The notes beneath the pieces were generated by a model. The model was not told where the DNA came from. It saw only the letters and a program-made list of their open reading frames with translations, and did no database searches. Below are positions 1-64,000 of a DNA stretch of 64,000 nucleotides, in pieces. Origin of the DNA: Sedimenticola thiotaurini (GTDB lineage Bacteria; Pseudomonadota; Gammaproteobacteria; Chromatiales; Chromatiaceae); the NCBI RefSeq assembly GCF_001007875.1, contig NZ_CP011412.1, forward strand, positions 992,001 to 1,056,000, read 5' to 3'. How positions within the stretch are numbered: the first letter of the stretch is position 1; the number at the start of each line of letters is the position of its first letter. The position numbers and the translations under genes were made by a program.

Positions 1-433
1 TCGGTCAGGACCCGATTAACCTCTTCAGGCATACCACGATCATAACTGCGCAGGCCAGCCTCCACGTGGATTACCGGAATACCTTTCTTGACCGCTACAA
101 GAGCACAGGAAATGGTGGAATTCACGTCGCCCAGCACCAGTACCGCGGTCGGCTGTAACTCATCAAGAACCGGCTCAAAACGGAGCATGATCTCGGCCGT
201 TTGTACGGCGTGGCTACCGGAGCCGACCCCCAGGTCGATATCCGGTTCGGGAATATGCAGCTGGTCAAAAAAGGACTTTTTCATAGCCGCATCATAATGC
301 TGGCCAGTGTGCAGTAGTGTCGCTTTTATACGGTCACTGTGCCGTTCAAACACCCGCATAATGGGGGCGATTTTCATAAAGTTGGGACGCGCCCCAACAA
401 TACAGAGTATCTTGGCGATTTTTCCGGGCATAA
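1..433 (-). CDS. wecB: UDP-N-acetylglucosamine 2-epimerase, N-terminal part (cut by window edge)
   Basis: Reading the minus strand from the ATG at 433 gives a protein opening with MPGKIAKILCIVGARPNFMK, followed by HTGQHYD and a GDVNST motif, the N-terminal Rossmann half of non-hydrolysing UDP-GlcNAc 2-epimerases. The family converts UDP-GlcNAc to UDP-ManNAc in the cytoplasm for surface polysaccharide synthesis. About 144 residues are visible; the rest lies left of the window. It is the most downstream visible gene of the minus-strand exopolysaccharide block, 16 bp after the outer-membrane barrel gene, so it probably supplies a sugar nucleotide to that locus. The family call is firm; the specific role in this polysaccharide is inferred from position. 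Confidence 0.9.
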
Positions 434-449
434 TTGTTGAACCGATTGT

Positions 450-1892
450 TTACAGGGTGTGAGTCAGTGTCAGAGAGAGGCGATTTTCCTGATAGTCCTG
501 CCCGGCCTGATTTGAGCTTCGATCAGTAAAGCTGTAATTGAATCGCAGATTGGTCTTTTGACCCAATTGACGATTGATCCCTGCCTGCAGTCTCCAGAAA
601 TCGTTTTCCCGATTCCCGGTTCCGCTCTCTTCCTGCTGATCCCAGTTCAGGCTGACGTCGCCCGACACCTTGTCCGACAGGGTACGGCTTAACGATGCGC
701 CAAGCCCCATGGTGGATACTTCACGAGTTGAATCCTGGTAGGTCTGTTCAGACATGTCCGCACTCAGTGTCAGCGTTGTGCGCCGGCCCCGGACGCTGTA
801 ACTGAGGGCAAAGCGTTCGTCGACAAAGGTGCTGAGTCCGATACTCGGCAGATCGAGTGTAATCAGATAGGGATCGCCTGTGACAGGGTGTGGTATGAAA
901 TTACCAAACTCATCAGTAGCAAGAAACACCACCTGATTGCTCAGCAGAGTGGTGGAATCGGTCAGTTCAGTGGTATAGCTGGCGGTTAATACTGACCGTT
1001 TCGACTTGTGAGTCAGGCTCAAACGCTTGGTGGTGCCGAAAAACCGTTCACCACCGCCAATTTCAAGCTGTGTCCTGGCACTGGGGGTCCAGCGCACACC
1101 AACATCCCAGATGGAGCCATCCTGACTCGACTGAACAGAGGTAAAGTCATTGGATTCGGTACCCACTGTTCCATTTATCTGCCATTGACGGTTGATCTGA
1201 TAACCGAGGAGCAGATTCGCCGTTCTGAACTCGCTCACCTCCCCCTGGCTGTTATCGGTTGACTTGTCGCTGGCATTTACCCGCCAGCTCCAATCCGCGA
1301 ATTCAGGGCCACTGGCTACCGATAGGGAAAATTCGTCACTACTGGTATCACTCAGGTTGTTTTCCGAATGATTCAGCTCGTTGTAAGTGTAACGGAGTTC
1401 CGTGTCTGCAATGCCTTTGAAACGGCTTTTCAGGTAGGGACTGATTCTGTAGTTGTAGCTTGTGGTTCTGTTGGTGCTGTTGCTCAGGTTATCTATACCC
1501 GACACACTGAGTGAATCAATGGCATTCTGGGTTGCAGTGGCCGAAAGGTCGATAAACGCCAACCGTTCATAAAGTTCCGCATTGGCATTGGCCTGTAGAC
1601 GGGGATTTACGGTATCGGTATTGCCACCCTGCCCGTTGATCTCCAGCGCACCGGTCAGGTCAAGACTGGCACGCCCCCCCTTTCCATGCAGAGAAACACT
1701 GGGGGTCAGGGTTGCGGTCAGTTCGCCCTGTTTTGCAGTATCGGACAGATTGACATTGTCCGAATAGACAGCTCCAGCGCTTACAGAGGCCGTCCGACTC
1801 CACTCCGCAGCAGAGGCTGTTACGGGCGAAAACAGTACCCCGCTACCCAACAGGCAATGAAACAGTATTGACGCTCTCTCCCCTTTGACCAT
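450..1892 (-). CDS. PEP-CTERM/XrtA-associated outer membrane beta-barrel protein (TIGR03016-like)
   Basis: A 480-residue protein with an N-terminal signal peptide (about residues 1-28, ending near TASA-AEW) followed by a long run of alternating polar/hydrophobic beta strands and a C-terminal strand ending in an aromatic/leucine pattern (LSLTLTHTL), as in outer membrane barrels. Sequence style and position after a tyrosine autokinase match the TIGR03016 group of barrels found in XrtA exopolysaccharide loci. It probably sits in the outer membrane and serves polysaccharide secretion or anchoring; no biochemical role is established to my knowledge. The gap to the kinase gene upstream is 12 bp, so it is almost certainly in the same operon. 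Confidence 0.75.
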   Translation of the reverse strand: MVKGERASILFHCLLGSGVLFSPVTASAAEWSRTASVSAGAVYSDNVNLSDTAKQGELTATLTPSVSLHGKGGRASLDLTGALEINGQGGNTDTVNPRLQANANAELYERLAFIDLSATATQNAIDSLSVSGIDNLSNSTNRTTSYNYRISPYLKSRFKGIADTELRYTYNELNHSENNLSDTSSDEFSLSVASGPEFADWSWRVNASDKSTDNSQGEVSEFRTANLLLGYQINRQWQINGTVGTESNDFTSVQSSQDGSIWDVGVRWTPSARTQLEIGGGERFFGTTKRLSLTHKSKRSVLTASYTTELTDSTTLLSNQVVFLATDEFGNFIPHPVTGDPYLITLDLPSIGLSTFVDERFALSYSVRGRRTTLTLSADMSEQTYQDSTREVSTMGLGASLSRTLSDKVSGDVSLNWDQQEESGTGNRENDFWRLQAGINRQLGQKTNLRFNYSFTDRSSNQAGQDYQENRLSLTLTHTL

Positions 1893-1904
1893 CAGATTGA
1901 GCCC

Positions 1905-2873
1905 CTATCCATTTTCCGTGCGATTACGACCGTAGCCGTATCCATACCCGTAACCGTAACCATAACCCCCGGCTCCGTTTCTCGTGTTTGTGGATTTATT
2001 CAGCAGGAGTCCGATAACCTTCTCTTCCCCTAGGTGGCTGAGCGCCTCAACAACCTTGCTTTGTGGTGTCTGCTTCTCTGCCACCACAAAGACGATCTGT
2101 CCCATCAAATTGGCCAGCACGCCGGCTTCGGTAGTAAACAGGATAGGCGGTGAATCAAAAATGATTACCCGATCCGGATAACGTTGTGCCAATTCGATCA
2201 TCAACCGTTGCATCCCCTCACTGGCAAGCAATTCAGTAGATCGTTCATGGGCATGACCTGCCGGCAATATACGCAGGTTGGGAATACTGGTGTGCAGTAG
2301 AACATCACTGATCCGGGTACCCTTCTCCATGAGTAGATCGATCAACCCGGGATAGTCATCCGGAATACCCAGCAGCGCGGCGGCGGAAGCCTTGGCCACA
2401 TCGGCGTCCACAAACAGCACCGTCTTGTCCTGTTCCATGGCGATACTGATGGCCAGATTGATGGCACTGAACGTCTTGCCTTCACCAGGCTGGGCACTGG
2501 TCACCATGATCAGGTTTGGGTTATCGACCTTGGTGGCGCCCTTTCCGGCAATATTCATAAGCAGCGGACGTTTGATTATCCGGTTCTCTTCCGCCACTCG
2601 GCTACGTGGATCATCCGGTGTGACCATGCCGAGTGATTTCAGATAACCAAGCGGAAGTTCGACGACGGTCTTGTTCCTTTTGCCCGCTGCGCTGCCGGTT
2701 GGCTCACTGCCTGCAGACGCTGCAGGTTGTCCCTGCTGATCCGCTGGAGCCTGGGCCGCCGCCGATGCATCGACATCTGAATCAAGCGAACGACCAAATT
2801 CTTCTGCCAATTCACCCCGTTTATCGGTCTGATCGACATGAAGCTTTTCGATAGCTTTTTCAATAATGCTCAT
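1905..2873 (-). CDS. XrtA-associated tyrosine autokinase (BY-kinase, EpsG/TIGR03018 type)
   Basis: A cytoplasmic P-loop kinase of 322 residues. Walker A is in SAQPGEGKT (about residue 130), Walker A' in LFVDAD and Walker B in IIFDSPP. The C-terminus carries six Tyr-Gly dipeptides, the tyrosine cluster that BY-kinases autophosphorylate. It partners the transmembrane chain-length protein encoded just upstream: the start codon overlaps that gene's stop by 4 bp (ATGA), so translation is coupled. Autophosphorylation of the cluster normally controls polymer length and export. The N-terminal 90 residues are Ala/Gln-rich and probably disordered. The call rests on motifs plus context and is firm at family level. 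Confidence 0.9.
   Translation of the reverse strand: MSIIEKAIEKLHVDQTDKRGELAEEFGRSLDSDVDASAAAQAPADQQGQPAASAGSEPTGSAAGKRNKTVVELPLGYLKSLGMVTPDDPRSRVAEENRIIKRPLLMNIAGKGATKVDNPNLIMVTSAQPGEGKTFSAINLAISIAMEQDKTVLFVDADVAKASAAALLGIPDDYPGLIDLLMEKGTRISDVLLHTSIPNLRILPAGHAHERSTELLASEGMQRLMIELAQRYPDRVIIFDSPPILFTTEAGVLANLMGQIVFVVAEKQTPQSKVVEALSHLGEEKVIGLLLNKSTNTRNGAGGYGYGYGYGYGYGRNRTENG
1932..1967 (-). repeat. Hexanucleotide array encoding the Tyr-Gly tail of the autokinase
   Basis: Six imperfect 6-bp units (Tyr codon plus Gly codon on the minus strand) sit in the last 20 codons of the autokinase gene. Both TAT/TAC and GGT/GGC/GGA/GGG codons are used, so the array is degenerate rather than perfect. Each unit is in frame, so slippage would change the number of phosphorylatable tyrosines without breaking the gene. 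Confidence 0.85.
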
Positions 2874-4453
2874 AAAATCCTGGCCCCAAGGCTTTGTACT
2901 TTCCCTAATAGATCAAAGCCCATCCCGTGCATCAGATTGACTCCAAGAAACAACGTTCCCAACAATAACACCAGGGACACGAACATCGCACCTGCAAGCC
3001 GTTGTCGGCGTTTTTCGGCAGCCGATAATACATAGACCACTGAACCCAGAACCGGAAGGCCGGTGACGCGATTCAGTGCGCCACGGCTGTAGAATACCGG
3101 TCGGATCAAAGACGTCAGAAGTGCCAGGCCAACGCCAGCTGCCAGGCTGGCAAGGAATACAGCCGCATTCAGCAGAAGTTTGTTGGGCTGGGACGGTTTC
3201 AAAGGTACGAACGGCGGATCGATAACGCGGAATTTCACTTCAGAAGCATCCTGCTCCGCCTTTTCCGACAGATGGGCCGACTCCCGGCGTTTCAACAACG
3301 CCTGATGCTGCTGGGAAACCGCATCGTAATCCCGGTTCAACTGCTGTAACTCGGCTTCAATCTGGGGAATCTGATCGACCTTTGCCTCCAGTTCCTTAAC
3401 CCGCTTGTCGTACTCCGCGACGCGCACCTTGAGCTCCGCCACACGCGCCTCGGCTTCAGACAGATTGGTTCTCATCTGCTGATATACCGGACTACTCTGC
3501 AAGCCAAACTGGGGCGCAAACGGCTCGGCCTGACGCGCTTCCAGCTCCTCCTTCTTCTCAGCTTCCAGATTGGCAATAATAGTTTTTATCTCGATAACAT
3601 CGGGATGCCGCTCGGTGTACTTCAACAGCAGTTCATCGAGTCGTGTCTGAAGATTCTGTATACGCTGATCCAGTCGTGACGGGGTGCCAAACTCATCACC
3701 CCCACTGGGAATAAATACCGGCTCTTCACCGGACAACTGGCGTTTCAGCTCCGCCCGCCTGTTCTCTGCTTCGCGCAGTTCCAGTTTTGCTGAACCCAGC
3801 AATCCTCTCGCCGCATCGAGACGTTGATAATAACCGCCCTGCTCTCCCGGCATGGTGCCGACATAACGACGCTTGAAATCAGCCAGCCTGCCTTCCGCTT
3901 CTGCCAGCCTGATTTCATACTCGGCGATCTGTTTATCCAGGAACTCCTGGGCACCAGCGCTATCTTTCCGTTTATCACCCAGAGCGCTCTCGATAAAAAT
4001 CGAGATCAGCGACTGTACTACCCGCTGTGCAACGAGGCGATCAGAGTTGGTATAGGCGATTGAATAGAGGGAGGCGTTGCTACGTTGACCACTCAGCCTG
4101 ATATTTTCCCGCAACTCGGTTATCAGGCTCTCCTTATCCTGATCGTTCCTGATCTTAAGATCCAGATCGACCATCCGCATCAGCTTTTCCATATTCGGAC
4201 GACTGAGCAGCGTCTTGCTCATCAGAGCGACCCGCTGACCCACATCCGGCTGAATTGCAAGACCTCGCAACAGAGGCCCTAACACACTGTTGCTGTCAAC
4301 GTGCAGCCGGGCTGTCGCTTCATACTTGTCCGGAAGTTGGGCCACCACGATCCAGCCCGCGATGGCAATAATCCAGGCAGCCGCCAACGCCACCCAGCGG
4401 AATCGCCAAATACCGTAAAGATATTCCTGAATCTGTTCTAGAAGTTCTTGCAT
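2870..4453 (-). CDS. XrtA-system polysaccharide chain length determinant (Wzz family, TIGR03007-like)
   Basis: A 527-residue inner-membrane protein. An N-terminal membrane segment (about residues 18-37) precedes a Wzz domain; a long charged helical region (about 175-410) is strongly coiled-coil-like; a second membrane segment lies near 430-455, and a third hydrophobic segment near 490-515, close to the C-terminus. The periplasmic coiled coil sets polymer length, and the cytoplasmic end contacts the autokinase encoded next (4-bp overlap). The extra C-terminal membrane segment is a trait of this exopolysaccharide subgroup. It follows the export lipoprotein gene after a 214-bp gap with a strong hairpin. 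Confidence 0.9.
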   Translation of the reverse strand: MQELLEQIQEYLYGIWRFRWVALAAAWIIAIAGWIVVAQLPDKYEATARLHVDSNSVLGPLLRGLAIQPDVGQRVALMSKTLLSRPNMEKLMRMVDLDLKIRNDQDKESLITELRENIRLSGQRSNASLYSIAYTNSDRLVAQRVVQSLISIFIESALGDKRKDSAGAQEFLDKQIAEYEIRLAEAEGRLADFKRRYVGTMPGEQGGYYQRLDAARGLLGSAKLELREAENRRAELKRQLSGEEPVFIPSGGDEFGTPSRLDQRIQNLQTRLDELLLKYTERHPDVIEIKTIIANLEAEKKEELEARQAEPFAPQFGLQSSPVYQQMRTNLSEAEARVAELKVRVAEYDKRVKELEAKVDQIPQIEAELQQLNRDYDAVSQQHQALLKRRESAHLSEKAEQDASEVKFRVIDPPFVPLKPSQPNKLLLNAAVFLASLAAGVGLALLTSLIRPVFYSRGALNRVTGLPVLGSVVYVLSAAEKRRQRLAGAMFVSLVLLLGTLFLGVNLMHGMGFDLLGKVQSLGARIL

Positions 4454-4581
4454 ATATCCCTGCTAGGCTCAACTGGTTGAGCTACTAACCTCAATGTCCC
4501 TACTGGGCCCTATCCTGAATTTGGTCTACCGAATGCCGGATCAACGCCCGGACACAACATCAACCGCATATACGACTGAAA

Positions 4582-4618
4582 GGTCGGAGCCTGTCTATTT
4601 CAAAGACAGGACCCGACC
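4582..4618 (-). terminator. Strong hairpin between export lipoprotein and chain-length genes
   Basis: Arms at 4582-4596 and 4604-4618 pair over about 14 bp with one A bulge on each side and a 7-nt loop. On the minus strand it follows the export gene stop (4668) and precedes the chain-length gene, and is followed by a weak TTTC. It could be a partial terminator or an mRNA processing element that sets lipoprotein excess; it lacks a good U tract. Confidence 0.5.
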
Positions 4619-4667
4619 AGTTTTACATCTTGCCACTCGTCCCACTTAAGCAGCACATGGCCGAAAT

Positions 4668-5306
4668 CTAGAACCAGGCCTCGGGGATAATCATGATATC
4701 GCCGGGCATCAGTGCTACGTTCGCGGAGATATCGCCGTCCTGAACCAGGTCTTCCAGCCGCACGTTATAAACCTGCTGCTCACCATCGATATTGCGGATC
4801 AATACAGACTTGTTGCCATCGGCAAATTCAGTCAGCCCACCCACCTCAATCATCAGATCAAGCAGAGTCATGTGCTTTCTGAACGGCACCGTAAGTGGCA
4901 CAGCGGCCTCGCCAATCACCCGCACCTGCTGATTGGGAACTCCAACGAACTCGTCCACAATAACGGTGACTACCGCGTTTTTCACATATTCTGAATAGGC
5001 CTTTTCAACGTCCCGGGCGAGTTGGGTTGGCGTCTTGCCGCTGGCCTGAATATCTTCCACCAGGCGGGTGGTGATTTTGCCATCCGGCCGCACGGGAACA
5101 GAAACTGTCAGCTCCTCGTTACCCCAGACAAAAATATTCAGCTCGTCGCCTGGACCGATAATGTAGTCAAAGTCCTGAGCTGATTGAAGCTGATCACTGG
5201 TAACCTGGGGGTATTTTGATGCACATCCAGCTACCAGCATTACCAGCACAACAAGCAGGCAGCGCATTAACAGCTGACGTGAAAATTGCATTTTAGTGTT
5301 AGGCAC
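4668..5306 (-). CDS. XrtA-system polysaccharide export lipoprotein (Wza-like, TIGR03027-like)
   Basis: A 212-residue lipoprotein. The signal peptide ends in a lipobox (LVAGC, Cys about residue 28), followed by a polysaccharide export (Poly_export) domain with the DYIIGPGDELNIFVWGNEEL-type opening and a SLBB-like C-terminal half. It should form the outer-membrane end of the export path with the chain-length protein downstream. It is shorter than enterobacterial Wza, as usual for this group. The GTG at 5306 with GGGAGA about 10 nt upstream is the likely start; an ATG five codons later is an alternative. It is the first gene of the visible minus-strand exopolysaccharide operon. Confidence 0.88.
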   Translation of the reverse strand: MPNTKMQFSRQLLMRCLLVVLVMLVAGCASKYPQVTSDQLQSAQDFDYIIGPGDELNIFVWGNEELTVSVPVRPDGKITTRLVEDIQASGKTPTQLARDVEKAYSEYVKNAVVTVIVDEFVGVPNQQVRVIGEAAVPLTVPFRKHMTLLDLMIEVGGLTEFADGNKSVLIRNIDGEQQVYNVRLEDLVQDGDISANVALMPGDIMIIPEAWF

Positions 5307-5739
5307 GAGCAGGTTCTCCCTTACGCTATATTGTTTTACAACCGTTCAACGGGTAATTGGCCAAAACGGGGAATCATCGGCGGGCCCCCGCCACTGACTC
5401 TTCCCACTTCCCTATACATATCCTTTCGTCCGGCGTCTTTGCCTGCCGCCTCTCCCCGTGATCATGAGCCGGAAGCTGGCGGGCAGATTTCATTCAATAT
5501 ATAAGGATAATAATCCAACTTACTGGACTTGTTAATAAAATAGCACCACATATTACCCTAGCGGTAGCTATTCAACCAACTATAAACGGCCTGATCGTAA
5601 CATGCGAGCCGCAAATTCCAACACCGCCGAAGATAAACATCCCCATAAATGCGCCAGAAACAAGTTTACATCCTGACAGGACAGGAAAACAGTCACTTAT
5701 AGAGGAGATTGAAATAAGAATAAAAAGAATCCCTCTGAT
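5307..5739. other. Intergenic region, likely holding the promoter of the exopolysaccharide operon
   Basis: 433 bp without a convincing gene. The half nearer 5306 must contain the leader of the export lipoprotein gene; it includes a GC palindrome-like stretch near 5379-5392. The half nearer 5740 is AT-rich and lies downstream of the RND gene stop. I looked for a sigma-54 -24/-12 element on the minus strand, expected for some XrtA loci, and did not find a convincing one. Confidence 0.5.
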
Positions 5740-8424
5740 TCAAACACCCCCGTCATCTCCCCCATTGGACCGTTTAGTAAATAGAGGCTCCTGTTTTACT
5801 ACAGCCGGGTGCCTGGAATAGATGATTATCAGTATTGCCGGCAGGAGCAACAGATCGAACAGCAGAGCGGCGATCAGACCTATGCTGGTCAGGAGGCCGA
5901 AATGGGTGGTTGGAACAAACTCAGAAAATGTCAGCACAATGAATTGCGCACTCAGGATGATCGTGGTGGTCATCACGGCCCGACCGGCCTGTCGATAGGT
6001 CTTCACCAGGGCCACTACCGGGCTGACCCCCTGTTTTACCCGACTGATAAAGCCATGATAGACGTGAATGGTATCATCCACCGCAATGCCAACCGCCACA
6101 CTGGCAATCATCGCTGTAGCCATATCCAGCCATAGACCAAACAGCCCCATCACTATGAATATCAACAGGATAGGTGACAGATTCGGAATCATGCAGAGTA
6201 ACGCGCCGCCGAGCGATCGCCACTGGATAAACATCAGGAGGAAAATAAGCACTAAAGCACCAAACAGGCTTTTCACCTGCCCCTCGACCAGCAGATCCTC
6301 CTGATCGGCGAACAAGCGCCCGAACCCGGCTATCTCCCACTCAACACCATCCAGAGAGCGATTACCCAGATATTGCCGGACCTGCCCCATCAATTCAGAA
6401 AGCGCGTTGGCCCCATGTACATTCACATTGAGACTGATATGGGTGATCCGGTACTCCTCATCGACAAAATCAAACAGATCATCACCGTCATAGACCAGCA
6501 GGTACTGACTGATCAGAGCGGGATTGTCCGGTATGCGCCGGAATGCAGGGTTTTCCGCATTGAACCCCCAGTGCATCTCTTCAACGAAGTCCGCCATGGA
6601 GATACTCTTATCCACCTCAGGTAAGGACTCCGCCCAGTGTTGAAACGCCCGCATCTCCTTTAGAATTGCCGGCTTTTTCAAGCCGCCCCGCTCCGCGGCC
6701 TTAAACACCACATCCAGGGAAGCCGTACCCACCAGTTTCTCCTCGATGTGCTGGGTTGATTTCCGCAGCGGATGGCTCGGATAGAAAAACTCCTGGAGGT
6801 TGGTCTCCACCACGATATTGCCGACCTGGGGCACAAAGATGACGAACAACAACCCGATGGAACCCACCACATACAGCGGATAGCGGACACCAACACGGAA
6901 CAGTTTGCTGACTAACTTGTCCAGTCCCGACAACCCGGTCTTCCGATTCGGCCAGGGCTCATAATCAAATCGTGAGAAGATATTGGGTACCAGGTGAATC
7001 ACCACGAAATAGATCAGCACCACACCGGTTGCGGAGATCAGTCCAAACACCTTGATTGGCGGAATCGGGCTCAAGCCCAGGGATGAGAGCCCCGCCACGG
7101 TCGTCATGGCAGTATAGAACGCCGGTCGACGCACTTCCCTGAGCGCACTGTTGACCCGGTCCGGTCCGGTCAGACCCCGCTTGGAGGCATAATGGAGAGC
7201 ATTAAACAGATGAACCAGTGCCGCCACCGTCAGGGCCGACAACAGGGGCGGAATAATACTGGAGATAAGATTGAATGGCTGATTGAAAATCACATAAAAC
7301 GCCACCGTGGAACTCACCACCACTCCGATGACGACGCCCGCCACAATAACGGCAAGCCAACGGTGGAACAGCCACCAGATCAGAAACAGGCCGATCACTG
7401 TAGTGGCCGGGATAAACAGCATATTATCCCGCAACATGGAACGCATCTGCGCCACATCGGTGGTAATCTGCCCGGCCATACCGGTCAGGTATCCGTCCAG
7501 CCGCGCCGCCTTCACGTCGGCAAGGATCTCATCCTCAAGTGCCAATCGTTCCAGACTGGAACCGATCGGCTTGGGTATCACCAGCATGGATAGCGCCGAA
7601 CCATCCGCCGCCACCAGGGTGTTTTTGGCAAAACGATCGGATACCACACGTGCTTTGCGGGCACTCGGCCGGGTCTTCTCCAGCGCCTTGACATTGACCA
7701 GTGGCTCAACCAGAAATCCATCTTCGGTACCATGGATGTGGTCCTGGGTGGTGATGTTCATAACATCATCAATTAACGGATTGGCTGCCAATGTACTGGC
7801 CAACTGGTTAAAGGCGGTGACAAAACCATCCGAGTAGAGTGCCACCCCCTCAAACAGCAGCAGGACCGCCTGATCACTGGGAAAATAACGCCTTACCTCC
7901 CCATCAATAACCACTGAAGGAGCATCTTCCGGCAGATACACTTTGGGGGCGTTATTAATATTGAGATTCAGCAACAGGCCATTCGGCAGGACCGTGAACA
8001 GAAACAGGAACAGTACACTGAAGTAGAATTTCCAGGGCAATCCGAGAAAAATGTTCTTCAGCCCGACATCGGCCTCTGTAACAGGTGAAAACTGGATAGT
8101 CTCTTCGCCATCAAACTGGCTGGAGCAGGAGTTGAGTATGGCCACCAGGTGGCTGCCATCCCGTTTCAGCAGTGTTACTTTGACCTGGGGATACTCCCGG
8201 GCGCTCCTGGGCACATCCCGCGCTACAGCAAAGTGCTCCCGCAACCGATCCTTATGGCGATCAACCACCAGATCGAGTACCGGTATCGCCTCCAGTTCAT
8301 CGAATGACTCATACCCCAGGAGCGCAAGGAAGGCAGGGTTGGCATAGACGAACATGCCCTCATGCTGAATGGCAATCGGCTTGCGATCATGCTCTAACCT
8401 GGCGTATCGGCTGTCAGCTTGCAT
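5740..8424 (-). CDS. PAS domain-RND (MMPL) transporter fusion
   Basis: About 894 residues from the ATG at 8424 (AGGT about 7 nt upstream); an in-frame start at 8475 would add 17 unlikely residues. Residues ~5-110 form a PAS domain (VYANPAFLALLGYESFDEL). An RND/MMPL permease follows: one membrane segment near 130-155, a periplasmic loop, a membrane cluster about 330-480, a second periplasmic loop and a C-terminal membrane cluster with the AVDDTIHVYHGF signature near TM10. This is the HAE/MMPL class that moves lipids or hydrophobic molecules. A cytoplasmic PAS sensor at the N-terminus is unusual and suggests redox- or ligand-gated transport. It is last in an operon with a beta-barrel protein and a LolA-like protein. 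Substrate unknown. Confidence 0.85.
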   Translation of the reverse strand: MQADSRYARLEHDRKPIAIQHEGMFVYANPAFLALLGYESFDELEAIPVLDLVVDRHKDRLREHFAVARDVPRSAREYPQVKVTLLKRDGSHLVAILNSCSSQFDGEETIQFSPVTEADVGLKNIFLGLPWKFYFSVLFLFLFTVLPNGLLLNLNINNAPKVYLPEDAPSVVIDGEVRRYFPSDQAVLLLFEGVALYSDGFVTAFNQLASTLAANPLIDDVMNITTQDHIHGTEDGFLVEPLVNVKALEKTRPSARKARVVSDRFAKNTLVAADGSALSMLVIPKPIGSSLERLALEDEILADVKAARLDGYLTGMAGQITTDVAQMRSMLRDNMLFIPATTVIGLFLIWWLFHRWLAVIVAGVVIGVVVSSTVAFYVIFNQPFNLISSIIPPLLSALTVAALVHLFNALHYASKRGLTGPDRVNSALREVRRPAFYTAMTTVAGLSSLGLSPIPPIKVFGLISATGVVLIYFVVIHLVPNIFSRFDYEPWPNRKTGLSGLDKLVSKLFRVGVRYPLYVVGSIGLLFVIFVPQVGNIVVETNLQEFFYPSHPLRKSTQHIEEKLVGTASLDVVFKAAERGGLKKPAILKEMRAFQHWAESLPEVDKSISMADFVEEMHWGFNAENPAFRRIPDNPALISQYLLVYDGDDLFDFVDEEYRITHISLNVNVHGANALSELMGQVRQYLGNRSLDGVEWEIAGFGRLFADQEDLLVEGQVKSLFGALVLIFLLMFIQWRSLGGALLCMIPNLSPILLIFIVMGLFGLWLDMATAMIASVAVGIAVDDTIHVYHGFISRVKQGVSPVVALVKTYRQAGRAVMTTTIILSAQFIVLTFSEFVPTTHFGLLTSIGLIAALLFDLLLLPAILIIIYSRHPAVVKQEPLFTKRSNGGDDGGV

Positions 8425-8550
8425 AGTATTACCTGGATTCCCTATCCGACCCCGCCAACACGGCACCCAACGCACCGGATTCGGTGGCCAGATTCCACCC
8501 CACCGCTCTGCTGCTGACTAACCGACAAGCTACTGCAATTCCAGGACGTA

Positions 8551-10056
8551 TCAGAACTTGGCACGCCACCCGACAGCCAGAAGTGAATTGTCCTCATGAT
8601 ATCCACCCGGCGTACCATCGGCCCCTTCGAAGTAGTGAGCCTCCAGATAAACCTCCTGGGAATCCCAACCGGTGTAGGCTATCTCGGGGTTCAGATAGAG
8701 ATCATGGGTATCCAGCCCCTTATAGAAACGCCCTTTCAAGCGCCACTGTTCATGGGCAAATGGCACTTCAAAAGAGCCGCCAAACAGGTAGATCTCGGTG
8801 CGGTCAATAACCGCCGGTGCATCATCATGGTTTATACCGGTTAACTGCAGATTGACCCGGGCATCTCCATCGCCGGGGAAAAACTCCACACCCGCACCCC
8901 AGTTAACACTCTTGACGGTATCGTATGATCCATCCAAACGAGTAACCGGGGCATCACTCATCCAACCCGCTTCAAACCGCCAGATCGCCCCCATGGCTTC
9001 AATGCCGACATCTCCCCCCAACAGCCAACTGCGCTGATACTTGGCCTCCAGCACACCACGGGCATTGTTGAAGCTGAAATAGGGCAATGATTGTCGGGTC
9101 TTCTGTACCGTAAGAGCATAATCAAGCCCCTCTCCGGTGCCGCTGTAACGGAGCCCAAAACCGCCATCCGAGTCTGACGCATCCACATCCACCGGGACAC
9201 TTTTGATCAGGGCAGCGAACGCGGGAGTTGATTTCAGGCCCAGAATCTGACCGGTCTGTTGATTAACCGGAAACCAGAGACTGGAGTAGCCGGGGAGTTC
9301 CGCCTCTCTGAACCAGGGCAGAAATACCAGATCCAGCTTCTGGTCACCAAAGAAGTGTTCGTAACGAATCGCCGGCGATGCACGCCGCCGGTCAGCCAGA
9401 TCGTCCATAATGTAGCGTGTGATATCCTGGGTGCTGAGTCGATCGGTAGGTGGAAACTCATCGATCCGGCCCCACAGAATCTTCTGTGCGCCGGCGGTTA
9501 TCCGGAAATTATCCCCACGATAACGGATAAAGGTTTCGTCATAGTCCAGTTCAGCGTGATCCCAGTCACGACCACCATGCTGGGAGTAGCCGTCCGCCCT
9601 GACTGATGCCTGCAGATCCCAACGACTGGAGGGGGTCCAGAGGGCCGTTACCTGGCCGTGCAGATAACCCAATCCATTGGCATTTGAAGCGGAATGGGTC
9701 ATTACACCGTACTCACCCCACAGCTCATCCAGTTTCAGGGAGAAGTCACTGCTTTCAACCATCGCCCGCTCTTCGCTCCCCGTATCGGACAGCCCATCCG
9801 GCTCAATCAGAATCTCCTCTTCGGAGGCCGGAAGGGTGTCGTCATCGCTCAGTTCAATGGTCAGTTCACCATCATCCTGCTCATCAATGATCAGCAACTC
9901 TTCCGTCGGTGCTGCCACCGAACCGCCATCATCGATAACCAACTCCTCTTCCTCGATCAACACCTCATCTGCGGCCAGGGCAGCCGATGGAGAAAGCGCA
10001 ACTGAGAACAGTAGCAGTGGCGCGAGATGGTAGACTGGATACTTCGAGTTTGCCAT
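8551..10056 (-). CDS. Outer membrane beta-barrel protein with acidic N-terminal region (DUF1302-like)
   Basis: From the ATG at 10056 the product is about 501 residues. A signal peptide ends at SAALA-ADEV (about residue 28). Residues ~30-95 are very acidic, with four imperfect repeats around EELVIDD / EELLIIDE / ELTIELSDDD / EEILIEPDG. The rest (about 110-501) is strand-rich with many aromatic residues and a C-terminal aromatic strand (VGWRAKF), typical of an outer membrane barrel; the KILWGRIDEFPPTDRLS region resembles DUF1302-type porins. The LolA-like gene lies 40 bp upstream and the PAS-RND gene 126 bp downstream, suggesting an envelope-spanning transport route. An in-frame start at 10128 would overlap the upstream gene and lacks a signal-peptide context. 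Confidence 0.75.
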   Translation of the reverse strand: MANSKYPVYHLAPLLLFSVALSPSAALAADEVLIEEEELVIDDGGSVAAPTEELLIIDEQDDGELTIELSDDDTLPASEEEILIEPDGLSDTGSEERAMVESSDFSLKLDELWGEYGVMTHSASNANGLGYLHGQVTALWTPSSRWDLQASVRADGYSQHGGRDWDHAELDYDETFIRYRGDNFRITAGAQKILWGRIDEFPPTDRLSTQDITRYIMDDLADRRRASPAIRYEHFFGDQKLDLVFLPWFREAELPGYSSLWFPVNQQTGQILGLKSTPAFAALIKSVPVDVDASDSDGGFGLRYSGTGEGLDYALTVQKTRQSLPYFSFNNARGVLEAKYQRSWLLGGDVGIEAMGAIWRFEAGWMSDAPVTRLDGSYDTVKSVNWGAGVEFFPGDGDARVNLQLTGINHDDAPAVIDRTEIYLFGGSFEVPFAHEQWRLKGRFYKGLDTHDLYLNPEIAYTGWDSQEVYLEAHYFEGADGTPGGYHEDNSLLAVGWRAKF

Positions 10057-10096
10057 GTAAATCAATTCCCTTATATGTTGTGAGCAGGCTGTTGAA

Positions 10097-10918
10097 TCAG
10101 GGGCGATAGGCCTTTTCGTTACTGTCATCAGTCAGATCGCGCCTGGAGAAGAGCCGATCCGGCAATCCCTGATTGTATTTAATCTTTTTTGTCAATAACC
10201 GGGTACGGTGTCCGGACTCCAGATCGTACATGGTACTCTCCAGAATCGACCAGTAGCCCTGGATTTTCTTGATTCTTCTGGCGGTGAGCATTTTGCTGGG
10301 CCGATCCTTGCCTTTCTCGAACAACTCCACCTTGAGCGGCACCAGTATTCCGCGGTGAATACAGCTGATCCGCTTCGAGTAGACCGAATTATCCGGATCC
10401 CTGGGAGTGCTGATCAAGATTTCGCAGGGCACTTTTCCAACCGCCCCTTTCCCCTGCAGGTAGTGGTAGTCCATCTCCACCTCCCGATCCAGCAGATCCT
10501 CGTAAAAGAAGTCTGAGCCAACAAAACGACCACCCTTTCTGGACGAGGATATTCTGCGCACCTTGTTCAGGGCTGGCAGATAGAGCCACTGGTCGCTCTC
10601 GTCGCCCGGATGATCCTGGGTGAGCAATCCAGTTCCACTGATATCATCAGGCTGAATGAACCGCATCAGGGTCCAACGCTCCTTCTCACCCTTCTCCTTG
10701 GCATAACTGTAGAGTACCCGCTGCCTGGGACTGCTCTCCTTACCCTGAAGCTGCATCACCACCAAGGCACTGAAATCATCGCCATTGGGACGATCATAAA
10801 CAGCCTGAGCCAGCGCAGTTCCCTCGGGGTTGCTGGGAGGCTCAGCGCCAAACAGGACGACAGGAATAATCAGCAATATTGCCGTCATTACCCGTCCCAT
10901 TGAGCCGATTGTGACCAT
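10097..10918 (-). CDS. Outer membrane lipoprotein-sorting protein family (LolA-like) periplasmic protein
   Basis: About 273 residues from the ATG at 10918; codons 7 (MGRVM) and 11 are alternative starts. A short signal peptide (ILLIIPVVLFGAEPP) is followed by a LolA/LolB-like fold: RVLYSYAKEKGEKERWTLMRF, a DQWLYLPALNKVRRI segment and FVGSDFFYEDLLDREV, as in the outer membrane lipoprotein-sorting (pfam17131-type) proteins that travel with RND permeases. It probably carries a lipid or hydrophobic cargo across the periplasm between the RND pump and the barrel protein. The reading frame stays open to 11155 but that extension has no signal-peptide logic and is AT-rich, so I exclude it. First gene of a three-gene operon. 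Confidence 0.78.
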   Translation of the reverse strand: MVTIGSMGRVMTAILLIIPVVLFGAEPPSNPEGTALAQAVYDRPNGDDFSALVVMQLQGKESSPRQRVLYSYAKEKGEKERWTLMRFIQPDDISGTGLLTQDHPGDESDQWLYLPALNKVRRISSSRKGGRFVGSDFFYEDLLDREVEMDYHYLQGKGAVGKVPCEILISTPRDPDNSVYSKRISCIHRGILVPLKVELFEKGKDRPSKMLTARRIKKIQGYWSILESTMYDLESGHRTRLLTKKIKYNQGLPDRLFSRRDLTDDSNEKAYRP

Positions 10919-11681
10919 AGATTTATCTACCGAGTGAAGGCAAGCAAACAGTCTTAATAGTTTATATATGAAACATTCTATAAGCACTTGAAAGTATTGC
11001 AAGATAATTCGCATAAATAGCCGATAAAGCCAGCCAAACCATAACCGGAACAGAGCGGATGGCGAGTAACGCAGCGTCCCGTAAAAGGAGAAATCACACC
11101 CAATTATGTGGCCGTCGGTGTTCCGGCGATTGAGAAACATGTCGCATATCGGCAAATGGCCGGATCAATCTATTCCGGATCAATCATCCAAAACGCCACC
11201 CACTGACCGCCCAACAGAGAGTGATACCACCCGAAACGACCAGCCACACCCACACGAACGGACTCAAAAGACCGCGACACCTGTCAGATTTCTTTACAGA
11301 ATGAACCCCAACCTTAAACAGGTATTAATTAATCCATTGATTTTAAATAACATAATCACAATGGCGTGATAATTGCTTTGGCTATAGTTAGCAGCGATAA
11401 TATAGCGATTGCGGCGGCCCAAACGGGAATCCCGCCAGATTGTTTCCACAACCAAGCAGCAGATGGCCTGTGGATAGATTGTTTGAAAGTCCCGAAACTC
11501 CGGTGTGAAGTGGTAGTGTAGCGGCTCATCCAGTAAACTGGGAGAGTTCGTCAGTTGAAACCAGCAGTAATCCGGCATCGACCTGAGGTAACGGCTGGTA
11601 AAGCTTCGAATCAGGGATAGACTTGGAATAAAATCTGGATATCAAGTCCAGAAAACCAATACGCCAACAGGGTATTAAGTA
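10919..11681. other. Long divergent intergenic region
   Basis: 763 bp between the LolA-like gene (minus) and the exported SPGYWKNH gene (plus). Composition becomes AT-rich around 10920-11010 and 11300-11400, as expected for promoters on both sides. Small open frames exist on both strands but none has a ribosome site plus plausible protein. An inverted pair GACTTG/CAAGTC occurs near 11610-11650 just upstream of the plus-strand gene. Nothing else is recognisable. Confidence 0.5.
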
Positions 11682-12278
11682 ATGTCGAAGAATCGAGAGA
11701 CAAACAGCGAACAGAAAATGGATGTGTCGAACGAAGAGCAAATCTCATCGAGTCGCAGACGCTTCACCAAGGCCGGATTGCTTGCCTCCCCGGTACTGAT
11801 GACCGTGGCCTCACGACCGGTATTCGGTGTTGGCTGTCTCTCCAACATGCTGTCCGGCAACCTGTCCGACCCTAATCGCGGCGAATGTAATCTTGGACTC
11901 AGCCCCGGCTACTGGAAAAACCATCCCTCTGCGTGGCCAATGCCTGCGGGTGTTTTGCCCGATGGCTCAATTCCGAGCAAATGCCGCCAATGCAAATCCA
12001 AACAGAATGGGCTTGTAAGTTGGGAATGTACAGACGGCGCCCTGTTTAATGACTATTTTTCCAGCGGGCCGCAGGATAGCCAGAATCGATCCATGCTTGA
12101 AATACTCTGCACCGATTCTGGCAGTGACAAATTCCATATTATCGCAGCACTGCTCAACGCCATGGTTGACCCTAACTACGTGTTGAGTGTTCAGCAGGTT
12201 AAAGCACTTTGGATCGATACGACCCTGGGTGGACAAATAAGCGATTTCAAGGCGTTTCTGAACAGCACCTGGACCTGA
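11682..12278 (+). CDS. Exported Cys-rich protein with SPGYWKNH motif and Tat-like signal
   Basis: A 198-residue protein. Residues ~23-50 form an SRRRFTKAG plus hydrophobic segment ending VFG-VGC, resembling a twin-arginine signal. The mature part carries LGLSPGYWKNHPSAWP (about residue 72), a motif seen in many uncharacterised surface proteins, and a later SGSDKFHIIAALLNA segment that usually accompanies it. Seven cysteines occur after the signal (including a CRQC pair), pointing to disulphides or metal binding. The start at 11682 has AGGG about 9 nt upstream. It is convergent with the nucleotidyltransferase/HprK-related/PqqD operon and shares a perfect terminator hairpin with it. Function unknown; a link to that operon is inferred from proximity only. 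Confidence 0.75.
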   Translation: MSKNRETNSEQKMDVSNEEQISSSRRRFTKAGLLASPVLMTVASRPVFGVGCLSNMLSGNLSDPNRGECNLGLSPGYWKNHPSAWPMPAGVLPDGSIPSKCRQCKSKQNGLVSWECTDGALFNDYFSSGPQDSQNRSMLEILCTDSGSDKFHIIAALLNAMVDPNYVLSVQQVKALWIDTTLGGQISDFKAFLNSTWT

Positions 12279-12308
12279 CTCCAGTCAGACCCCGTGAGTC
12301 AACAATCA

Positions 12309-12351
12309 AACAACCGGTAAGACCAGTGAAAAACAGGTCTTACCGGTTGTT
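12309..12351. terminator. Perfect 16-bp bidirectional terminator hairpin
   Basis: Arms 12309-12324 and 12336-12351 are exact reverse complements with an 11-nt loop. It lies between convergent genes and its right arm includes the last codons and stop of the nucleotidyltransferase gene. On the minus strand it is followed by TTTGATTGTT, a fair U tract. Confidence 0.8.
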
Positions 12352-13464
12352 GTCTATAAAGCGCAGCACTTCCGGCGGCATCGTCTTCTCATCCTCACCC
12401 ATCGCCGCTTTCCGAACCAGATGGGGAATAAGCAACCGCAACGGCATGCGGAGATAGTGAGATCTGACATAGAGCATCCACCTTGCCAATCCGGTTCCCC
12501 ACCGGTTACAGCTGGCATGATCCGGCCGTAAAGCCCGCTGGAACAGACTATCCATCAAGGGCATGGACAGGCCCCCCGGCATTCGCTCCTCCATCCATCC
12601 CTTTACCCCATTCGGAATTTTCAGACCCAACAGGTTCTCGACGTAGCGGAGCCCGTAGATCAACGGCCGCACCAGATCCAACTCCACGGCCCGGTCGCAA
12701 AGCTCCTGCCAGAACCCGTCCCGCACTGAAAAGTGTCGCAACAGCTCCGCGATATCCACCAGATCTCTCAGTCCATGCTCCAGTTCCCCATCATGGAACA
12801 GATGGGTGGCGCTGTGCAGAATCATGTCGAGATCGCACAACCAGTAGAGATCATCCGGTGCCCCGTCATTAACCGCCCGGGAGATCAATTTATTCGCATC
12901 CGGTTTCAACCTTGCCGTCAGGGGCAGGATTGAGTGGTGAATATCGAGCACCGTCTGGCGCCGCACCTGCTTCATGGGAGGGATCTCATGCATCCAGGTA
13001 CGGTAGTAGCGCTGGTCATAGGCACTGGCATGGGTGGATCGCCACCCCCAGGCCTTTAACTCCTCCTCCACCGGCTCGAGCATGGACCGGGGTACCAGGA
13101 TATCAATATCATGAAACAGCCGACCCCGGCTGATGGGCAATCCCGCCATAACATAGGCGGCCCCCTTGAGCACAATCACGGGAACCGCCAGGCTATAGAG
13201 CGCCTCATGCAGTTGTGAGATTTCCCAACGAACCGCCTGAACGCTACGCAGTGCAATCTTGTATGCCCCGTTTAAATGCAGGAACGGTTGTTCGGGAATT
13301 TTGCTCTCAAGCCCCTGGTCAGTTAACACCACATGAAGATGGGCCAACAGGTTGGCCGCTTTGGCTTGCCGAATTAACAGATCCCATTCATCTGCGCCAA
13401 ATCCGGTGACTCTGTCCGGCGATTTGAGCACTTGTATCAGAAGCGGCGTAACCATATCAGGCAA
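12340..13464 (-). CDS. Nucleotidyltransferase family protein (NTP_transf_5-like) of the HprK-rel-A cassette
   Basis: A 374-residue soluble protein. The nucleotidyltransferase core is seen at about residues 98-128: VIVLKGAAY followed by GRLFHDIDILVPR, i.e. the G...R...D-x-D metal-binding pattern. The C-terminal half is helical, with an HHSILPL and SATHLFHDGELEHGLRDLVD stretch typical of PF14907-type proteins. Members of this family sit beside HprK-related kinases and PqqD-like proteins; a related transferase also occurs in some lasso-peptide clusters. The likely reaction is NMP transfer to a protein, peptide or small molecule; the acceptor is unknown. Its start overlaps the kinase stop by 8 bp, so the genes are translationally coupled. 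Confidence 0.8.
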   Translation of the reverse strand: MPDMVTPLLIQVLKSPDRVTGFGADEWDLLIRQAKAANLLAHLHVVLTDQGLESKIPEQPFLHLNGAYKIALRSVQAVRWEISQLHEALYSLAVPVIVLKGAAYVMAGLPISRGRLFHDIDILVPRSMLEPVEEELKAWGWRSTHASAYDQRYYRTWMHEIPPMKQVRRQTVLDIHHSILPLTARLKPDANKLISRAVNDGAPDDLYWLCDLDMILHSATHLFHDGELEHGLRDLVDIAELLRHFSVRDGFWQELCDRAVELDLVRPLIYGLRYVENLLGLKIPNGVKGWMEERMPGGLSMPLMDSLFQRALRPDHASCNRWGTGLARWMLYVRSHYLRMPLRLLIPHLVRKAAMGEDEKTMPPEVLRFIDNNR

Positions 13465-14380
13465 CCACCTCTGTATCAGCCAGAATTTGATCCATGATGG
13501 TTAACGCCTCATTCAGACGGGAGTACTCCAGGGTATAGACCGGGTAACTGTCGATTAATGTTCTGGCCGAATCAAACCCCTCCTTGCCCAGAATATGGGA
13601 ATTGAAGGCATTCTCCTGTATCTCCATCAGCGCCCGGGTCTTGGCACTTTTGATCAGGTTCGTATCGCTGCCCGCCCGGTATTTTGGGAATACGATCGCA
13701 CCGGGCTGACAGGCAATGGGAGCTGAATCCACACTGGCACGGGTCGGTTTCAGGTGTGCCACTGTGCCCTTTGCCGTATCCCTGGCCGCAGGGCCGATTT
13801 CAGCACTGCTGGAAAAATTTCTGATGACTGTTATGGATTCATTTTTAAGACTCACCGGTCTCGGTACCGGAGTGATCTCCAGGGACTTGGGATCCATCAA
13901 GGCCATCTCATCCGACAGGAGGCGCCAGCCCCGCAGGCTCATGGCCGCGCACAAAGTGCTCTTTCCGGAACCGGGTACACCCGGCATGATGATCCCCCGC
14001 CCATCTTTCTCGAGGACGGCGGCATGCACGATCAGATAGTGGTGGGCCATGGTGGCGATACACCAGTTCAGCCCCCACTCGAACATGGCAAAGGCGTGCA
14101 CATAGGGCAAGGGCTTGAATGGCGCGTATTCATCCAGCAGGAAGCTCACCTGGGGCTTTATCCAGCGCCGCAGACCGCCGGAACGCTTCAGGGTGATATG
14201 GAAATCAAAGAAGCCCGTCGTATCGGCGGTTTCGTACTGCTGGTAGAAGAAGGCCACATGACGCTGCAGATCAGGGATAGCAGAGCGCAGATTGATCCAG
14301 AAGGGTCCGATCTTTACAGGAAGCCCCGGGCCGGATAGTTGGCGGGCCATTTCATGATGGCTGAGTTCTCCGATCTTCAC
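13457..14380 (-). CDS. HprK-related kinase A
   Basis: A 307-residue protein whose C-terminal two thirds resemble the HPr kinase/phosphorylase catalytic domain. The P-loop is MPGVPGSGKST (about residue 138), and LLSDEMALMD follows about 25 residues later as in HprK. The N-terminal ~110 residues are a family-specific domain. No HPr or PTS gene is near, so the substrate is not the usual HPr. HprK homologues can phosphorylate lasso-peptide precursors (ThcoK family), which makes a peptide substrate plausible here. Start overlaps the PqqD-like stop by 4 bp (ATGA), and its end overlaps the nucleotidyltransferase gene, giving a tight three-gene operon. Confidence 0.85.
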   Translation of the reverse strand: MKIGELSHHEMARQLSGPGLPVKIGPFWINLRSAIPDLQRHVAFFYQQYETADTTGFFDFHITLKRSGGLRRWIKPQVSFLLDEYAPFKPLPYVHAFAMFEWGLNWCIATMAHHYLIVHAAVLEKDGRGIIMPGVPGSGKSTLCAAMSLRGWRLLSDEMALMDPKSLEITPVPRPVSLKNESITVIRNFSSSAEIGPAARDTAKGTVAHLKPTRASVDSAPIACQPGAIVFPKYRAGSDTNLIKSAKTRALMEIQENAFNSHILGKEGFDSARTLIDSYPVYTLEYSRLNEALTIMDQILADTEVVA

Positions 14381-14685
14381 AATGTGTCTGATACAACCAG
14401 GCCTAACGAGCGGAAAGTGCGCAGTGAAGTGACTATCGATTCAGTCAATCCGGCATCGTTATCAATATGAAAATAGTCCGCCGCCGCTGCCGACAGCTGT
14501 TGATGGGTCAACTGCTCCTGCTGTAATCGCTTGAGCAGATACTCCCCCAATGGATTCAACATCAGCGTATCACCCGATCCCTGATGAAACAGTACCGCCT
14601 CTTCCTCATCCGGCCAGTCAGCCCAACAGAACTGCTCCGGCCCATTGGCAAACCACCGAGTTCCTGCTCCTTCAGTTAACTCCAT
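14377..14685 (-). CDS. PqqD-like (RRE-type) protein of the HprK-rel-A system
   Basis: About 102 residues from the ATG at 14685; GTG at 14694 and TTG at 14730 are alternative in-frame starts. The pattern (a W at the front, VLFHQGSGDTLMLNPLGEYLLKRL, then a DND...SIVTSLRTFRSLGLV helix) is that of PqqD-like winged-helix proteins, which bind leader peptides in RiPP pathways. It is the first gene of the operon and is coupled to the HprK-related kinase by a 4-bp overlap. By analogy it should present a substrate to the kinase and nucleotidyltransferase. I see no radical SAM enzyme, cyclase or protease nearby. Confidence 0.78.
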   Translation of the reverse strand: MELTEGAGTRWFANGPEQFCWADWPDEEEAVLFHQGSGDTLMLNPLGEYLLKRLQQEQLTHQQLSAAAADYFHIDNDAGLTESIVTSLRTFRSLGLVVSDTL

Positions 14686-15004
14686 ATCACTCACGTTATC
14701 TGTTTTCCAAGCCTTGACCGGCAAATCCAATCAGTTATCCAACCTGCGGGGTTAGGATAACGGTTATGCCTCAACGAATGAATACAAACAGGCAATAAAT
14801 CGTATCAAATTGACAAATCCGATCATCACAGGATCAGCACCTTACCGCCTCTTCCGGTTCCATACCCTGTGCTGCGGTAGTGAATGGATTGGCTATGCTT
14901 TTAGCTGGGCGGACCCGAAACAGTCTGTCTTTGGCACTACGATAACCAGATCTTTTCGAATCGGTGGACTAGCCTGTCACCGGTACACCAGTTGGGAGAA
15001 TACG
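14686..15004. other. Divergent intergenic region between PqqD-like gene and a small membrane protein
   Basis: 319 bp. It must carry the promoter of the PqqD-like/kinase/transferase operon on the minus strand and probably that of the 66-residue membrane protein on the plus strand (SD GGGAGA at about 14994). I searched both strands for a short precursor-peptide gene with a ribosome site and did not find a convincing one. Confidence 0.5.
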
Positions 15005-15205
15005 ATGAATGCACTATTGACAACCCTCGGCTCATTGGCCGGCACTGTCGGCATCCTGATCTGTCTGATCGCGGGCGTAACCCGGCTGTCCGGCAGTTAC
15101 TATCTGTTCGGGTACAGCGCGCAAAGCCTGTTAATGATCGGTGCCGTCGCCATTATCGTGGCCTGTTATCTGAAGTTAGAGCACCTCTCCCGAACCAGTC
15201 GATGA
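15005..15205 (+). CDS. Small membrane protein, 66 residues
   Basis: ATG at 15005 has a good GGGAGA ribosome site 7 nt upstream (the frame is open further left, but without a start signal). The product has two hydrophobic segments (about residues 5-27 and 41-55) linked by RLSGSYYLFGYSAQS and ends in a basic tail, so it is probably a two-pass inner-membrane protein. No family recognised. It converges with galE, whose stop is 10 bp away. Function unknown. Confidence 0.6.
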   Translation: MNALLTTLGSLAGTVGILICLIAGVTRLSGSYYLFGYSAQSLLMIGAVAIIVACYLKLEHLSRTSR

Positions 15206-15214
15206 GCGGCCGTT

Positions 15215-16228
15215 TCAATCGCCATACCCCTGCGGATTACTGCTCTGCCATCGCCAGGTATCCTGGCACATCTGCTCCAGCCCCCGCTCGGCGCGCCAGC
15301 CCAGTTCCCGGAATGCCAGACCGGGATCGGCATAGCAGGCGGCAATATCCCCCGGCCGACGATCCACCACCCGGTAGGCAACCGGTCTGTTACTGGCGGA
15401 TTCAAATGCCCGTATCATCTCCAGTACGGAGTAACCCTTGCCGGTTCCCAGGTTGTGGACCATCAGTCCCGGATTGCCCTGCAGCCGCTCCAACGCAGCC
15501 AGGTGCCCCCGGGCCAGATCCACCACATGGATATAGTCCCTGACACCGGTGCCATCCGGGGTGGGATAGTCGCCACCAAATACTGACAACTGCTCCAGCC
15601 GCCCCGCTGCGACCTGTGCAATATAGGGCATCAGATTATTCGGAATGCCCCGGGGATCCTCCCCGATCAGACCGCTTTCATGGGCACCCACCGGGTTGAA
15701 ATAGCGCAGGATGGAGATGTTCCAGGCCTCGTCAGCAGCCTGTATATCCCGCAGCATCTCTTCAATAACCAGTTTTGACCGGCCGTAGGGATTGGACGCC
15801 GAGAGGGGGAAATCTTCCGTGATCGGCAGGGAGTCGGGGTCACCATAGACGGTTGCAGATGAGCTGAACACCAGACGCTTCACGCCCGTCTCCACCATCC
15901 CTTCCAGCAGTGCCAGGGTACCGGTGATATTGTTCTGGTAATAGCTCAGGGGAATCTCAACCGATTCACCCACCGCCTTCAATCCGGCAAAATGGATCAC
16001 CGCATCGACATCACCCCGCTCCAGGATCGGCAATAGCGCCGCCGGGTCCCGGATATCTCCTTCAACAAAGGAGACAGTCCGGCCAGTCAGGGTCGCAACC
16101 CGATCCAGTGAGACGCGGCTGCTGTTACAGAGGTTATCGATCACCACCACCTCATGCCCCGCTTCCAGCAACTCTACACAGGTGTGGGACCCGATATAGC
16201 CCGCACCACCGGTAACCAATATTTTCAT
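15215..16228 (-). CDS. galE: UDP-glucose 4-epimerase
   Basis: 337 residues from the ATG at 16228 (GGGAGA ribosome site). An extended SDR enzyme: NAD-binding [10 protein letters not shown] at the start, SSSATVYG with the catalytic Ser, then the YGRSK Tyr/Lys motif, and the [19 protein letters not shown] segment diagnostic of GalE. It interconverts UDP-glucose and UDP-galactose in the cytoplasm, feeding surface polysaccharides or galactose use. It stands alone on the minus strand, downstream of glpD with 123 bp between. An upstream in-frame start at 16288 is not supported. Confidence 0.95.
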
Positions 16229-16351
16229 ACCGTCTCCCTTTTTGAGTTCCGTCCATCGCTCAGCGGCGTATTTTGCAACAGGGACCACCGATTTGACAGC
16301 CCGTATCGATCAGTCGGGCCGGGCGACCGGAGTTACAGCGGTAGCAGCGAC

Positions 16352-17863
16352 CTACGCGCTCCGATCAAGCAACCACCGCTCCAGCCGGCCAATCTGCGTT
16401 GCTGACATGCGCAGACCCCGCTTGGTGCGACGCCAGACAATGTCTTCGGCAGTCTCCGCAAATTCATGTTCCAGCAGGTAACGCACTTCCCGTTCAAACA
16501 GCCCACCACCAAAATCGATTCCCAATCTATCCTGTGAGTCACAATCGGCCAATAACAGTTTGATGCGGGTACCGTAGCACTCCGCATAACTGCGCAACTG
16601 TGTGGCCGGCAGCCAGGAGTAGTCGGTGGCACACTCCGCCAGAAAATGGTCGAAGTCCGCATCGGGCAGATCACCGCCGGGCAGATGACTGGTCCCGGTC
16701 CAGGCCGGCCCCGGTATCTCCAGACAATCGGACAGGAGGCCCAGCACCTCTTCCGCCAATCGTCGATAGGTAGTTATTTTGCCGCCGTAGACCGACAGGA
16801 TCGGCGCCTGGTCACGATCAAGATGCAGATTATAGTCCCGGGTCACCCGGGAGGCGTTACCGGCGGCGTCATCGTACAGGGGACGCACACCGCTGAAGCT
16901 CCACACCACATCCGCAGGCTCTACCGGCCGGATAAAATAGTCACTCACCGCCTGGCAGATATAGGCCACCTCCTCCGGACTGATCCGGTTCTCCTCCGGC
17001 AGTGTGGAGAGTTCAATTTCGGTTGTACCCAGCAAGGTGAAATCGGATTCGAACGGAATAGCAAACAGCACCCGGCCATCCGGATGCTGGAAGATATAGG
17101 CATCATTGTGCTCAAACAGCCGCGGCACCACGATATGGCTGCCCTTTACAAAACGGATCCCTCTGGCGTGCCGCCCCACGCTATCCCCTTTCCAGACCCG
17201 TTCCACCCAGGGGCCGGCCGCATTGACCACCGCCCGTGCCAGGATAGTGCTGGCCGAGCCATCCCGTTGATTGCGTACTGTTACACGCCAGTGGGTGGTA
17301 CCGCGGACCAGGACCTCGGCCCGGGTATGGGTCTTAATCACTGCTCCCCGGGCCGCCGCATCCAGTGCATTCAACACCACCAGTCGGGCATCGGCTACCC
17401 GGCAGTCGGCGTACTCGAAGCCGCTGCGGAAGAGCGGTTTTAACGCCCGGCCGGCCTGATGTGTGTTGAAACGGATATGCTTTGATCCCGCCAGCCGTTT
17501 ACGGCCACCCAGGTGATCATAGAGAAACAGACCCAGCCGGATCATCCACTCGGGACGCAGCGAATCGTTGTGCGGCAGGACAAACCGGATCGGATGGATA
17601 ATGTGGGGTGCGCTGGCCAGCAGCACCTCCCGCTCCCGCAGGGCGTGATGCACCAGCTTGAAATCGTACTGCTCCAGGTAACGCAGACCACCGTGGATCA
17701 GCTTGGTACTGGCGGATGAGGTATGACCAGCCAGGTCATCCATTTCACAAAGACAGACACTCAGCCCCCTGCCCGCTGCATCCCGGGCCACACCCACTCC
17801 GTTGATACCGCCGCCGATGACCAGAAGATCGAATGGTGGCGTGACGGATTGCGGCTCTGGCAT
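16352..17863 (-). CDS. glpD: Aerobic glycerol-3-phosphate dehydrogenase
   Basis: 503 residues from the ATG at 17863 (GGGAGA site). FAD-binding DLLVIGGGINGVGVARDAAGRG-type N-terminus, a TSSASTKLIHGGLRYLEQ motif, and the DAO core; the C-terminal helical domain ends near residue 500, the normal GlpD length. A peripheral inner-membrane flavoenzyme that oxidises glycerol-3-phosphate to dihydroxyacetone phosphate and passes electrons to quinone. It is divergent from glpK with 214 bp between, so both probably share control. No glpF or glpR is in the window. Confidence 0.95.
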   Translation of the reverse strand: MPEPQSVTPPFDLLVIGGGINGVGVARDAAGRGLSVCLCEMDDLAGHTSSASTKLIHGGLRYLEQYDFKLVHHALREREVLLASAPHIIHPIRFVLPHNDSLRPEWMIRLGLFLYDHLGGRKRLAGSKHIRFNTHQAGRALKPLFRSGFEYADCRVADARLVVLNALDAAARGAVIKTHTRAEVLVRGTTHWRVTVRNQRDGSASTILARAVVNAAGPWVERVWKGDSVGRHARGIRFVKGSHIVVPRLFEHNDAYIFQHPDGRVLFAIPFESDFTLLGTTEIELSTLPEENRISPEEVAYICQAVSDYFIRPVEPADVVWSFSGVRPLYDDAAGNASRVTRDYNLHLDRDQAPILSVYGGKITTYRRLAEEVLGLLSDCLEIPGPAWTGTSHLPGGDLPDADFDHFLAECATDYSWLPATQLRSYAECYGTRIKLLLADCDSQDRLGIDFGGGLFEREVRYLLEHEFAETAEDIVWRRTKRGLRMSATQIGRLERWLLDRSA

Positions 17864-18077
17864 AGCAACGATCTCCCTCTGCCCGGATTGAGTCCGCTGG
17901 ACAGGCGTGGCCCCGGGACGAGCTGAAGCCGGGCGGTAAAATCCACATCTCCCAGATAAATCTGGGTTCTGCCCCTCCGGTACCGGCAGGCTCCCATCAT
18001 CAGGGCCTGCTCCGGCGCCTGTCAATGTGGCGTGACTATACTCTAGAAAAATCTCGTACAGGAGTCACACAGCCACC
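17864..18077. promoter_or_regulatory. Divergent glpD/glpK control region
   Basis: The 214 bp between the divergent start codons must contain both promoters. The glpK side has an AGGAG 14 nt before the ATG, rather far for a ribosome site. I do not recognise a clear GlpR operator by eye. Confidence 0.45.
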
Positions 18078-19568
18078 ATGGCAACCAATCCATTCATCCT
18101 CAGTATCGACCAGGGCACCACCAGCACCCGGGCGATGCTGTTCGAGAAGGAGAGTCGTTGTGCATTTGTTGCCCGCCGGGAGTTCCCGCAGTTATATCCG
18201 GAACCCGGCTGGGTGGAGCACGACCCGGAAGCGATCTGGACGACCACGTTGGCGGTGCTCCGGGACGCCCTGGCCGCCGCCCGGGAGAGACAGCGACCGA
18301 TTGCCGGCATCGGCATTACCAATCAGCGCGAAACCACGGTTGTCTGGGATCGCCACAGTGGTAAACCGATATACAACGCCATTGTCTGGCAGGATCGCCG
18401 CACTGCCCGCCACTGCGAAACTCTCAAGCAGGCGGGGCACGAACCCGGGGTAATGGAAAAAACCGGCCTGCTGCTCGATCCCTACTTTTCCGCCACCAAG
18501 ATCGCCTGGATTCTGGACCATGTTCCCGATGCCCGCCGCCGGGCCGAAGCGGGTGATCTGGCCTTCGGCACCGTGGACAGTTTTCTGTTGTGGCGCCTGA
18601 CCGACGGAAAGGTCCATGCCACCGACGCCACCAACGCCGCACGTACCCTGCTGTATAACATCCACCAGAGTGCGTGGGATCGGGATCTGCTGGCGCTGTT
18701 TGATCTGCCCGCTGCACTGCTCCCCGAGGTGAAGGATTGTGCTGCCGATTTCGGCCGGACCAGCCGCGAACTGCTGGGCAGGTCGCTGAATATCGGTGGC
18801 ATGGCGGGTGATCAGCAGGCGGCCGCCTTTGGCCAGACCTGTTTTCAACCCGGCATGACCAAAGCCACCTACGGTACCGGCTGTTTTGTATTGACCAATA
18901 CCGGCAGTGAAGTGGTCGCCTCCCGGAGCAGACTGCTGACTACAATCGGTTACCGGCTCGATGGTCAAAATAGTTACGCCCTGGAAGGATCCATCTTTAT
19001 CGCGGGTGCGGCCGTCCAGTGGTTGCGGGATGAGCTCGGGCTGATCAGCACAGCGGCCGAAACTGAAGACCTTGCCAACAGCCTGGATCATAACCAGGGC
19101 GTCTACCTGGTGCCCGCCTTTACCGGACTGGGCGCACCCCATTGGGATGCCGATGCCCGGGGTGCCCTGCTGGGACTGACCCGGGGCACCGGGATCAGGG
19201 AGATCGTCCGGGCCACCCTGGAATCGGTCTGCTATCAGACCCACGACCTGTTCCGGGCCATGGCAGATGACGGTGTAACAGCAACCCGACTGCGGGTGGA
19301 TGGCGGTATGGTGAGCAATGGCTGGCTCTGCCAGTTTCTAGCCGACATTCTGGACCTGCCGGTACAGCGCCCGGTGCAGACCGAAACCACCGCGCTCGGC
19401 GCGGCCTATCTGGCCGGATTGCAGTGCGGCCTGTACCACTCCTTCCAGGATCTGGAGCAGAACTGGCAACTGGAGAGTGAATTTTCCTCCACGTTGGCGG
19501 GGGATGCCCGAACCACCCTGCTGGCCGGTTGGCATGAGGCGATTCAACGGGTGCGCAGTGCGCCCTGA
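18078..19568 (+). CDS. glpK: Glycerol kinase
   Basis: 496 residues, the normal GlpK length. The FGGY-family ATPase fold is clear: [14 protein letters not shown] at the N-terminus, [25 protein letters not shown] and the C-terminal [11 protein letters not shown] adenosine motif. It phosphorylates glycerol to glycerol-3-phosphate, the substrate of the divergently encoded GlpD. A weak ribosome site (AGGAG, 14 nt spacing) may limit translation. The downstream hydrolase starts 83 bp later. Confidence 0.96.
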
Positions 19569-19651
19569 GCAACCGTGTCAGCCATGCCCGTTTGCAATAG
19601 GGCATCCGGGCGGTATCATCGCTCTTTTTCCCTACCGCGAGACCAACCCTG

Positions 19652-20401
19652 GTGACAACTGACGCACCCCGATTTCTCAACCTGCCGGATAACAAGCGGA
19701 TCGCCTACCACAAGAGCGAAGGAGCCGGGCCCGGCATCCTGTTCTTTGGCGGTTTCCATTCCGACATGACCGGCACCAAGGCCGTCGCGCTGGAGCAGTG
19801 GTGTCAAGCCCATCAGCGCGCCTTTATCCGTTTTGACTATTCGGGGCATGGCCAGTCCAGTGGCCTGTTTGAAAGCGGCACCATCGGCGAGTGGCTGGAT
19901 GATGCCCTGGCGGTCCTGGATCAATTGACCGAAGGTCCGCAGATTATCGTCGGTTCCAGCATGGGTGGCTGGCTGTCACTGCTGGCCTCCGTGGCCCGGC
20001 CTGAGCGTCTGCACGCCCTGGTCACCCTGGCCTGCGCCACCGATTTCACCCGACGGCTGTTGCGGCCTCTGTTTAACGATACGCAGAAACAGCAGTTGGC
20101 CAGGGAGGGCCGCGTACTGCTCCCCTGCGACTACGATGACCAGCAACCCTACCCGATCACCCGGCAGTTGCTTGAAGAGGGTGATCGGCATTGCCTGCTG
20201 GATCGCCCGATCCCGATTCACTGTCCGGTAAGAATGTTCCACGGCCTGCAGGACCGGGATGTGCCCTGGGACTTCAGTCGCCGGACCTGTGAACAGCTGG
20301 AGAGTCGGGACGTTACCCTGACCCTGATCAAGCAGGGTGACCACCGGCTGTCGGAACCGGCCGATCTGCAGCTGATCATGCACTGCCTGGAGCAGTTGTG
20401 A
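19652..20401 (+). CDS. Alpha/beta hydrolase
   Basis: 249 residues with a GTG start. The nucleophile elbow is VGSSMGG (Ser103); the acid is probably the Asp in LQDRDVPWD (about 203-208) and the His is in QGDHRLS (about 231). An FDYSGHGQSSG strand-turn follows the oxyanion-forming FFGGFHSD segment. The layout is close to the ABHD10-like thioesterase/esterase group, acting on small esters or S-acyl substrates in the cytoplasm. Substrate unknown. It lies between glpK and an EamA permease, all on the plus strand, 43 bp before the latter, so co-expression with the permease is plausible. Confidence 0.8.
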   Translation: MTTDAPRFLNLPDNKRIAYHKSEGAGPGILFFGGFHSDMTGTKAVALEQWCQAHQRAFIRFDYSGHGQSSGLFESGTIGEWLDDALAVLDQLTEGPQIIVGSSMGGWLSLLASVARPERLHALVTLACATDFTRRLLRPLFNDTQKQQLAREGRVLLPCDYDDQQPYPITRQLLEEGDRHCLLDRPIPIHCPVRMFHGLQDRDVPWDFSRRTCEQLESRDVTLTLIKQGDHRLSEPADLQLIMHCLEQL

Positions 20402-20444
20402 TCTATCCGGCCCCTGAAGCCCTGCAGCCTGACCGGACCGGCCG

Positions 20445-21347
20445 GTGACCAGGCAGGCCAGGGCGTACCTCTTCGGCATCAGTGCCGTGCTGCTCTGGTC
20501 CACCGTCGCCAGCGCCTTCAAGCTGTCGCTACGCTACCTGGAACCGATACAGCTGCTGTTTTATGCCAGTGTCGCCTCGTTGCTGGTGATGTTTGCACTG
20601 GTGATCCGGCAGGGACATCTGCCACAGCTGTTAAACACATCCCGGCGGGACATGCTCCTGTGCGCCGTACTGGGTCTGCTCAATCCCTGCCTATACTACT
20701 GGGTGCTGTTCAAGGCCTACGACCTGCTCCCGGCCCAGGAGGCCCAGCCACTCAACTACACCTGGGCCATCACCCTCTCCATCCTGGCGGTGCCCCTGCT
20801 CAAGCAACAGCTGCGACGGCTCGACCTGCTGGCGATCGGTATCAGTTATCTGGGTATCCTGGTCATCGCCACCCATGGCGCGCCTCTGGAGCTTCACTTC
20901 AGCAATGGCTATGGCGTCCTGCTGGCCCTGGGCAGCACCCTGATCTGGTCACTGTTCTGGATATTCAACACCCGCAGTCGCATGGAACCGGTGGTTGGGC
21001 TGTTTCTCAATTTCCTGTTTGCCATCCCGATCATTGCCCTGATCACCGGACTGACCACCGGCTTCGGCTTTGATTCGATCAACGGCCTCTACGGTGCGCT
21101 CTATGTGGGCCTGTTCGAGATGGGCATCACGTTTGTACTCTGGCTGAATGCGTTGCGCCTGACCACCAGTACCGCCAAAGTCGCCAATCTGATCTTTCTC
21201 TCCCCCATACTCTCTCTGTTTCTGATCCACTTTATCGTGGGCGAGGATATACACTGGTCCAGCGGCGCCGGGCTCCTGCTGATTATTGCCGGCAATGGGC
21301 TACAACAGCTGGGCAAACCGGTCCTGCCACCGGTGAAGCGGGAATAA
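20445..21347 (+). CDS. EamA/DMT-superfamily permease
   Basis: 300 residues, GTG start. Ten hydrophobic segments in two five-helix halves, each with an EamA signature (first half AVLLWSTVASAFKL and PLNYTWAITLSILAVPLL; second half GSTLIWSLFWIFN and the terminal ANLIFLSPILSLFLIHFIVGE). A drug/metabolite-type inner-membrane carrier; substrate cannot be read from sequence. Forty-three bp downstream of the hydrolase gene and probably co-transcribed. Confidence 0.85.
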   Translation: MTRQARAYLFGISAVLLWSTVASAFKLSLRYLEPIQLLFYASVASLLVMFALVIRQGHLPQLLNTSRRDMLLCAVLGLLNPCLYYWVLFKAYDLLPAQEAQPLNYTWAITLSILAVPLLKQQLRRLDLLAIGISYLGILVIATHGAPLELHFSNGYGVLLALGSTLIWSLFWIFNTRSRMEPVVGLFLNFLFAIPIIALITGLTTGFGFDSINGLYGALYVGLFEMGITFVLWLNALRLTTSTAKVANLIFLSPILSLFLIHFIVGEDIHWSSGAGLLLIIAGNGLQQLGKPVLPPVKRE

Positions 21348-21502
21348 TCCAGCGAATAATCGCCGTCATAACGGCTCTATGGATGGGCAGCCCCGGAGTG
21401 ACACAGAGAGTCGGGTATCCATCACTCCCTACGAAACCGGTTGCCTTGACCAGACAAAAAAGATAGCTTTCCGGCCAGAGCCGGGAGACAGACAACTACC
21501 CT

Positions 21503-22072
21503 ATGAGTGACAAATACTATATTACCGCCCAGCAACTGCTGACAGATTCCTTTCGCCTGGGAGTGGAGATTCTGCAGAGCGGCTTCAGACCCGATTTCAT
21601 TGTCGGCGTGTGGCGCGGCGGCACGCCGGTCGGTATCGCGGTGCAGGAGATCCTGGACTATTTCGATGTGCAGTCGGACCACATTGCCATACGTACCTCC
21701 TCCTACACCGGCATCGGACAGCGCAACAGGGAGGTGCAGGTGCACGGTCTGGGCTATCTGATACGCCATATGAACTGGGACAGTTCACTACTTATCGTGG
21801 ACGACGTGTTTGACACCGGATTGAGCCTGCAAGCTATTCTCGATACGCTGAAGGCCAAGACCCGGCGCAACATGCCGGAACAGATCCGTATCGCCACCCC
21901 CTGGTATAAACCGGCTAACAACCAGACCGCCCTGAAGCCGGATTACTACATCCATGAAACCGACCAGTGGCTGGTGTTCCCACATGAGCTGAAAGGGCTG
22001 CAACAGCAGGAGATTCTGGCCAACAAGCCGGAGATGGAAGCGCTGTTCCGGGACCGGGGACTGATAAAATAG
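21503..22072 (+). CDS. Phosphoribosyltransferase family protein (hypoxanthine-type)
   Basis: 189 residues. The PRPP-binding loop is LLIVDDVFDTGLSLQ (about residues 94-108), preceded by the PDFIVGVWRGGTPVG strand-loop and followed by ATPWYKP and DYYIHETDQWLVFPHEL, which contains the purine-contact region of HGPRT-like enzymes. It probably salvages a purine base with PRPP in the cytoplasm. Specific base not assignable. Single gene with a 155-bp upstream gap. Confidence 0.82.
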   Translation: MSDKYYITAQQLLTDSFRLGVEILQSGFRPDFIVGVWRGGTPVGIAVQEILDYFDVQSDHIAIRTSSYTGIGQRNREVQVHGLGYLIRHMNWDSSLLIVDDVFDTGLSLQAILDTLKAKTRRNMPEQIRIATPWYKPANNQTALKPDYYIHETDQWLVFPHELKGLQQQEILANKPEMEALFRDRGLIK

Positions 22073-22214
22073 TCCCGCCAATCACTTCCGCCAGTCGGCC
22101 GGATCCGTTACGGGGACAGCTCGGCATGATCAGTGGTTATTGAAATTACGGGAAAAATAGTCGATAACCGGTCTGGCTATATAACAAAACAAGACAGATA
22201 AGAGGCATTGCTCA

Positions 22215-22895
22215 ATGGCAAAGACAAAGACCGTCACCACAGACGATATTCTGATCATGCTCTGTAAATCGGTCACATCGGTGTTATCCACCGCGACCAA
22301 TACCGAAATCAGGTATTCGGCCATGGTGCAGAAAATAAACCGCACCTGCCTTAAGCCGGACATTGGCTGTTTTGTGCTGGTTGACGGCGGATTTTCCGGA
22401 CTGGTGGTGATCAATTTCACCGCCAGTGCCGCCCTTGAGCTCTACCAATCCTACCTGTCCAACATGGGGATACCCCGTGAGGAGCTGGCCCTCAGCCACA
22501 CCTCCGATGAGGTGGGCAACGTCCTGGGGGAGTTGATGAACCAGATGATCGGTGATTTCATCGGCAACGTGGGCAAACAGCTGCTGACGCCAATCAACCA
22601 GAATCAGCCCAAGATGCTGACCATCAACAAGGAAGTGCAGCTCTCCGTCAATACCAACCTGGACCGACCCCAGGGTCGTCGTGTCACCTTCACCACCGAG
22701 CGGAATAATATTTTCTATCTTGAACTGGCCATGGATAAAACTGAATTCATCCAGCTGCACGAGTTTGAAATGGAGGACGTGGATCCTGACAAGATCCTGG
22801 AAGGTGAAGCGAACAAGCGGGCCGCTGCGGTAGAGACACCTGCCAATGATGCACCGGATGATGCCAACAGTCTGCTGGATGAACTGGGTATCTGA
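22215..22895 (+). CDS. DUF3334 family protein (CheC/CheX-like)
   Basis: 226 residues, soluble. Size and sequence fit the uncharacterised gammaproteobacterial DUF3334 group. The central SDEVGNVLGELMNQMIGDF helix resembles the E-x-x-N phosphatase helix of CheC/CheX proteins, and it is followed 23 residues after the N by a Pro, close to the CheC spacing. This suggests a phospho-aspartate phosphatase or a chemotaxis-type scaffold, but no chemotaxis genes are near. The C-terminal 35 residues are acidic and Ala-rich, ending LLDELGI. The fold link is inference. Confidence 0.72.
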   Translation: MAKTKTVTTDDILIMLCKSVTSVLSTATNTEIRYSAMVQKINRTCLKPDIGCFVLVDGGFSGLVVINFTASAALELYQSYLSNMGIPREELALSHTSDEVGNVLGELMNQMIGDFIGNVGKQLLTPINQNQPKMLTINKEVQLSVNTNLDRPQGRRVTFTTERNNIFYLELAMDKTEFIQLHEFEMEDVDPDKILEGEANKRAAAVETPANDAPDDANSLLDELGI

Positions 22896-22923
22896 TCGCT
22901 ACGGTACCTAAACCGGAGCCATT

Positions 22924-22944
22924 ATGGGGCGTTGCCGGCCCCAT
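22924..22944. terminator. Hairpin between convergent genes
   Basis: Arms ATGGGGC (22924-22930) and GCCCCAT (22938-22944) with a 7-nt loop, between the DUF3334 stop and the convergent 224-residue gene. No U tract on either strand, so termination is only suggested by place. Confidence 0.4.
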
Positions 22945-22992
22945 CTGCCGATCAGATCGACCGTTTATCCCTGTAGCGTTAATCCAACCGGC

Positions 22993-23667
22993 TCAGGAAA
23001 AGGTTGCCGCCATCTCATTGGCCTTGTCCAGCAAATATTCCAGATAGGCAAGCCGTGTCACGGACACATCTATTTTTTCCCGCAGATCCTCACAGGGATC
23101 GTCGATGATATGCAGCAGGTCTTCGTGGAAAAAGACTTCAAAACTATCCAGGTAACGGACTTCCTTGTTCTTGTCCAGCACCAGGTTGTCCAGCCCGTAG
23201 AGATCAATCACTTTCTGGTGGGTACGACGAATCTCTTTGGCGGTCTGAATAAACAGCCCCAGTTGCAGTCGTGCTTTGTGCAGCTTTGCCATTAACGGGA
23301 TGGCATCATCGGCGATTGCCGGATTGGCCAGGTTAAACCAGGGCGTAAACGCCTGGGCAAGCACCAGCATATTCTCCTGGCCATCAATCCGGGTGTGCAC
23401 GAAGATGGCTTCAGGGATAATATCGTGCAGCTCTTTTTTCAGCATGCCGTAGTCACGCCGGTAAATCTTGATGTCCAGTGCGTTACAACTCAGGGTATGG
23501 CGTTTGATAACCATCTCAAATGCGCGGTTCTTTTCCCGCATAAAGTGGTAACCTGCCGTCTGCCATACATCGCAATGGGCGCCAACGGTGGAAATCAACG
23601 TGACCCGCAGGTTCTCGGTATCCAGGCAGCCGATTTCCGCGGGAATTCGTGCATCTTCTTTTGCCAT
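22993..23667 (-). CDS. Uncharacterised protein, possibly kinase-like
   Basis: 224 residues, soluble, no family recognised with certainty. The order of conserved-looking residues recalls a small protein-kinase/APH-like fold: a Lys in MVIKRHT (about 55), a Glu in LKKELHDIIPEA (79), a loop DLYGLDNLVLD (155-165) and RYLDSFEVFF (Asp174), compare YrbL-type kinases. The catalytic-loop spacing is one residue too long for the usual pattern, so this is a weak inference. Convergent with DUF3334 and divergent from an EamA permease. The start at 23667 has GGAC upstream. Confidence 0.6.
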   Translation of the reverse strand: MAKEDARIPAEIGCLDTENLRVTLISTVGAHCDVWQTAGYHFMREKNRAFEMVIKRHTLSCNALDIKIYRRDYGMLKKELHDIIPEAIFVHTRIDGQENMLVLAQAFTPWFNLANPAIADDAIPLMAKLHKARLQLGLFIQTAKEIRRTHQKVIDLYGLDNLVLDKNKEVRYLDSFEVFFHEDLLHIIDDPCEDLREKIDVSVTRLAYLEYLLDKANEMAATFS

Positions 23668-23853
23668 CGGCGTTGTCCTTCAGATCGGAACATAATGGAT
23701 TTTGGTAACATAGTACATTAATAACCTAATTTATCCTATTGATAATATACATTTAATTACCAGCATTGATATTACAGCCCCCACCCACACATCGTACCAT
23801 CCGGTAAAACGGAACCCTATTATTTCGAGCCCGCTCCACCAAGGAAGCCATAC

Positions 23854-24747
23854 ATGATCTCCCCCAATCTGTTGCGTTGGATACCCTTTCTGTTTGTCCT
23901 GTTGTGGGCAACCGGATTTATCGGCGCCAAGTACGCCCTGCCCTATGCGGAACCTTTCACGGTACTGGCCCTGCGTATGTACCTTACCCTTGGGGTCTTC
24001 CTGATCCTGATAAATATTTACCGGCAGAAATGGCCGTCACTGCAAGGGGCACTGTACTCCATGCTGGTTGGATCTCTGGTACATGCGGCCTATCTGGGCG
24101 GTGTCTTTGCTGCCATCAAAGCCGGCATGTCAGCCGGACTGGCCTCACTGCTGGTGGGACTGCAACCTATTCTGACTGCTCTGATTGCCTGGCTCTGGAT
24201 GGATAACCGGATCAACGGGAGACAGATGACCGGGTTACTGCTGGGTATTCTGGGCGTGGCGGCAGTTCTGTTACTCGGTAAAGACGGCAGCCAGGCCCTG
24301 CAGTTCAATCTGACGGCCCTGCTGTTTGCCCTGCTGGCGCTGTTCGGTATCACCATCGGCACCCTGTTGCAGAAGCGCTTCTGCGCCGATGTGGGCCTGC
24401 TGACCGGCACTTTTTACCAGTACCTGGCCAGCGCCATCATCATGAGCCTGCTTGCCTTGCTGTTTGAAACCCGTGAGATCGACTGGCAACCGCAGTTTAT
24501 TGCCGCCTTACTGTGGCTGGTTTTCGGGCTCTCGCTCAGCGCTATCCTGCTGTTGATGCTGATGATCCGGGGGGGAGAGGCAACCAAGGTTGCCAGCTAC
24601 TTCTACCTCACCCCACCGGTCACGGCCGTCATGGCCTGGCTACTGTTTGATGAGCGACTGACAACCTGGGGCATGGCCGGTATCAGCCTGACCGCATACG
24701 GTGTCTATCTGGTGATCCGCAACCCGGCCAAGCCGATGAACCGCTAG
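23854..24747 (+). CDS. EamA/DMT-superfamily permease
   Basis: 297 residues with ten hydrophobic segments and two EamA halves (LLWATGFIGAKYALPYAEPF at the start; FYLTPPVTAVMAWLLFDERL near the end, the typical closing signature). Inner-membrane carrier of unknown substrate. Upstream AAGGAAG gives a good ribosome site. It is only distantly similar to the permease at 20445, so not a recent duplicate. Confidence 0.87.
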   Translation: MISPNLLRWIPFLFVLLWATGFIGAKYALPYAEPFTVLALRMYLTLGVFLILINIYRQKWPSLQGALYSMLVGSLVHAAYLGGVFAAIKAGMSAGLASLLVGLQPILTALIAWLWMDNRINGRQMTGLLLGILGVAAVLLLGKDGSQALQFNLTALLFALLALFGITIGTLLQKRFCADVGLLTGTFYQYLASAIIMSLLALLFETREIDWQPQFIAALLWLVFGLSLSAILLLMLMIRGGEATKVASYFYLTPPVTAVMAWLLFDERLTTWGMAGISLTAYGVYLVIRNPAKPMNR

Positions 24748-24776
24748 AACTTCAGATCCGGCCCCCCGGCTGGTCC

Positions 24777-24794
24777 GGGCGGCCTGAGCCGCCC
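24777..24794. terminator. GC hairpin between convergent permease and PPK2 genes
   Basis: GGGCGGC (24777-24783) and GCCGCCC (24788-24794) with a CTGA loop, in the 76-bp gap between convergent genes. Strong stem, no U tract. Confidence 0.45.
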
Positions 24795-24823
24795 ATCCGA
24801 TCCCGCCACGGGGCGGCCCACTA

Positions 24824-25702
24824 TCAGGGATAGACCTCCGGCACAAAGGTCTGGTCCGACATGGGCGGACGTATGTAGTCCTTGTCGTCCCGGCGCTTGG
24901 GTAGCACGATCTCTTTCGGTGTCAGGTCTTCATAGGGGATCTTGCTCAACAGATGGGCGATGCAGTTCAGCCGCGCATGTTTTTTGATATCTGATTTCAC
25001 CACATACCAGGGTGCCTGCTTGATATCGGTATGGGCAAACATCACATCCTTGGCGCGGGAGTACTCGACCCAGCGGGCACGGGATTCCAGATCCATTGGA
25101 CTCAACTTCCAGCGCTTGTGTGGCTCCTGCAGGCGACTCTGGAAACGCCGTTCCTGCTCTTCATCAGATACCGAAAACCAGTACTTCAGCAGAATAATGC
25201 CGGAGCGTACCAGCATACGTTCAAATTCCGGACAGGAACGGAGAAACTCGCTGTACTCCTCGTCATCACAGAATCCCATGACCCGCTCAACACCAGCCCG
25301 GTTGTACCAACTGCGGTCAAACAGCACCATCTCGCCGCCCGCCGGCAGGTGAGTTACATAGCGTTGAAAATACCACTGGGTGGTCTCTCTCTCCGTGGGT
25401 GCGGGCAGTGCCACCACCCGACAGATACGCGGGTTGAGATGCTGGGTAATCCGCTTGATAACCCCACCTTTCCCTGCCGCATCCCGGCCTTCAAAAATAA
25501 CCACGACCTTGAGTTTCTCCTTGGCTATCCAGGCCTGGAGTTTGACCAGCTCCAGCTGCAGGCGGAACAACTCTTTTTCGTATACCGAATTCTTGATCTT
25601 CTTTACTGGAGCATCGGTGACATCATCCAGTGACTGTTCCACATAGGGGATACCCTTATCCATTTTCCGTACACCTTTTTTCGCTCGTTTTTTTCTACCC
25701 AT
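24824..25702 (-). CDS. ppk2: Polyphosphate kinase 2
   Basis: About 292 residues from the ATG at 25702 (GTGGGA about 7 nt upstream); GTG at 25714 and ATG at 25663 are alternatives. Walker A EGRDAAGKGG and Walker B LFDRSWYNR are intact, with a basic N-terminus and the PNEW-like WYVV/ARLNCIAHLLSKIPYE end typical of one-domain PPK2. The enzyme transfers phosphate between polyphosphate and nucleoside di- or monophosphates in the cytoplasm. Single gene, convergent with the EamA permease. Confidence 0.92.
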   Translation of the reverse strand: MGRKKRAKKGVRKMDKGIPYVEQSLDDVTDAPVKKIKNSVYEKELFRLQLELVKLQAWIAKEKLKVVVIFEGRDAAGKGGVIKRITQHLNPRICRVVALPAPTERETTQWYFQRYVTHLPAGGEMVLFDRSWYNRAGVERVMGFCDDEEYSEFLRSCPEFERMLVRSGIILLKYWFSVSDEEQERRFQSRLQEPHKRWKLSPMDLESRARWVEYSRAKDVMFAHTDIKQAPWYVVKSDIKKHARLNCIAHLLSKIPYEDLTPKEIVLPKRRDDKDYIRPPMSDQTFVPEVYP

Positions 25703-25837
25703 TTGAATTCCCACTTAAAAAAATACTTTGTACTCCAAGTAGAAATAATGCCTCGATTCACACTATTAACCCAGACATCAATCAGCTGGTGTTGCGCCAG
25801 ATCAATGGGGCATCAGTAACCGGACCGGATAGGCGTC

Positions 25838-26251
25838 TCACTCATCGACCCGACCACGTAGCGCCTTGATTCTGCCGCGCTTCTCTTTGCTCTCCAGACG
25901 GCGTTGCTGTGACCCCCGGGTGGGTCTGGTCGGCTTGCGTGTTTTCTGAATCCGGGTCGCCGACAGAATCAGCTCCTTCAGCCGCGCCAGCGCCTCAGCC
26001 CGATTCTTCTCCTGGCTACGGTGATTCTGGGCCTTGATGATTATGACCCCCTCCTTGGTGATACGCTGATCCCTGTAATTCAGCAGCCGCTCCTTGTAGA
26101 AGGGGGAAAGTGAGGAGGCATTGATATCAAAGCGCAGATGGACCGCGCTGGAGACCTTGTTGACGTTCTGTCCACCCGCACCTTGTGCCCGGATGCCGGT
26201 CAACTCGATCTCACTTTCGGGGATGGTGACGCTGTTGGAAATCTGTAGCAT
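25838..26251 (-). CDS. arfB: Alternative ribosome-rescue factor B (peptidyl-tRNA hydrolase)
   Basis: 137 residues. The catalytic GGQ is in RAQGAGGQNVNKVSS (about residue 28) and the C-terminal tail is basic (SQQRRLESKEKRGRIKALRG), which enters the empty mRNA channel of stalled ribosomes. ArfB hydrolyses peptidyl-tRNA on non-stop ribosomes. Its start lies 9 bp after the nucleoside-recognition gene stop, so it is probably in that operon. Confidence 0.93.
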   Translation of the reverse strand: MLQISNSVTIPESEIELTGIRAQGAGGQNVNKVSSAVHLRFDINASSLSPFYKERLLNYRDQRITKEGVIIIKAQNHRSQEKNRAEALARLKELILSATRIQKTRKPTRPTRGSQQRRLESKEKRGRIKALRGRVDE

Positions 26252-26260
26252 GGCACCATT

Positions 26261-27544
26261 CTAGCCGTAGAGGAACGACACCGCGACCACGGCGGCGATC
26301 ACACCCACAATATCGGCGGTCAATCCAGCAGCCAGTGCATGGCGGATACGTCGCACCTGGACTGCACCAAAGTAGACCGCGAGCACATAGAAAGTGGTTT
26401 CGGTGGAGCCTTGCAGAGTGGAGACCAGGTAGCCCACATAGCTGTCCGGGCCGATGGCCGGATCGTTGATAATGGAGGCCATCACCCCGTAGGCACCGGA
26501 CCCGGAGAGTGGCCGTAACAGCGCCATGGGCAACGCCTCGGCGGGCAGGCCCACCAGGCTGGTTAACTGGCCGATCTGTCCCACCAGCCACTCCATGGCA
26601 CCACTGGCCCGGAACATACCAACCGCCACCAGTATGGCCACCAGGTAGGGGATGATCTTCAGCGCCACCTGGAATCCCTCCTTGGCTCCCTCCACGAAAC
26701 TCTCGTAGATAGGCACCCGCCGGAATACACCGAACAGCAGGAAGCCGAGCATCAGCGCCGGCAGTATCCAGGGCGAGATAACCTCTCCGTAGAACACTGT
26801 CAGGGGAATCAGCAACAGAAAGCCGATCAGGGCTGCCATCGATACCCAGGCTGGGTAAGCTCCCTCCTCCGCTTCGGTCAGGGGGAGCGTGGACGGTTCA
26901 CTGCTCTGTTCAGCTGGATTCGCTTCCGTCGTCTCCGCTTTAACCGGAAAAAAACGGCGATACCCCTTGGCCGCCAGGATCGCCGCTACGGTTGAGCAGA
27001 GGGTGGCAAACAGTGTGGTGGGCAGAATACCCGCCGGGTCCATGGAACCGGCCGAGGCACGCAGGGCAATCACCCCGGTGGGAAGCAGCGTGATACTGGA
27101 CGTGTTGATGGCCAGAAACAGAACCATGGAGTCGCTCGCACTCCCCTTACAGGGATTGAGCCGATTGAGCTCCTGCATCGCCTTGATACCGAACGGCGTG
27201 GCGGCATTGCCCAGCCCCAGCATATTGGCCGACATGTTCAGGATCATCGCCCCCATGGCGGGATGATCGGCCGGTACATCGGGAAACAGCCTGACCATCA
27301 ACGGCCGGATCAGCCGGGCGAGGATTTTGAGCAGGCCGCCCTGCTCGGCGATCTTCATCAGACCAAGGAAAAGCGCCATCACCCCGACCAGACCCAGGGC
27401 CAGCTCCACCGCCCCGGTGGCCGAATCGATCATTGCGCCGGATAACGCATCCATCGGACTCACATCAGCTGTCGGCTCACTGAACTGCCGCCAGGCAGCG
27501 GTGAGGAAGGCGATCAGCACCAGCAAAAAAAAGACGATATTCAT
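26261..27544 (-). CDS. SpmA/SpmB-like nucleoside-recognition (Gate) membrane protein
   Basis: 427 residues, about ten membrane segments. Two Gate-type domains in one chain: the first half contains MNIVFFLLV and SANMLGLGNAATPFGIKAM, as in spore maturation protein A, and the second half (after a ~40-residue polar linker rich in Glu at about 200-235) contains PLSGSGAYGVMASII and VSTLQGSTETTFYVLAVY, as in SpmB. This is the fused SpmAB layout common in proteobacteria that do not sporulate. Function is not established; nucleoside transport is a family guess. Followed immediately by arfB. Confidence 0.85.
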   Translation of the reverse strand: MNIVFFLLVLIAFLTAAWRQFSEPTADVSPMDALSGAMIDSATGAVELALGLVGVMALFLGLMKIAEQGGLLKILARLIRPLMVRLFPDVPADHPAMGAMILNMSANMLGLGNAATPFGIKAMQELNRLNPCKGSASDSMVLFLAINTSSITLLPTGVIALRASAGSMDPAGILPTTLFATLCSTVAAILAAKGYRRFFPVKAETTEANPAEQSSEPSTLPLTEAEEGAYPAWVSMAALIGFLLLIPLTVFYGEVISPWILPALMLGFLLFGVFRRVPIYESFVEGAKEGFQVALKIIPYLVAILVAVGMFRASGAMEWLVGQIGQLTSLVGLPAEALPMALLRPLSGSGAYGVMASIINDPAIGPDSYVGYLVSTLQGSTETTFYVLAVYFGAVQVRRIRHALAAGLTADIVGVIAAVVAVSFLYG

Positions 27545-27666
27545 GATGACATCAGCGGGAATTCATAACTGTTATCGCTTATACGCGATGTGGATAGGGA
27601 GGGCAACCGACCAGAACTTCGTCACTGTCAGAACTGAACAACCGGCAGCATCAAGCCCCATGGAAC

Positions 27667-28617
27667 TCAGAACAACAGCCCGTGCAGCAGGGTGCGCAGC
27701 ACAATCGCCAGCCCGGCACCATAGAGTGCCGGGCGAAGAACAGCCGCCACCCGGGGCCCCGCAGAAATCAGAATGGCGATACCGACAATATCGAAGGGAT
27801 GAATCAAAAATCCAGCCAGCCTGTTCAATGTGCTGAGATCGATCAGCCCGGTCTGCACAAACTCCATGGTCACGCCCATCATGGCGGTACCACCGGCAAT
27901 GAACTTGGTGATGATCGGCAACAGCGCCGCCGATGGCAGATCAAACAGGGAGAAGACCGGGGCCAGTAGCGGCTCCAGTAGTTCCACTGCGCCCACCGTG
28001 CGCAGCAGGTTCACCAGCAGCAGCGCCAGGATGAGCATGGGGACCGCACTGACCGAAATTTCAATCGCCTCCCGTCCGGCGCGATTGATCACCGTCAGCA
28101 GACTCAGGGTATCGTCTGCCACCGGATGATCCGGTTTCGGTTCCGGCAGCACATCCCTGTCACTGACACCACGTGCGAACAGATAATAGGTGGCGGATGC
28201 ACCAATCACAGCGCAAACCGCCGAGATCAGAATAGTCATCAGGCCATTCAGGCCAACCGCGGACATAGGGAACACTACGTTGGCCTGGGCACAGGCCAGC
28301 ACCATGGCCAGGGAGGCGGCAATATGGCGACTGGACGTGCCGGCCCGATCCATGATCGCCAGCGTGGCGACCGGCGCCGCGAAACTGACAAAGAGTATCT
28401 GGATCAGGGCAAAAATGCCCAGATCGGGCAACCCGAACGGATGCAGCAGCGGCGACAGACGGGCCGTAATCCAGTCCAGCACCCCTTTCGCCTCCAGCAA
28501 GCGCATAAAGGTGAGCATAACCACCATAACAGGCAGAAACACAAAAAAGGCCAGCTCAACGCCAGCCTTGCCGGAACGCAAGATAATCTCTGCAAACTCG
28601 CCCATATTCCCCAACAA
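27667..28617 (-). CDS. Nucleoside-recognition (Gate) domain membrane protein
   Basis: 316 residues, multi-pass, with a Gate domain in each half (LVNLLRTVGAVELLEPLLAP and KFIAGGTAMMGVTMEFVQTG late in the chain). It belongs to the same broad superfamily as the fused SpmAB-like protein downstream (122 bp away, same strand), but is a separate subgroup. Probably an inner-membrane transporter or channel; substrate unknown. Confidence 0.8.
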   Translation of the reverse strand: MLGNMGEFAEIILRSGKAGVELAFFVFLPVMVVMLTFMRLLEAKGVLDWITARLSPLLHPFGLPDLGIFALIQILFVSFAAPVATLAIMDRAGTSSRHIAASLAMVLACAQANVVFPMSAVGLNGLMTILISAVCAVIGASATYYLFARGVSDRDVLPEPKPDHPVADDTLSLLTVINRAGREAIEISVSAVPMLILALLLVNLLRTVGAVELLEPLLAPVFSLFDLPSAALLPIITKFIAGGTAMMGVTMEFVQTGLIDLSTLNRLAGFLIHPFDIVGIAILISAGPRVAAVLRPALYGAGLAIVLRTLLHGLLF

Positions 28618-28777
28618 CCTGCTGGTCCAGGACAGGCCGGGTTGCGAATTATCTCCGGTAATCAGCGCCGCCGTGGACTGTCTGGTGAAACTTTGGCGCC
28701 ACTATACCGTGATTAGGTAGAAGCCGGTAGCGAGTGGGTACGGGGGAAGGTCGCGATGCTACCGACTTCCAGAACAG

Positions 28778-29059
28778 TTAACGGGACGCACTCAACTGGG
28801 TGACCTTTTTATCCTCCAGCTCGATCTCTGAGATCACCTCGGGCTTGCCCTTGCAGGCCTGGATGATCAACTCCTTGTTGCGGGCCAGTATCAATCCGAA
28901 CTCCTCGGCAGCCTGTTCATCCACCTGGGGAATGACCTGCTCTAGCAGGTGGGAAAAGTGTTCACCCAGTTCAAGCATACGATCATGGGCGTCCGCCTCT
29001 TTCTTGTTGTCAAACATGCTGTTGTCCCGATCACATTTCCACATTGCTATAACGGCCAT
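28778..29059 (-). CDS. yebG: YebG family protein
   Basis: 93 residues from the ATG at 29059. MAVIAMWKCDRDNSMF followed by DNKKEADAHDRMLELGE is close to YebG, a small SOS-induced protein of Escherichia coli with no settled function. The rest is helical and acidic. A canonical CTGT-N8-ACAG LexA site is absent upstream; a CTGT-N10-ACAG palindrome lies at 29159-29176, 100 bp before the start, so SOS control here is unproven. An in-frame start at 29095 adds residues without family support. Confidence 0.85.
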   Translation of the reverse strand: MAVIAMWKCDRDNSMFDNKKEADAHDRMLELGEHFSHLLEQVIPQVDEQAAEEFGLILARNKELIIQACKGKPEVISEIELEDKKVTQLSASR

Positions 29060-29313
29060 ACTCTTCCACCCTGCGCTGAACCTGGATTGAACCACGCCCT
29101 CCTAAAAGCGTGGCTGGATGCCCCCGCGGGGCACTCCTGACTGCCCGCTACGGTTGGGCTGTTTCGTTAAACACAGATCGATCATACAGAGAACATATAT
29201 AGAACGTCAAGTAAATTTGAGGCCACGGAATGGCTGGGGAGCGTTTATTTCAATCGGAACCGTATTGATGGAGAATAGGTCGAATACCCGGACCAATACA
29301 CTCGGAAACAGCT

Positions 29314-30159
29314 ATGCGATTTAATGGAACCGATACCTACGTGGCGACAGATGATCTGATGCTCGCCGTCAATGCCGCTATCCAGCTGGAACGCCCGCTA
29401 CTGATCAAGGGGGAACCGGGCACCGGCAAGACCATGCTGGCGGAAGAGGTCGCCAGAGCCCTTGGCCAGCCCCTGTTTCAATGGCATATCAAATCCACCA
29501 CCAAGGCCCAGCACGGACTGTATGAATACGATGCGGTCTCCCGTCTGCGGGATTCACAACTGGGGGATGACCGGGTGCATGACATCAGCAACTACATCAT
29601 CCGGGGCAAATTATGGGAGGCCTTTGCCCACGACGGACACTCTGTGGTGCTGATTGACGAGGTGGACAAGGCCGACATTGAGTTCCCCAACGACCTGTTG
29701 CGGGAACTGGACCGGATGGAGTTTTATGTCCATGAAACCCAGCAGTTGATCAAGTCCAAACAGCGGCCTCTGATCATCATCACCAGTAACAATGAGAAAG
29801 AGCTGCCCGACGCCTTTCTGCGCCGCTGCTTCTTCCACTATATCCGCTTTCCAGACAAGCAGACCATGGAGCAGATTGTGGCGGTGCACTACCCCGAGCT
29901 GAAAAAGCAGCTGCTGAAACAGGCCCTGGAGGTGTTTTTTGAGCTACGAGAAATACCCGGACTGAAAAAGAAACCGTCCACCTCGGAACTGCTCGACTGG
30001 CTCAAACTGCTGATGGCCGAAGATATTCCGCCGGAAGCTCTGCACAGTGACGACCAACGCCAGACGATCCCGCCCCTGCATGGCGCCCTGCTGAAAAACG
30101 AGCAGGACATCCACCTGTTCGAGCGTCTCGCCTTTATCCATCGACGTGGTCGCTCCTGA
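29314..30159 (+). CDS. MoxR-family AAA+ ATPase
   Basis: 281 residues. Walker A is KGEPGTGKTML (about residue 34), Walker B is VVLIDEVDKAD (about 112), sensor 1 TSNNEKELPDAFLRRC with the Arg finger follows. MoxR ATPases are chaperones that pair with VWA proteins to assemble or activate enzymes. The VWA partner gene begins 4 bp after this stop (or overlaps it by 14 bp if a GTG start is used), so the two form one unit. The client is unknown; no obvious metal enzyme sits beside them. Confidence 0.92.
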   Translation: MRFNGTDTYVATDDLMLAVNAAIQLERPLLIKGEPGTGKTMLAEEVARALGQPLFQWHIKSTTKAQHGLYEYDAVSRLRDSQLGDDRVHDISNYIIRGKLWEAFAHDGHSVVLIDEVDKADIEFPNDLLRELDRMEFYVHETQQLIKSKQRPLIIITSNNEKELPDAFLRRCFFHYIRFPDKQTMEQIVAVHYPELKKQLLKQALEVFFELREIPGLKKKPSTSELLDWLKLLMAEDIPPEALHSDDQRQTIPPLHGALLKNEQDIHLFERLAFIHRRGRS

Positions 30160-30163
30160 CATC

Positions 30164-31339
30164 ATGCTGGTTGGATATTTCTACCACCTGAAAGAGTCCG
30201 GACTGCCGGTCACCATCCGGGAGTTTCTCGATCTGCTGGCTGCCATGCAGGCGCAGGTGATCTTCTCCAGCGTGGAGGATTTCTACCATCTCTCCCGCAC
30301 CTGCCTGGTCAAGGATGAACGGCTGTTCGATCGCTTCGACCAGGCCTTCGGCAGCTACTTCAATGGGATTGTGCAAGCGGGTGACGCTATCAAGGCGGAG
30401 ATTCCGGAGGAGTGGCTGCGCAAGCAGCTGGAGAGATACCTCAGCGAGGAGGAGAAGAAAAAGCTCGATGCCATGGGTTGGCAAAAGCTGATGGAGACCC
30501 TGAGAAAGCGCCTGGAAGAGCAACAGGAGCGGCACCAGGGCGGCAGCAAGTGGATCGGCACCGGCGGCACCTCCCCTTTTGGAGCCTATGGATACAACCC
30601 GGCAGGGATACGTATCGGCCAGGATCGCTCCCGACATCGCAGGGCGGTGAAAGTCTGGGACAAACGTGAGTTCCGCAACCTGGATGATTCGGTGGAACTG
30701 GGCACCCGTAATATCAAAGTAGCGCTGAAGCGCCTGCGCCGCTTCGCCCGCAGCGGTGCGCCCGAGGAGTTGGATCTGGAGGCCACTATCCGCTCAACCG
30801 CCCATCACGGCGGCCTGCTGGATCTGAAGATGGTTCCGGAACGACACAACAGGGCGAAAGTGCTGCTGTTTCTCGATGTGGGCGGTTCCATGGATGATCA
30901 TGTGCAGGTCTGCGAGGAGCTGTTCTCGGCAGCGCATTCAGAGTTCAAGCACCTGGAGCATTTCTATTTCCATAACTGCGTCTACGAAGCGGTCTGGAAA
31001 GAGAGCCGCAATCGGCATACGGAGCCGCTCTCCACCTGGGATGTGATCCACACTTACGGATCCGACTATCAGCTCATCTTTGTCGGCGACGCCACCATGA
31101 GCCCCTACGAGATCACCTACCCGGGCGGTTCCGTGGAACACTGGAACCAGGAGCCCGGCATCGTGTGGCTGGAGCGACTGCTTGAAGCCTACCCCAATGC
31201 GATCTGGATTAATCCCCAACCCGAGCAGCAATGGGCGTATATTGAATCGGTTCAACTGGTGCGGGAGATCATCCAGCAGCGCATGTTTCCCCTGACCCTG
31301 GACGGACTGACCCGCGGCATGAAGCTGCTCAGTCAGTAA
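30164..31339 (+). CDS. VWA domain (CoxE-like) protein, MoxR partner
   Basis: 391 residues from the ATG at 30164; the GTG at 30146 would overlap moxR. The N-terminal half is helical and charged; the C-terminal half is a von Willebrand A domain with the MIDAS-like LLFLDVGGSMDDH motif (DVGGS where DxSxS is usual, so the second metal-contact residue is Gly rather than Ser). The layout is that of CoxE/DUF58-neighbour proteins which act with MoxR to activate a client enzyme. Tight coupling to moxR is clear from the 4-bp gap. Client unknown. Confidence 0.85.
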   Translation: MLVGYFYHLKESGLPVTIREFLDLLAAMQAQVIFSSVEDFYHLSRTCLVKDERLFDRFDQAFGSYFNGIVQAGDAIKAEIPEEWLRKQLERYLSEEEKKKLDAMGWQKLMETLRKRLEEQQERHQGGSKWIGTGGTSPFGAYGYNPAGIRIGQDRSRHRRAVKVWDKREFRNLDDSVELGTRNIKVALKRLRRFARSGAPEELDLEATIRSTAHHGGLLDLKMVPERHNRAKVLLFLDVGGSMDDHVQVCEELFSAAHSEFKHLEHFYFHNCVYEAVWKESRNRHTEPLSTWDVIHTYGSDYQLIFVGDATMSPYEITYPGGSVEHWNQEPGIVWLERLLEAYPNAIWINPQPEQQWAYIESVQLVREIIQQRMFPLTLDGLTRGMKLLSQ

Positions 31340-31625
31340 CAGGCAGTTCAGGGCACTGTCTAACCATAGGGATATAAACAGCCGGGTCTCCCCCATATTC
31401 ACAGAACGGTAAACCAGGCCCGCTAAGCTCTACCGGTCGTGTCGACAGCGGACGACAGAGCGACTATCGTCTATGCTTGAATTTATAGAGAATAAAAACC
31501 CATATCACCGCGTACCGGTGAACCCTGGTAGCCGGGAATGGATCCATTTTTGAACTGTTTTTCCGTTCCGGTATCTACCAGGTAACAATTTTTGGTCGGG
31601 TAGTGCCGACCCTGCAGGATGTCCC

Positions 31626-33065
31626 ATGTCAAAAGAGCCCGTATTCAATAAAGTAGTCAACAGCACCATCCGCCCCGCATCCCATATGGCCGTACTGTCC
31701 CGCCGGGAGATCGAACAACTTCGCGATGTCAGCGGTACCGGACTGCACAAACTGTTTCGCAAATGCGCCCTGGCGGTACTCAGCTCCGGCTCCCAGGTCG
31801 ACAACTGCGAAGAGCTGATGTCGATGTACCCCGACTTTGATATCCAGGTCAGGGAGCGTCACCAGGGCATCGTACTGGAAGTGGTCAATGCACCCGCCAA
31901 CGCATTTGTGGATGACCAGTTGATCGAAGGTATACGTTACCACCTGTTCTCCATCCTGCGGGATATACTTTATCTGCGCGACATCAGCAGTAATCATAAA
32001 CAGATTTCACCCAACGCCCAGATCAGTCACGAGATCTTCTATCGGCTACGGCATGCCGGCGCCTTCCATCCCGGCAAGAAGCCCAACACCGTGGTCTGCT
32101 GGGGTGGTCATGCCATTCCGGTAGAGGAGTACGACTATACCAAGGAGATCGGTTATCACCTGGGTCTGCGGGGCATCGATATCTGCACCGGTTGTGGCGC
32201 GGGTGCCATGAAGGGCCCGATGAAGGGGGCAGCCATCGCCCACGCCAAACAACGCCACATCAAGGAGCGGCACATCGGGCTCACCGAGCCCGGCATCATC
32301 GCAGCCGAGGCACCCAATGCCATCGTCAATGAGTTGATCGTGATGCCGGATATCGAAAAACGCCTGGAGGCGTTCATCCGCCTGGGTCATGTTCTGATCG
32401 TGTTTCCCGGCGGTGTGGGCACGATGGAGGAGTTGCTGTTTGTCCTGGGGGTGCTGTCTCACCCGAAAAACCAGGAGATTAAACTGCCGATCTTTCTCAC
32501 CGGACCAGAATCATCCAGCAGCTATTTTGATGCGGTGATCCGTTTTATCGAAATGACTCTCGGCAGCACTACCCTGAACCTGGTGAGAAAAGTCATCGGT
32601 GATCCGGTACTGGTTGCGAAGCTGGTCAGCGATGCCCTGCGCCAGGTGACCCGGGAACGGCGACAGCGGGATGAATCGTTCCACTACAACTGGTCACTGC
32701 ATATTGAAAAAGAGTTCCAGGAGCCCTTCACCCCCGACCATGAGTCCATGGCCAAATTGCAACTCTCCCGGGAGCTGCCCACCCAGCAGCTGGCGGCCAA
32801 TCTGCGCCGGGCCCTGTCCGGTATTGTCAGCGGCAACGTGAAGGAACAGGGCATTGAAGCCATTCGAAAATATGGGCCTTTCCAGATCAAGGGTGAACCA
32901 GAGCTGATGAATGCCATGGATGAACTACTGACCTCCTTTGCCCAGCAGGGACGCATGAAGGTGAAAGGTGACTATGTTCCCTGTTATGAGATCGTGAAAT
33001 CCAATCCGACTGCGGAAACAGAACAACAGCAATCAAGCAAACGGGAAACCACCCTGTTGACCTGA
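31626..33065 (+). CDS. ppnN: Pyrimidine/purine nucleotide 5'-monophosphate nucleosidase
   Basis: 479 residues, close to YgdH/PpnN. The LOG-type core has CTGCGAGAMKGPMKGA and FPGGVGTMEELLF (the PGGxGTxxE phosphoribohydrolase motif, about residue 265), with family-specific N- and C-terminal domains. PpnN cleaves nucleoside monophosphates to base and ribose 5-phosphate and, in E. coli, is regulated by (p)ppGpp. Single gene with a 286-bp upstream gap. The last 20 residues, rich in Gln and Ser, exceed the usual length. Confidence 0.92.
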   Translation: MSKEPVFNKVVNSTIRPASHMAVLSRREIEQLRDVSGTGLHKLFRKCALAVLSSGSQVDNCEELMSMYPDFDIQVRERHQGIVLEVVNAPANAFVDDQLIEGIRYHLFSILRDILYLRDISSNHKQISPNAQISHEIFYRLRHAGAFHPGKKPNTVVCWGGHAIPVEEYDYTKEIGYHLGLRGIDICTGCGAGAMKGPMKGAAIAHAKQRHIKERHIGLTEPGIIAAEAPNAIVNELIVMPDIEKRLEAFIRLGHVLIVFPGGVGTMEELLFVLGVLSHPKNQEIKLPIFLTGPESSSSYFDAVIRFIEMTLGSTTLNLVRKVIGDPVLVAKLVSDALRQVTRERRQRDESFHYNWSLHIEKEFQEPFTPDHESMAKLQLSRELPTQQLAANLRRALSGIVSGNVKEQGIEAIRKYGPFQIKGEPELMNAMDELLTSFAQQGRMKVKGDYVPCYEIVKSNPTAETEQQQSSKRETTLLT

Positions 33066-33140
33066 ATCCCGTTGCGATACGCTGCCGCACGCTGCCAATC
33101 ACCATGCCCGGTTAACTGGAGCCGGCGCATGGCTGAATAA

Positions 33141-34874
33141 TCAAGCAACTCCGACCAGGTTTCTGCCACCCCGTTTTGCCTTATACAGCGCCCTGTCCGC
33201 ATGACTGATCAGCGAATTGGCCGACTCGTTCTTATCACGACTTTTGGAATAGGTTGCCACACCGATACTCACCGTCATGTGACTACTGTACAGATCGTTT
33301 TCGATAGTCAGCTGACTGATCATCTCTTTCAATCGTTCGGCCAGCACCAGCGCATCTTTTTCATCCGTATCCGGCAACGCTATACCGAACTCATCCCCGC
33401 CCATACGACCAAACACATCCACAATCCGTATCGCGTCACGGGTGGTCTCGGTAAATTTCAGAATCGCCTGATCGCCCAGCGCGTGGCCGCCATTGTCGTT
33501 AAGTTGTTTGAAATGATCGATATCGATAATCATGCAGGAAAACGGCGTTCCATAACGCTTTGAATAGGCCAGCTTGGATTCCACTTCCGCCATGAAATGG
33601 CGACGGTTGTAAATACCGGTCAGGGAATCGGTAGAGGCCATCGCTTTGAGCTGCTGCTCCATCTGTTTACGTTCGGAGATATCCATGCTGATCCCGACAA
33701 AGGCGACCAGCTGGCCCTGTTCGTCCATCACCGGCGCAATGGATAGACGCTCCCAATAGTATTCGCCATTTTTACGCCGGTTCTCCAACTCCCCCTGCCA
33801 GGCGCGCTTATTCTTGATGGCATGCCAGAGCTCACGATAGAGCTTGCGATCCGTTCTGCCAGATTTGAACAGACTGGGAGTCTTGCCAATCACCTCTTCC
33901 GGCCGATAACCGGTAATCTTTTCAACAATGGGACTGACATATTCGATCACCCCATTGGGATCGGTTATGACCGTCAAAACCGGACTATGGGTAATAGCCA
34001 GGGACAACTTCTGCAGGGTGTCCTCGATGGTTTTCTGCTCGGTAATATCATGGCCACTCACCACTGCACCACTAATACGGCCATCATCTTCCACATAGGG
34101 GGTCTGCCATACGTCGATATAGCGTGGCGTTGTATCCGGCGGATGAATCCAGTGCCTGGCATGAACGGTCTCGCCGCGAAAATTATCGTCCAGCAACGGC
34201 TTTATGACAGCTTCAAAACGTTCGTTACCGTGTATCTCATCGACCCGGCTACCGACCAGTTTATTATGCGGTGTCTTGAACAGATCCACATAGCCCTGGC
34301 TGACGGCCCGATAGGTATACCTGTCATCAACAAAGGAGAGCATATTACGGGTAATGGAGATCATGTTGGTATAGCGCCGCAACTCATCCTGCTGCCTGAA
34401 TCTCCGATACTCTGTGCTTATACGCTGACTGAGCAGGTCATAAAAAAAACGCATCTCCGCACTGTCTGATGGGGAATTGATATCCAGGGCAAATACATGA
34501 CCCAGTATCTGGTTATCATCACTATAAAATACCTGTCCCCGGTAGTTCGCCACGCCCATCGATTTTAAAAATTCACAACTGCTGAAGGTGTTCTGTAAAT
34601 CTTCAGCGAAGTAGACGTGTTTGTATCGGGAAGTGGACTGGTGGGCTATTTCGAAGGGTGAATCGTTAATCGGGACAGAAAAGGGATCCGCCCACCCCTC
34701 ACCATCCCAAAGGGCCACCACTTCCACTTCGGGCGATGAAGGGCGAATAAAACTCACTCCACCCAACCGACTACCTGACGCCACTGCTATAGCCTGAGCA
34801 GCATGCCGGTAAAACTCGTTCGCCGTATCTGCCATTCCAGCAAGCAGCATATGCGCCTGGTTAAATTGATCCAT
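33141..34874 (-). CDS. Diguanylate cyclase with PAS domains
   Basis: 577 residues. An N-terminal GAF-like region (about 1-150) is followed by two PAS units (about 165-285 and 290-405; TITDPNGVIEYVSPIVEKITGY marks the second) with a PAC end (FVGISMDISERKQ), then a GGDEF domain (about 410-575). The active motif GGDEF is intact and the RxxD I-site lies exactly five residues before it, so the enzyme should make cyclic di-GMP and be product-inhibited. No membrane segment, so a cytoplasmic sensor. Stands alone, divergent from a 110-residue gene. Confidence 0.93.
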   Translation of the reverse strand: MDQFNQAHMLLAGMADTANEFYRHAAQAIAVASGSRLGGVSFIRPSSPEVEVVALWDGEGWADPFSVPINDSPFEIAHQSTSRYKHVYFAEDLQNTFSSCEFLKSMGVANYRGQVFYSDDNQILGHVFALDINSPSDSAEMRFFYDLLSQRISTEYRRFRQQDELRRYTNMISITRNMLSFVDDRYTYRAVSQGYVDLFKTPHNKLVGSRVDEIHGNERFEAVIKPLLDDNFRGETVHARHWIHPPDTTPRYIDVWQTPYVEDDGRISGAVVSGHDITEQKTIEDTLQKLSLAITHSPVLTVITDPNGVIEYVSPIVEKITGYRPEEVIGKTPSLFKSGRTDRKLYRELWHAIKNKRAWQGELENRRKNGEYYWERLSIAPVMDEQGQLVAFVGISMDISERKQMEQQLKAMASTDSLTGIYNRRHFMAEVESKLAYSKRYGTPFSCMIIDIDHFKQLNDNGGHALGDQAILKFTETTRDAIRIVDVFGRMGGDEFGIALPDTDEKDALVLAERLKEMISQLTIENDLYSSHMTVSIGVATYSKSRDKNESANSLISHADRALYKAKRGGRNLVGVA

Positions 34875-35139
34875 AGGGAATAGTGTTACTCGACCTTTAA
34901 TCTAGTCTGCTCTGCCCATAATCGGGCAGATCTACCTGCAACAAAAAATAGCGATACTAGCTAGCCTAGCAAAAAAAAGCGGGAACGCATTTCTTTAATA
35001 GATCCAACGGAGCACTTTTTAACCCTCTATCAAACAGAGTTACCGTCAGGCACCCGTTAAATTAAGTGTCGTTTAGCTCCTGTTGCAAGGTAGAATAACG
35101 CCAATTGTTGTAGCCACATTCTGATAGTCAGAGCTTCGG

Positions 35140-35472
35140 ATGAAATTCAGTAAATTGAAAATTGGCCAGTTGTTCGTCTACAAAGGCGTTCAGATGAAAA
35201 AGAGCGGGCCCCTTCAGGCGTTGGAGACCGCTACTGGTAAGGAAAAAATGATTATGCGCGCGGCGGTTGTAACCCCACTGGATACACTACCAGAGGAGGG
35301 GACAGAAAGGACGCCTGATCTTGGGGAGCTGAAGCAGGCAATTGCCAGGTACCATCAAACCACACTGGCTCTGTTGGGGAGTGGGCAAGAACCCCAAGCG
35401 GAAAAACGGATTGAGGAGGCCTATGGAGAGATTCGTCGACTGCTGGAGCAATGGGAACAGTCCGTAACATAG
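35140..35472 (+). CDS. Hypothetical protein, 110 residues
   Basis: Soluble, no family recognised. The N-terminal half (KLKIGQLFVYKGVQMKKSGPL) looks like a small beta unit and the C-terminal half is a charged helix (LGELKQAIARYHQTT to RLLEQWEQS). TCGG before the ATG is a poor ribosome site. It converges with dadA (28 bp between stops). Codon use resembles the neighbours, so probably a real gene; function unknown. Confidence 0.5.
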   Translation: MKFSKLKIGQLFVYKGVQMKKSGPLQALETATGKEKMIMRAAVVTPLDTLPEEGTERTPDLGELKQAIARYHQTTLALLGSGQEPQAEKRIEEAYGEIRRLLEQWEQSVT

Positions 35473-35500
35473 TCGCCGCCTCAGGCATCGCCCCTGCCGG

Positions 35501-36814
35501 TCATCTGCTGCCAGTGATGCTCGGTAACCTCTTCAGAGGACGCCCCACTAAACGCCTCCTGCGCAGATAACGATCAATGGAGAGCCCTTCAGTGCCGATC
35601 TCAGGACGCTTGCCTGAAACAAGATCGCTCACTAATCGGCCGGAGCCGCAGGCCATGGTCCAGCCCAGGGTGCCGTGCCCTGTGTTCAGATAGAGATTGG
35701 AAATCGGAGTGGCGCCGACGCACGGCGTGCCATCGGGAGTCATGGGGCGCAACCCGCACCACAGTTCAGATCTGGACAAATCGCCCCCATTCGGGAACAG
35801 ATCGGAAACAACAAACCGGACCGTATCCCCCCTGCTCTCGTCCAACGACAGATCATAACCGGCCAGTTCAGCCGTTCCCGCCACACGAATACGATCACCC
35901 AGGCGGGTAATCGCCACCTTGTGCGTCTCGTCCATCAGTGTAGAGATCGGTGAGGCGTAGGGGTTGATGATGGGTAAGGTGATGGAATAACCCTTGACCG
36001 GAAAGATCGGCAGCCGGATACCGTGCTGCTTCAACAGCAGGGGCGAATAGCTGCCCAACGCCACCACGTAACAGTCGCCGACAAAGTTGCCGCTATCAGT
36101 CTCAACGCCCCGGATCCGGCCCTGCTCAAGCTGCAGTCCCGTAATATTGACGCCCATCTCGAACTGGACACCGAGTTGTCCCGCCTCCTTGGCGAGGCGC
36201 TGGGTAAACAGGAAACAGTCGCCGGTCTCATCATTCACCAGGCGCAAACCGCCGGCCACTTTCTCTCTCACATCGGCGAGACCCGGTTCGACTGCCAGGC
36301 AGCCTTCCCGGTCCAGCAACTCATAAGGGACCCCGTATCGATCAAGAATCGCCATATCGGTGACAGCCCCATCCAGCTGCTTCTGGCTGCGGAACATTTG
36401 CAGGGTACCGCGGCTGCGCTCGTCATACCCGATCCCGATCTCATTACGCAGCTCCCTGAGCTTATCCCGGCTGTATTCGGCCAGTCTCACCATGCGCCCC
36501 TTGTTCTGCTCATAGCGTGCAGCGTTGCAGTTGCCGAGCATCCTCAAACACCAGGACCACATGGCTGGATCAAACCGGGGCCGGATCATCAGGGGACTGT
36601 ACTTCATCAGCATCCATTTGATGGCCTTGGCGGGGATACCCGGTGCCGCCCAGGGTGCCGAGTAACCCGGCGAGACTTCACCTGCATTAGCAAAACTGGT
36701 TTCCAGGGCGGCTTCCGGTTGACGATCTATGACGACCACTTCGTGGCCTTCCCGTGCAAGATAATAGGCGCTGGTCACACCAATGACGCCACTGCCAAGG
36801 ATGATGACTCTCAT
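35501..36814 (-). CDS. dadA: D-amino acid dehydrogenase small subunit
   Basis: 437 residues. FAD-binding [20 protein letters not shown] at the N-terminus, SYGLP-type DAO core, and [18 protein letters not shown] near the C-terminus, matching DadA. It oxidises D-amino acids (D-alanine) to keto acids at the inner membrane and feeds the respiratory chain. The C-terminal tail [17 protein letters not shown] is basic and slightly longer than in E. coli. It is divergent from an Lrp-type regulator (147 bp), the usual arrangement for alanine-responsive control. No alr (dadX) is next to it. Confidence 0.94.
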
Positions 36815-36879
36815 GGGTGCATACTCCAGTTAATGAATGCCATGACAGTCAGAAGGATACGTCAGAACAACGGATATTT

Positions 36880-36961
36880 GCTTGCGAATTAGATGATAAA
36901 ATAGAAAAGATAAACAACTAATAGCTATCAATTAGCATTTAATTAGAATAATATTCGACTA
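36880..36961. promoter_or_regulatory. dadA/Lrp-type divergent operator region
   Basis: AT-rich stretch with AATTAG at 36887, 36930 and 36941 and the inverted CTAAT at 36918 and 36959. Repeated, partly inverted AT-rich half-sites between dadA and an Lrp-type gene fit Lrp/AsnC-family binding. The regulator start at 36962 has no visible Shine-Dalgarno, so its message may be leaderless or weakly translated. Confidence 0.45.
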
Positions 36962-37423
36962 ATGAAACTCGATGCGATAGATAAAAAGATTCTCGCCACA
37001 CTTCAGCTGGATGGCCGGTTGACCAACGCTGAACTGGCGGAGCGGATCAACCTCTCCCCTTCTGCCTGTCTCAGACGGGTCAGACAGCTTGAGGATCGCG
37101 GAGTAATCACGGGCTATGTCATGCTGGTGGAGCCGGGCGCTATCGGCCGGCCCACCACCATCTTCGTGGAGATTACACTGAACAGCCAGAGTGTAGAGTG
37201 CCAGGAGGCGTTTGAAGCGGCAGTGCGCAATAACCCCGAGATCATGGAGTGTTACCTGATGACCGGGGAAGCGGACTACCTGTTAAGGGTTGCCGCAGCC
37301 GGCACAACCGATTATGAACGACTGCATCGACACCACCTATCCCGGCTTCCCGGCGTTGCCCGTATCAAAACCGCCTTCGGTCTGCGCACGGTCTGTAAAA
37401 GTACCGCCTATCCACTGGACTAG
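36962..37423 (+). CDS. Lrp/AsnC family transcriptional regulator
   Basis: 153 residues. Helix-turn-helix NAELAERINLSPSACLRRVRQLEDRGVI-type N-terminal domain (about 20-55) and a RAM (ligand-binding) C-terminal domain (about 65-145). It is divergent from dadA and likely senses an amino acid such as alanine and regulates dadA, as DadR does in Pseudomonas. The dadA link is inferred from the neighbourhood. Confidence 0.92.
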   Translation: MKLDAIDKKILATLQLDGRLTNAELAERINLSPSACLRRVRQLEDRGVITGYVMLVEPGAIGRPTTIFVEITLNSQSVECQEAFEAAVRNNPEIMECYLMTGEADYLLRVAAAGTTDYERLHRHHLSRLPGVARIKTAFGLRTVCKSTAYPLD

Positions 37424-37550
37424 ACAACTGCTGATAGAATACCCGGATCCGAAAAATGATCGGGAATGTCCAATCAACCATTGCCCGGCGCCAGTGAGAT
37501 TAGCCGGATAGCAACGGCGCAGAGGTTTCTATTGGGAGCGTCACATCACA

Positions 37551-38258
37551 TCAGCCTTCAAAAAGAAAACACCGAGTTAACCTATTGAAATCATCACCAT
37601 CTTGATGTGTCGGCCCGCGCTTCAGTACGCTCTCCATCTCCTCTTTGGAGAAATTTTCTTGCCTTTCCTTAACTAAAGCAGAAAAGAAAGGAAAGTTAAA
37701 TTCCGGGTGTCCCTGAACAGTTAACACCTGATCTTTATATCTCGTCACATAGTTAGGGCAGAAATCGCTTCCCGCGACAACTTCAAAACAGGGGGCTGGT
37801 ATTACCACCTGATCTTGGTGGATTGCGATCAATGACAAGTTCTGCCCCCGTTTGATATTTTCCAGGTCTTTAAAAAGCGTAACCTCATAAGTACCAAGCC
37901 CCCATCCCCTACGCGCCCTTTCAACCTTTCCACCGAGTGCATGATTGATGAGCTGGTGTCCAAAGCAAATTCCAAACAACTTTTTCCCTTGGTAGAAGGC
38001 GGTCTGAATGAATGAACGCAGTGATTCAATCCATTCAAAGTCGTCATTAACACTGCACGGACTCCCACCAATGATATACACATCACAAGCATTCACGTCT
38101 TGGGGAATTTCATGCTTTTGATATACATTCCATACCGATGTTGAACCATACAATTCCAGACCCAGCTGCTGCTGCAGGCAGTTGGCGTATCCACCAAACT
38201 TATCCATAAGAGACTCTGGAACATCCCCACATAACAATATGCCGATATTCATCTTCAA
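37551..38258 (-). CDS. Type 1 glutamine amidotransferase
   Basis: 235 residues. The nucleophile is the Cys in FGICFGHQ (about residue 100), and the His-Glu pair is in VQGHPEFN (about 191-193), an intact GATase1 triad, as in GuaA-like stand-alone glutaminases. It releases ammonia from glutamine for an unknown partner, or acts as a gamma-glutamyl hydrolase. It lies in AT-richer DNA, 63 bp downstream of the ArsP-like permease, possibly co-transcribed. No synthetase partner is adjacent. Confidence 0.85.
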   Translation of the reverse strand: MKMNIGILLCGDVPESLMDKFGGYANCLQQQLGLELYGSTSVWNVYQKHEIPQDVNACDVYIIGGSPCSVNDDFEWIESLRSFIQTAFYQGKKLFGICFGHQLINHALGGKVERARRGWGLGTYEVTLFKDLENIKRGQNLSLIAIHQDQVVIPAPCFEVVAGSDFCPNYVTRYKDQVLTVQGHPEFNFPFFSALVKERQENFSKEEMESVLKRGPTHQDGDDFNRLTRCFLFEG

Positions 38259-38321
38259 CTCAAAACCAGCGATAGATCAAAGAACAGGTTCATCTTTACA
38301 GATGAACCTGTTGCAGGTGAG

Positions 38322-39347
38322 TTAAATCACATACTGAAACAGTACGCCGCCAATAATTGCAGTAATCAACACAATAGCAACAAAGGCAACGACCGCTTTT
38401 GGTTTAAGCACGGAAGAGACCAAAGCGATCTCCGGCAAGCTTGCCCCTGTACCACCGATAATAAGTGCCATCGCAGGACCAAGCCCCATCCCTTTGACAA
38501 TCAAAACCTTTAACAATGGGATTGCCATTTCGATGCGCAGGTATAGAGGAACCCCAATCACTGCCGCAATCACAATCGACAACATGCTGTCTCCACCAAC
38601 ATATCGCTCGACCATCTCTGCGGGCAGATAGGCTGCTGACAGACCGCTAATCAGTGCGCCAAGCAGAACATAAGGGATGATTTTATTGAACAGTACCAGT
38701 GCAAATCGCAGCGCATTCTGTGTCTTGCTTGGGACAACATCAGTGACGGTCAATGTCGCTGTTGAGTCGCAGCCGTTACTCACATCAGCACTGATCTGGA
38801 TTTGTTCCTGCCCGGCACAGCAAGTTGAAACGGCAGGGGTTGCGGAACAAACCGAGCTACTGGGCTCTGCTGAACAGCTGGATTTCACCCGGTTTTTCTC
38901 GATCTCATCACCACGTTTAATCTCATTACGCCAGGGGGTTTTTGTGATAACCCAGCCGCCAAAGACTGCGGCGAGAAAAGTCAACGCCAGATAGATAGCC
39001 GTCACTTTAAAACCGAACATGGCGTACACCATCGCCAGAACAATGAAGTTACATAGCGGCGCAGAGATCAGGAAGCTCAAGACCGTTCCCAGCGATACTC
39101 CCATTGTGGCCATCCCCATGGATACCGGTACAACAGAAGCGCTGCAAAAGGGCGTCAGCATTCCGAACAATCCACCAAGCAGAGGCCCCCACTTTTCATG
39201 TCTGGCCAACTTGTTCTGCAATTTATCCTGGGGAATATACTCACGCATAAAGCCCGTCAAGATCGATACCACGGCTATTACGATAACCAGCGCCCCTCCC
39301 ACATGGAGAAATTCGTTGAGTGCAATTGTTAGCTTATCCATATTCAC
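38322..39347 (-). CDS. ArsP-like permease with Cys-rich loop (DUF318/YraQ family)
   Basis: 341 residues, about eight membrane segments in two halves; each half has the family signature (TPFCSASVVPVSMGMATMGV in the first, GGTGASLPEIALVSSVLKP in the second). The central cytoplasmic loop (about 160-200) is unusually Cys-rich: SCSAEPSSSVCSATP, then STCCAGQ. ArsP-type permeases export trivalent organoarsenicals; the Cys cluster could bind thiophilic metalloids. A 129-residue ArsR-type regulator is divergently encoded 341 bp away. Substrate is inferred, not shown; Cd, Sb or selenium compounds remain possible. Confidence 0.82.
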   Translation of the reverse strand: MNMDKLTIALNEFLHVGGALVIVIAVVSILTGFMREYIPQDKLQNKLARHEKWGPLLGGLFGMLTPFCSASVVPVSMGMATMGVSLGTVLSFLISAPLCNFIVLAMVYAMFGFKVTAIYLALTFLAAVFGGWVITKTPWRNEIKRGDEIEKNRVKSSCSAEPSSSVCSATPAVSTCCAGQEQIQISADVSNGCDSTATLTVTDVVPSKTQNALRFALVLFNKIIPYVLLGALISGLSAAYLPAEMVERYVGGDSMLSIVIAAVIGVPLYLRIEMAIPLLKVLIVKGMGLGPAMALIIGGTGASLPEIALVSSVLKPKAVVAFVAIVLITAIIGGVLFQYVI

Positions 39348-39688
39348 AAAATCACCTTAAATAGTGTTGATGAAACGTGAAGTGAAATATATCCTCATAT
39401 GCTTAATTGCGCAACTATGCTTTTACTATTACAGTCATGTCGCCTATCTTGTAAAAAATGGCCGGCTGGTATGAGATTCAACTCATCGAGCCAAAACGCT
39501 TTTCAATGGATGGAATAAAGTGTGTGCAAGCAGCCACATAGACCAGGTGATTCCGGCGCTCACATCAGGTGGTCACTGTTCCGGGCTGATAACACAGTAT
39601 CTGGCCTCCCCGGCACCCCATGACCATGTAGTTTTCCCTATCGGAGTCGCTATAATGACGACCGACCCTAGAAAAACAAAACCCGTTA
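39348..39688. promoter_or_regulatory. Divergent operator region between ArsP-like permease and ArsR-type regulator
   Basis: 341 bp, AT-rich near the permease start. A perfect palindrome TTGCGCAA (39407-39414) is flanked by two direct ATGCTT copies at about 39399 and 39418, a plausible regulator-binding site overlapping the permease promoter. An open frame at 39520-39717 has no family and is probably not a gene. Confidence 0.4.
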
Positions 39689-40078
39689 ATGAACGAAAAT
39701 TACATAGACGCTCTTAAAGCGCTTGCGGAACCCAATCGACTCCGCCTGTTCTGGTTATTAGTCCAGGTAAACCAGCGAATTACGGTCGCAGAGGCGATGG
39801 ACGTAACAGGCGACACACAGTACAACGCGTCGCGAAACCTGAAAATGCTCTATAAGGCGGGGCTCCTCACACAGGAAAAGCGGGGGAAATGGGTCTACTA
39901 CACGCTAGCCGACCAACTGGGACCCTCTTTGGAGAAGTTAATAGAGTCGGTGCGCAGCCTGCCGCAAGAAGGGTTTACCGATATTATGTCGCGCTGCAAA
40001 TTGCGCCTTTCAATGCGCGTTAATGGCGAGTGCATTGTTGGGCCCAATAGCCAGGCGTGGCTGAAGAGGATTTCTTAA
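39689..40078 (+). CDS. ArsR-family transcriptional regulator
   Basis: 129 residues with a winged helix (ALAEPNRLRLFWLL, then NASRNLKMLYKAGLLTQEKRGKWVYYTL). The usual ELCVCDL arsenic site in the recognition region is absent; instead two cysteines lie near the C-terminus in SRCKLRLSMRVNGEC, so any metalloid sensing would use a C-terminal site, as in some other ArsR lineages. It is divergent from the ArsP-like permease and likely represses it. DNA composition here is AT-richer than the flanks. Confidence 0.88.
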   Translation: MNENYIDALKALAEPNRLRLFWLLVQVNQRITVAEAMDVTGDTQYNASRNLKMLYKAGLLTQEKRGKWVYYTLADQLGPSLEKLIESVRSLPQEGFTDIMSRCKLRLSMRVNGECIVGPNSQAWLKRIS

Positions 40079-40201
40079 GGATGAGGACGGAAATAGAATC
40101 TCATCCCCACTGGTTCTACTCAAACCATGGAAAATAACTGCCCATATCTACCCACAACAGTCGCACGTCAGGATCACTATGCCGTGACACCGAATAGTGA
40201 C

Positions 40202-40265
40202 TAATCCGATCTGCATGGCGCAGATCGGATTAACGGCAGGGCTGGCCAGTCAACCACCGACTGGC
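40202..40265. terminator. Two adjacent hairpins between ArsR-type and DUF4202 genes
   Basis: A 13-bp perfect stem at 40202-40214/40220-40232 (loop ATGGC) and a 7-bp stem at 40245-40251/40259-40265 that abuts the DUF4202 stop codon. Neither has a U tract. They lie between convergent genes, so termination in both directions is the simplest role. Confidence 0.45.
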
Positions 40266-40873
40266 TATTTCCCGCTGACCGCCTTCTGAATCAGGGGCAC
40301 CAGGGGCTCCGGCAGTTTGATGGCACCAGAGAGTGCGAACTCCTGGGCTGCAGCGGACATCTTCGCCCAGGTCTTGCGGATTATGTCGATCCACTTCTCT
40401 TCATCATACTCCGGATGCTTTTCAGCAAACTCCAGCATGTAGTGTTCGATGAATACCAGATCCGCCACATCCTCCAGCAGTTGACTGTCCGGATTGATCT
40501 TCAGCGCCTTTTTCCCGACAGCCTTTTTCGCCCGCTCAATACTCGCTTCATCGTAACCCGCTTCCGCCATTAATCGACCGGTGGTTTCCGCATGAAATTT
40601 ATAGAGACCGGTACGCCATTGGAAATAGCCCTGCCGCCCTTCCGGGTAAGTGTTGCGGGGGGTTTTCCAACGCTGCACATGCTGGGCATGGATCGCCAGC
40701 TTCATGGCATCATCCGTGTCCGGTGCAAAACGGGACAACATCTCGGACATCCGGTGGGAATAGAGCAACTCTTTCGGCCACTCCTTACCATCCACCGTGA
40801 CTCGGTTGGGATCTTCCCCATTCGCCTGATCGATCAAAGCCAGGGCTTTTTGAAATTTTTCTTGTTCCGACAT
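40265..40873 (-). CDS. DUF4202 family protein
   Basis: 202 residues, soluble and mostly helical. The stretches DPNRVTV...WPKELLYSHRMSEML, IHAQHVQRWKTPR and YPEGRQGYFQWRTGLYKFHAE match DUF4202, an uncharacterised family with conserved His and Arg residues that might bind metal (HD-like spacing is only a guess). AGGCGG just upstream of the ATG is the ribosome site and an AT-rich promoter-like stretch precedes it. Stands alone. Confidence 0.8.
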   Translation of the reverse strand: MSEQEKFQKALALIDQANGEDPNRVTVDGKEWPKELLYSHRMSEMLSRFAPDTDDAMKLAIHAQHVQRWKTPRNTYPEGRQGYFQWRTGLYKFHAETTGRLMAEAGYDEASIERAKKAVGKKALKINPDSQLLEDVADLVFIEHYMLEFAEKHPEYDEEKWIDIIRKTWAKMSAAAQEFALSGAIKLPEPLVPLIQKAVSGK

Positions 40874-41179
40874 ACCGCCTCCAATGCTTTATTAGCGGTC
40901 TATTATATAACTGCTCAAGCTACAAAAATCAAAAGTAATTAGTATTAATAACCATGATTTTTCAATACCTTACGAACTATACGCTAATCAATTTATCAAA
41001 ACAGGCGGATCTCACCCGGACTATGTATCCCGGGATTTTCCACCCATCATGGCCATAACTGACCATCTGCCCCACTTAAGCTTTTGATCGCCCATAACAG
41101 CGAAGCGGAAAACCGGGCAGGCGCGTGATTTCGGGAAGGCTCAGCAGGCACCGGCAGACCATAACCGGACATGACTGGC
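40874..41179 (-). promoter_or_regulatory. Upstream region of the DUF4202 gene with a sigma-70-like promoter
   Basis: 306 bp between the DUF4202 start and the first bacterioferritin stop. On the minus strand TATAAT is complementary to 40902-40907, and a TTGATT-like -35 to 40927-40932, with 19-bp spacing (a little long). The rest (about 40980-41179) shows no gene. Confidence 0.45.
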
Positions 41180-41650
41180 TCACTCAGCCTGTAACTGCAG
41201 ATAATTCTCCAACCCGATCCGTTTGATCAGCCCCAGTTGTTTCTCCAACCAGTAGGCGTGATCCTCTTCTGTATCATCCAGCATCACTTCTAGAATCTCA
41301 CGGGTTTGAAAATCCTGCTCCTCTTCACAGATGCTGATGGCCTTTTTCAGGGCGGCAACCACCTGATACTCCACCTCCAGGTCGTTTTGCAGCATCTCGA
41401 CCACGGTCTTGCCAACGTGCAGTGGATCCTGAACCGACAGATCCGGTACTCCCTCCAGAAACAGAATACGCTTAATCAACGCATCCGCATGTTGGGTCTC
41501 ATCCTCCATCTCGTGATTGATTCGCTCATAGAGCTTCTGCAGCCCCCAGTCATCGTACATGCGTGAATGAATAAAATACTGATCTCTGGCCGCCAGTTCT
41601 CCCGCCAGGAGATGTTGGAGCTGTTCAATCACTCGCTGATTACCCTTCAT
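41180..41650 (-). CDS. bfr: Bacterioferritin, ferroxidase-type subunit without haem Met
   Basis: 156 residues. Ferroxidase ligands are present at the E. coli Bfr positions: Glu18, Glu51, His54, Glu94 and the EEDH element (128-131, shifted by one). The haem-binding Met52 is replaced by Thr. It therefore should oxidise and store iron but not bind the subunit-interface haem on its own. Its neighbour upstream has the opposite pattern, so the two probably co-assemble into a mixed 24-mer. The genes are 25 bp apart on the minus strand. Confidence 0.92.
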
Positions 41651-41675
41651 TATTTTCCCCTCATTCGGTTACTGT

Positions 41676-42143
41676 TCAGGAGGCCATGGACTGTTGATAA
41701 TTTTCCAAGCCGGTATTGCCGATTAACCAGAGCTGGCTTTCAAGCCAATCGATATGGGCCTCTTCCGTCTGCAGAATATCTTCCAGGAGATCCCGCGATA
41801 CATAGTCCTGTTCCGCCTCGCACAGGGCTATCACTCCCAACAAGCCGGTGCGAAGTTCCGACACCAGCTTCAGGTCCCCCTCCAACATCTCCTGCACATC
41901 TTCCCCCAGCAGCAGTTTGCCCAAGTCCTGCAGATTGGGCAGGCCCTCTAGCAGCAGAATTCTCTCAATCAGTGCATCCGCCTGTTTCATCGCCTTGATC
42001 GACCAGTCGTAGTCATGCTGGTTCAGCTTGCCAAGCCCCCAGTTCTGAAACATACGTGCATGTAAGAAAAACTGATTTATCGCCGTCAACTGATTGCGCA
42101 ACGCCCCGTTCAGTCCCGCAATTACCTGTTTATTACCTTGCAT
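41676..42143 (-). CDS. bfr: Bacterioferritin, haem-binding subunit lacking ferroxidase ligands
   Basis: 155 residues from the ATG at 42143, where the family sequence begins (MQGNKQVIAGLN); an in-frame start at 42248 is not supported. Met52 (haem axial ligand) is retained, but Glu18, Glu51, His54 and Glu94 are replaced by Gln, Ala, Gln and Val; Glu127 and His130 remain. So the ferroxidase centre is lost while haem binding is kept, complementary to the subunit encoded 25 bp downstream. Two-subunit bacterioferritins with this split are known in Neisseria and Magnetospirillum. Divergent from bfd. Confidence 0.92.
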   Translation of the reverse strand: MQGNKQVIAGLNGALRNQLTAINQFFLHARMFQNWGLGKLNQHDYDWSIKAMKQADALIERILLLEGLPNLQDLGKLLLGEDVQEMLEGDLKLVSELRTGLLGVIALCEAEQDYVSRDLLEDILQTEEAHIDWLESQLWLIGNTGLENYQQSMAS

Positions 42144-42261
42144 TACCCCTCCAAATTCGGCCTGAATAGCTCTCTGGTATAGCTCACCCACCGTATCCTG
42201 CCACCATCTGCAAACCGTTTGTACCAGGTTCTCTCTGGACAAACGCACTAATCTTAATTAT

Positions 42262-42280
42262 ATTATGAATCATTCTCATT
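42262..42280. promoter_or_regulatory. Fur-box-like site between bfr and bfd
   Basis: The 19 bp ATTATGAATCATTCTCATT resembles the repeated NAT(A/T)AT hexamers of a Fur box. It lies between divergent bfr and bfd genes, 26 bp before the bfd start, a fitting place for iron control of bfd. Confidence 0.55.
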
Positions 42281-42305
42281 TGCACCTTTAACGGAGATTC
42301 CCAAC

Positions 42306-42506
42306 ATGTATGTGTGTATTTGTCATGGTGTAACTGACAACGACATCCGGACAGCAGCCAGCAACGGGGTGGATTCTTTAGAGGGATTGCGTGAACAGCT
42401 GAATGTGGCGACCTGTTGTGGCCGCTGTGCAGATTGCGCCCGCAGCCTTCTACATGAAGCGATTCAGTCGCCCGATACCAGCCGCAACTGCGCAGCGGCT
42501 GCCTGA
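42306..42506 (+). CDS. bfd: Bacterioferritin-associated ferredoxin
   Basis: 66 residues with the four Bfd [2Fe-2S] ligands Cys4, Cys6, Cys38 and Cys41 (MYVCICHGVTD and TCCGRCADC). It binds bacterioferritin and reduces the stored iron for release under iron starvation. The Fur-box-like site upstream and the divergent bfr pair support this. A 53-codon frame follows after 12 bp. Confidence 0.94.
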   Translation: MYVCICHGVTDNDIRTAASNGVDSLEGLREQLNVATCCGRCADCARSLLHEAIQSPDTSRNCAAAA

Positions 42507-42518
42507 GGATACTGGAAG

Positions 42519-42680
42519 ATGAAACGACACATACAGATTGAAGGCGGCGACCGGCGGGGCCATTTCAACCTGCTGGACTACCTGAACAGGCTGGTCAAGC
42601 GTGGCAACCCTTCCGGACACCATAGACGGTGGAGAGTCCTGCGCAAACTGGCCTGCAGTTCAGGTACTGGAAAGGGCTGA
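42519..42680 (+). CDS. Small basic protein of 53 residues, hypothetical
   Basis: ATG at 42519, 12 bp after the bfd stop, with GAGGAT upstream. The product (MKRHIQIEGGDRRGHFNLLD...) is basic, with HHRRWRVLRKLAC near the end. No family recognised. Tight spacing to bfd and in-frame coding look argue for a real gene under the same iron control; but it is short and unconfirmed. Confidence 0.4.
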   Translation: MKRHIQIEGGDRRGHFNLLDYLNRLVKRGNPSGHHRRWRVLRKLACSSGTGKG

Positions 42681-42778
42681 TCCGGCAAAGAGTGGCCCGC
42701 TATAGGTGAGCATCAATTTTCAGCCAGCCACCCTTCCCCCATTTTCCTTAAATCCGCCGTGATCCCCCCCCACACTTC

Positions 42779-42979
42779 ATGACCCAGGATAAAGCACCAC
42801 ACTCTCCCTGCGTGCGCCTGTGCACCCTGGACGATGACGATATCTGTATCGGCTGCGGACGAACGCTGGAAGAGATCAAAGGCTGGTCGTCATATGACTT
42901 GGCTACACGAACCGCACTACTGCAGCTAAGTCGGAAACGCCGGGCGCTTCGTGCCAAATCGGGTTTGGCTGATCAGTAG
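42779..42979 (+). CDS. DUF1289 family protein
   Basis: 66 residues. SPCVRLCTLDDDDICIGCGRT carries the Cys cluster (C-x3-C...C-x2-C) and EIKGW that define this small family of probable metal or Fe-S-binding proteins of unknown function. Convergent with tyrA (44 bp between stops). Confidence 0.85.
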   Translation: MTQDKAPHSPCVRLCTLDDDDICIGCGRTLEEIKGWSSYDLATRTALLQLSRKRRALRAKSGLADQ

Positions 42980-43023
42980 TTATCACTGGAGTCAGTGAGC
43001 CTTCAACCCTGCCCGGCTCGGAA

Positions 43024-43905
43024 TCACTCCGTGGAGTCCAACACCCCATCAATGTAGCGGTCCCGGGCACGTTTGGCCCGGCTGAATATCTCCAGCAAGG
43101 CGTCACCGTCACCACGCTCAATGGTCTCGGCCAGCTCCTGCATCTCGCCCAGGTAGTGGTTCATCATCTTCCCCAATGCCCGCCGATTGGCGACACAGAC
43201 ATCGCGCCACATCACCGGGTTACTGGAGGCAATGCGGGTAAAGTCCCTGAATCCACCGGCGGCGTAACGGAAGATTTCGTCGTTCTCCTTCATGCGGGCC
43301 AGGGTATCCACCAGACCAAATGCCAGCATGTGGGGTAGATGGGAGGTGGCGGCCAGCACCTCATCATGGTGCTCCACACTCATCAGGGTCACTTCAGCAC
43401 CACAGGCCTGCCACATGGCCTGGACACGGGCCAGGGCATCCGGCGAGGTGGCTTCCGTAGGAGTCAGGATGATGCGGCGATTCTGGTAGAGCTCAGCAAA
43501 AGAGGCCTCTACCCCGCTGTTTTCCGTACCGGCGATTGGATGCCCCGCCACCAGATTGGGCAGCACTTCGCCAAAGACCGCCCTACAATCCTCGATCACA
43601 CTGTATTTCGAGCTACCACCATCGGTAACCACCGCGTCAGCAGCCAGGTGTCCCTGCATCGCGGCAAAGGTCTCTCGCATGGCACCCAGGGGTACCGCGA
43701 GAAACACCATGTCGGCACCACTCACCGCTTCAGCCACATCATGGGTATAGCGATCAATCACACCCAGTTCGACCGCCCGCTGCAGATTGTCACGTCCCCG
43801 GCCACAGCCGACGATCTCTTCCACGGCATCAGCCGCCCGCAGGGCTCGCGCCAGCGAACCACCGATCAGCCCGACGCCGATAATAGCCAGCCGCCGGATA
43901 GTCAT
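43024..43905 (-). CDS. tyrA: Prephenate (arogenate) dehydrogenase
   Basis: 293 residues. NAD(P)-binding IGVGLIGGSLARALR at the start, GHPIAGTENSG (catalytic region) and HLPHMLAFGLVDTLA follow, matching the monofunctional TyrA family. It converts prephenate to 4-hydroxyphenylpyruvate (or arogenate to tyrosine). It overlaps hisC by 4 bp and is the last visible gene of the minus-strand aromatic block. In Pseudomonas aroA, cmk and rpsA follow at this point; here the next gene is DUF1289 in the opposite direction. Confidence 0.93.
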   Translation of the reverse strand: MTIRRLAIIGVGLIGGSLARALRAADAVEEIVGCGRGRDNLQRAVELGVIDRYTHDVAEAVSGADMVFLAVPLGAMRETFAAMQGHLAADAVVTDGGSSKYSVIEDCRAVFGEVLPNLVAGHPIAGTENSGVEASFAELYQNRRIILTPTEATSPDALARVQAMWQACGAEVTLMSVEHHDEVLAATSHLPHMLAFGLVDTLARMKENDEIFRYAAGGFRDFTRIASSNPVMWRDVCVANRRALGKMMNHYLGEMQELAETIERGDGDALLEIFSRAKRARDRYIDGVLDSTE

Positions 43906-45014
43906 TTTCCCAGCACCTGCTTGAGCGCGGCCAGCACGCGGCTGTTCTCCGACTCGGTGCCAATGGTGATCCGCAGATGATTGGGCAGGCCGTAGTTGGC
44001 CACCGGCCGGGTGATACAGCCGGCCTGTAGCAGACCTTGGTCGACCTCGGCGGCCGGTCGTCCCAGATCCACGGTGATGAAGTTACCCACTGAAGGAATG
44101 TAAGACAGGCCCATCGCCTCAAAAGCAGCGGTCATCTGAGCCATGCCGGCCCGGTTCATCTCTACCGAACGCTGGATGAATGCCTGATCCTCCAGGGCCG
44201 CCCGGGCCGCCGCCAAAGCCATACTGTTCACATTGAAAGGTTGCCTCACCCGGTTCAGCAGGTCGGTAATATCGGCATGGGCGAGTCCGTACCCGACCCG
44301 CAGCGAGGCCAGGCCATAGCTCTTGGAGAAGGTTCGGGTTACTACCAGGTTGGGATACTTGTCCAGCCACAGGCTGGCATCCGGGTAATCCGGCTCGTCC
44401 ACATATTCGATATAGGCCTCATCCACCACCACAATCACGTTGGACGGCACGGCGGCGATAAAGCCCTCCAGTTCCTCCCCGTTCAACCAGGTCCCGGTCG
44501 GGTTATTGGGGTTGGCGATCCAGACCACCCGGGTCTTCTCCCCTATCCGGTTGAGCATCTCCTCCAGGTCGTGGCCATAATCCCGGGCCGGCACCACGTT
44601 GAGCGTAGCCCCCACCGCCTGACTGCTGATCGGGTAGACAGCGAACGCATATTGGGAGAAGAGCGACTCCAGACCCGGCGCCAGGAACACCCGGGCGATC
44701 ATATCCAGTACATCATTGGAGCCGTTCCCCAGGGTGATCTGATTCGGTGACACCCCGTGCTTTTCCGCCAGGGCGTTACGCAGTGCCACCCCACCGCCAT
44801 CCGGATAGAGACCCACCTGGGCCAGTTCCGCCCGCACCGCCTCTTTGGCCAGTTCACTGCAACCCAGGGGATTCTCATTGGAAGCCAGCTTGACCGAATC
44901 GGTAATGCCCAGTTCCCGCTCCAGTTCAGAGATCGGCTTGCCCGGCACGTAGGGTTTCAGGTTGGTGACAGCGGGTACGGCAATCTCCAGAAATCGGTTG
45001 GCAGTCTCGGTCAT
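43902..45014 (-). CDS. hisC: Histidinol-phosphate aminotransferase
   Basis: 370 residues. PLP class I fold with the Lys in TRTFSKSYGLASLRVGYGLA (about residue 230), IWIANPNNPTGTW and DEAYIEYV. HisC-type enzymes in this neighbourhood often also act on aromatic keto acids, so it may supply phenylalanine and tyrosine here as well as histidine. Its stop overlaps tyrA and it follows pheA by 31 bp, so it is co-transcribed. Confidence 0.94.
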   Translation of the reverse strand: MTETANRFLEIAVPAVTNLKPYVPGKPISELERELGITDSVKLASNENPLGCSELAKEAVRAELAQVGLYPDGGGVALRNALAEKHGVSPNQITLGNGSNDVLDMIARVFLAPGLESLFSQYAFAVYPISSQAVGATLNVVPARDYGHDLEEMLNRIGEKTRVVWIANPNNPTGTWLNGEELEGFIAAVPSNVIVVVDEAYIEYVDEPDYPDASLWLDKYPNLVVTRTFSKSYGLASLRVGYGLAHADITDLLNRVRQPFNVNSMALAAARAALEDQAFIQRSVEMNRAGMAQMTAAFEAMGLSYIPSVGNFITVDLGRPAAEVDQGLLQAGCITRPVANYGLPNHLRITIGTESENSRVLAALKQVLGK

Positions 45015-45045
45015 GATAGATGTCCTTCAGTATAATTCGGTAGTT

Positions 45046-46131
45046 TTACAGCACGGCGTTGGGATAGGAGCCCAATACCTTGAGCAAACGGGATTCGCGC
45101 TCCAGCACGGCGAGCGCCTGCTGGACATTCTCATCTTCCCGGTGGCCGTTGATATCGATAAAAAACAGATAGTCCCAGTTCCCCTGACGAGAGGGCCGGG
45201 ACTCGATGCGTGACATGCTGATGCCGTGCTCGGCCAGTGGCGCCAACAGGGCATTCAGTCCGCCGGCCACATTGCGGGTGGCGCACATCAGGGTGGTTTT
45301 ATCTTCGCCACTGGGTGACGCCAGCTGGCGACCCACCACCAGGAAACGGGTGGTGTTATCCGGCTCATCTTCAATGTTCCGGGCCAGCCCCTTCAAGTGA
45401 TACAACTCGGCGGCCATCTCACCGGCGATAGCGGCACTGCCGCTCTCCTTGCCCACCAGTCGAGCCGCCTCGGCGTTGCTGCCCACCGTGATCTGCTCCG
45501 CATGGGGCAGGTTTCTGTCCAGCCAGAGCCGGCACTGGGCCAGGGACTGCTGGTGTGAGTAGACCCGTTTGATCTTACTGAGATCGGACTCCTGGCTGAG
45601 CAGGTGGTGATGGATACGCATCATCACCTCGCCGCAGATGGAGAGCGACGAGGCGATAAACATGTCCAGGGTATGGTTGATCACCCCCTCGGTGGAGTTC
45701 TCCACCGGCACCACTCCATATTGGGCGTTGCCCGACTCCACCTCCCGGAAGATATCCGGAATGGACTGCATCGGCACCGTCTCCACCGAATGGCCGAAGT
45801 GCTTCAACGCCGCCGCCTGGGTAAAGGTGCCGGCGGGGCCGAGAAAGGCGATGCGCATGGGCAGTTCCAGGGCCAGGCAGGCAGACATGATCTCCCGAAA
45901 CAGCCGGGCCATCTCCTCGCTGCCCATGGGGCCGGTGTTACGCTGTTTAATGGTCCTGAGGATGGCGGCTTCCCGCTCCGGACGGTAGAAAAACGCATCG
46001 GCATCTTCGCGCTGTTTGATCCTGGCCACGGCCTGGGCCGCCGCTGCGCGCTGATTGATCAGTTCCTGGATCTGGTTATCCAGGGCGTCTATACGTGATC
46101 TGATCTGTTCCAGACTCTCCGAGTCACTCAT
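45046..46131 (-). CDS. pheA: Chorismate mutase-prephenate dehydratase
   Basis: 361 residues from the ATG at 46131 (MSDSESLEQIRSRIDALDNQ). Chorismate mutase (AroQ) domain at about 1-90, prephenate dehydratase at about 95-275 (FLGPAGTFTQAA, ENSTEGVINHTLD, TRFLVVG) and a C-terminal ACT domain with the ESRPSRQ phenylalanine-binding motif. It takes chorismate to phenylpyruvate and is feedback-controlled by phenylalanine. In the usual order serC-pheA-hisC-tyrA, but serA is placed between serC and pheA here. The frame is open to 46209 without a credible start. Confidence 0.96.
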   Translation of the reverse strand: MSDSESLEQIRSRIDALDNQIQELINQRAAAAQAVARIKQREDADAFFYRPEREAAILRTIKQRNTGPMGSEEMARLFREIMSACLALELPMRIAFLGPAGTFTQAAALKHFGHSVETVPMQSIPDIFREVESGNAQYGVVPVENSTEGVINHTLDMFIASSLSICGEVMMRIHHHLLSQESDLSKIKRVYSHQQSLAQCRLWLDRNLPHAEQITVGSNAEAARLVGKESGSAAIAGEMAAELYHLKGLARNIEDEPDNTTRFLVVGRQLASPSGEDKTTLMCATRNVAGGLNALLAPLAEHGISMSRIESRPSRQGNWDYLFFIDINGHREDENVQQALAVLERESRLLKVLGSYPNAVL

Positions 46132-46314
46132 AAATATTCGGCCAAATAGCAGTAGGAAGTGTTGACGATAGGCCGGAGTGACACACCGGCCCACGATAAA
46201 GAGAGGCATTCTACCTTATGACGTCTGACCCGCACAGTCAGCAGCGCTTATCGGACAGCGCATAATTTCCCTGCCCCGGATCGGGCTAAAGGACAGAACC
46301 ACAGCACAAGCAGA

Positions 46315-46348
46315 ACGACCCGTACCAGTCGGAACTGATACGGGTCGT
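46315..46348. terminator. Long hairpin in the serA-pheA gap
   Basis: ACGACCCGTA (46315-46324) pairs with TACGGGTCGT (46339-46348); inside, CAGT and ACTG add a second stem after one mismatch. No U tract. It separates serA from pheA on the minus strand and may reduce read-through or act as a leader structure. Confidence 0.5.
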
Positions 46349-46402
46349 GTCACTCGGCCCGGACTGTGCTGTCGCTCAGCAGCCGGGCGAACGGTCTCTG
46401 TG

Positions 46403-47578
46403 TTAGCCCGAACAACCCAGGCAGCGCACCGAAAGCACTCCGGCTATCCCGGCAATCCGCTCCAGCGTGGCTTCATCCGGTGCCCGATCCACATCAATCA
46501 GAGTGACCGCCACGTTGTCACGGGAGCGGTTCAGCATATCGATAATGTTCAGATTACTGTCGGCCAGTTCGGTGGATATCTGCCCCAGCATGTTAGGAAC
46601 GTTGGAGTTGACCACCGCGATGCGATGCCCGCCATTTCGCGGCAGCGTAATATCGGGAAAGTTGACCGAATTGGTGATATTGCCATCCTCCAGATAACTA
46701 CGTATCTGGTCCGCTACCATCACCGCACAGTTCTCCTCCGCTTCCGTGGTGGAAGCCCCCAGGTGTGGCAGCGTGATGCAGCGCGGGTGATCCTTCAGCA
46801 GATTGCTGGGAAAATCACAGATATAGGCGTAGAGATGGCCACTGTCCAGGGCCGCCACTGCCGCTTCGTCATCAATAATCCCGGAGCGGGCGAAGTTGAG
46901 CAGCACGCTGTGCTTCTTCATGCACTTGAGCCGCTCCGCATTGATCATGTGCCGGGTTGAATCGACCAGCGGCACGTGGAAAGTGATGAAGTCGCACTTG
47001 GAGACCAGGTCGTCCACGCTCAGGGCCTGCTGGATATCGGACGAGAGTTGCCAGGCGCTCCTGACCGTAATGGTGGGATCGTAGCCGATCACGCGCATCC
47101 CCAGGGCATGGGCCGCATTGGCCACCCGGACACCGATGGCGCCAAGCCCCACCACTCCCAGGGTACGACCCGGCAGTTCGAAACCGACAAAGCTCTTCTT
47201 GCCCGCCTCTACCGCCTTGTTGATCTCACTGTCATCACCACTCAACCCCTTGGCAAACTCCCACGCCTGGGCGATGTTGCGGGATGCCATCAGCAGACCG
47301 GCGAGCACCAGTTCCTTAACCGCGTTGGAGTTGGCACCGGGGGCATTGAATACCACCACGCCCTGCTGGGTCATGCGCTCGACGGGGATATTATTGACCC
47401 CCGCACCGGCACGACCGATGGCCTTCACGGTAGGCGGGATCTCCATATCGTGCATTTTGTAGGAGCGCAGCAGAATGGCGTCCGGGTGAGTGATTTCCGA
47501 GGCAACTTCGTAATTGTCCCGGGGCAACCGGTCCAGACCGGCCAGTGCGATATTATTCAGGGTCAGAATTTTGTGCAT
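46403..47578 (-). CDS. serA: D-3-phosphoglycerate dehydrogenase
   Basis: 391 residues. NAD-binding TLGVVGLGAIGVRVANAA-type motif (about 140), the GRAGAGVNNIPVE substrate loop and a C-terminal ACT domain (VALIDVDRAPDEATLERIAGI), the short SerA form. It starts serine biosynthesis from 3-phosphoglycerate. Unusually it lies between serC and pheA. A strong hairpin separates it from serC, and another from pheA, so it may be transcribed on its own. Confidence 0.94.
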   Translation of the reverse strand: MHKILTLNNIALAGLDRLPRDNYEVASEITHPDAILLRSYKMHDMEIPPTVKAIGRAGAGVNNIPVERMTQQGVVVFNAPGANSNAVKELVLAGLLMASRNIAQAWEFAKGLSGDDSEINKAVEAGKKSFVGFELPGRTLGVVGLGAIGVRVANAAHALGMRVIGYDPTITVRSAWQLSSDIQQALSVDDLVSKCDFITFHVPLVDSTRHMINAERLKCMKKHSVLLNFARSGIIDDEAAVAALDSGHLYAYICDFPSNLLKDHPRCITLPHLGASTTEAEENCAVMVADQIRSYLEDGNITNSVNFPDITLPRNGGHRIAVVNSNVPNMLGQISTELADSNLNIIDMLNRSRDNVAVTLIDVDRAPDEATLERIAGIAGVLSVRCLGCSG

Positions 47579-47634
47579 AGATGTCCTCCCGCTCTTACAA
47601 GTACTTCAACGAGGGGGCGGAACATCCGGGGTTA

Positions 47635-47678
47635 CAAACAGCTGCCGAGGAGCTGAGAGCTCCTCCGGCAGCTGTTTG
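47635..47678 (-). terminator. Terminator-like hairpin after serC
   Basis: Arms of about 20 bp (47635 outward to 47678, one-base bulge, GAG loop) form a very stable stem. On the minus strand it is followed by TTTGTAA, and it lies after the serC stop (47816) and just before the serA start (47578). Confidence 0.65.
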
Positions 47679-47815
47679 AGGTATGGACCTGCAAGGCCTT
47701 CCGTTACTAATAAATCAGATCAAGAGTAATCAATAACTTATTGTATTTTAGTTAGTTATCAATTCACACTATCGATGCAGCGCCCCCATCCCAAATAACT
47801 CCGTCCCCGGGCTAT

Positions 47816-48895
47816 TTAACCGTTGCGTTTTTCGAAATCGGCCATGAAGTCGATCAGGGCCTTCACACCGGACTCCGGCATGGCGTTGTAGATACTGGCC
47901 CGCATTCCGCCAACCGATCGATGGCCTTTCAGGGTCACCAGGCCGGCCTCCTTGGCTTCAGCCAGGAACTTGCCATCCAGTTCCGCATCCGCCAGCGTGA
48001 AGGGAACATTCATCCAGGAGCGGCAGCTCTTCTCCACCGGGTTGTGATAGAAATCGGAACCATCAATGGCGGCATACAGGGCGGCCGCCTTGCGCTGATT
48101 GGTTTCGGCCATCGCCGCCAGTCCACCGTTGCGTTTCAACCACTGGAATACCAGGCCGGCCAGATACCAGCCATAGGTTGGCGGGGTGTTATACATGGAA
48201 TCGCCATCTGCCTGGATTTTGTAATCAAACATGGCCGGCGTACCTTTTACCGGTTCACCTATCAGATCATCCCGAACAATGACCACGGTGAGTCCGGCCG
48301 GGCCGATATTCTTCTGTGCGCCCGCGTAGATCACCCCAAATTTGCTCACATCCACCGGGCGGGAAAGAATAGTGGAAGATAGATCCGCCACCAGCGGCAC
48401 ATCGCCGCTCTCCGGCACGTAGGGGAATTCCACCCCCTGGATGGTTTCGTTGGGGGTGTAGTGCAGGTAGGCGGCATCCCGATTGAGTTTCAACGTATCG
48501 GGCGCAGGCACCGTGTATTCGCCGGCCGGGGACTCAGCCACCACATTGACCTGACAATACTTCCTGGCCTCCGCTATCGCCTTCTTGGACCAGGAACCGG
48601 TATTGATATAGTCAGCACTGGTTTTGCCCCGCAGCAGGTTCATGGGAACCATGGAGAACTGGCTGGAAGCACCGCCCTGCATGAACAGCACCTTGTAATT
48701 GTCGGGAATCGCCATCAACTCGCGCAGATCAGCCTCCGCCTGGGCGGCAATGGACATAAACTCCTTGCCCCGGTGGCTCATCTCCATCACGGACATGCCA
48801 CTGCCCTGCCAATCCAGCATCTCTTCCTGGGCCTGCTTCAACACCTCTTCAGGCAGGGCGGCCGGCCCGGCACTGAAATTGTAGACTCTCGACAT
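47816..48895 (-). CDS. serC: Phosphoserine aminotransferase
   Basis: 359 residues from the ATG at 48895 (GGAGAG ribosome site), beginning [15 protein letters not shown]. Class V PLP enzyme with [12 protein letters not shown] (PLP Lys, about 195) and [13 protein letters not shown] near the end. It makes phosphoserine from 3-phosphohydroxypyruvate (SerA product), and also acts in pyridoxal phosphate synthesis. It follows gyrA in the common gammaproteobacterial order. The extra in-frame codons to 49015 are not supported. Confidence 0.95.
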
Positions 48896-49116
48896 GATTG
48901 ACTCTCCAGCTCTCTTATTTTTTACGGAACGAGAAGTAACCCACCCCTCGCTAAATCCCATGAAACAACACAGCCATCGGTTAATCCGGGCATACCCAAT
49001 CCCGCAGGATGCCATGGACGGAGCGGCACCCTTCAGGTGCCGTTGATACCTTTGGCAGGCGCTTTAAAACCGGTGGATTCTGTCCATCAAACGCCGGCTG
49101 AGCAGTAACCTCACCG

Positions 49117-51699
49117 CTACTCCTCTGAATCGGCCTCGACCTCTTCGGTTGCATCCACGTCCTCTTCCCCTTCCAGGGATTCGATACGCTCAATACCTAC
49201 CAGCTTCTCCTTTTTGGAGAGACGGATCATGGTCACGCCCTGGGTATCCCGGCCCATGACTGATACATCGGAGATGGGAGTACGCACCAAAGTACCGCCA
49301 TTGGTGATCAGCATCACTTCGTCACCCTCGTCCACCAGGACCGCGCCGACCTGCTTGCCATTGCGCTCTGATGCCTTGATGGAGATAACGCCCATACCAC
49401 CGCGGCCACGCAGCGGGAACTGTTCCACCGGTGTGCGCTTACCGTAGCCGTTTTCGGTGACAGTCAGCACGGTACGGCCCGGTTCGGCGATCATCAGGGC
49501 GATCACCTCCTGACCGGGACCCAGCTTCACGCCCCGCACACCACAGGCGGTACGACCCATGGGGCGCACCTGGGATTCGTTGAAGCGGATCGCCTTGCTG
49601 GCGGATGTAAACAGCATCACGTCCTGGTGGCCGTCAGTGATGGCCACACCCACCAGTTGATCATCATCCCGCAGATCCACGGCGATAATGCCGCTGGCGC
49701 GCTGCCGGGAGAAGTTGATCAGCGGGGTCTTCTTCACCGTGCCGGAGCTGGTAGCCATGAAGACGTACTTGTCCTCCGAGTACTCGCGGATCGGCAGAAC
49801 GGCATTGATCCGCTCATCTTTCTCCAGCGGCAGCAGATTGACGATCGGTTTGCCCCGTGCGTTACGTCCCGCCTGGGGCAGCTCATACACCTTCATCCAG
49901 TAGACCCGCCCCCGGCTCGAGAAGCAGAGGATGGTGTCGTGGGTACTGGCGACAAACAGCTGATCAACAAAATCCTCGTCCTTGGTACTGGTGGCCGTCT
50001 TGCCCTTGCCGCCACGTCGCTGGGCCTGGTAGATATCCAGGGTCTGCGCCTTGGCATAGCCGGCATGGGAGAGGGTCACCACCACATCCTCTTCGGTGAT
50101 CAGATCTTCCAGGGTCAGGTCGAGCCGGTTACTGATGATCTCGGTACGTCGTGCATCACCGTATTGATCTCGGATCGCAATCAGTTCGTCCCGGATCACC
50201 TGCATCAGACGGTCCGGGCTCGACAGAATATCAAGAAGATCCTTAATTTTATCTATTATCTCACTGTATTCATTGAGTATTTTGTCCTGCTCCAACCCCG
50301 TCAGACGGTGCAGGCGCAGATCCAGAATAGCCTGGGCCTGGGTCTCGGTCAGGCGGTAGCCCTGCTCGCTCAGACCAAACTCGGCGGGCAGATCCTGGGG
50401 TCGTGAAGCGTCCGCTCCGGCCCGCTCCAGCATCGCCTCCACCGCGCCTGACTTCCATTGCCGGGCCAGCAGTTCCCGCTTGGCATCCGCCGGACTGGCC
50501 GCTTCGCGGATCAGCTTGATCACTTCATCAATATTGGCCAGGGCAACCGCCAGGCCTTCCAGCACATGGGCCCGATCCCGCGCCTTGCGCAGTTCAAACA
50601 GGGTGCGGCGGGTCACCACCTCGCGGCGATGCCGGATGAAATACTCCAGCATCTGTTTCAGATTGAGCAGGCGTGGCTGGCCATCCACCAGGGAGACCAT
50701 GTTGATGCCGAACACGTTCTGCATCTGGGTGTGCTGATAGAGATTGTTCAGCACCACTTCGGCCACTTCACCCCGGCGCAGTTCGATCACCATGCGCATA
50801 CCGTCCTTGTCGGACTCGTCGCGCAGCTCGCTGATCCCCTCGATGCGCTTCTCCTTGACCAGTTCGGCGATCTTCTCCAGCAGTCGCGCCTTGTTCACCT
50901 GGTAAGGCAACTCATGCACCACAATGGTCTGCCGCCCGGTCTTGTCGTTGGTTTCGATCTCGGTACGTGCCCGTACGTAGATCCGCCCGCGACCGGTCTT
51001 GTAGGCTTCGTGAATACCCCGGGCACCGTTGATCAGTGCCGCCGTCGGGAAATCGGGACCGGGAATATACGCCATCAGCTCATCGATGGAGATGGCCGGG
51101 TTATCGATCATGGCCACACAGCCATCGACGATCTCGGTCAGGTTATGCGGCGGGATATTGGTGGCCATACCCACCGCGATACCGGTGGAGCCATTCACCA
51201 GCAGGTTGGGAATCCGCGCCGGCAGGACCGCCGGTTCATGTTCAGATTCGTCATAGTTGGGAATGAAATCGACCGTCTCCTTATCGAGATCATCCAGCAT
51301 GCTGTGGGCGATGCGGGCCATCCGCACCTCGGTATAACGCATGGCAGCCGGCGCGTCGCCATCCACCGAACCGAAGTTACCCTGCCCGTCCACCAGCATG
51401 TAGCGCATGGAGAAGGGCTGGGCCATGCGCACGATGGTGTCATACACCGCCGTATCACCATGGGGATGGTATTTACCGATCACGTCACCCACCACACGGG
51501 CGGATTTCTTGTAGGGCTTGTTCCAGTCGTTGCCCAGTTCGCTCATGGCGTAGAGCACACGACGATGGACCGGTTTCAGTCCATCACGTACATCCGGGAG
51601 GGCGCGTCCCACGATCACACTCATGGCGTAATCGAGATAGGACGTCTGCATCTCATCTTCGAGATTGACCGGCAGGACTTCTTTGGCAAATTCGGTCAT
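49117..51699 (-). CDS. gyrA: DNA gyrase subunit A
   Basis: About 860 residues from the ATG at 51699 ([18 protein letters not shown]). The catalytic Tyr is in AAMRYTE, the quinolone-determining region reads HGDTAVYD (Thr where E. coli has Ser83, as in wild-type Pseudomonas aeruginosa), and the C-terminal domain has the GyrA-box QRRGGKG and six beta-pinwheel blades, ending in an acidic tail rich in Glu/Asp. With GyrB it supercoils DNA. A weak ribosome site precedes the start. Transcribed with or after mtnA. Confidence 0.97.
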
Positions 51700-51873
51700 A
51701 GGCGGTTCATTAACCTGTTTTGTTTTTTGACAGCATTCAATCGGGCTCGGGCTGCCCGCGGCGATATGCACACAGAGCCGGGGCGCGCTTTTTTAAGCCG
51801 CTTATAGTAACACAATCCGGGATGGTACTGCCTGAAAAAAAGCCCCTGAAAACGGCGTTTCGAGACTCTCAGC

Positions 51874-52950
51874 TCACAGCGCCATTAACTCAGCCATCTT
51901 TTGCCTGTCTGGCGACAACACAATCCCCTTCTCTGTGACAATCGCGTCCACCAGCGCCGCCGGGGTCACATCAAATACCGGATTCCACGCTGCCACCCCG
52001 GGGGCACCAACCCGCTGTCCGCCACAGTGGAGCACTTCATGCGGATCCCGTGATTCGATCGGTATGGCTGTTCCGCTCTTCAGGGTCATGTCGATAGTCG
52101 AAGTGGGTGCCGCCACCATCACCTTCACACCGTGGTATCTGGCCGCCAGCGCCAGGTTATAGGTGCCGATCTTGTTGGCCACATCCCCATTGGCGGCGAT
52201 ACGGTCCGATCCCACAATGATCCAGTCGATACCGCCCTGCGCCATGCGGCTGGCGGCGGCTCCATCGGTCAGCAACGTCACCGGTATGCGGTCCTGGGCC
52301 AGCTCCCAGGCGGTCAGTCGTGAGCCTTGCAACCAAGGCCGTGTTTCATCGGCATACACCATCTCTATACGGCCAGCGGCATGGGCGCTGCGTATCACGC
52401 CAAGGGCGGTCCCATAGCCACCGGTGGCCAGGGCCCCGGCGTTGCAGTGGGTGATTACCGAGGTTTTTGATCCGATCAGGCTGGCGCCATGTTCACCCAT
52501 GGCCCGGTTGGCGGCCACATCCTCCCGGTGGATCAGCTGTGCCTCCTGCAGCAGGCGCGGCTCCGGGTTCCCGTCACCGATACCCCCCATCACCCGCTGC
52601 ATCCGCTCCAGAGCCCAGAACAGATTCACCGCCGTGGGACGGGAATCCGCCAGCCGTTGCAGCTCTTCGGTCATTCGATCACGCCAGTTATCGGGGGCAG
52701 CCCGGTAGCTGGCACGTGCTGCCAACACCACGCCGAACGCGGCCGTGATCCCGATCGCCGGGGCGCCACGCACCACCATGTCGCGGATCGCCCGGGCGGT
52801 GTCAGTGGCACTCTGCAGCTCGATATAGACGGTTTCGTTGGGAAGAATTCGCTGATCCAGCAGGTAGAGCCGATCATTGGCCCAGACGATCGCCTGATCG
52901 GCAGTGGGACGAATCCTGAGCGGTAGTGCTTCCATCTTGTTCAAACCCAT
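51874..52950 (-). CDS. mtnA: Methylthioribose-1-phosphate isomerase
   Basis: 358 residues. The eIF2B-like fold with [33 protein letters not shown] (catalytic Cys) and [19 protein letters not shown], the MtnA core. It isomerises MTR-1-P to MTRu-1-P in methionine salvage. An ATG at 52935 is an alternative start. Divergent from the MTA/SAH deaminase gene (61 bp), a neighbourhood that also occurs in Pseudomonas. Confidence 0.95.
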
Positions 52951-53011
52951 GGCAAATTCGCGCTATTCTACCCGATTTCATTAACACAGCGCATTCAGAA
53001 CGGACAGCCAT

Positions 53012-54328
53012 GTGAATATTGACACCCTCATCTTCGCCCGCTGGATTATCCCGGTGGTACCCGACCAGCAGGTACTGGAAGGGCACGCCTTGGCCATCCA
53101 CAACGGCAACATTCTGGAGCTGTTACCGGCGGAGCAGGCCCGCGCCAAGTACCAGCCCACCAGGGTGCACGAACTGCCGGATCACGCCCTGATTCCCGGC
53201 CTGATCAACGCCCACACCCACGCCAGTATGAGCCTGATGCGTGGATTGGCAGACGATCTGCCCCTGATGAACTGGCTCAACGAGCACATCTGGCCGGCCG
53301 AAGGCCGTTGGGTGAATGAGGAGTTCATCGCCGATGGCACCCGGCTGGCGGTGGCCGAGATGCTGCGGGGCGGGACGACCTGTTTTAATGATATGTACTT
53401 CTTTCCGGATGTGACCGGCAAGGTATCCGCAGCGGCCGGTATGCGTGCGGTGGTGGGCCTGATCGTGATCGACTTTCCATCCGCCTGGGCCAGTGATCCC
53501 GATGAGTACCTCCGTCGCGGCCTGGAAGTCCATGACCAGTTCCGCAACCACACCCTGATCAGCACGGCTTTCGCACCCCACGCCCCCTACACGGTCTCCG
53601 ATCAGCCCTTCGAGCGTATCCGGGTGCTGGCCGATGAACTGGAGATCCCTATCCACATGCACGTGCACGAGACCCGGGACGAGATCAGCCAGGGTGTCAG
53701 TCGTTACGGCAACCGCCCCATTGAACGACTCCGGCAACTGGGGCTGCTCTCCCCCGCCCTCACGGCGGTGCACATGACCCAGCTGGAGACGGCGGAGATC
53801 GAGCTGTTTGCCGAGAGCGGTGCCAGCGTGGTCCACTGCCCCGAATCCAATCTGAAACTGGCCTCCGGTTTCTGCCCGGTGGAGAAACTGCACCGGGCCG
53901 GGATCAATATCGCCATCGGCACCGACGGCGCCGCCAGCAACAACGACCTGGATATGTTCAGCGAGATGCGCACAGCGGCCCTGCTGGCCAAGGGCGTAGC
54001 TGATGATGCCGGTGCCATTCCAGCCCATGCAGCACTGCGCATGGCGACCCTCAACGGCGCCATGGCATTGGGCATCGGGGATCGGACCGGCTCACTGGAA
54101 CCAGGCAAGGCGGCGGACATCACCGCGGTGAACCTGGGCAGCCTGGAGACCCAGCCGCTCTATCAGCCCATATCACAACTGGTTTATGCTACCGGCCGTG
54201 ACAAGGTGACCCAGGTCTGGGTCGCTGGTAAACAGGTGGTTCACGATGGACGCCTCACCAACCTGGACCAGGGCGAGATTATCCAGCGCGCAGAAGAGTG
54301 GCGGGAACGTATCAGTGAATTCAAATAA
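53012..54328 (+). CDS. mtaD: 5'-methylthioadenosine/S-adenosylhomocysteine deaminase (TRZ/ATZ family)
   Basis: 438 residues with a GTG start. Amidohydrolase metal site in NAHTHASMSLMRG (about 64-72), HMHVHETRDE (about 216) and GTDGAASNNDLDMF (about 310). It deaminates MTA or SAH to the inosine forms, matching the methionine-salvage role of mtnA next door. In the usual set mtaD-ubiG-phosphatase-yciK. Confidence 0.92.
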   Translation: MNIDTLIFARWIIPVVPDQQVLEGHALAIHNGNILELLPAEQARAKYQPTRVHELPDHALIPGLINAHTHASMSLMRGLADDLPLMNWLNEHIWPAEGRWVNEEFIADGTRLAVAEMLRGGTTCFNDMYFFPDVTGKVSAAAGMRAVVGLIVIDFPSAWASDPDEYLRRGLEVHDQFRNHTLISTAFAPHAPYTVSDQPFERIRVLADELEIPIHMHVHETRDEISQGVSRYGNRPIERLRQLGLLSPALTAVHMTQLETAEIELFAESGASVVHCPESNLKLASGFCPVEKLHRAGINIAIGTDGAASNNDLDMFSEMRTAALLAKGVADDAGAIPAHAALRMATLNGAMALGIGDRTGSLEPGKAADITAVNLGSLETQPLYQPISQLVYATGRDKVTQVWVAGKQVVHDGRLTNLDQGEIIQRAEEWRERISEFK

Positions 54329-54411
54329 CCCGCGGCGGTCACACAATCTATCACTTACCCGATGCAGCCGAATCAGCCGACTGCCAACAACCATCTGACA
54401 AGGAGCGATTG

Positions 54412-54885
54412 ATGCGCTTGATACTCTTTTTTCTACTTCTCCTGCCGACCGGATTGAGCTTCGCCCAGACGCCCATCACAGACGTCGACTCTCCCATCGT
54501 GATCTACCAGATCAGCGACGACTATGATGCCATCCGCTCCAACCTGGAGATCGCCATTACCGGGCGGGGCATGCTGGTCAGCGGGGTGCTGCATATCAGC
54601 GACATGCTCAATCGCACCGCAGAAGACACCGGCCTGGCCAACACCTTCTACGATAAGGCGGAATCGTTTGAATTCTGTAACCTGAAACTCTCCTGGCAGA
54701 TGTCCGACGCACACCCAGCCAACCTGTCGATCTGCCCGCTAACCGTCGGTATCTACAGCCTGCAGGACCAACCCGGCGAGGTCTTTCTCAGCTATCAACG
54801 ACCGGTCATGCTGGGCGAAGCCAGGGAAGTGGAACAGGCACTGATCGAACTCTACGAGGGGATTATCCAGGAGGCCATGGAGTAA
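54412..54885 (+). CDS. Exported DUF302-like protein
   Basis: About 157 residues from the ATG at 54412 (AAGGAG 6-10 nt upstream). A signal peptide (LILFFLLLLPTGLSFA-QT) is followed by a domain similar to DUF302 (YDAIRSNLEIAITGRGMLVSG, then PLTVGIYSLQDQPGEVFLSYQRPVM), a small alpha/beta fold of unknown function. Periplasmic. It is inserted between mtaD and ubiG, which are direct neighbours in Pseudomonas. Confidence 0.7.
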   Translation: MRLILFFLLLLPTGLSFAQTPITDVDSPIVIYQISDDYDAIRSNLEIAITGRGMLVSGVLHISDMLNRTAEDTGLANTFYDKAESFEFCNLKLSWQMSDAHPANLSICPLTVGIYSLQDQPGEVFLSYQRPVMLGEAREVEQALIELYEGIIQEAME

Positions 54886-54967
54886 ATTGGGGTATACTGC
54901 ATCGCCAGCCGAACCGGTCGGCAGGAAACAGCCATTCCAGATATTCGCCTAAAGAGTCCGAACCACC

Positions 54968-55684
54968 ATGACTGACAGCAGCATCAATGTCGATCAAGCC
55001 GAAATCAACAAATTTGAAGAGCTGGCCGCTCGCTGGTGGGACCCCCACAGCGAATTCAAGCCACTCCACGACATCAACCCCCTGCGCCTGGACTATATCG
55101 ATCGCACGGCCGGATTGCAGGGCAAACAGGTACTGGACGTGGGTTGCGGCGGCGGCATTCTCTCCGAGAGCATGGCACGGCAAGGGGCAACGGTCACCGG
55201 CATCGACATGGGCGAGGCGCCCCTGCAGGTTGCCAGACTGCACCTGCTGGAGTCGGGCCTGGAAGTGGACTATCAACGCATTCCGGTGGAGCAACTGGCT
55301 GAACAGCAACCCGGCACATTTGATGTGGTCACCTGCATGGAGATGCTGGAACATGTACCGGACCCCGCTTCAGTGATCGAGGCGTGTGCCCGACTGGCCA
55401 AACCAGGCGGCCGGATCTTCTTCTCCACCCTGAACCGCAATCCGAAATCCTATCTGTTCGCCATTGTGGGGGCGGAGTACCTGTTGCGACTGCTGCCAAA
55501 GGGCACTCACGACTTCTCCAAATTCATCAAGCCGTCGGAACTGGACGGCTGGATCCGCCGGGCCGAACTGCAGACCACCGACATGATCGGCCTCACCTAC
55601 AATCCCCTCACCGGACAGTACCGCCTCTCCCCCGGTGATGTGGACGTCAATTACATGGTGAGCTGCCGTAAAGAGCATGAGTGA
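54968..55684 (+). CDS. ubiG: Ubiquinone O-methyltransferase
   Basis: 238 residues. [20 protein letters not shown] at the front and SAM-binding [19 protein letters not shown] (about 58) identify UbiG, which methylates two hydroxyls during ubiquinone synthesis. It overlaps the following phosphatase by 8 bp, so they are coupled. Confidence 0.96.
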
Positions 55685-56378
55685 TCAGAACGGCAGCGAC
55701 GGCGCCCGTTTTCACGGACGGCCGATCAGACTGGTGCTGTTCGACCTGGACGGCACCCTGGCTGATACCGCACCGGATCTCGCCTACGCCCTGAACCAGA
55801 CCCTGCTTCGCCATGGCCGGGAAGCCCTGCCTTTCGAGCAGATTCGTCCCCATGTCTCCCACGGCGGCATCGCCCTGATCCGGGCCGGTTTCGGTATCGA
55901 GCCAGGGCACCCGGAGTTCCAGCGCTACCGGGATGACATGCTGGCTATCTACCAGGACAATATCGCCCGGCATACCGCCCTGTTCCCCGGCATGGAGCAG
56001 GTGCTGATACAACTGGAGCACCACGCCATCGGCTGGGGCGTGGTGACCAACAAGCCGGCCTGGCTGACCGATCCGCTCATGGATAGCATGGAATTGACCA
56101 GGAGAGCCGCCTGTATCGTCAGTGGTGACACCACGCCGAACAGCAAACCCCATCCCGGCCCCATACTTTACGCCTGCCAAGAGGCCGGCATCCCGCCCCA
56201 GGAGTGCCTCTATATAGGCGATGCTGAACGGGACATCAGCGCCGGTCGGGCGGCGGGTACCTGCACCCTCACCGCCCTGTTTGGCTACCTGAACAGCACC
56301 GACCAACCCGAAGCGTGGGGTGCCGATGACAACATCGCCCTCCCCATCCAGATACTGGAGAAGCTTGGCCTCAAGTGA
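55677..56378 (+). CDS. gph: HAD-IA phosphatase, phosphoglycolate phosphatase (Gph) / MupP type
   Basis: 233 residues. [22 protein letters not shown] carries the nucleophile and acid Asp residues; [11 protein letters not shown] and [16 protein letters not shown] give the other HAD motifs. Sequence alone gives Gph-like, but the order ubiG-this gene-yciK is that of Pseudomonas, where the equivalent gene is MupP, an N-acetylmuramate 6-phosphate phosphatase of peptidoglycan recycling. The MupP role is therefore likely here, though the anmK, amgK and murU partners are not in the window. Confidence 0.88.
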
Positions 56379-56469
56379 GGCAGATAATTTCCCCCAGCGC
56401 CCCATGCGGACTCGAATCATGGGCGTCAGCCGGTTAGAATAGCCGGATATTCAACATCAGGATCCTGAT

Positions 56470-57213
56470 ATGCGCGACTATCACCCCCCGAAAGAGCTAC
56501 TGGCCGGACGCACTATCCTTGTTACGGGTGCCGGTGATGGCATCGGCCGGGAAGCGGCTATCGCCTTTGCCAACCACGGAGCCACGGTGATTCTGCTGGG
56601 TAGAACCATCGCCAAACTGGAGGCGGTCTACGACACCATCGAAGCCGCCGGGGGCGTTAAGCCGGCCATCTACCCGATGAACCTGGAGGGCGCCAGTCCG
56701 CACGACTATACCGAACTGGCGGAGACCCTGGGCAAGGAGTTCGGCTCCCTGGAGGGGTTGTTGCACAACGCCGCCCACCTGCCCTACCTGAGCCGTCTTG
56801 ATGACTACGATCCGGGCATCTGGCACCAGGTCATGCAGGTAAACCTGAACGCCCCATTCCTGCTCACCCAGGCCTGCCTGCCGCTGTTACGCAAGGCCGA
56901 AGATGCCTCGATCGTATTTACCGGCGACCATGTGGGCCGGGAATCAAAGGCCTATTGGGGCGCCTACGGGGTCTCCAAGTTCGGACTGGAAGGACTGATG
57001 CGACTGTTGGCAGAGGAGACCCGCGGCAGCAGTAATATTCGGGTCAACAGCTTCGCCCCCGGACCGACCCGCACCAAGCTGCGCATGCTCGCCTTCCCGG
57101 GAGAAGATCTGGAAACCGTAAAAACCGCCGACCAGCTGATGCCCGATTACCTCTGGCTGATGGGCCCTGACAGCATCGGCACCAGCGGCCAAATGCTGGA
57201 GTACGGCGGATAA
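56470..57213 (+). CDS. yciK: YciK-family short-chain oxidoreductase
   Basis: 247 residues. Rossmann motif VTGAGDGIGREAAIAFANHG (about 20) and the YGVSKFGLEGL catalytic Tyr-Lys (about 165) place it in the SDR family; the PPKELLAGRTILVTG start and the order after ubiG/phosphatase match YciK. Substrate unknown. AGGA before the ATG. Confidence 0.92.
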   Translation: MRDYHPPKELLAGRTILVTGAGDGIGREAAIAFANHGATVILLGRTIAKLEAVYDTIEAAGGVKPAIYPMNLEGASPHDYTELAETLGKEFGSLEGLLHNAAHLPYLSRLDDYDPGIWHQVMQVNLNAPFLLTQACLPLLRKAEDASIVFTGDHVGRESKAYWGAYGVSKFGLEGLMRLLAEETRGSSNIRVNSFAPGPTRTKLRMLAFPGEDLETVKTADQLMPDYLWLMGPDSIGTSGQMLEYGG

Positions 57214-57514
57214 AAGGCCGGATAGTGACCACCCAATCCAGCCAACAACCGGCAACAGGGACAGTTACCTCACTTCCAAACCGCCCAATGCGGACTTGCA
57301 GGCATCACCTGCCCCATTAATGCCCCGGCCATCAGCGAACAACTGACCCGAGCGCCGGCCAGCCGCCCGTACCACCCTTGCCAACAGAGGGTCAATTTCG
57401 CCGCCAAACAGCCAGCAAGCGGCAATAATCGGCCGCAAATTACCGTCATAATTTTGGCATCAAGACTAACTAAGGCTGTAACTATTTGTTTTATATATTT
57501 TTACTGATTTTGGC
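57214..57514. other. Intergenic region upstream of a GGDEF protein
   Basis: 301 bp. The last 60 bp are AT-rich and should hold the promoter of the GGDEF gene. ATTTTGGCAT occurs twice, at 57451-57460 and 57507-57516 (the second overlapping the putative start codon). No gene in the rest. Confidence 0.5.
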
Positions 57515-58504
57515 ATGATAATCGCTTTTAAATTCAATGGGTATTCTGTGACGAATAAAAACAAGTTGGAAACTGCGATTATGATAAACCAGACACATTG
57601 TGTTTCAGGCAACACCAAAAGGGTCACAACGCACCCATCGCACCCGGACCTGAACCATGAGACCCAGCACCGGCTCGCCTCAAAAGTACTGGCACTCAGC
57701 GGTATTCTCCAGAGTACGCTGGAGATCAACGAGCTGTTGGCACTGTTTGCCAAGGAGATCCGCCAGTTCGTCCAGTACGATGGCCTTACTTACCACTTTC
57801 CGTCTCTGAAAATCGATATCCGTTTGGGTGAACAGCCAGCCAACAGCTGTGCCTATGAGTTGGTGGTGGCGGGAGATCACCTGGGTGATCTGAACTTCTT
57901 CCGCAATTATCCTTTCGAGCCCTCCGAACTGGAGATCATCGAGAATCTGCTGGCCGGGTTGCTCTATCCACTGCGCAACACCCTCCTCTACCAACGGGCC
58001 GTGGAATCCGCCAGCATCGACCCCCTTACCGGCGTGCGAAATCGCGCCGCTATGGACAGCACCATGAAACGGGAGATCGGCCTGGCCCTGCGCCACAAGA
58101 CGCCGCTCTCGGTCATCCTGATGGACATAGACCGGTTCAAGTCAATCAATGACCAGTATGGTCACCTGTATGGCGACCAGGCCCTGAAAGCCGCTGCCCA
58201 GTGCGCCGAACAGAGTATTCGGGAATCCGACATGATCTTCCGCTATGGGGGTGAGGAGTTTCTGATCCTGCTGACCGGAACCAGCCTGGAGGGCGCCGAA
58301 CTGCTGGCGGAGCGAATTCGTGAAAATATCGAATCCATGCCCCCCCAGACTGACAAGGAGATCACCATGACCGTCAGTCTCGGTGTCACCAGCCTGATCG
58401 AAAGCGATGATGTCAGCAGCCTTTTCCAACGCATGGACAGTGCACTGTATCGTGCCAAGGATAGTGGTAGAAACTGCGTGGTGGTCGATCGAACAGACGA
58501 TTAA
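57515..58504 (+). CDS. Diguanylate cyclase (GGDEF)
   Basis: 329 residues from 57515; GTG at 57548 and ATG at 57581 are alternatives and the start is uncertain, since none but 57548 has a good ribosome site. The N-terminal ~150 residues form a GAF-like sensor; the GGDEF domain starts at about 170 (DPLTGVRNRAAMD) with an intact GGEEF motif and an RxxD I-site five residues before it. Cytoplasmic; should make c-di-GMP. Not a copy of the PAS-GGDEF protein at 33141. Confidence 0.88.
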   Translation: MIIAFKFNGYSVTNKNKLETAIMINQTHCVSGNTKRVTTHPSHPDLNHETQHRLASKVLALSGILQSTLEINELLALFAKEIRQFVQYDGLTYHFPSLKIDIRLGEQPANSCAYELVVAGDHLGDLNFFRNYPFEPSELEIIENLLAGLLYPLRNTLLYQRAVESASIDPLTGVRNRAAMDSTMKREIGLALRHKTPLSVILMDIDRFKSINDQYGHLYGDQALKAAAQCAEQSIRESDMIFRYGGEEFLILLTGTSLEGAELLAERIRENIESMPPQTDKEITMTVSLGVTSLIESDDVSSLFQRMDSALYRAKDSGRNCVVVDRTDD

Positions 58505-58612
58505 TCCGGCCTCCCTCCACAGCGGGGAGGACTGGCATCAGGGCAGGTAGACTTGACGAATACGGGGGAGTGCCCATAATCCGTCGCCTGCCCGTCGATA
58601 CATGAGCCCGAA

Positions 58613-59208
58613 ATGCCCCGATTAATCCTGTTCAACAAGCCCTACGGGGTACTCACCCAGTTCACCGACCAGTCAGGACGCCGTACCCTGGCTGAGTTTA
58701 TCCCGATCAGCGGCGTCTATCCGGCCGGCCGCCTGGATCGCGATAGCGAAGGTCTGCTACTGCTCACCGATGACGGTAAACTGCAACACCGCCTGGCCAA
58801 CCCCAAAGCCAAGACCTGGAAACGCTATTGGGCCGAAGTGGAGCGCATTCCCGACCCGGCCGCCCTGCAACAGCTGCGGGATGGCCTGGAACTGAAGGAC
58901 GGCCCGACGTTGCCGGCCCGCGCCCGGCTGATCGAGCCCCCGCCCTCTGGCCGCGCAACCCACCGGTGCGCTTCAGGGCCAACATCCCGACCCAATGGCT
59001 GGAGATCGAGATTCGGGAGGGCCGTAATCGACAGGTCCGGCGTATGACAGCGGCGATCGGATTCCCGACACTCCGCCTGGTACGGGCAGGTATCGGCGAG
59101 TGGGAGCTGGGTGATCTTCAACCCGGCGAGTATCGACTGGTGGAACTGCCGGCACACCCCGCCGTCCCCCGCTCCCGCAGGCGTCGAACTAAGAAAACAG
59201 AGCGCTGA
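58613..59208 (+). pseudogene. rluE: rluE-like 23S rRNA pseudouridine synthase, frameshifted
   Basis: The first part (58613 onward) has [20 protein letters not shown] and the catalytic [17 protein letters not shown]. The family sequence then stops and resumes in the -1 frame from about 58945 with [20 protein letters not shown] and [20 protein letters not shown]. One extra C in the run at 58937-58945 would restore one frame across the join. So it is either a one-base deletion, an assembly error in a C-rich run, or (less likely) programmed frameshifting. RluE makes a pseudouridine in 23S rRNA. Its place before nudJ-mnmA-hflD matches E. coli. Confidence 0.85.
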
Positions 59209-59250
59209 AGCGGTACAGACCACGGGGCAAATTCGGGTTAAAATAGCGCC

Positions 59251-59700
59251 ATGATCTGGACACCTCACACCACGGTCGCTTCGGTTATCGAGCGATCCGG
59301 ACGTTTTCTCATGGTTGAAGAGCTGGACCGCGACGGCAACCTGGTACTGAACCAGCCGGCCGGCCACCTGGAACAGGCGGAAAGCCTGGCAGAGGCAGTC
59401 ATCCGGGAGACCCGGGAAGAGACCGCCTGGGGTTTCTCGCCTGACTATCTGATCGGCGTTTACCGCTGGCAGGTACCACCGGCCGGTACCACTTATCTGC
59501 GTTTCTGTTTCCACGGCAGCTGTCACGACCACCGGCCGGATTTACCACTGGATGAGGGAATCCAGCGCGCCATCTGGCTGAGCCGCGATGAATTGGCAGC
59601 CCAGCCGGAGCGGTTACGAAGCCCACTGGTGCTGCGCTGTATCGACGACTACCTGGCCGGCTGCCGCTATCCACTGGAGCTGTTGAATGATCTGGCGTAA
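59251..59700 (+). CDS. nudJ: NUDIX hydrolase, phosphatase NudJ type
   Basis: 149 residues. The Nudix box is complete in spacing (GHLEQAESLAEAVIRETREE), with TAW where GU is usual. Matches NudJ, a broad nucleoside di/triphosphate and thiamine pyrophosphate phosphatase, by length and by its place just upstream of the mnmA region. It overlaps the next gene by 14 bp, so it is the first gene of a coupled five-gene run. Confidence 0.9.
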   Translation: MIWTPHTTVASVIERSGRFLMVEELDRDGNLVLNQPAGHLEQAESLAEAVIRETREETAWGFSPDYLIGVYRWQVPPAGTTYLRFCFHGSCHDHRPDLPLDEGIQRAIWLSRDELAAQPERLRSPLVLRCIDDYLAGCRYPLELLNDLA

Positions 59701-60301
59701 GGGAGCCCTTCCCTGCCTCCTGGCCTGGCTACTGCTCTGTAGCGGCAACGCCGCTGCCGTGGTGTTTGTCAGTGACCAGGTCAACACCAGCCCGACGCCG
59801 GACAACTTCTCCATCTGTTTTGATAACAGCTGTCAGTCCATCCGTCAGCTCACCCTGACAAAACAGCAGTGGCAGGAGATCCGTAACCTGTTCCACCCCG
59901 CCCCCAGCAGCGCCGCCGGAGAGCGCACAATCATAGGCAAGGCGGTAGCCCGGCTGGAACAGATCATTGGCCCCCTGACCGGCACCAGCAATGACCGGGG
60001 ACGCAATGAACGCACTGGCAATCCACTGGATCGCTCCATGGACTGTATCGATGAATCGACCAATACCACCACCTACCTCTATATGCTGCAGAAGCAGGGC
60101 CTGCTGAAGTGGCACCGACTCAAAGACCCGGTTACCCGGGGTTTCTTCCTGTTTGGCTGGCCCCACACCACTGCGGTAATCGAACAACAGGAGGGGAACC
60201 GCCTCTGGGCGGTGGACGCCTGGTTTCATGACAACGGCCTGCCACCGGAGATCGTACCCCTGGAGCAGTGGCGAGATGGCTGGAGCCCCGCCGACTCATG
60301 A
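59687..60301 (+). CDS. Secreted protein of unfamiliar family, paralogue A (Cys-His-Asp pattern)
   Basis: 204 residues with a signal peptide (about 1-24, ending GNAAA-VV). No named family recognised. It shares order and spacing with the next gene: a front Cys pair (44, 49), WQEIRNLF, DCIDESTNTTTYL (Cys120), LLKWH, WPHTTAVIE (His160) and WAVDAWFHDNGLPPEI (Asp177). The Cys...His...Asp order with His and Asp on neighbouring strands resembles papain-like or transglutaminase-like enzymes. Periplasmic or secreted. Start overlaps nudJ by 14 bp and its end overlaps paralogue B by 4 bp (ATGA). Function is inferred only as a possible thiol enzyme. Confidence 0.75.
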   Translation: MIWRKGALPCLLAWLLLCSGNAAAVVFVSDQVNTSPTPDNFSICFDNSCQSIRQLTLTKQQWQEIRNLFHPAPSSAAGERTIIGKAVARLEQIIGPLTGTSNDRGRNERTGNPLDRSMDCIDESTNTTTYLYMLQKQGLLKWHRLKDPVTRGFFLFGWPHTTAVIEQQEGNRLWAVDAWFHDNGLPPEIVPLEQWRDGWSPADS

Positions 60302-60861
60302 CGGCCAGAGACATCGCGCTGCTCTGCTGCCTGTTACCGGTCGTCCAGGGGCACGCCACATCCGTCCCGGCTCCCTTTCAGGTCTGTGCCGACTACCATT
60401 GCGATGTGCAGAAACCTGTTAAACTGGGCGGTCGACACTGGCAGGAGATTCGCGCCCTGTTTACCGATACACGGACAGCCGAGCAGGAGCGCGAGCAGAT
60501 TCGGGCTGCCATCGCCCTGATGGAACAGCAGGTTGGCGAACAGACCGGCAGCTGGCGTGATCTGGCCAAAAATGACGGCGATGGTTCGGAGATCGGCCAG
60601 CTCGACTGTATTGCCGAGTCGACCAACACCACGATCTATCTGAAGTTGCTGGCACAGGATCGGCTGCTGAGATGGCACCAGGTGACTGAGCGGCGACGGC
60701 GCAATCCCTGGCTGTTCAATATCCACTGGACCGCCACTATCATGGAGATCCAGAGCCGGCAGGAGTACGCGGTGGATTCCTGGTTTTTTGCAAATGGGCA
60801 CCCCCCAGTCATCCAGCCCATCGAGGCCTGGTTGGCCGGGCAGGACTTCGGACCTAAGTAA
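60298..60861 (+). CDS. Secreted protein of unfamiliar family, paralogue B (Cys-His-Asp pattern)
   Basis: 187 residues from the ATG at 60298, which overlaps the previous stop (ATGA); an upstream in-frame start at 60268 is less likely. A signal peptide (LLCCLLPVVQGHA) precedes the same ordered motifs as paralogue A: a front Cys pair (VCADYHC), WQEIRALF, DCIAESTNTTIYL (Cys104), LLRWH, HWTATIME (His143) and YAVDSWFFANGHPPVI (Asp160). Similar but clearly diverged, so an old duplication. The stop is 3 bp before mnmA, so it is co-translated with that tRNA-modifying gene. Confidence 0.75.
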   Translation: MTARDIALLCCLLPVVQGHATSVPAPFQVCADYHCDVQKPVKLGGRHWQEIRALFTDTRTAEQEREQIRAAIALMEQQVGEQTGSWRDLAKNDGDGSEIGQLDCIAESTNTTIYLKLLAQDRLLRWHQVTERRRRNPWLFNIHWTATIMEIQSRQEYAVDSWFFANGHPPVIQPIEAWLAGQDFGPK

Positions 60862-61952
<1,091 letters not shown>

Positions 61953-61953
<1 letters not shown>

Positions 61954-62570
61954 TGAAGAGTGATCGAGATCGATGCATCGCCCTGGCGGGTATATTCCAG
62001 GCGGCCCACATGGCGGCCAATATTGCTGAACAGGGTATGGTGGACAGCGACGCCCTGGAGGCCAGTATCCACAGTCTGTTCAAGATCGACGCGGAGAGCG
62101 TGGAGAGCGTCTACGGTGGTCTGCAGGGCGTTGAAACCGGCTTGCGCCTGATCCAGCAGCAGTTGGGTGAAAAACGGACCGATAACCTGCAGGTTACCCC
62201 CTATGTGATCGCCCTGCTCCACCTGGAGCGGAAGCTGAGCAGGAACAGAGCCATGCAGCAGCAGATTCAGGAAGGGATCCGCTCGACCGAGGAGCGAATC
62301 GCCCATTTCCATCTGCTGCACCCCAATATCATTGCCCAACTGGCCGACATCTACACCCAGACCATCAGCACCCTGAAGCCCCGCATCATGGTCAAGGGAG
62401 AGCCTTTGCATCTGCAAAATCCCGACAACGTGAACCGGATCAGGGCGCTGTTGCTGGCCGGTATCCGGTCCGCCATGCTCTGGCGACAGTGTGACGGGAG
62501 CCGATGGCAGGTGATCATGGGGCGCAAGCGGGTGGCGGAACAGGCACGACGACTCCTGCATATTATCTGA
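61953..62570 (+). CDS. hflD: High frequency lysogenization protein HflD
   Basis: 205 residues from the ATG at 61953. Helical, with the CIALAGIFQAAHMAANIAEQGMV and ALLLAGIRSAMLWRQCDGSRWQVI segments of HflD, a membrane-associated protein that in E. coli counters lambda CII. Its usual neighbour mnmA precedes it with 1-bp overlap; purB, which often follows, is not here. An upstream in-frame start at 61917 is inside mnmA and not supported. Confidence 0.94.
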
Positions 62571-62683
62571 TCCAATCTGTTACACCCCGCAGATTGCCAG
62601 ACCTGGAAAACGGGAACTATTCCAACCTCCCAGGTTCGCAGCCATGCAACAATGGTCCACTATCACCACCGGAAACCAAAACC

Positions 62684-63112
62684 ATGCACAAACGCTATTT
62701 CCAACTGCTGATATTGATGTTGTGGGTTTCACTGCTGACCCTCTCTGCGCTGGCAGGCAGCGCATCAGCACCGCAATCCAACCAGGCTCCCAGCACAACT
62801 GAAACCGATACTACCGACATCTGGGACAGAGCCCGTGAAATGGGGTCCAGCGCACTGGATAACACGCAGGAGTTTGGTTCAGCGGTTGCCCGCAAGTCAA
62901 AACAGGCCTACCAGGTCGTCAAGCAAAAGGGTGGCGAGGCCGGAGGGGCGATAGCCGAAACGTCCCGCAACGCCTGGTCAAAAACCCGACAGGCCGGTGC
63001 ACAGGTGGCCGATAAAGCCGGCAAATTTGGCAGTGCCGTTGCCGATAAGTCCAAGTCCCTCTATCGCAAGGCCACTCAATCCGCTCCACAGCCCTCGGGC
63101 CAGGAGATCTGA
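62684..63112 (+). CDS. Exported amphipathic helical protein, hypothetical
   Basis: 142 residues from the ATG at 62684. A signal peptide (LLILMLWVSLLTLSALA-GS) is followed by a low-complexity linker and a long amphipathic helix region with repeated units of about 20-30 residues (GSALDNTQEFGSAVARKSKQ, then NAWSKTRQAGAQVADKAGK, then FGSAVADKSKSLYRKA), recalling apolipoprotein-like or LEA-like proteins. Function unknown; it may coat membranes or protect them. Convergent with acnB. Confidence 0.6.
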   Translation: MHKRYFQLLILMLWVSLLTLSALAGSASAPQSNQAPSTTETDTTDIWDRAREMGSSALDNTQEFGSAVARKSKQAYQVVKQKGGEAGGAIAETSRNAWSKTRQAGAQVADKAGKFGSAVADKSKSLYRKATQSAPQPSGQEI

Positions 63113-63142
63113 GGCCAACCATCGATCACTGCACTAACACCA

Positions 63143-63173
63143 TAAAAAAAGCCCCTGGGGTTACCAGGGGCTT
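63143..63173 (-). terminator. Rho-independent terminator of acnB
   Basis: AAGCCCCTGG (63149-63158) and CCAGGGGCTT (63164-63173) form a perfect 10-bp stem with a GGTTA loop. On the minus strand it is followed by a run of U (complement of the A tract at 63143-63150), so it terminates acnB transcription, 30 bp after its stop. Confidence 0.9.
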
Positions 63174-63202
63174 GATCATTACCTGAATAACAAGGGCACC
63201 AA

Positions 63203-64000
63203 TCAGGCGTGGAACTCCACCCGGTTGGCGACCGACTGGTAGGCCTCGATCTGATCGAAGTTCATGTAGCGGAAGATATCCGCCGACATGGCGTCGATCT
63301 GTTCTGCGTAGACCATGTACTCTTCAACCGTCGGCAGTTTGCCCAGGATCGCCGCAACCGCTGCCAGTTCAGCAGACGACAGATAGACGTTGGCACCGGT
63401 ACCGAGACGGTTGGGGAAGTTTCGCGTCGAGGTGGAAACCACCGTGGCGTTATCCTTCACCCGCGCCTGGTTACCCATGCAGAGCGAACAACCCGGCATC
63501 TCCATCCGTGCACCCGCTTTACCGAAGGTGGCGTAGTAGCCCTCCTCATTCAGTACATAGGCATCCATCTTGGTCGGTGGCGCCATCCACAGACGGGTTG
63601 GGATATCATGCTTCCCTTCCAGCAATTTACCCGCCGCACGGAAATGACCGATATTGGTCATGCAGGAACCGATGAACACCTCGTCGATCTTCTCGCCGGC
63701 CACTTCAGAGAGCGGCTTCACATCATCCGGGTCATTGGGGCAGGCCAGGATCGGCTCCTTCACATCGGCCAGATCGATCTCAATCACCGCGGCATACTCT
63801 GCATCCGCGTCGCCTTCCAGCAACTCCGGATTCTCCAGCCACTTCTCCATGCCCTCTATACGACGCTGCAGCGTACGTGCATCTTCATAACCACTGGCGA
63901 TCATCCACTTCAACAGGGTGATGTTGGAGTTCAGATACTCGATGATGGGCGCCTTATCCAGCTTGATGGTACAGCCGGCCGCAGAACGCTCGGCCGACGC
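63203..64000 (-). CDS. acnB: Aconitate hydratase B, C-terminal part (cut by window edge)
   Basis: The visible 265 codons read ...[20 protein letters not shown], then [15 protein letters not shown] and [11 protein letters not shown] with [4Fe-4S] cysteines, the C-terminal part of AcnB; the protein is about 865 residues in E. coli, so the N-terminal two thirds lie right of the window. AcnB is the main TCA-cycle aconitase. It ends with a clear terminator. Confidence 0.95.

Follow-up and report, generated by a model that had tools for sequence, protein, structure and literature searches.

According to the available text of PMC10368454, the kinase BsfK phosphorylates a lasso precursor on Ser3, and the reaction is sped up by BsfB1, an RRE of the PqqD type. 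The same parts of that paper describe a predicted nucleotidyltransferase gene in the Bsf cluster and report that phosphorylation was unaffected by alanine substitutions in the presumed RRE-binding motif of the leader. PsmK and PsmN form another precedent of a lasso-peptide kinase and nucleotidyltransferase, for which, in the available text of PMC9266682, a true nucleotidyl transfer by PsmN, combined with glycosylation by the host, was left as a possibility. Related genes were analyzed here in the window, the whole 64,000-nucleotide stretch of Sedimenticola thiotaurini DNA. No literature was found under the family names (HPr-rel-A, HprK-related kinase A, PqqD family peptide chaperone, NTP_transf_5/PF14907), and the wider literature gave no description of the cassette among the matches listed, as judged by title or abstract start. 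In two papers on RREs, a term search of the main text available brought up neither HPr nor kinase.

Gene Content of the Cassette

The three minus-strand genes reported in the first-pass annotation were present as ORFs in the window. The gene of the PqqD-like protein, the proposed leader-binding (RRE-type) subunit, spanned 14377..14685 from an ATG or 14377..14730 from a TTG, the start being uncertain, and its product scored 44.6 bits against TIGR04353 (NCBIfam cut-off 35) and 27.4 bits against PF05402 (Pfam cut-off 23.4). The HprK-related kinase A gene (13457..14380, GTG start, a 307-aa ORF) reached 379.7 bits against TIGR04352, for which the NCBIfam cut-off is 200. The nucleotidyltransferase (NTase) gene occupied 12340..13455 from an ATG or 12340..13464 from a TTG and matched PF14907 (NTP_transf_5) with 179.8 bits (Pfam cut-off 31.2). 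With the kinase and the adjacent PqqD-like protein both over their curated cut-offs, it was confirmed that the three genes form a genuine cassette, named the HPr-rel-A system in NCBIfam.

The 4-bp overlap described earlier between the pqqD-like and kinase genes was right, but the 8-bp overlap of the kinase and NTase genes holds only if the NTase starts at the TTG. The NTase ATG lies 2 bp past the kinase gene in loci L002-L004 and corresponds to the window ATG at 13455; therefore, a spacing of 1 bp between the kinase and NTase genes is the likelier arrangement.

Both quoted motifs were found: the kinase contains MPGVPGSGKST and the NTase KG98...R112...D116-I-D118. Active-site residues were well kept. 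Among 65 aligned kinase homologues, 64-65 had H119, GxGK140ST and D157-E158 (numbering of the 307-aa ORF), and K97-G98, R112, D116-x-D118 and D171-x-H173 of the NTase were conserved in 53-57 of 57; the motif KG...R...DxD...DxH was chosen from the alignment of this study and is not a Pfam definition. An AF2 model of the NTase was obtained with a pLDDT of 72 and a pTM of 0.77. The top Foldseek matches of this model were the nucleotidyltransferases MenT1 and ANT(2'') at E 0.1 to 1.6 and a query TM-score of ~0.3, with no match at E<=0.001. A sequence search of solved structures returned none for the kinase and one chance-level match (E 0.59) for the NTase.

The gene of an exported protein with a twin-arginine leader, the proposed substrate (hereafter the partner), lay at 11682..12278 on the plus strand, convergent to the NTase gene. 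A terminator-like hairpin with 19-nt arms, 95% complementary, was seen at 12309..12351, between the partner gene and the 3' end of the NTase gene.

The Leader-Bearing Partner

The leader shared by the partners covered residues 22-51 of the window protein, SSSRRRFTKAGLLASPVLMTVASRPVFGVG, encoded at 11745..11834 on the plus strand. It was recovered in the iterated HMM search of the loci with an E value of 4.9e-13. In its own genome it was the only full-length match (E 2e-14), the leader itself being a row of the model, and a 15-residue partial match occurred elsewhere (E 0.0019). The arginine pair was present in 70 of 71 partner leaders and TatC was encoded in the host genome, while no NCBIfam Tat-signal family matched among 8 partners scanned.

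Scans of Pfam and NCBIfam at E up to 1 gave no match for the window partner. No PEP-CTERM domain was found on it at the same threshold in either collection, although HMMER filters can lose short models. A structure prediction of the partner was unusable (pLDDT 38).

The cargo parts of the partners fell into 22 clusters, the leader being their common element, and most partners were about 130-290 aa long. Partners of only 57-78 aa were encoded beside diverged kinases at L064, L075 and L121 and beside kinase A at L130 and L131. The position of the conserved serine differed between partner families. Directly after the leader of the window protein (11841..11855, plus strand), an alignment of 14 homologous partners pointed to Ser54 and Ser58 as candidate modified residues; Ser58 was kept in 14/14 and Ser54 in 13/14. 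Among 28 homologous partners of group I, the sole post-leader serine conserved to at least 90% was that of CWxS, near the C-terminus. The motif C-x-x-S occurred in 56 of 71 partner sequences, where shuffling gave an expectation of 20.7. Counted by cargo cluster, however, it was seen in only 11 of 22, hardly above the 5-10 clusters for other spacings, and it was dropped as a universal motif.

Linkage of the Leader and the Kinase

Partners were initially sought with a gene-caller and simple twin-arginine rules. Many starts were missed and the counts near and far of a kinase were noisy (37/520 versus 38/604, and 53/442 versus 33/604 in a second version); hence, six-frame profile searches were adopted. 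Fourteen loci from other classes served as the seed of a leader profile, which was searched against the 15,281 six-frame ORFs of 81 loci. Beyond the seeds, it detected 20 ORFs at E<0.05, none of them farther than about 1 kb from a kinase, and the first match not adjoining a kinase appeared at E 0.99. The iterated profile gave matches in 49/81 loci, all adjacent to the kinase.

A local leader-bearing partner was present at 68 of 74 kinase-A loci, 19 of these 68 being assigned by weaker score or inspection, and L006, L127 and L128 being classed as kinase A by BLAST or record annotation and not by the curated model. No partner was found for L063 and L091. The other 7 of the 81 loci (L064, L065, L066, L075, L121, L122 and L129) were set aside with a kinase below the cut-off or unscored; by inspection, 4 of them had a nearby RR-leader peptide and L065, L122 and L129 had none. 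No NTase was in reach at 12/81 loci, some of them on short contigs. Duplicates on the same contigs were excluded (L002-L004 equal L118, L116 and L117), short loci (L001, L007-L035, L096-L110, L123-L126) were left out of the counts, and G077, G153, G173 and G189, 4 of the 61 genomes over the kinase cut-off, provided no long-flank locus.

At the level of whole genomes, a sample of 398 from the host's phylum included 61 with kinase A over the cut-off. The leader was found in 36 of the 398, all 36 among the 61 kinase-positive genomes and 0 among the other 337; 13 of the 36 had contributed their own leader to the model. Of 37 genome-wide leader matches, 32 lay within 3 kb of the kinase. Among 38 relatives, the leader was detected in 12 (7 of which contributed to the model), namely in 11 kinase-positive genomes and in G409, where the kinase gene was cut by the contig end. 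Among plasmids, no records besides those of Vibrio alfacsensis and Sphingomonas gave kinase A or the NTase, and diverged kinase matches came from Sinorhizobium and Methylosinus.

Four genomes that lacked a local partner carried a leader protein elsewhere. In G069, G125 and G268 this displaced partner adjoined a PqqD gene, the only one found, and the kinase locus was without PqqD; in G185, an extra copy of the leader protein was likewise accompanied by PqqD.

Of the marks of RiPP-type leader-guided modification, a shared leader, variable cargo and gene linkage to a PqqD-type protein were observed. The first-pass annotation had held that there was no precursor peptide or known scaffold, which was wrong, since the exported protein within the interval it described is the constant leader-bearing partner. 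Its suggestion that this exported protein is the target gained strong support from comparative genomics, that is, from the leader profile, the genome-wide co-occurrence and the displaced partners beside PqqD. A check of the neighbourhoods for a fixed different substrate returned the exported RR-leader protein as the constant neighbour and left that suggestion standing.

Proposed Function

Because the three enzyme genes travel with the leader-bearing protein across many genomes, this protein is the likely target, decorated by the enzymes before it leaves the cell. We consider it probable that the cassette is a leader-guided modification system for a Tat-type exported protein, in which a conserved serine is phosphorylated and a group is then added to the phosphate. 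We infer the leader binding, both transfers, the modified site and the export route as follows. The PqqD-like protein would bind the N-terminal twin-arginine leader in the cytoplasm and present the partner to the HprK-like kinase, which would phosphorylate Ser58 or Ser54 in the window protein and, in the relatives at XrtA loci, the serine of C-W-x-S near the C-terminus. The PF14907 enzyme may then put a nucleotidyl or sugar group onto the phosphate, and the finished protein would be exported, probably by Tat, to act in the envelope or the exopolysaccharide matrix. Phosphorylation, further modification or both, as proposed earlier, would fit the lasso-peptide kinases and the nucleotidyltransferase homologue characterized in the available parts of PMC9266682 and PMC10368454.

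It was also considered that the PqqD-like protein serves as a chaperone of Tat leaders, the kinase and NTase acting on the chaperone or the leader to gate export as a quality control and leaving the cargo chemically unaltered. Such a role would suit a leader that is the shared element of 22 cargo clusters, the PqqD gene that, in 3 of 4 genomes, goes with the displaced leader protein, and the TatC of the host. However, the phosphate is placed on the core peptide in the lasso precedents (available text of PMC9266682 and PMC10368454), and the one serine kept at 90% or more in the 28 group-I partners is near the C-terminus, outside the leader; we regard the gating of export as unlikely. Release of a small modified peptide by cleavage of the exported protein, in the fashion of lasso peptides, is very improbable: partners of 57-78 aa would agree with it, whereas the prevailing size of the partners speaks against it, as does an NCBIfam scan of 12 neighbouring window proteins that found neither a lasso cyclase nor a B2 protease.

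The surroundings of the cassette raised another explanation, by which the enzymes would serve the XrtA exopolysaccharide pathway, producing or decorating one of its small molecules or sugars, and the exported protein would be a mere co-regulated neighbour in the envelope. Outside the cassette, the minus strand of the window encoded XrtA/PEP-CTERM proteins, namely a TIGR03016 outer membrane protein (450-1892), a TIGR03018 tyrosine autokinase (1905-2873), a TIGR03007 chain-length determinant (2870-4453) and a TIGR03027 export protein (4668-5306), and an exosortase was located at contig positions 987228-987941, roughly 4 kb to the left of the window. Many cassettes were situated among XrtA glycosyltransferase and amidotransferase genes, and an exosortase was encoded in 31/61 kinase-positive versus 41/337 kinase-negative genomes, both of which favour a pathway role. 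Yet partner and cassette stayed together in sphingomonad-type, Acidobacteriota and Vibrio plasmid loci, in whose vicinity no XrtA genes were observed, their linkage persisted after an inversion within the host genus, and the displaced partners were still accompanied by PqqD; moreover, a small molecule would need no peptide-binding subunit. This explanation was judged unlikely.

The modification of the partner itself remains the preferred reading, by which a named but functionally blank enzyme system gains a concrete candidate substrate family. If true, RiPP-style leader logic would extend to whole exported proteins, their export signal serving as leader, and bacterial matrices may contain a phospho-linked protein modification of a new type. 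A more daring version, to which we give little credence, is that the RiPP-like leader doubles as the Tat signal, that the exported protein bears a phosphate-linked sugar or nucleotide, and that in XrtA loci this phospho-glycan is the point of attachment or priming by which the exopolysaccharide is tied to a protein.

Comparison with Known Systems

The closest named system is HPr-rel-A (TIGR04352 and TIGR04353), with the same kinase and PqqD families lying adjacent; these family names state no substrate, and the partner described here is outside Pfam and NCBIfam families at cut-off. The kinase and PqqD-like protein were weakly similar to ScmC (TIGR04249) and ScmD (TIGR04248) of SynChlorMet, with 29.3 and 17.4 bits against cut-offs of 125 and 100. 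The P-loop aligned weakly with that of HPr kinase/phosphorylase (20.2 bits against TIGR00679, cut-off 240, and 18.9 against PF07475, cut-off 33.3), and the assignment of the window kinase to this enzyme was rejected on the TIGR00679 score. MenT1 and ANT(2'') have the DxD motif in common with the NTase, a likeness of fold class only.

The XrtA/PEP-CTERM system adjoins the window cassette and many of its relatives. The partner differs by its RR leader and by giving no PEP-CTERM match, and the cassette was also found away from XrtA genes.

In the clusters of phosphorylated lasso peptides (PadeK/ThcoK, BsfK-BsfB1-BsfN, PsmK-PsmN), as far as the available texts describe them, a PqqD-type RRE, a kinase and a nucleotidyltransferase gene likewise occur together; PsmN and BsfN were likened to the PF14907 NTase, and BsfK to the TIGR04352 kinase, by description and not by family profile. 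Unlike in those clusters, neither a protease nor a cyclase was seen beside the cassette (NCBIfam scan of 12 window proteins at 450-15205), and in place of a short lasso precursor there is an exported protein, presumably of the Tat type and often 130-290 aa long.

Organization of the cassette genes

The ORFs of the PqqD-like protein (14377-14685 from an ATG; 44.6 bits to TIGR04353, cut-off 35), the HprK-related kinase A (13457-14380; 379.7 bits to TIGR04352, cut-off 200) and the nucleotidyltransferase, NTase (12340-13455 from an ATG, or to 13464 from a TTG; 179.8 bits to PF14907, cut-off 31.2) confirmed the three minus-strand genes of the first-pass annotation. The 4-bp overlap described there was correct, while the 8-bp overlap held only with the TTG start of the NTase, the relatives using an ATG just past the kinase. 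The exported partner was called as an ORF at 11682-12278 of the plus strand. The partner and NTase genes converge on a strong hairpin (12309-12351), which overlaps the NTase stop.

In the alignments, kinase residues H119, K140, D157 and E158 were conserved in 64-65 of 65 homologues, and NTase residues K97, G98, R112, D116, D118 and H173 in 57 of 57 (D171 in 53). The predicted NTase structure was moderate (pLDDT 72), with weak PDB matches. By profile, PqqD was detected in 61 and the NTase in 69 of the 81 loci, some of the gaps being short contigs or diverged genes. The Tat and RRE labels and the HprK catalytic roles in the cassette are presumed here.

A constant partner with a common leader

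The locus set comprised 81 distinct loci with flanks, 74 of which were counted as kinase A. A seed profile of the N-terminal leader, built from 14 loci of other classes lying mostly in XrtA (exosortase/PEP-CTERM exopolysaccharide) gene surroundings, was searched against 15,281 six-frame ORFs. All 20 non-seed matches at E<0.05 were directly beside a kinase, and the first match away from one had an E of 0.99. The iterated profile converged at 49 loci, including the window (E 4.9e-13), with all matches kinase-adjacent. Four further loci scored more weakly (L067, L120, L045 and L049; E 0.07-0.18), and partners were assigned by inspection in L036, L047, L051, L069, L070 and the ten sphingomonad-type loci with a variant leader (L053-L061 and L128). 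Altogether, a local partner was present in 68 of the 74 kinase-A loci; this and the other counts are inflated by kinship. The leader consensus was RR-x-(L/F)-(L/I/T)-K-(G/A)...P-(V/A)-(I/L/V)-x-(T/S)-(L/V)...A, with RR in 70 and Pro in 54 of 71 leaders. Within the host genus, the partner gene lay upstream of pqqD in three genomes (G399, G401 and G405) and was downstream in inverted orientation in four (the host, G398, G400 and G403).

Six kinase-A loci had no local partner; for four of them (in G069, G081, G125 and G268), the leader protein was encoded on another contig of the genome, and PqqD was absent by profile from these four kinase loci. The displaced partner was directly followed by a PqqD-like gene in G069, G125 and G268 (E 1e-12 to 5e-22 with a custom PqqD profile) and by none in G081. 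By the same profile, an extra partner copy in G185 was likewise directly 5' of a PqqD-like gene, the only one among these to pass the Pfam PqqD cut-off. At locus L063, PqqD was present and no partner was found; at L091, neither was found.

It was also considered whether the leader was a generic export signal. A 24-leader model was searched against the 398 genomes of the host's phylum (E<=1e-5), and matches occurred in 36 genomes, all among the 61 kinase-positive ones and in none of the 337 others (Fisher p 4e-35, uncorrected for kinship); 32 of the 37 matches were within 3 kb of the kinase. The model rows were drawn from 13 of the 36 matching genomes and the leader of a fourteenth (G101) was identical to a row, leaving 22 or 23 held out. 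The model excluded the variant sphingomonad-type leaders, and 25 of the 61 kinase-positive genomes had no match at this threshold. Among 38 relatives, 12 matched, 7 of which had contributed a row. These 12 comprised all 11 relatives with an over-cut-off kinase and G409, whose kinase gene ran off the contig; two 15-residue partial matches elsewhere had an E of about 0.002. Because genome-wide matches were thus tied to the kinase, the leader is not a generic export signal.

Cargo of the partners

The post-leader regions of 71 partners formed 22 BLAST clusters, and kinase-A partners ranged from 59 to 287 residues. The largest cluster (n=28) retained only three Cys, one Gly, one Trp and one Ser at >=90% conservation, with this Ser belonging to the C-(W/L)-x-S motif close to the C-terminus. 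At the same level, the window's cluster (n=14) retained Cys52, Ser54, Ser58, Pro75, Phe126 and Asn159. No partner matched a family over cut-off in NCBIfam (8 scanned) or Pfam (6 scanned), the best sub-cut-off E being 0.003.

A gene encoding a TPR and sulfotransferase protein (PF13469 in one member scanned) followed the kinase in 12 loci (L038, L040-L042, L077, L081-L083, L089 and L093-L095). Tyr-Tyr just ahead of CWxS was present in all 12 of their partners and absent from 13 of the 17 relatives that lack this gene (Fisher p 6e-5; three genera only). The TPR-sulfotransferase protein may sulfate the partner.

Surroundings and distribution

The window's left end carried an XrtA/PEP-CTERM exopolysaccharide locus (450-5306), with the exosortase gene just beyond the edge, and many related cassettes lay amid XrtA glycosyltransferase and amidotransferase genes. 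An exosortase (E<=1e-20) was found in 31 of 61 kinase-positive versus 41 of 337 other genomes; therefore, the link is genuine without being obligatory. A minus-strand group at 5740-11155, lying between the cassette and the exopolysaccharide genes, encoded a transporter-like protein of the RND type, a protein of 525 aa with no family and a LolA-like protein (PF17131). The sphingomonad-type cassettes were close to pst genes for phosphate transport and to a group of HAD hydrolase, glmU and glmS genes, as judged from annotation in L128 and from shared gene families in L053-L061.

Close relatives were from Sedimenticola, with kinases 72-76% identical to that of the window. The kinase scored over cut-off in 61 of 398 genomes of the host's phylum, in 4 of 247 of the phylum of the Acidobacteria match and in 0 of 14 control genomes. 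Vibrio alfacsensis and Sphingomonas plasmids also bore it, the plasmid of the fish-associated Vibrio (L127) encoding kinase A, the NTase and a 270-aa RR-leader protein. Some HprK-like kinases were diverged and scored under the cut-off of TIGR04352 (L064, L066, L075 and L121); they adjoined 57-71 aa peptides with RR leaders (one KR), and look as if they were part of a wider class.

Comparison with lasso peptide clusters

PMC7533575 describes lasso clusters that combine kinases of the HPr type with PqqD and an as yet uncharacterised nucleotidyltransferase. PMC10368454 reports on a lasso cluster whose kinase, BsfK, phosphorylates the precursor at Ser3. The PqqD-type RRE BsfB1 speeds up this reaction, and the cluster also encodes a predicted nucleotidyltransferase; according to the same paper, phosphorylation was unaffected by Ala substitutions in the leader motif presumed to bind the RRE. 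The review PMC9266682 reports that PadeK phosphorylates a C-terminal Ser, and that PsmK and PsmN bring about (poly)phosphorylation and hexose addition, where PsmN may catalyse true nucleotidyl transfer. All three enzyme types recur in the window cassette, together with a leader-bearing partner, so the best reading by analogy is that the kinase would carry out leader-guided phosphorylation of the partner, followed by a second transfer.
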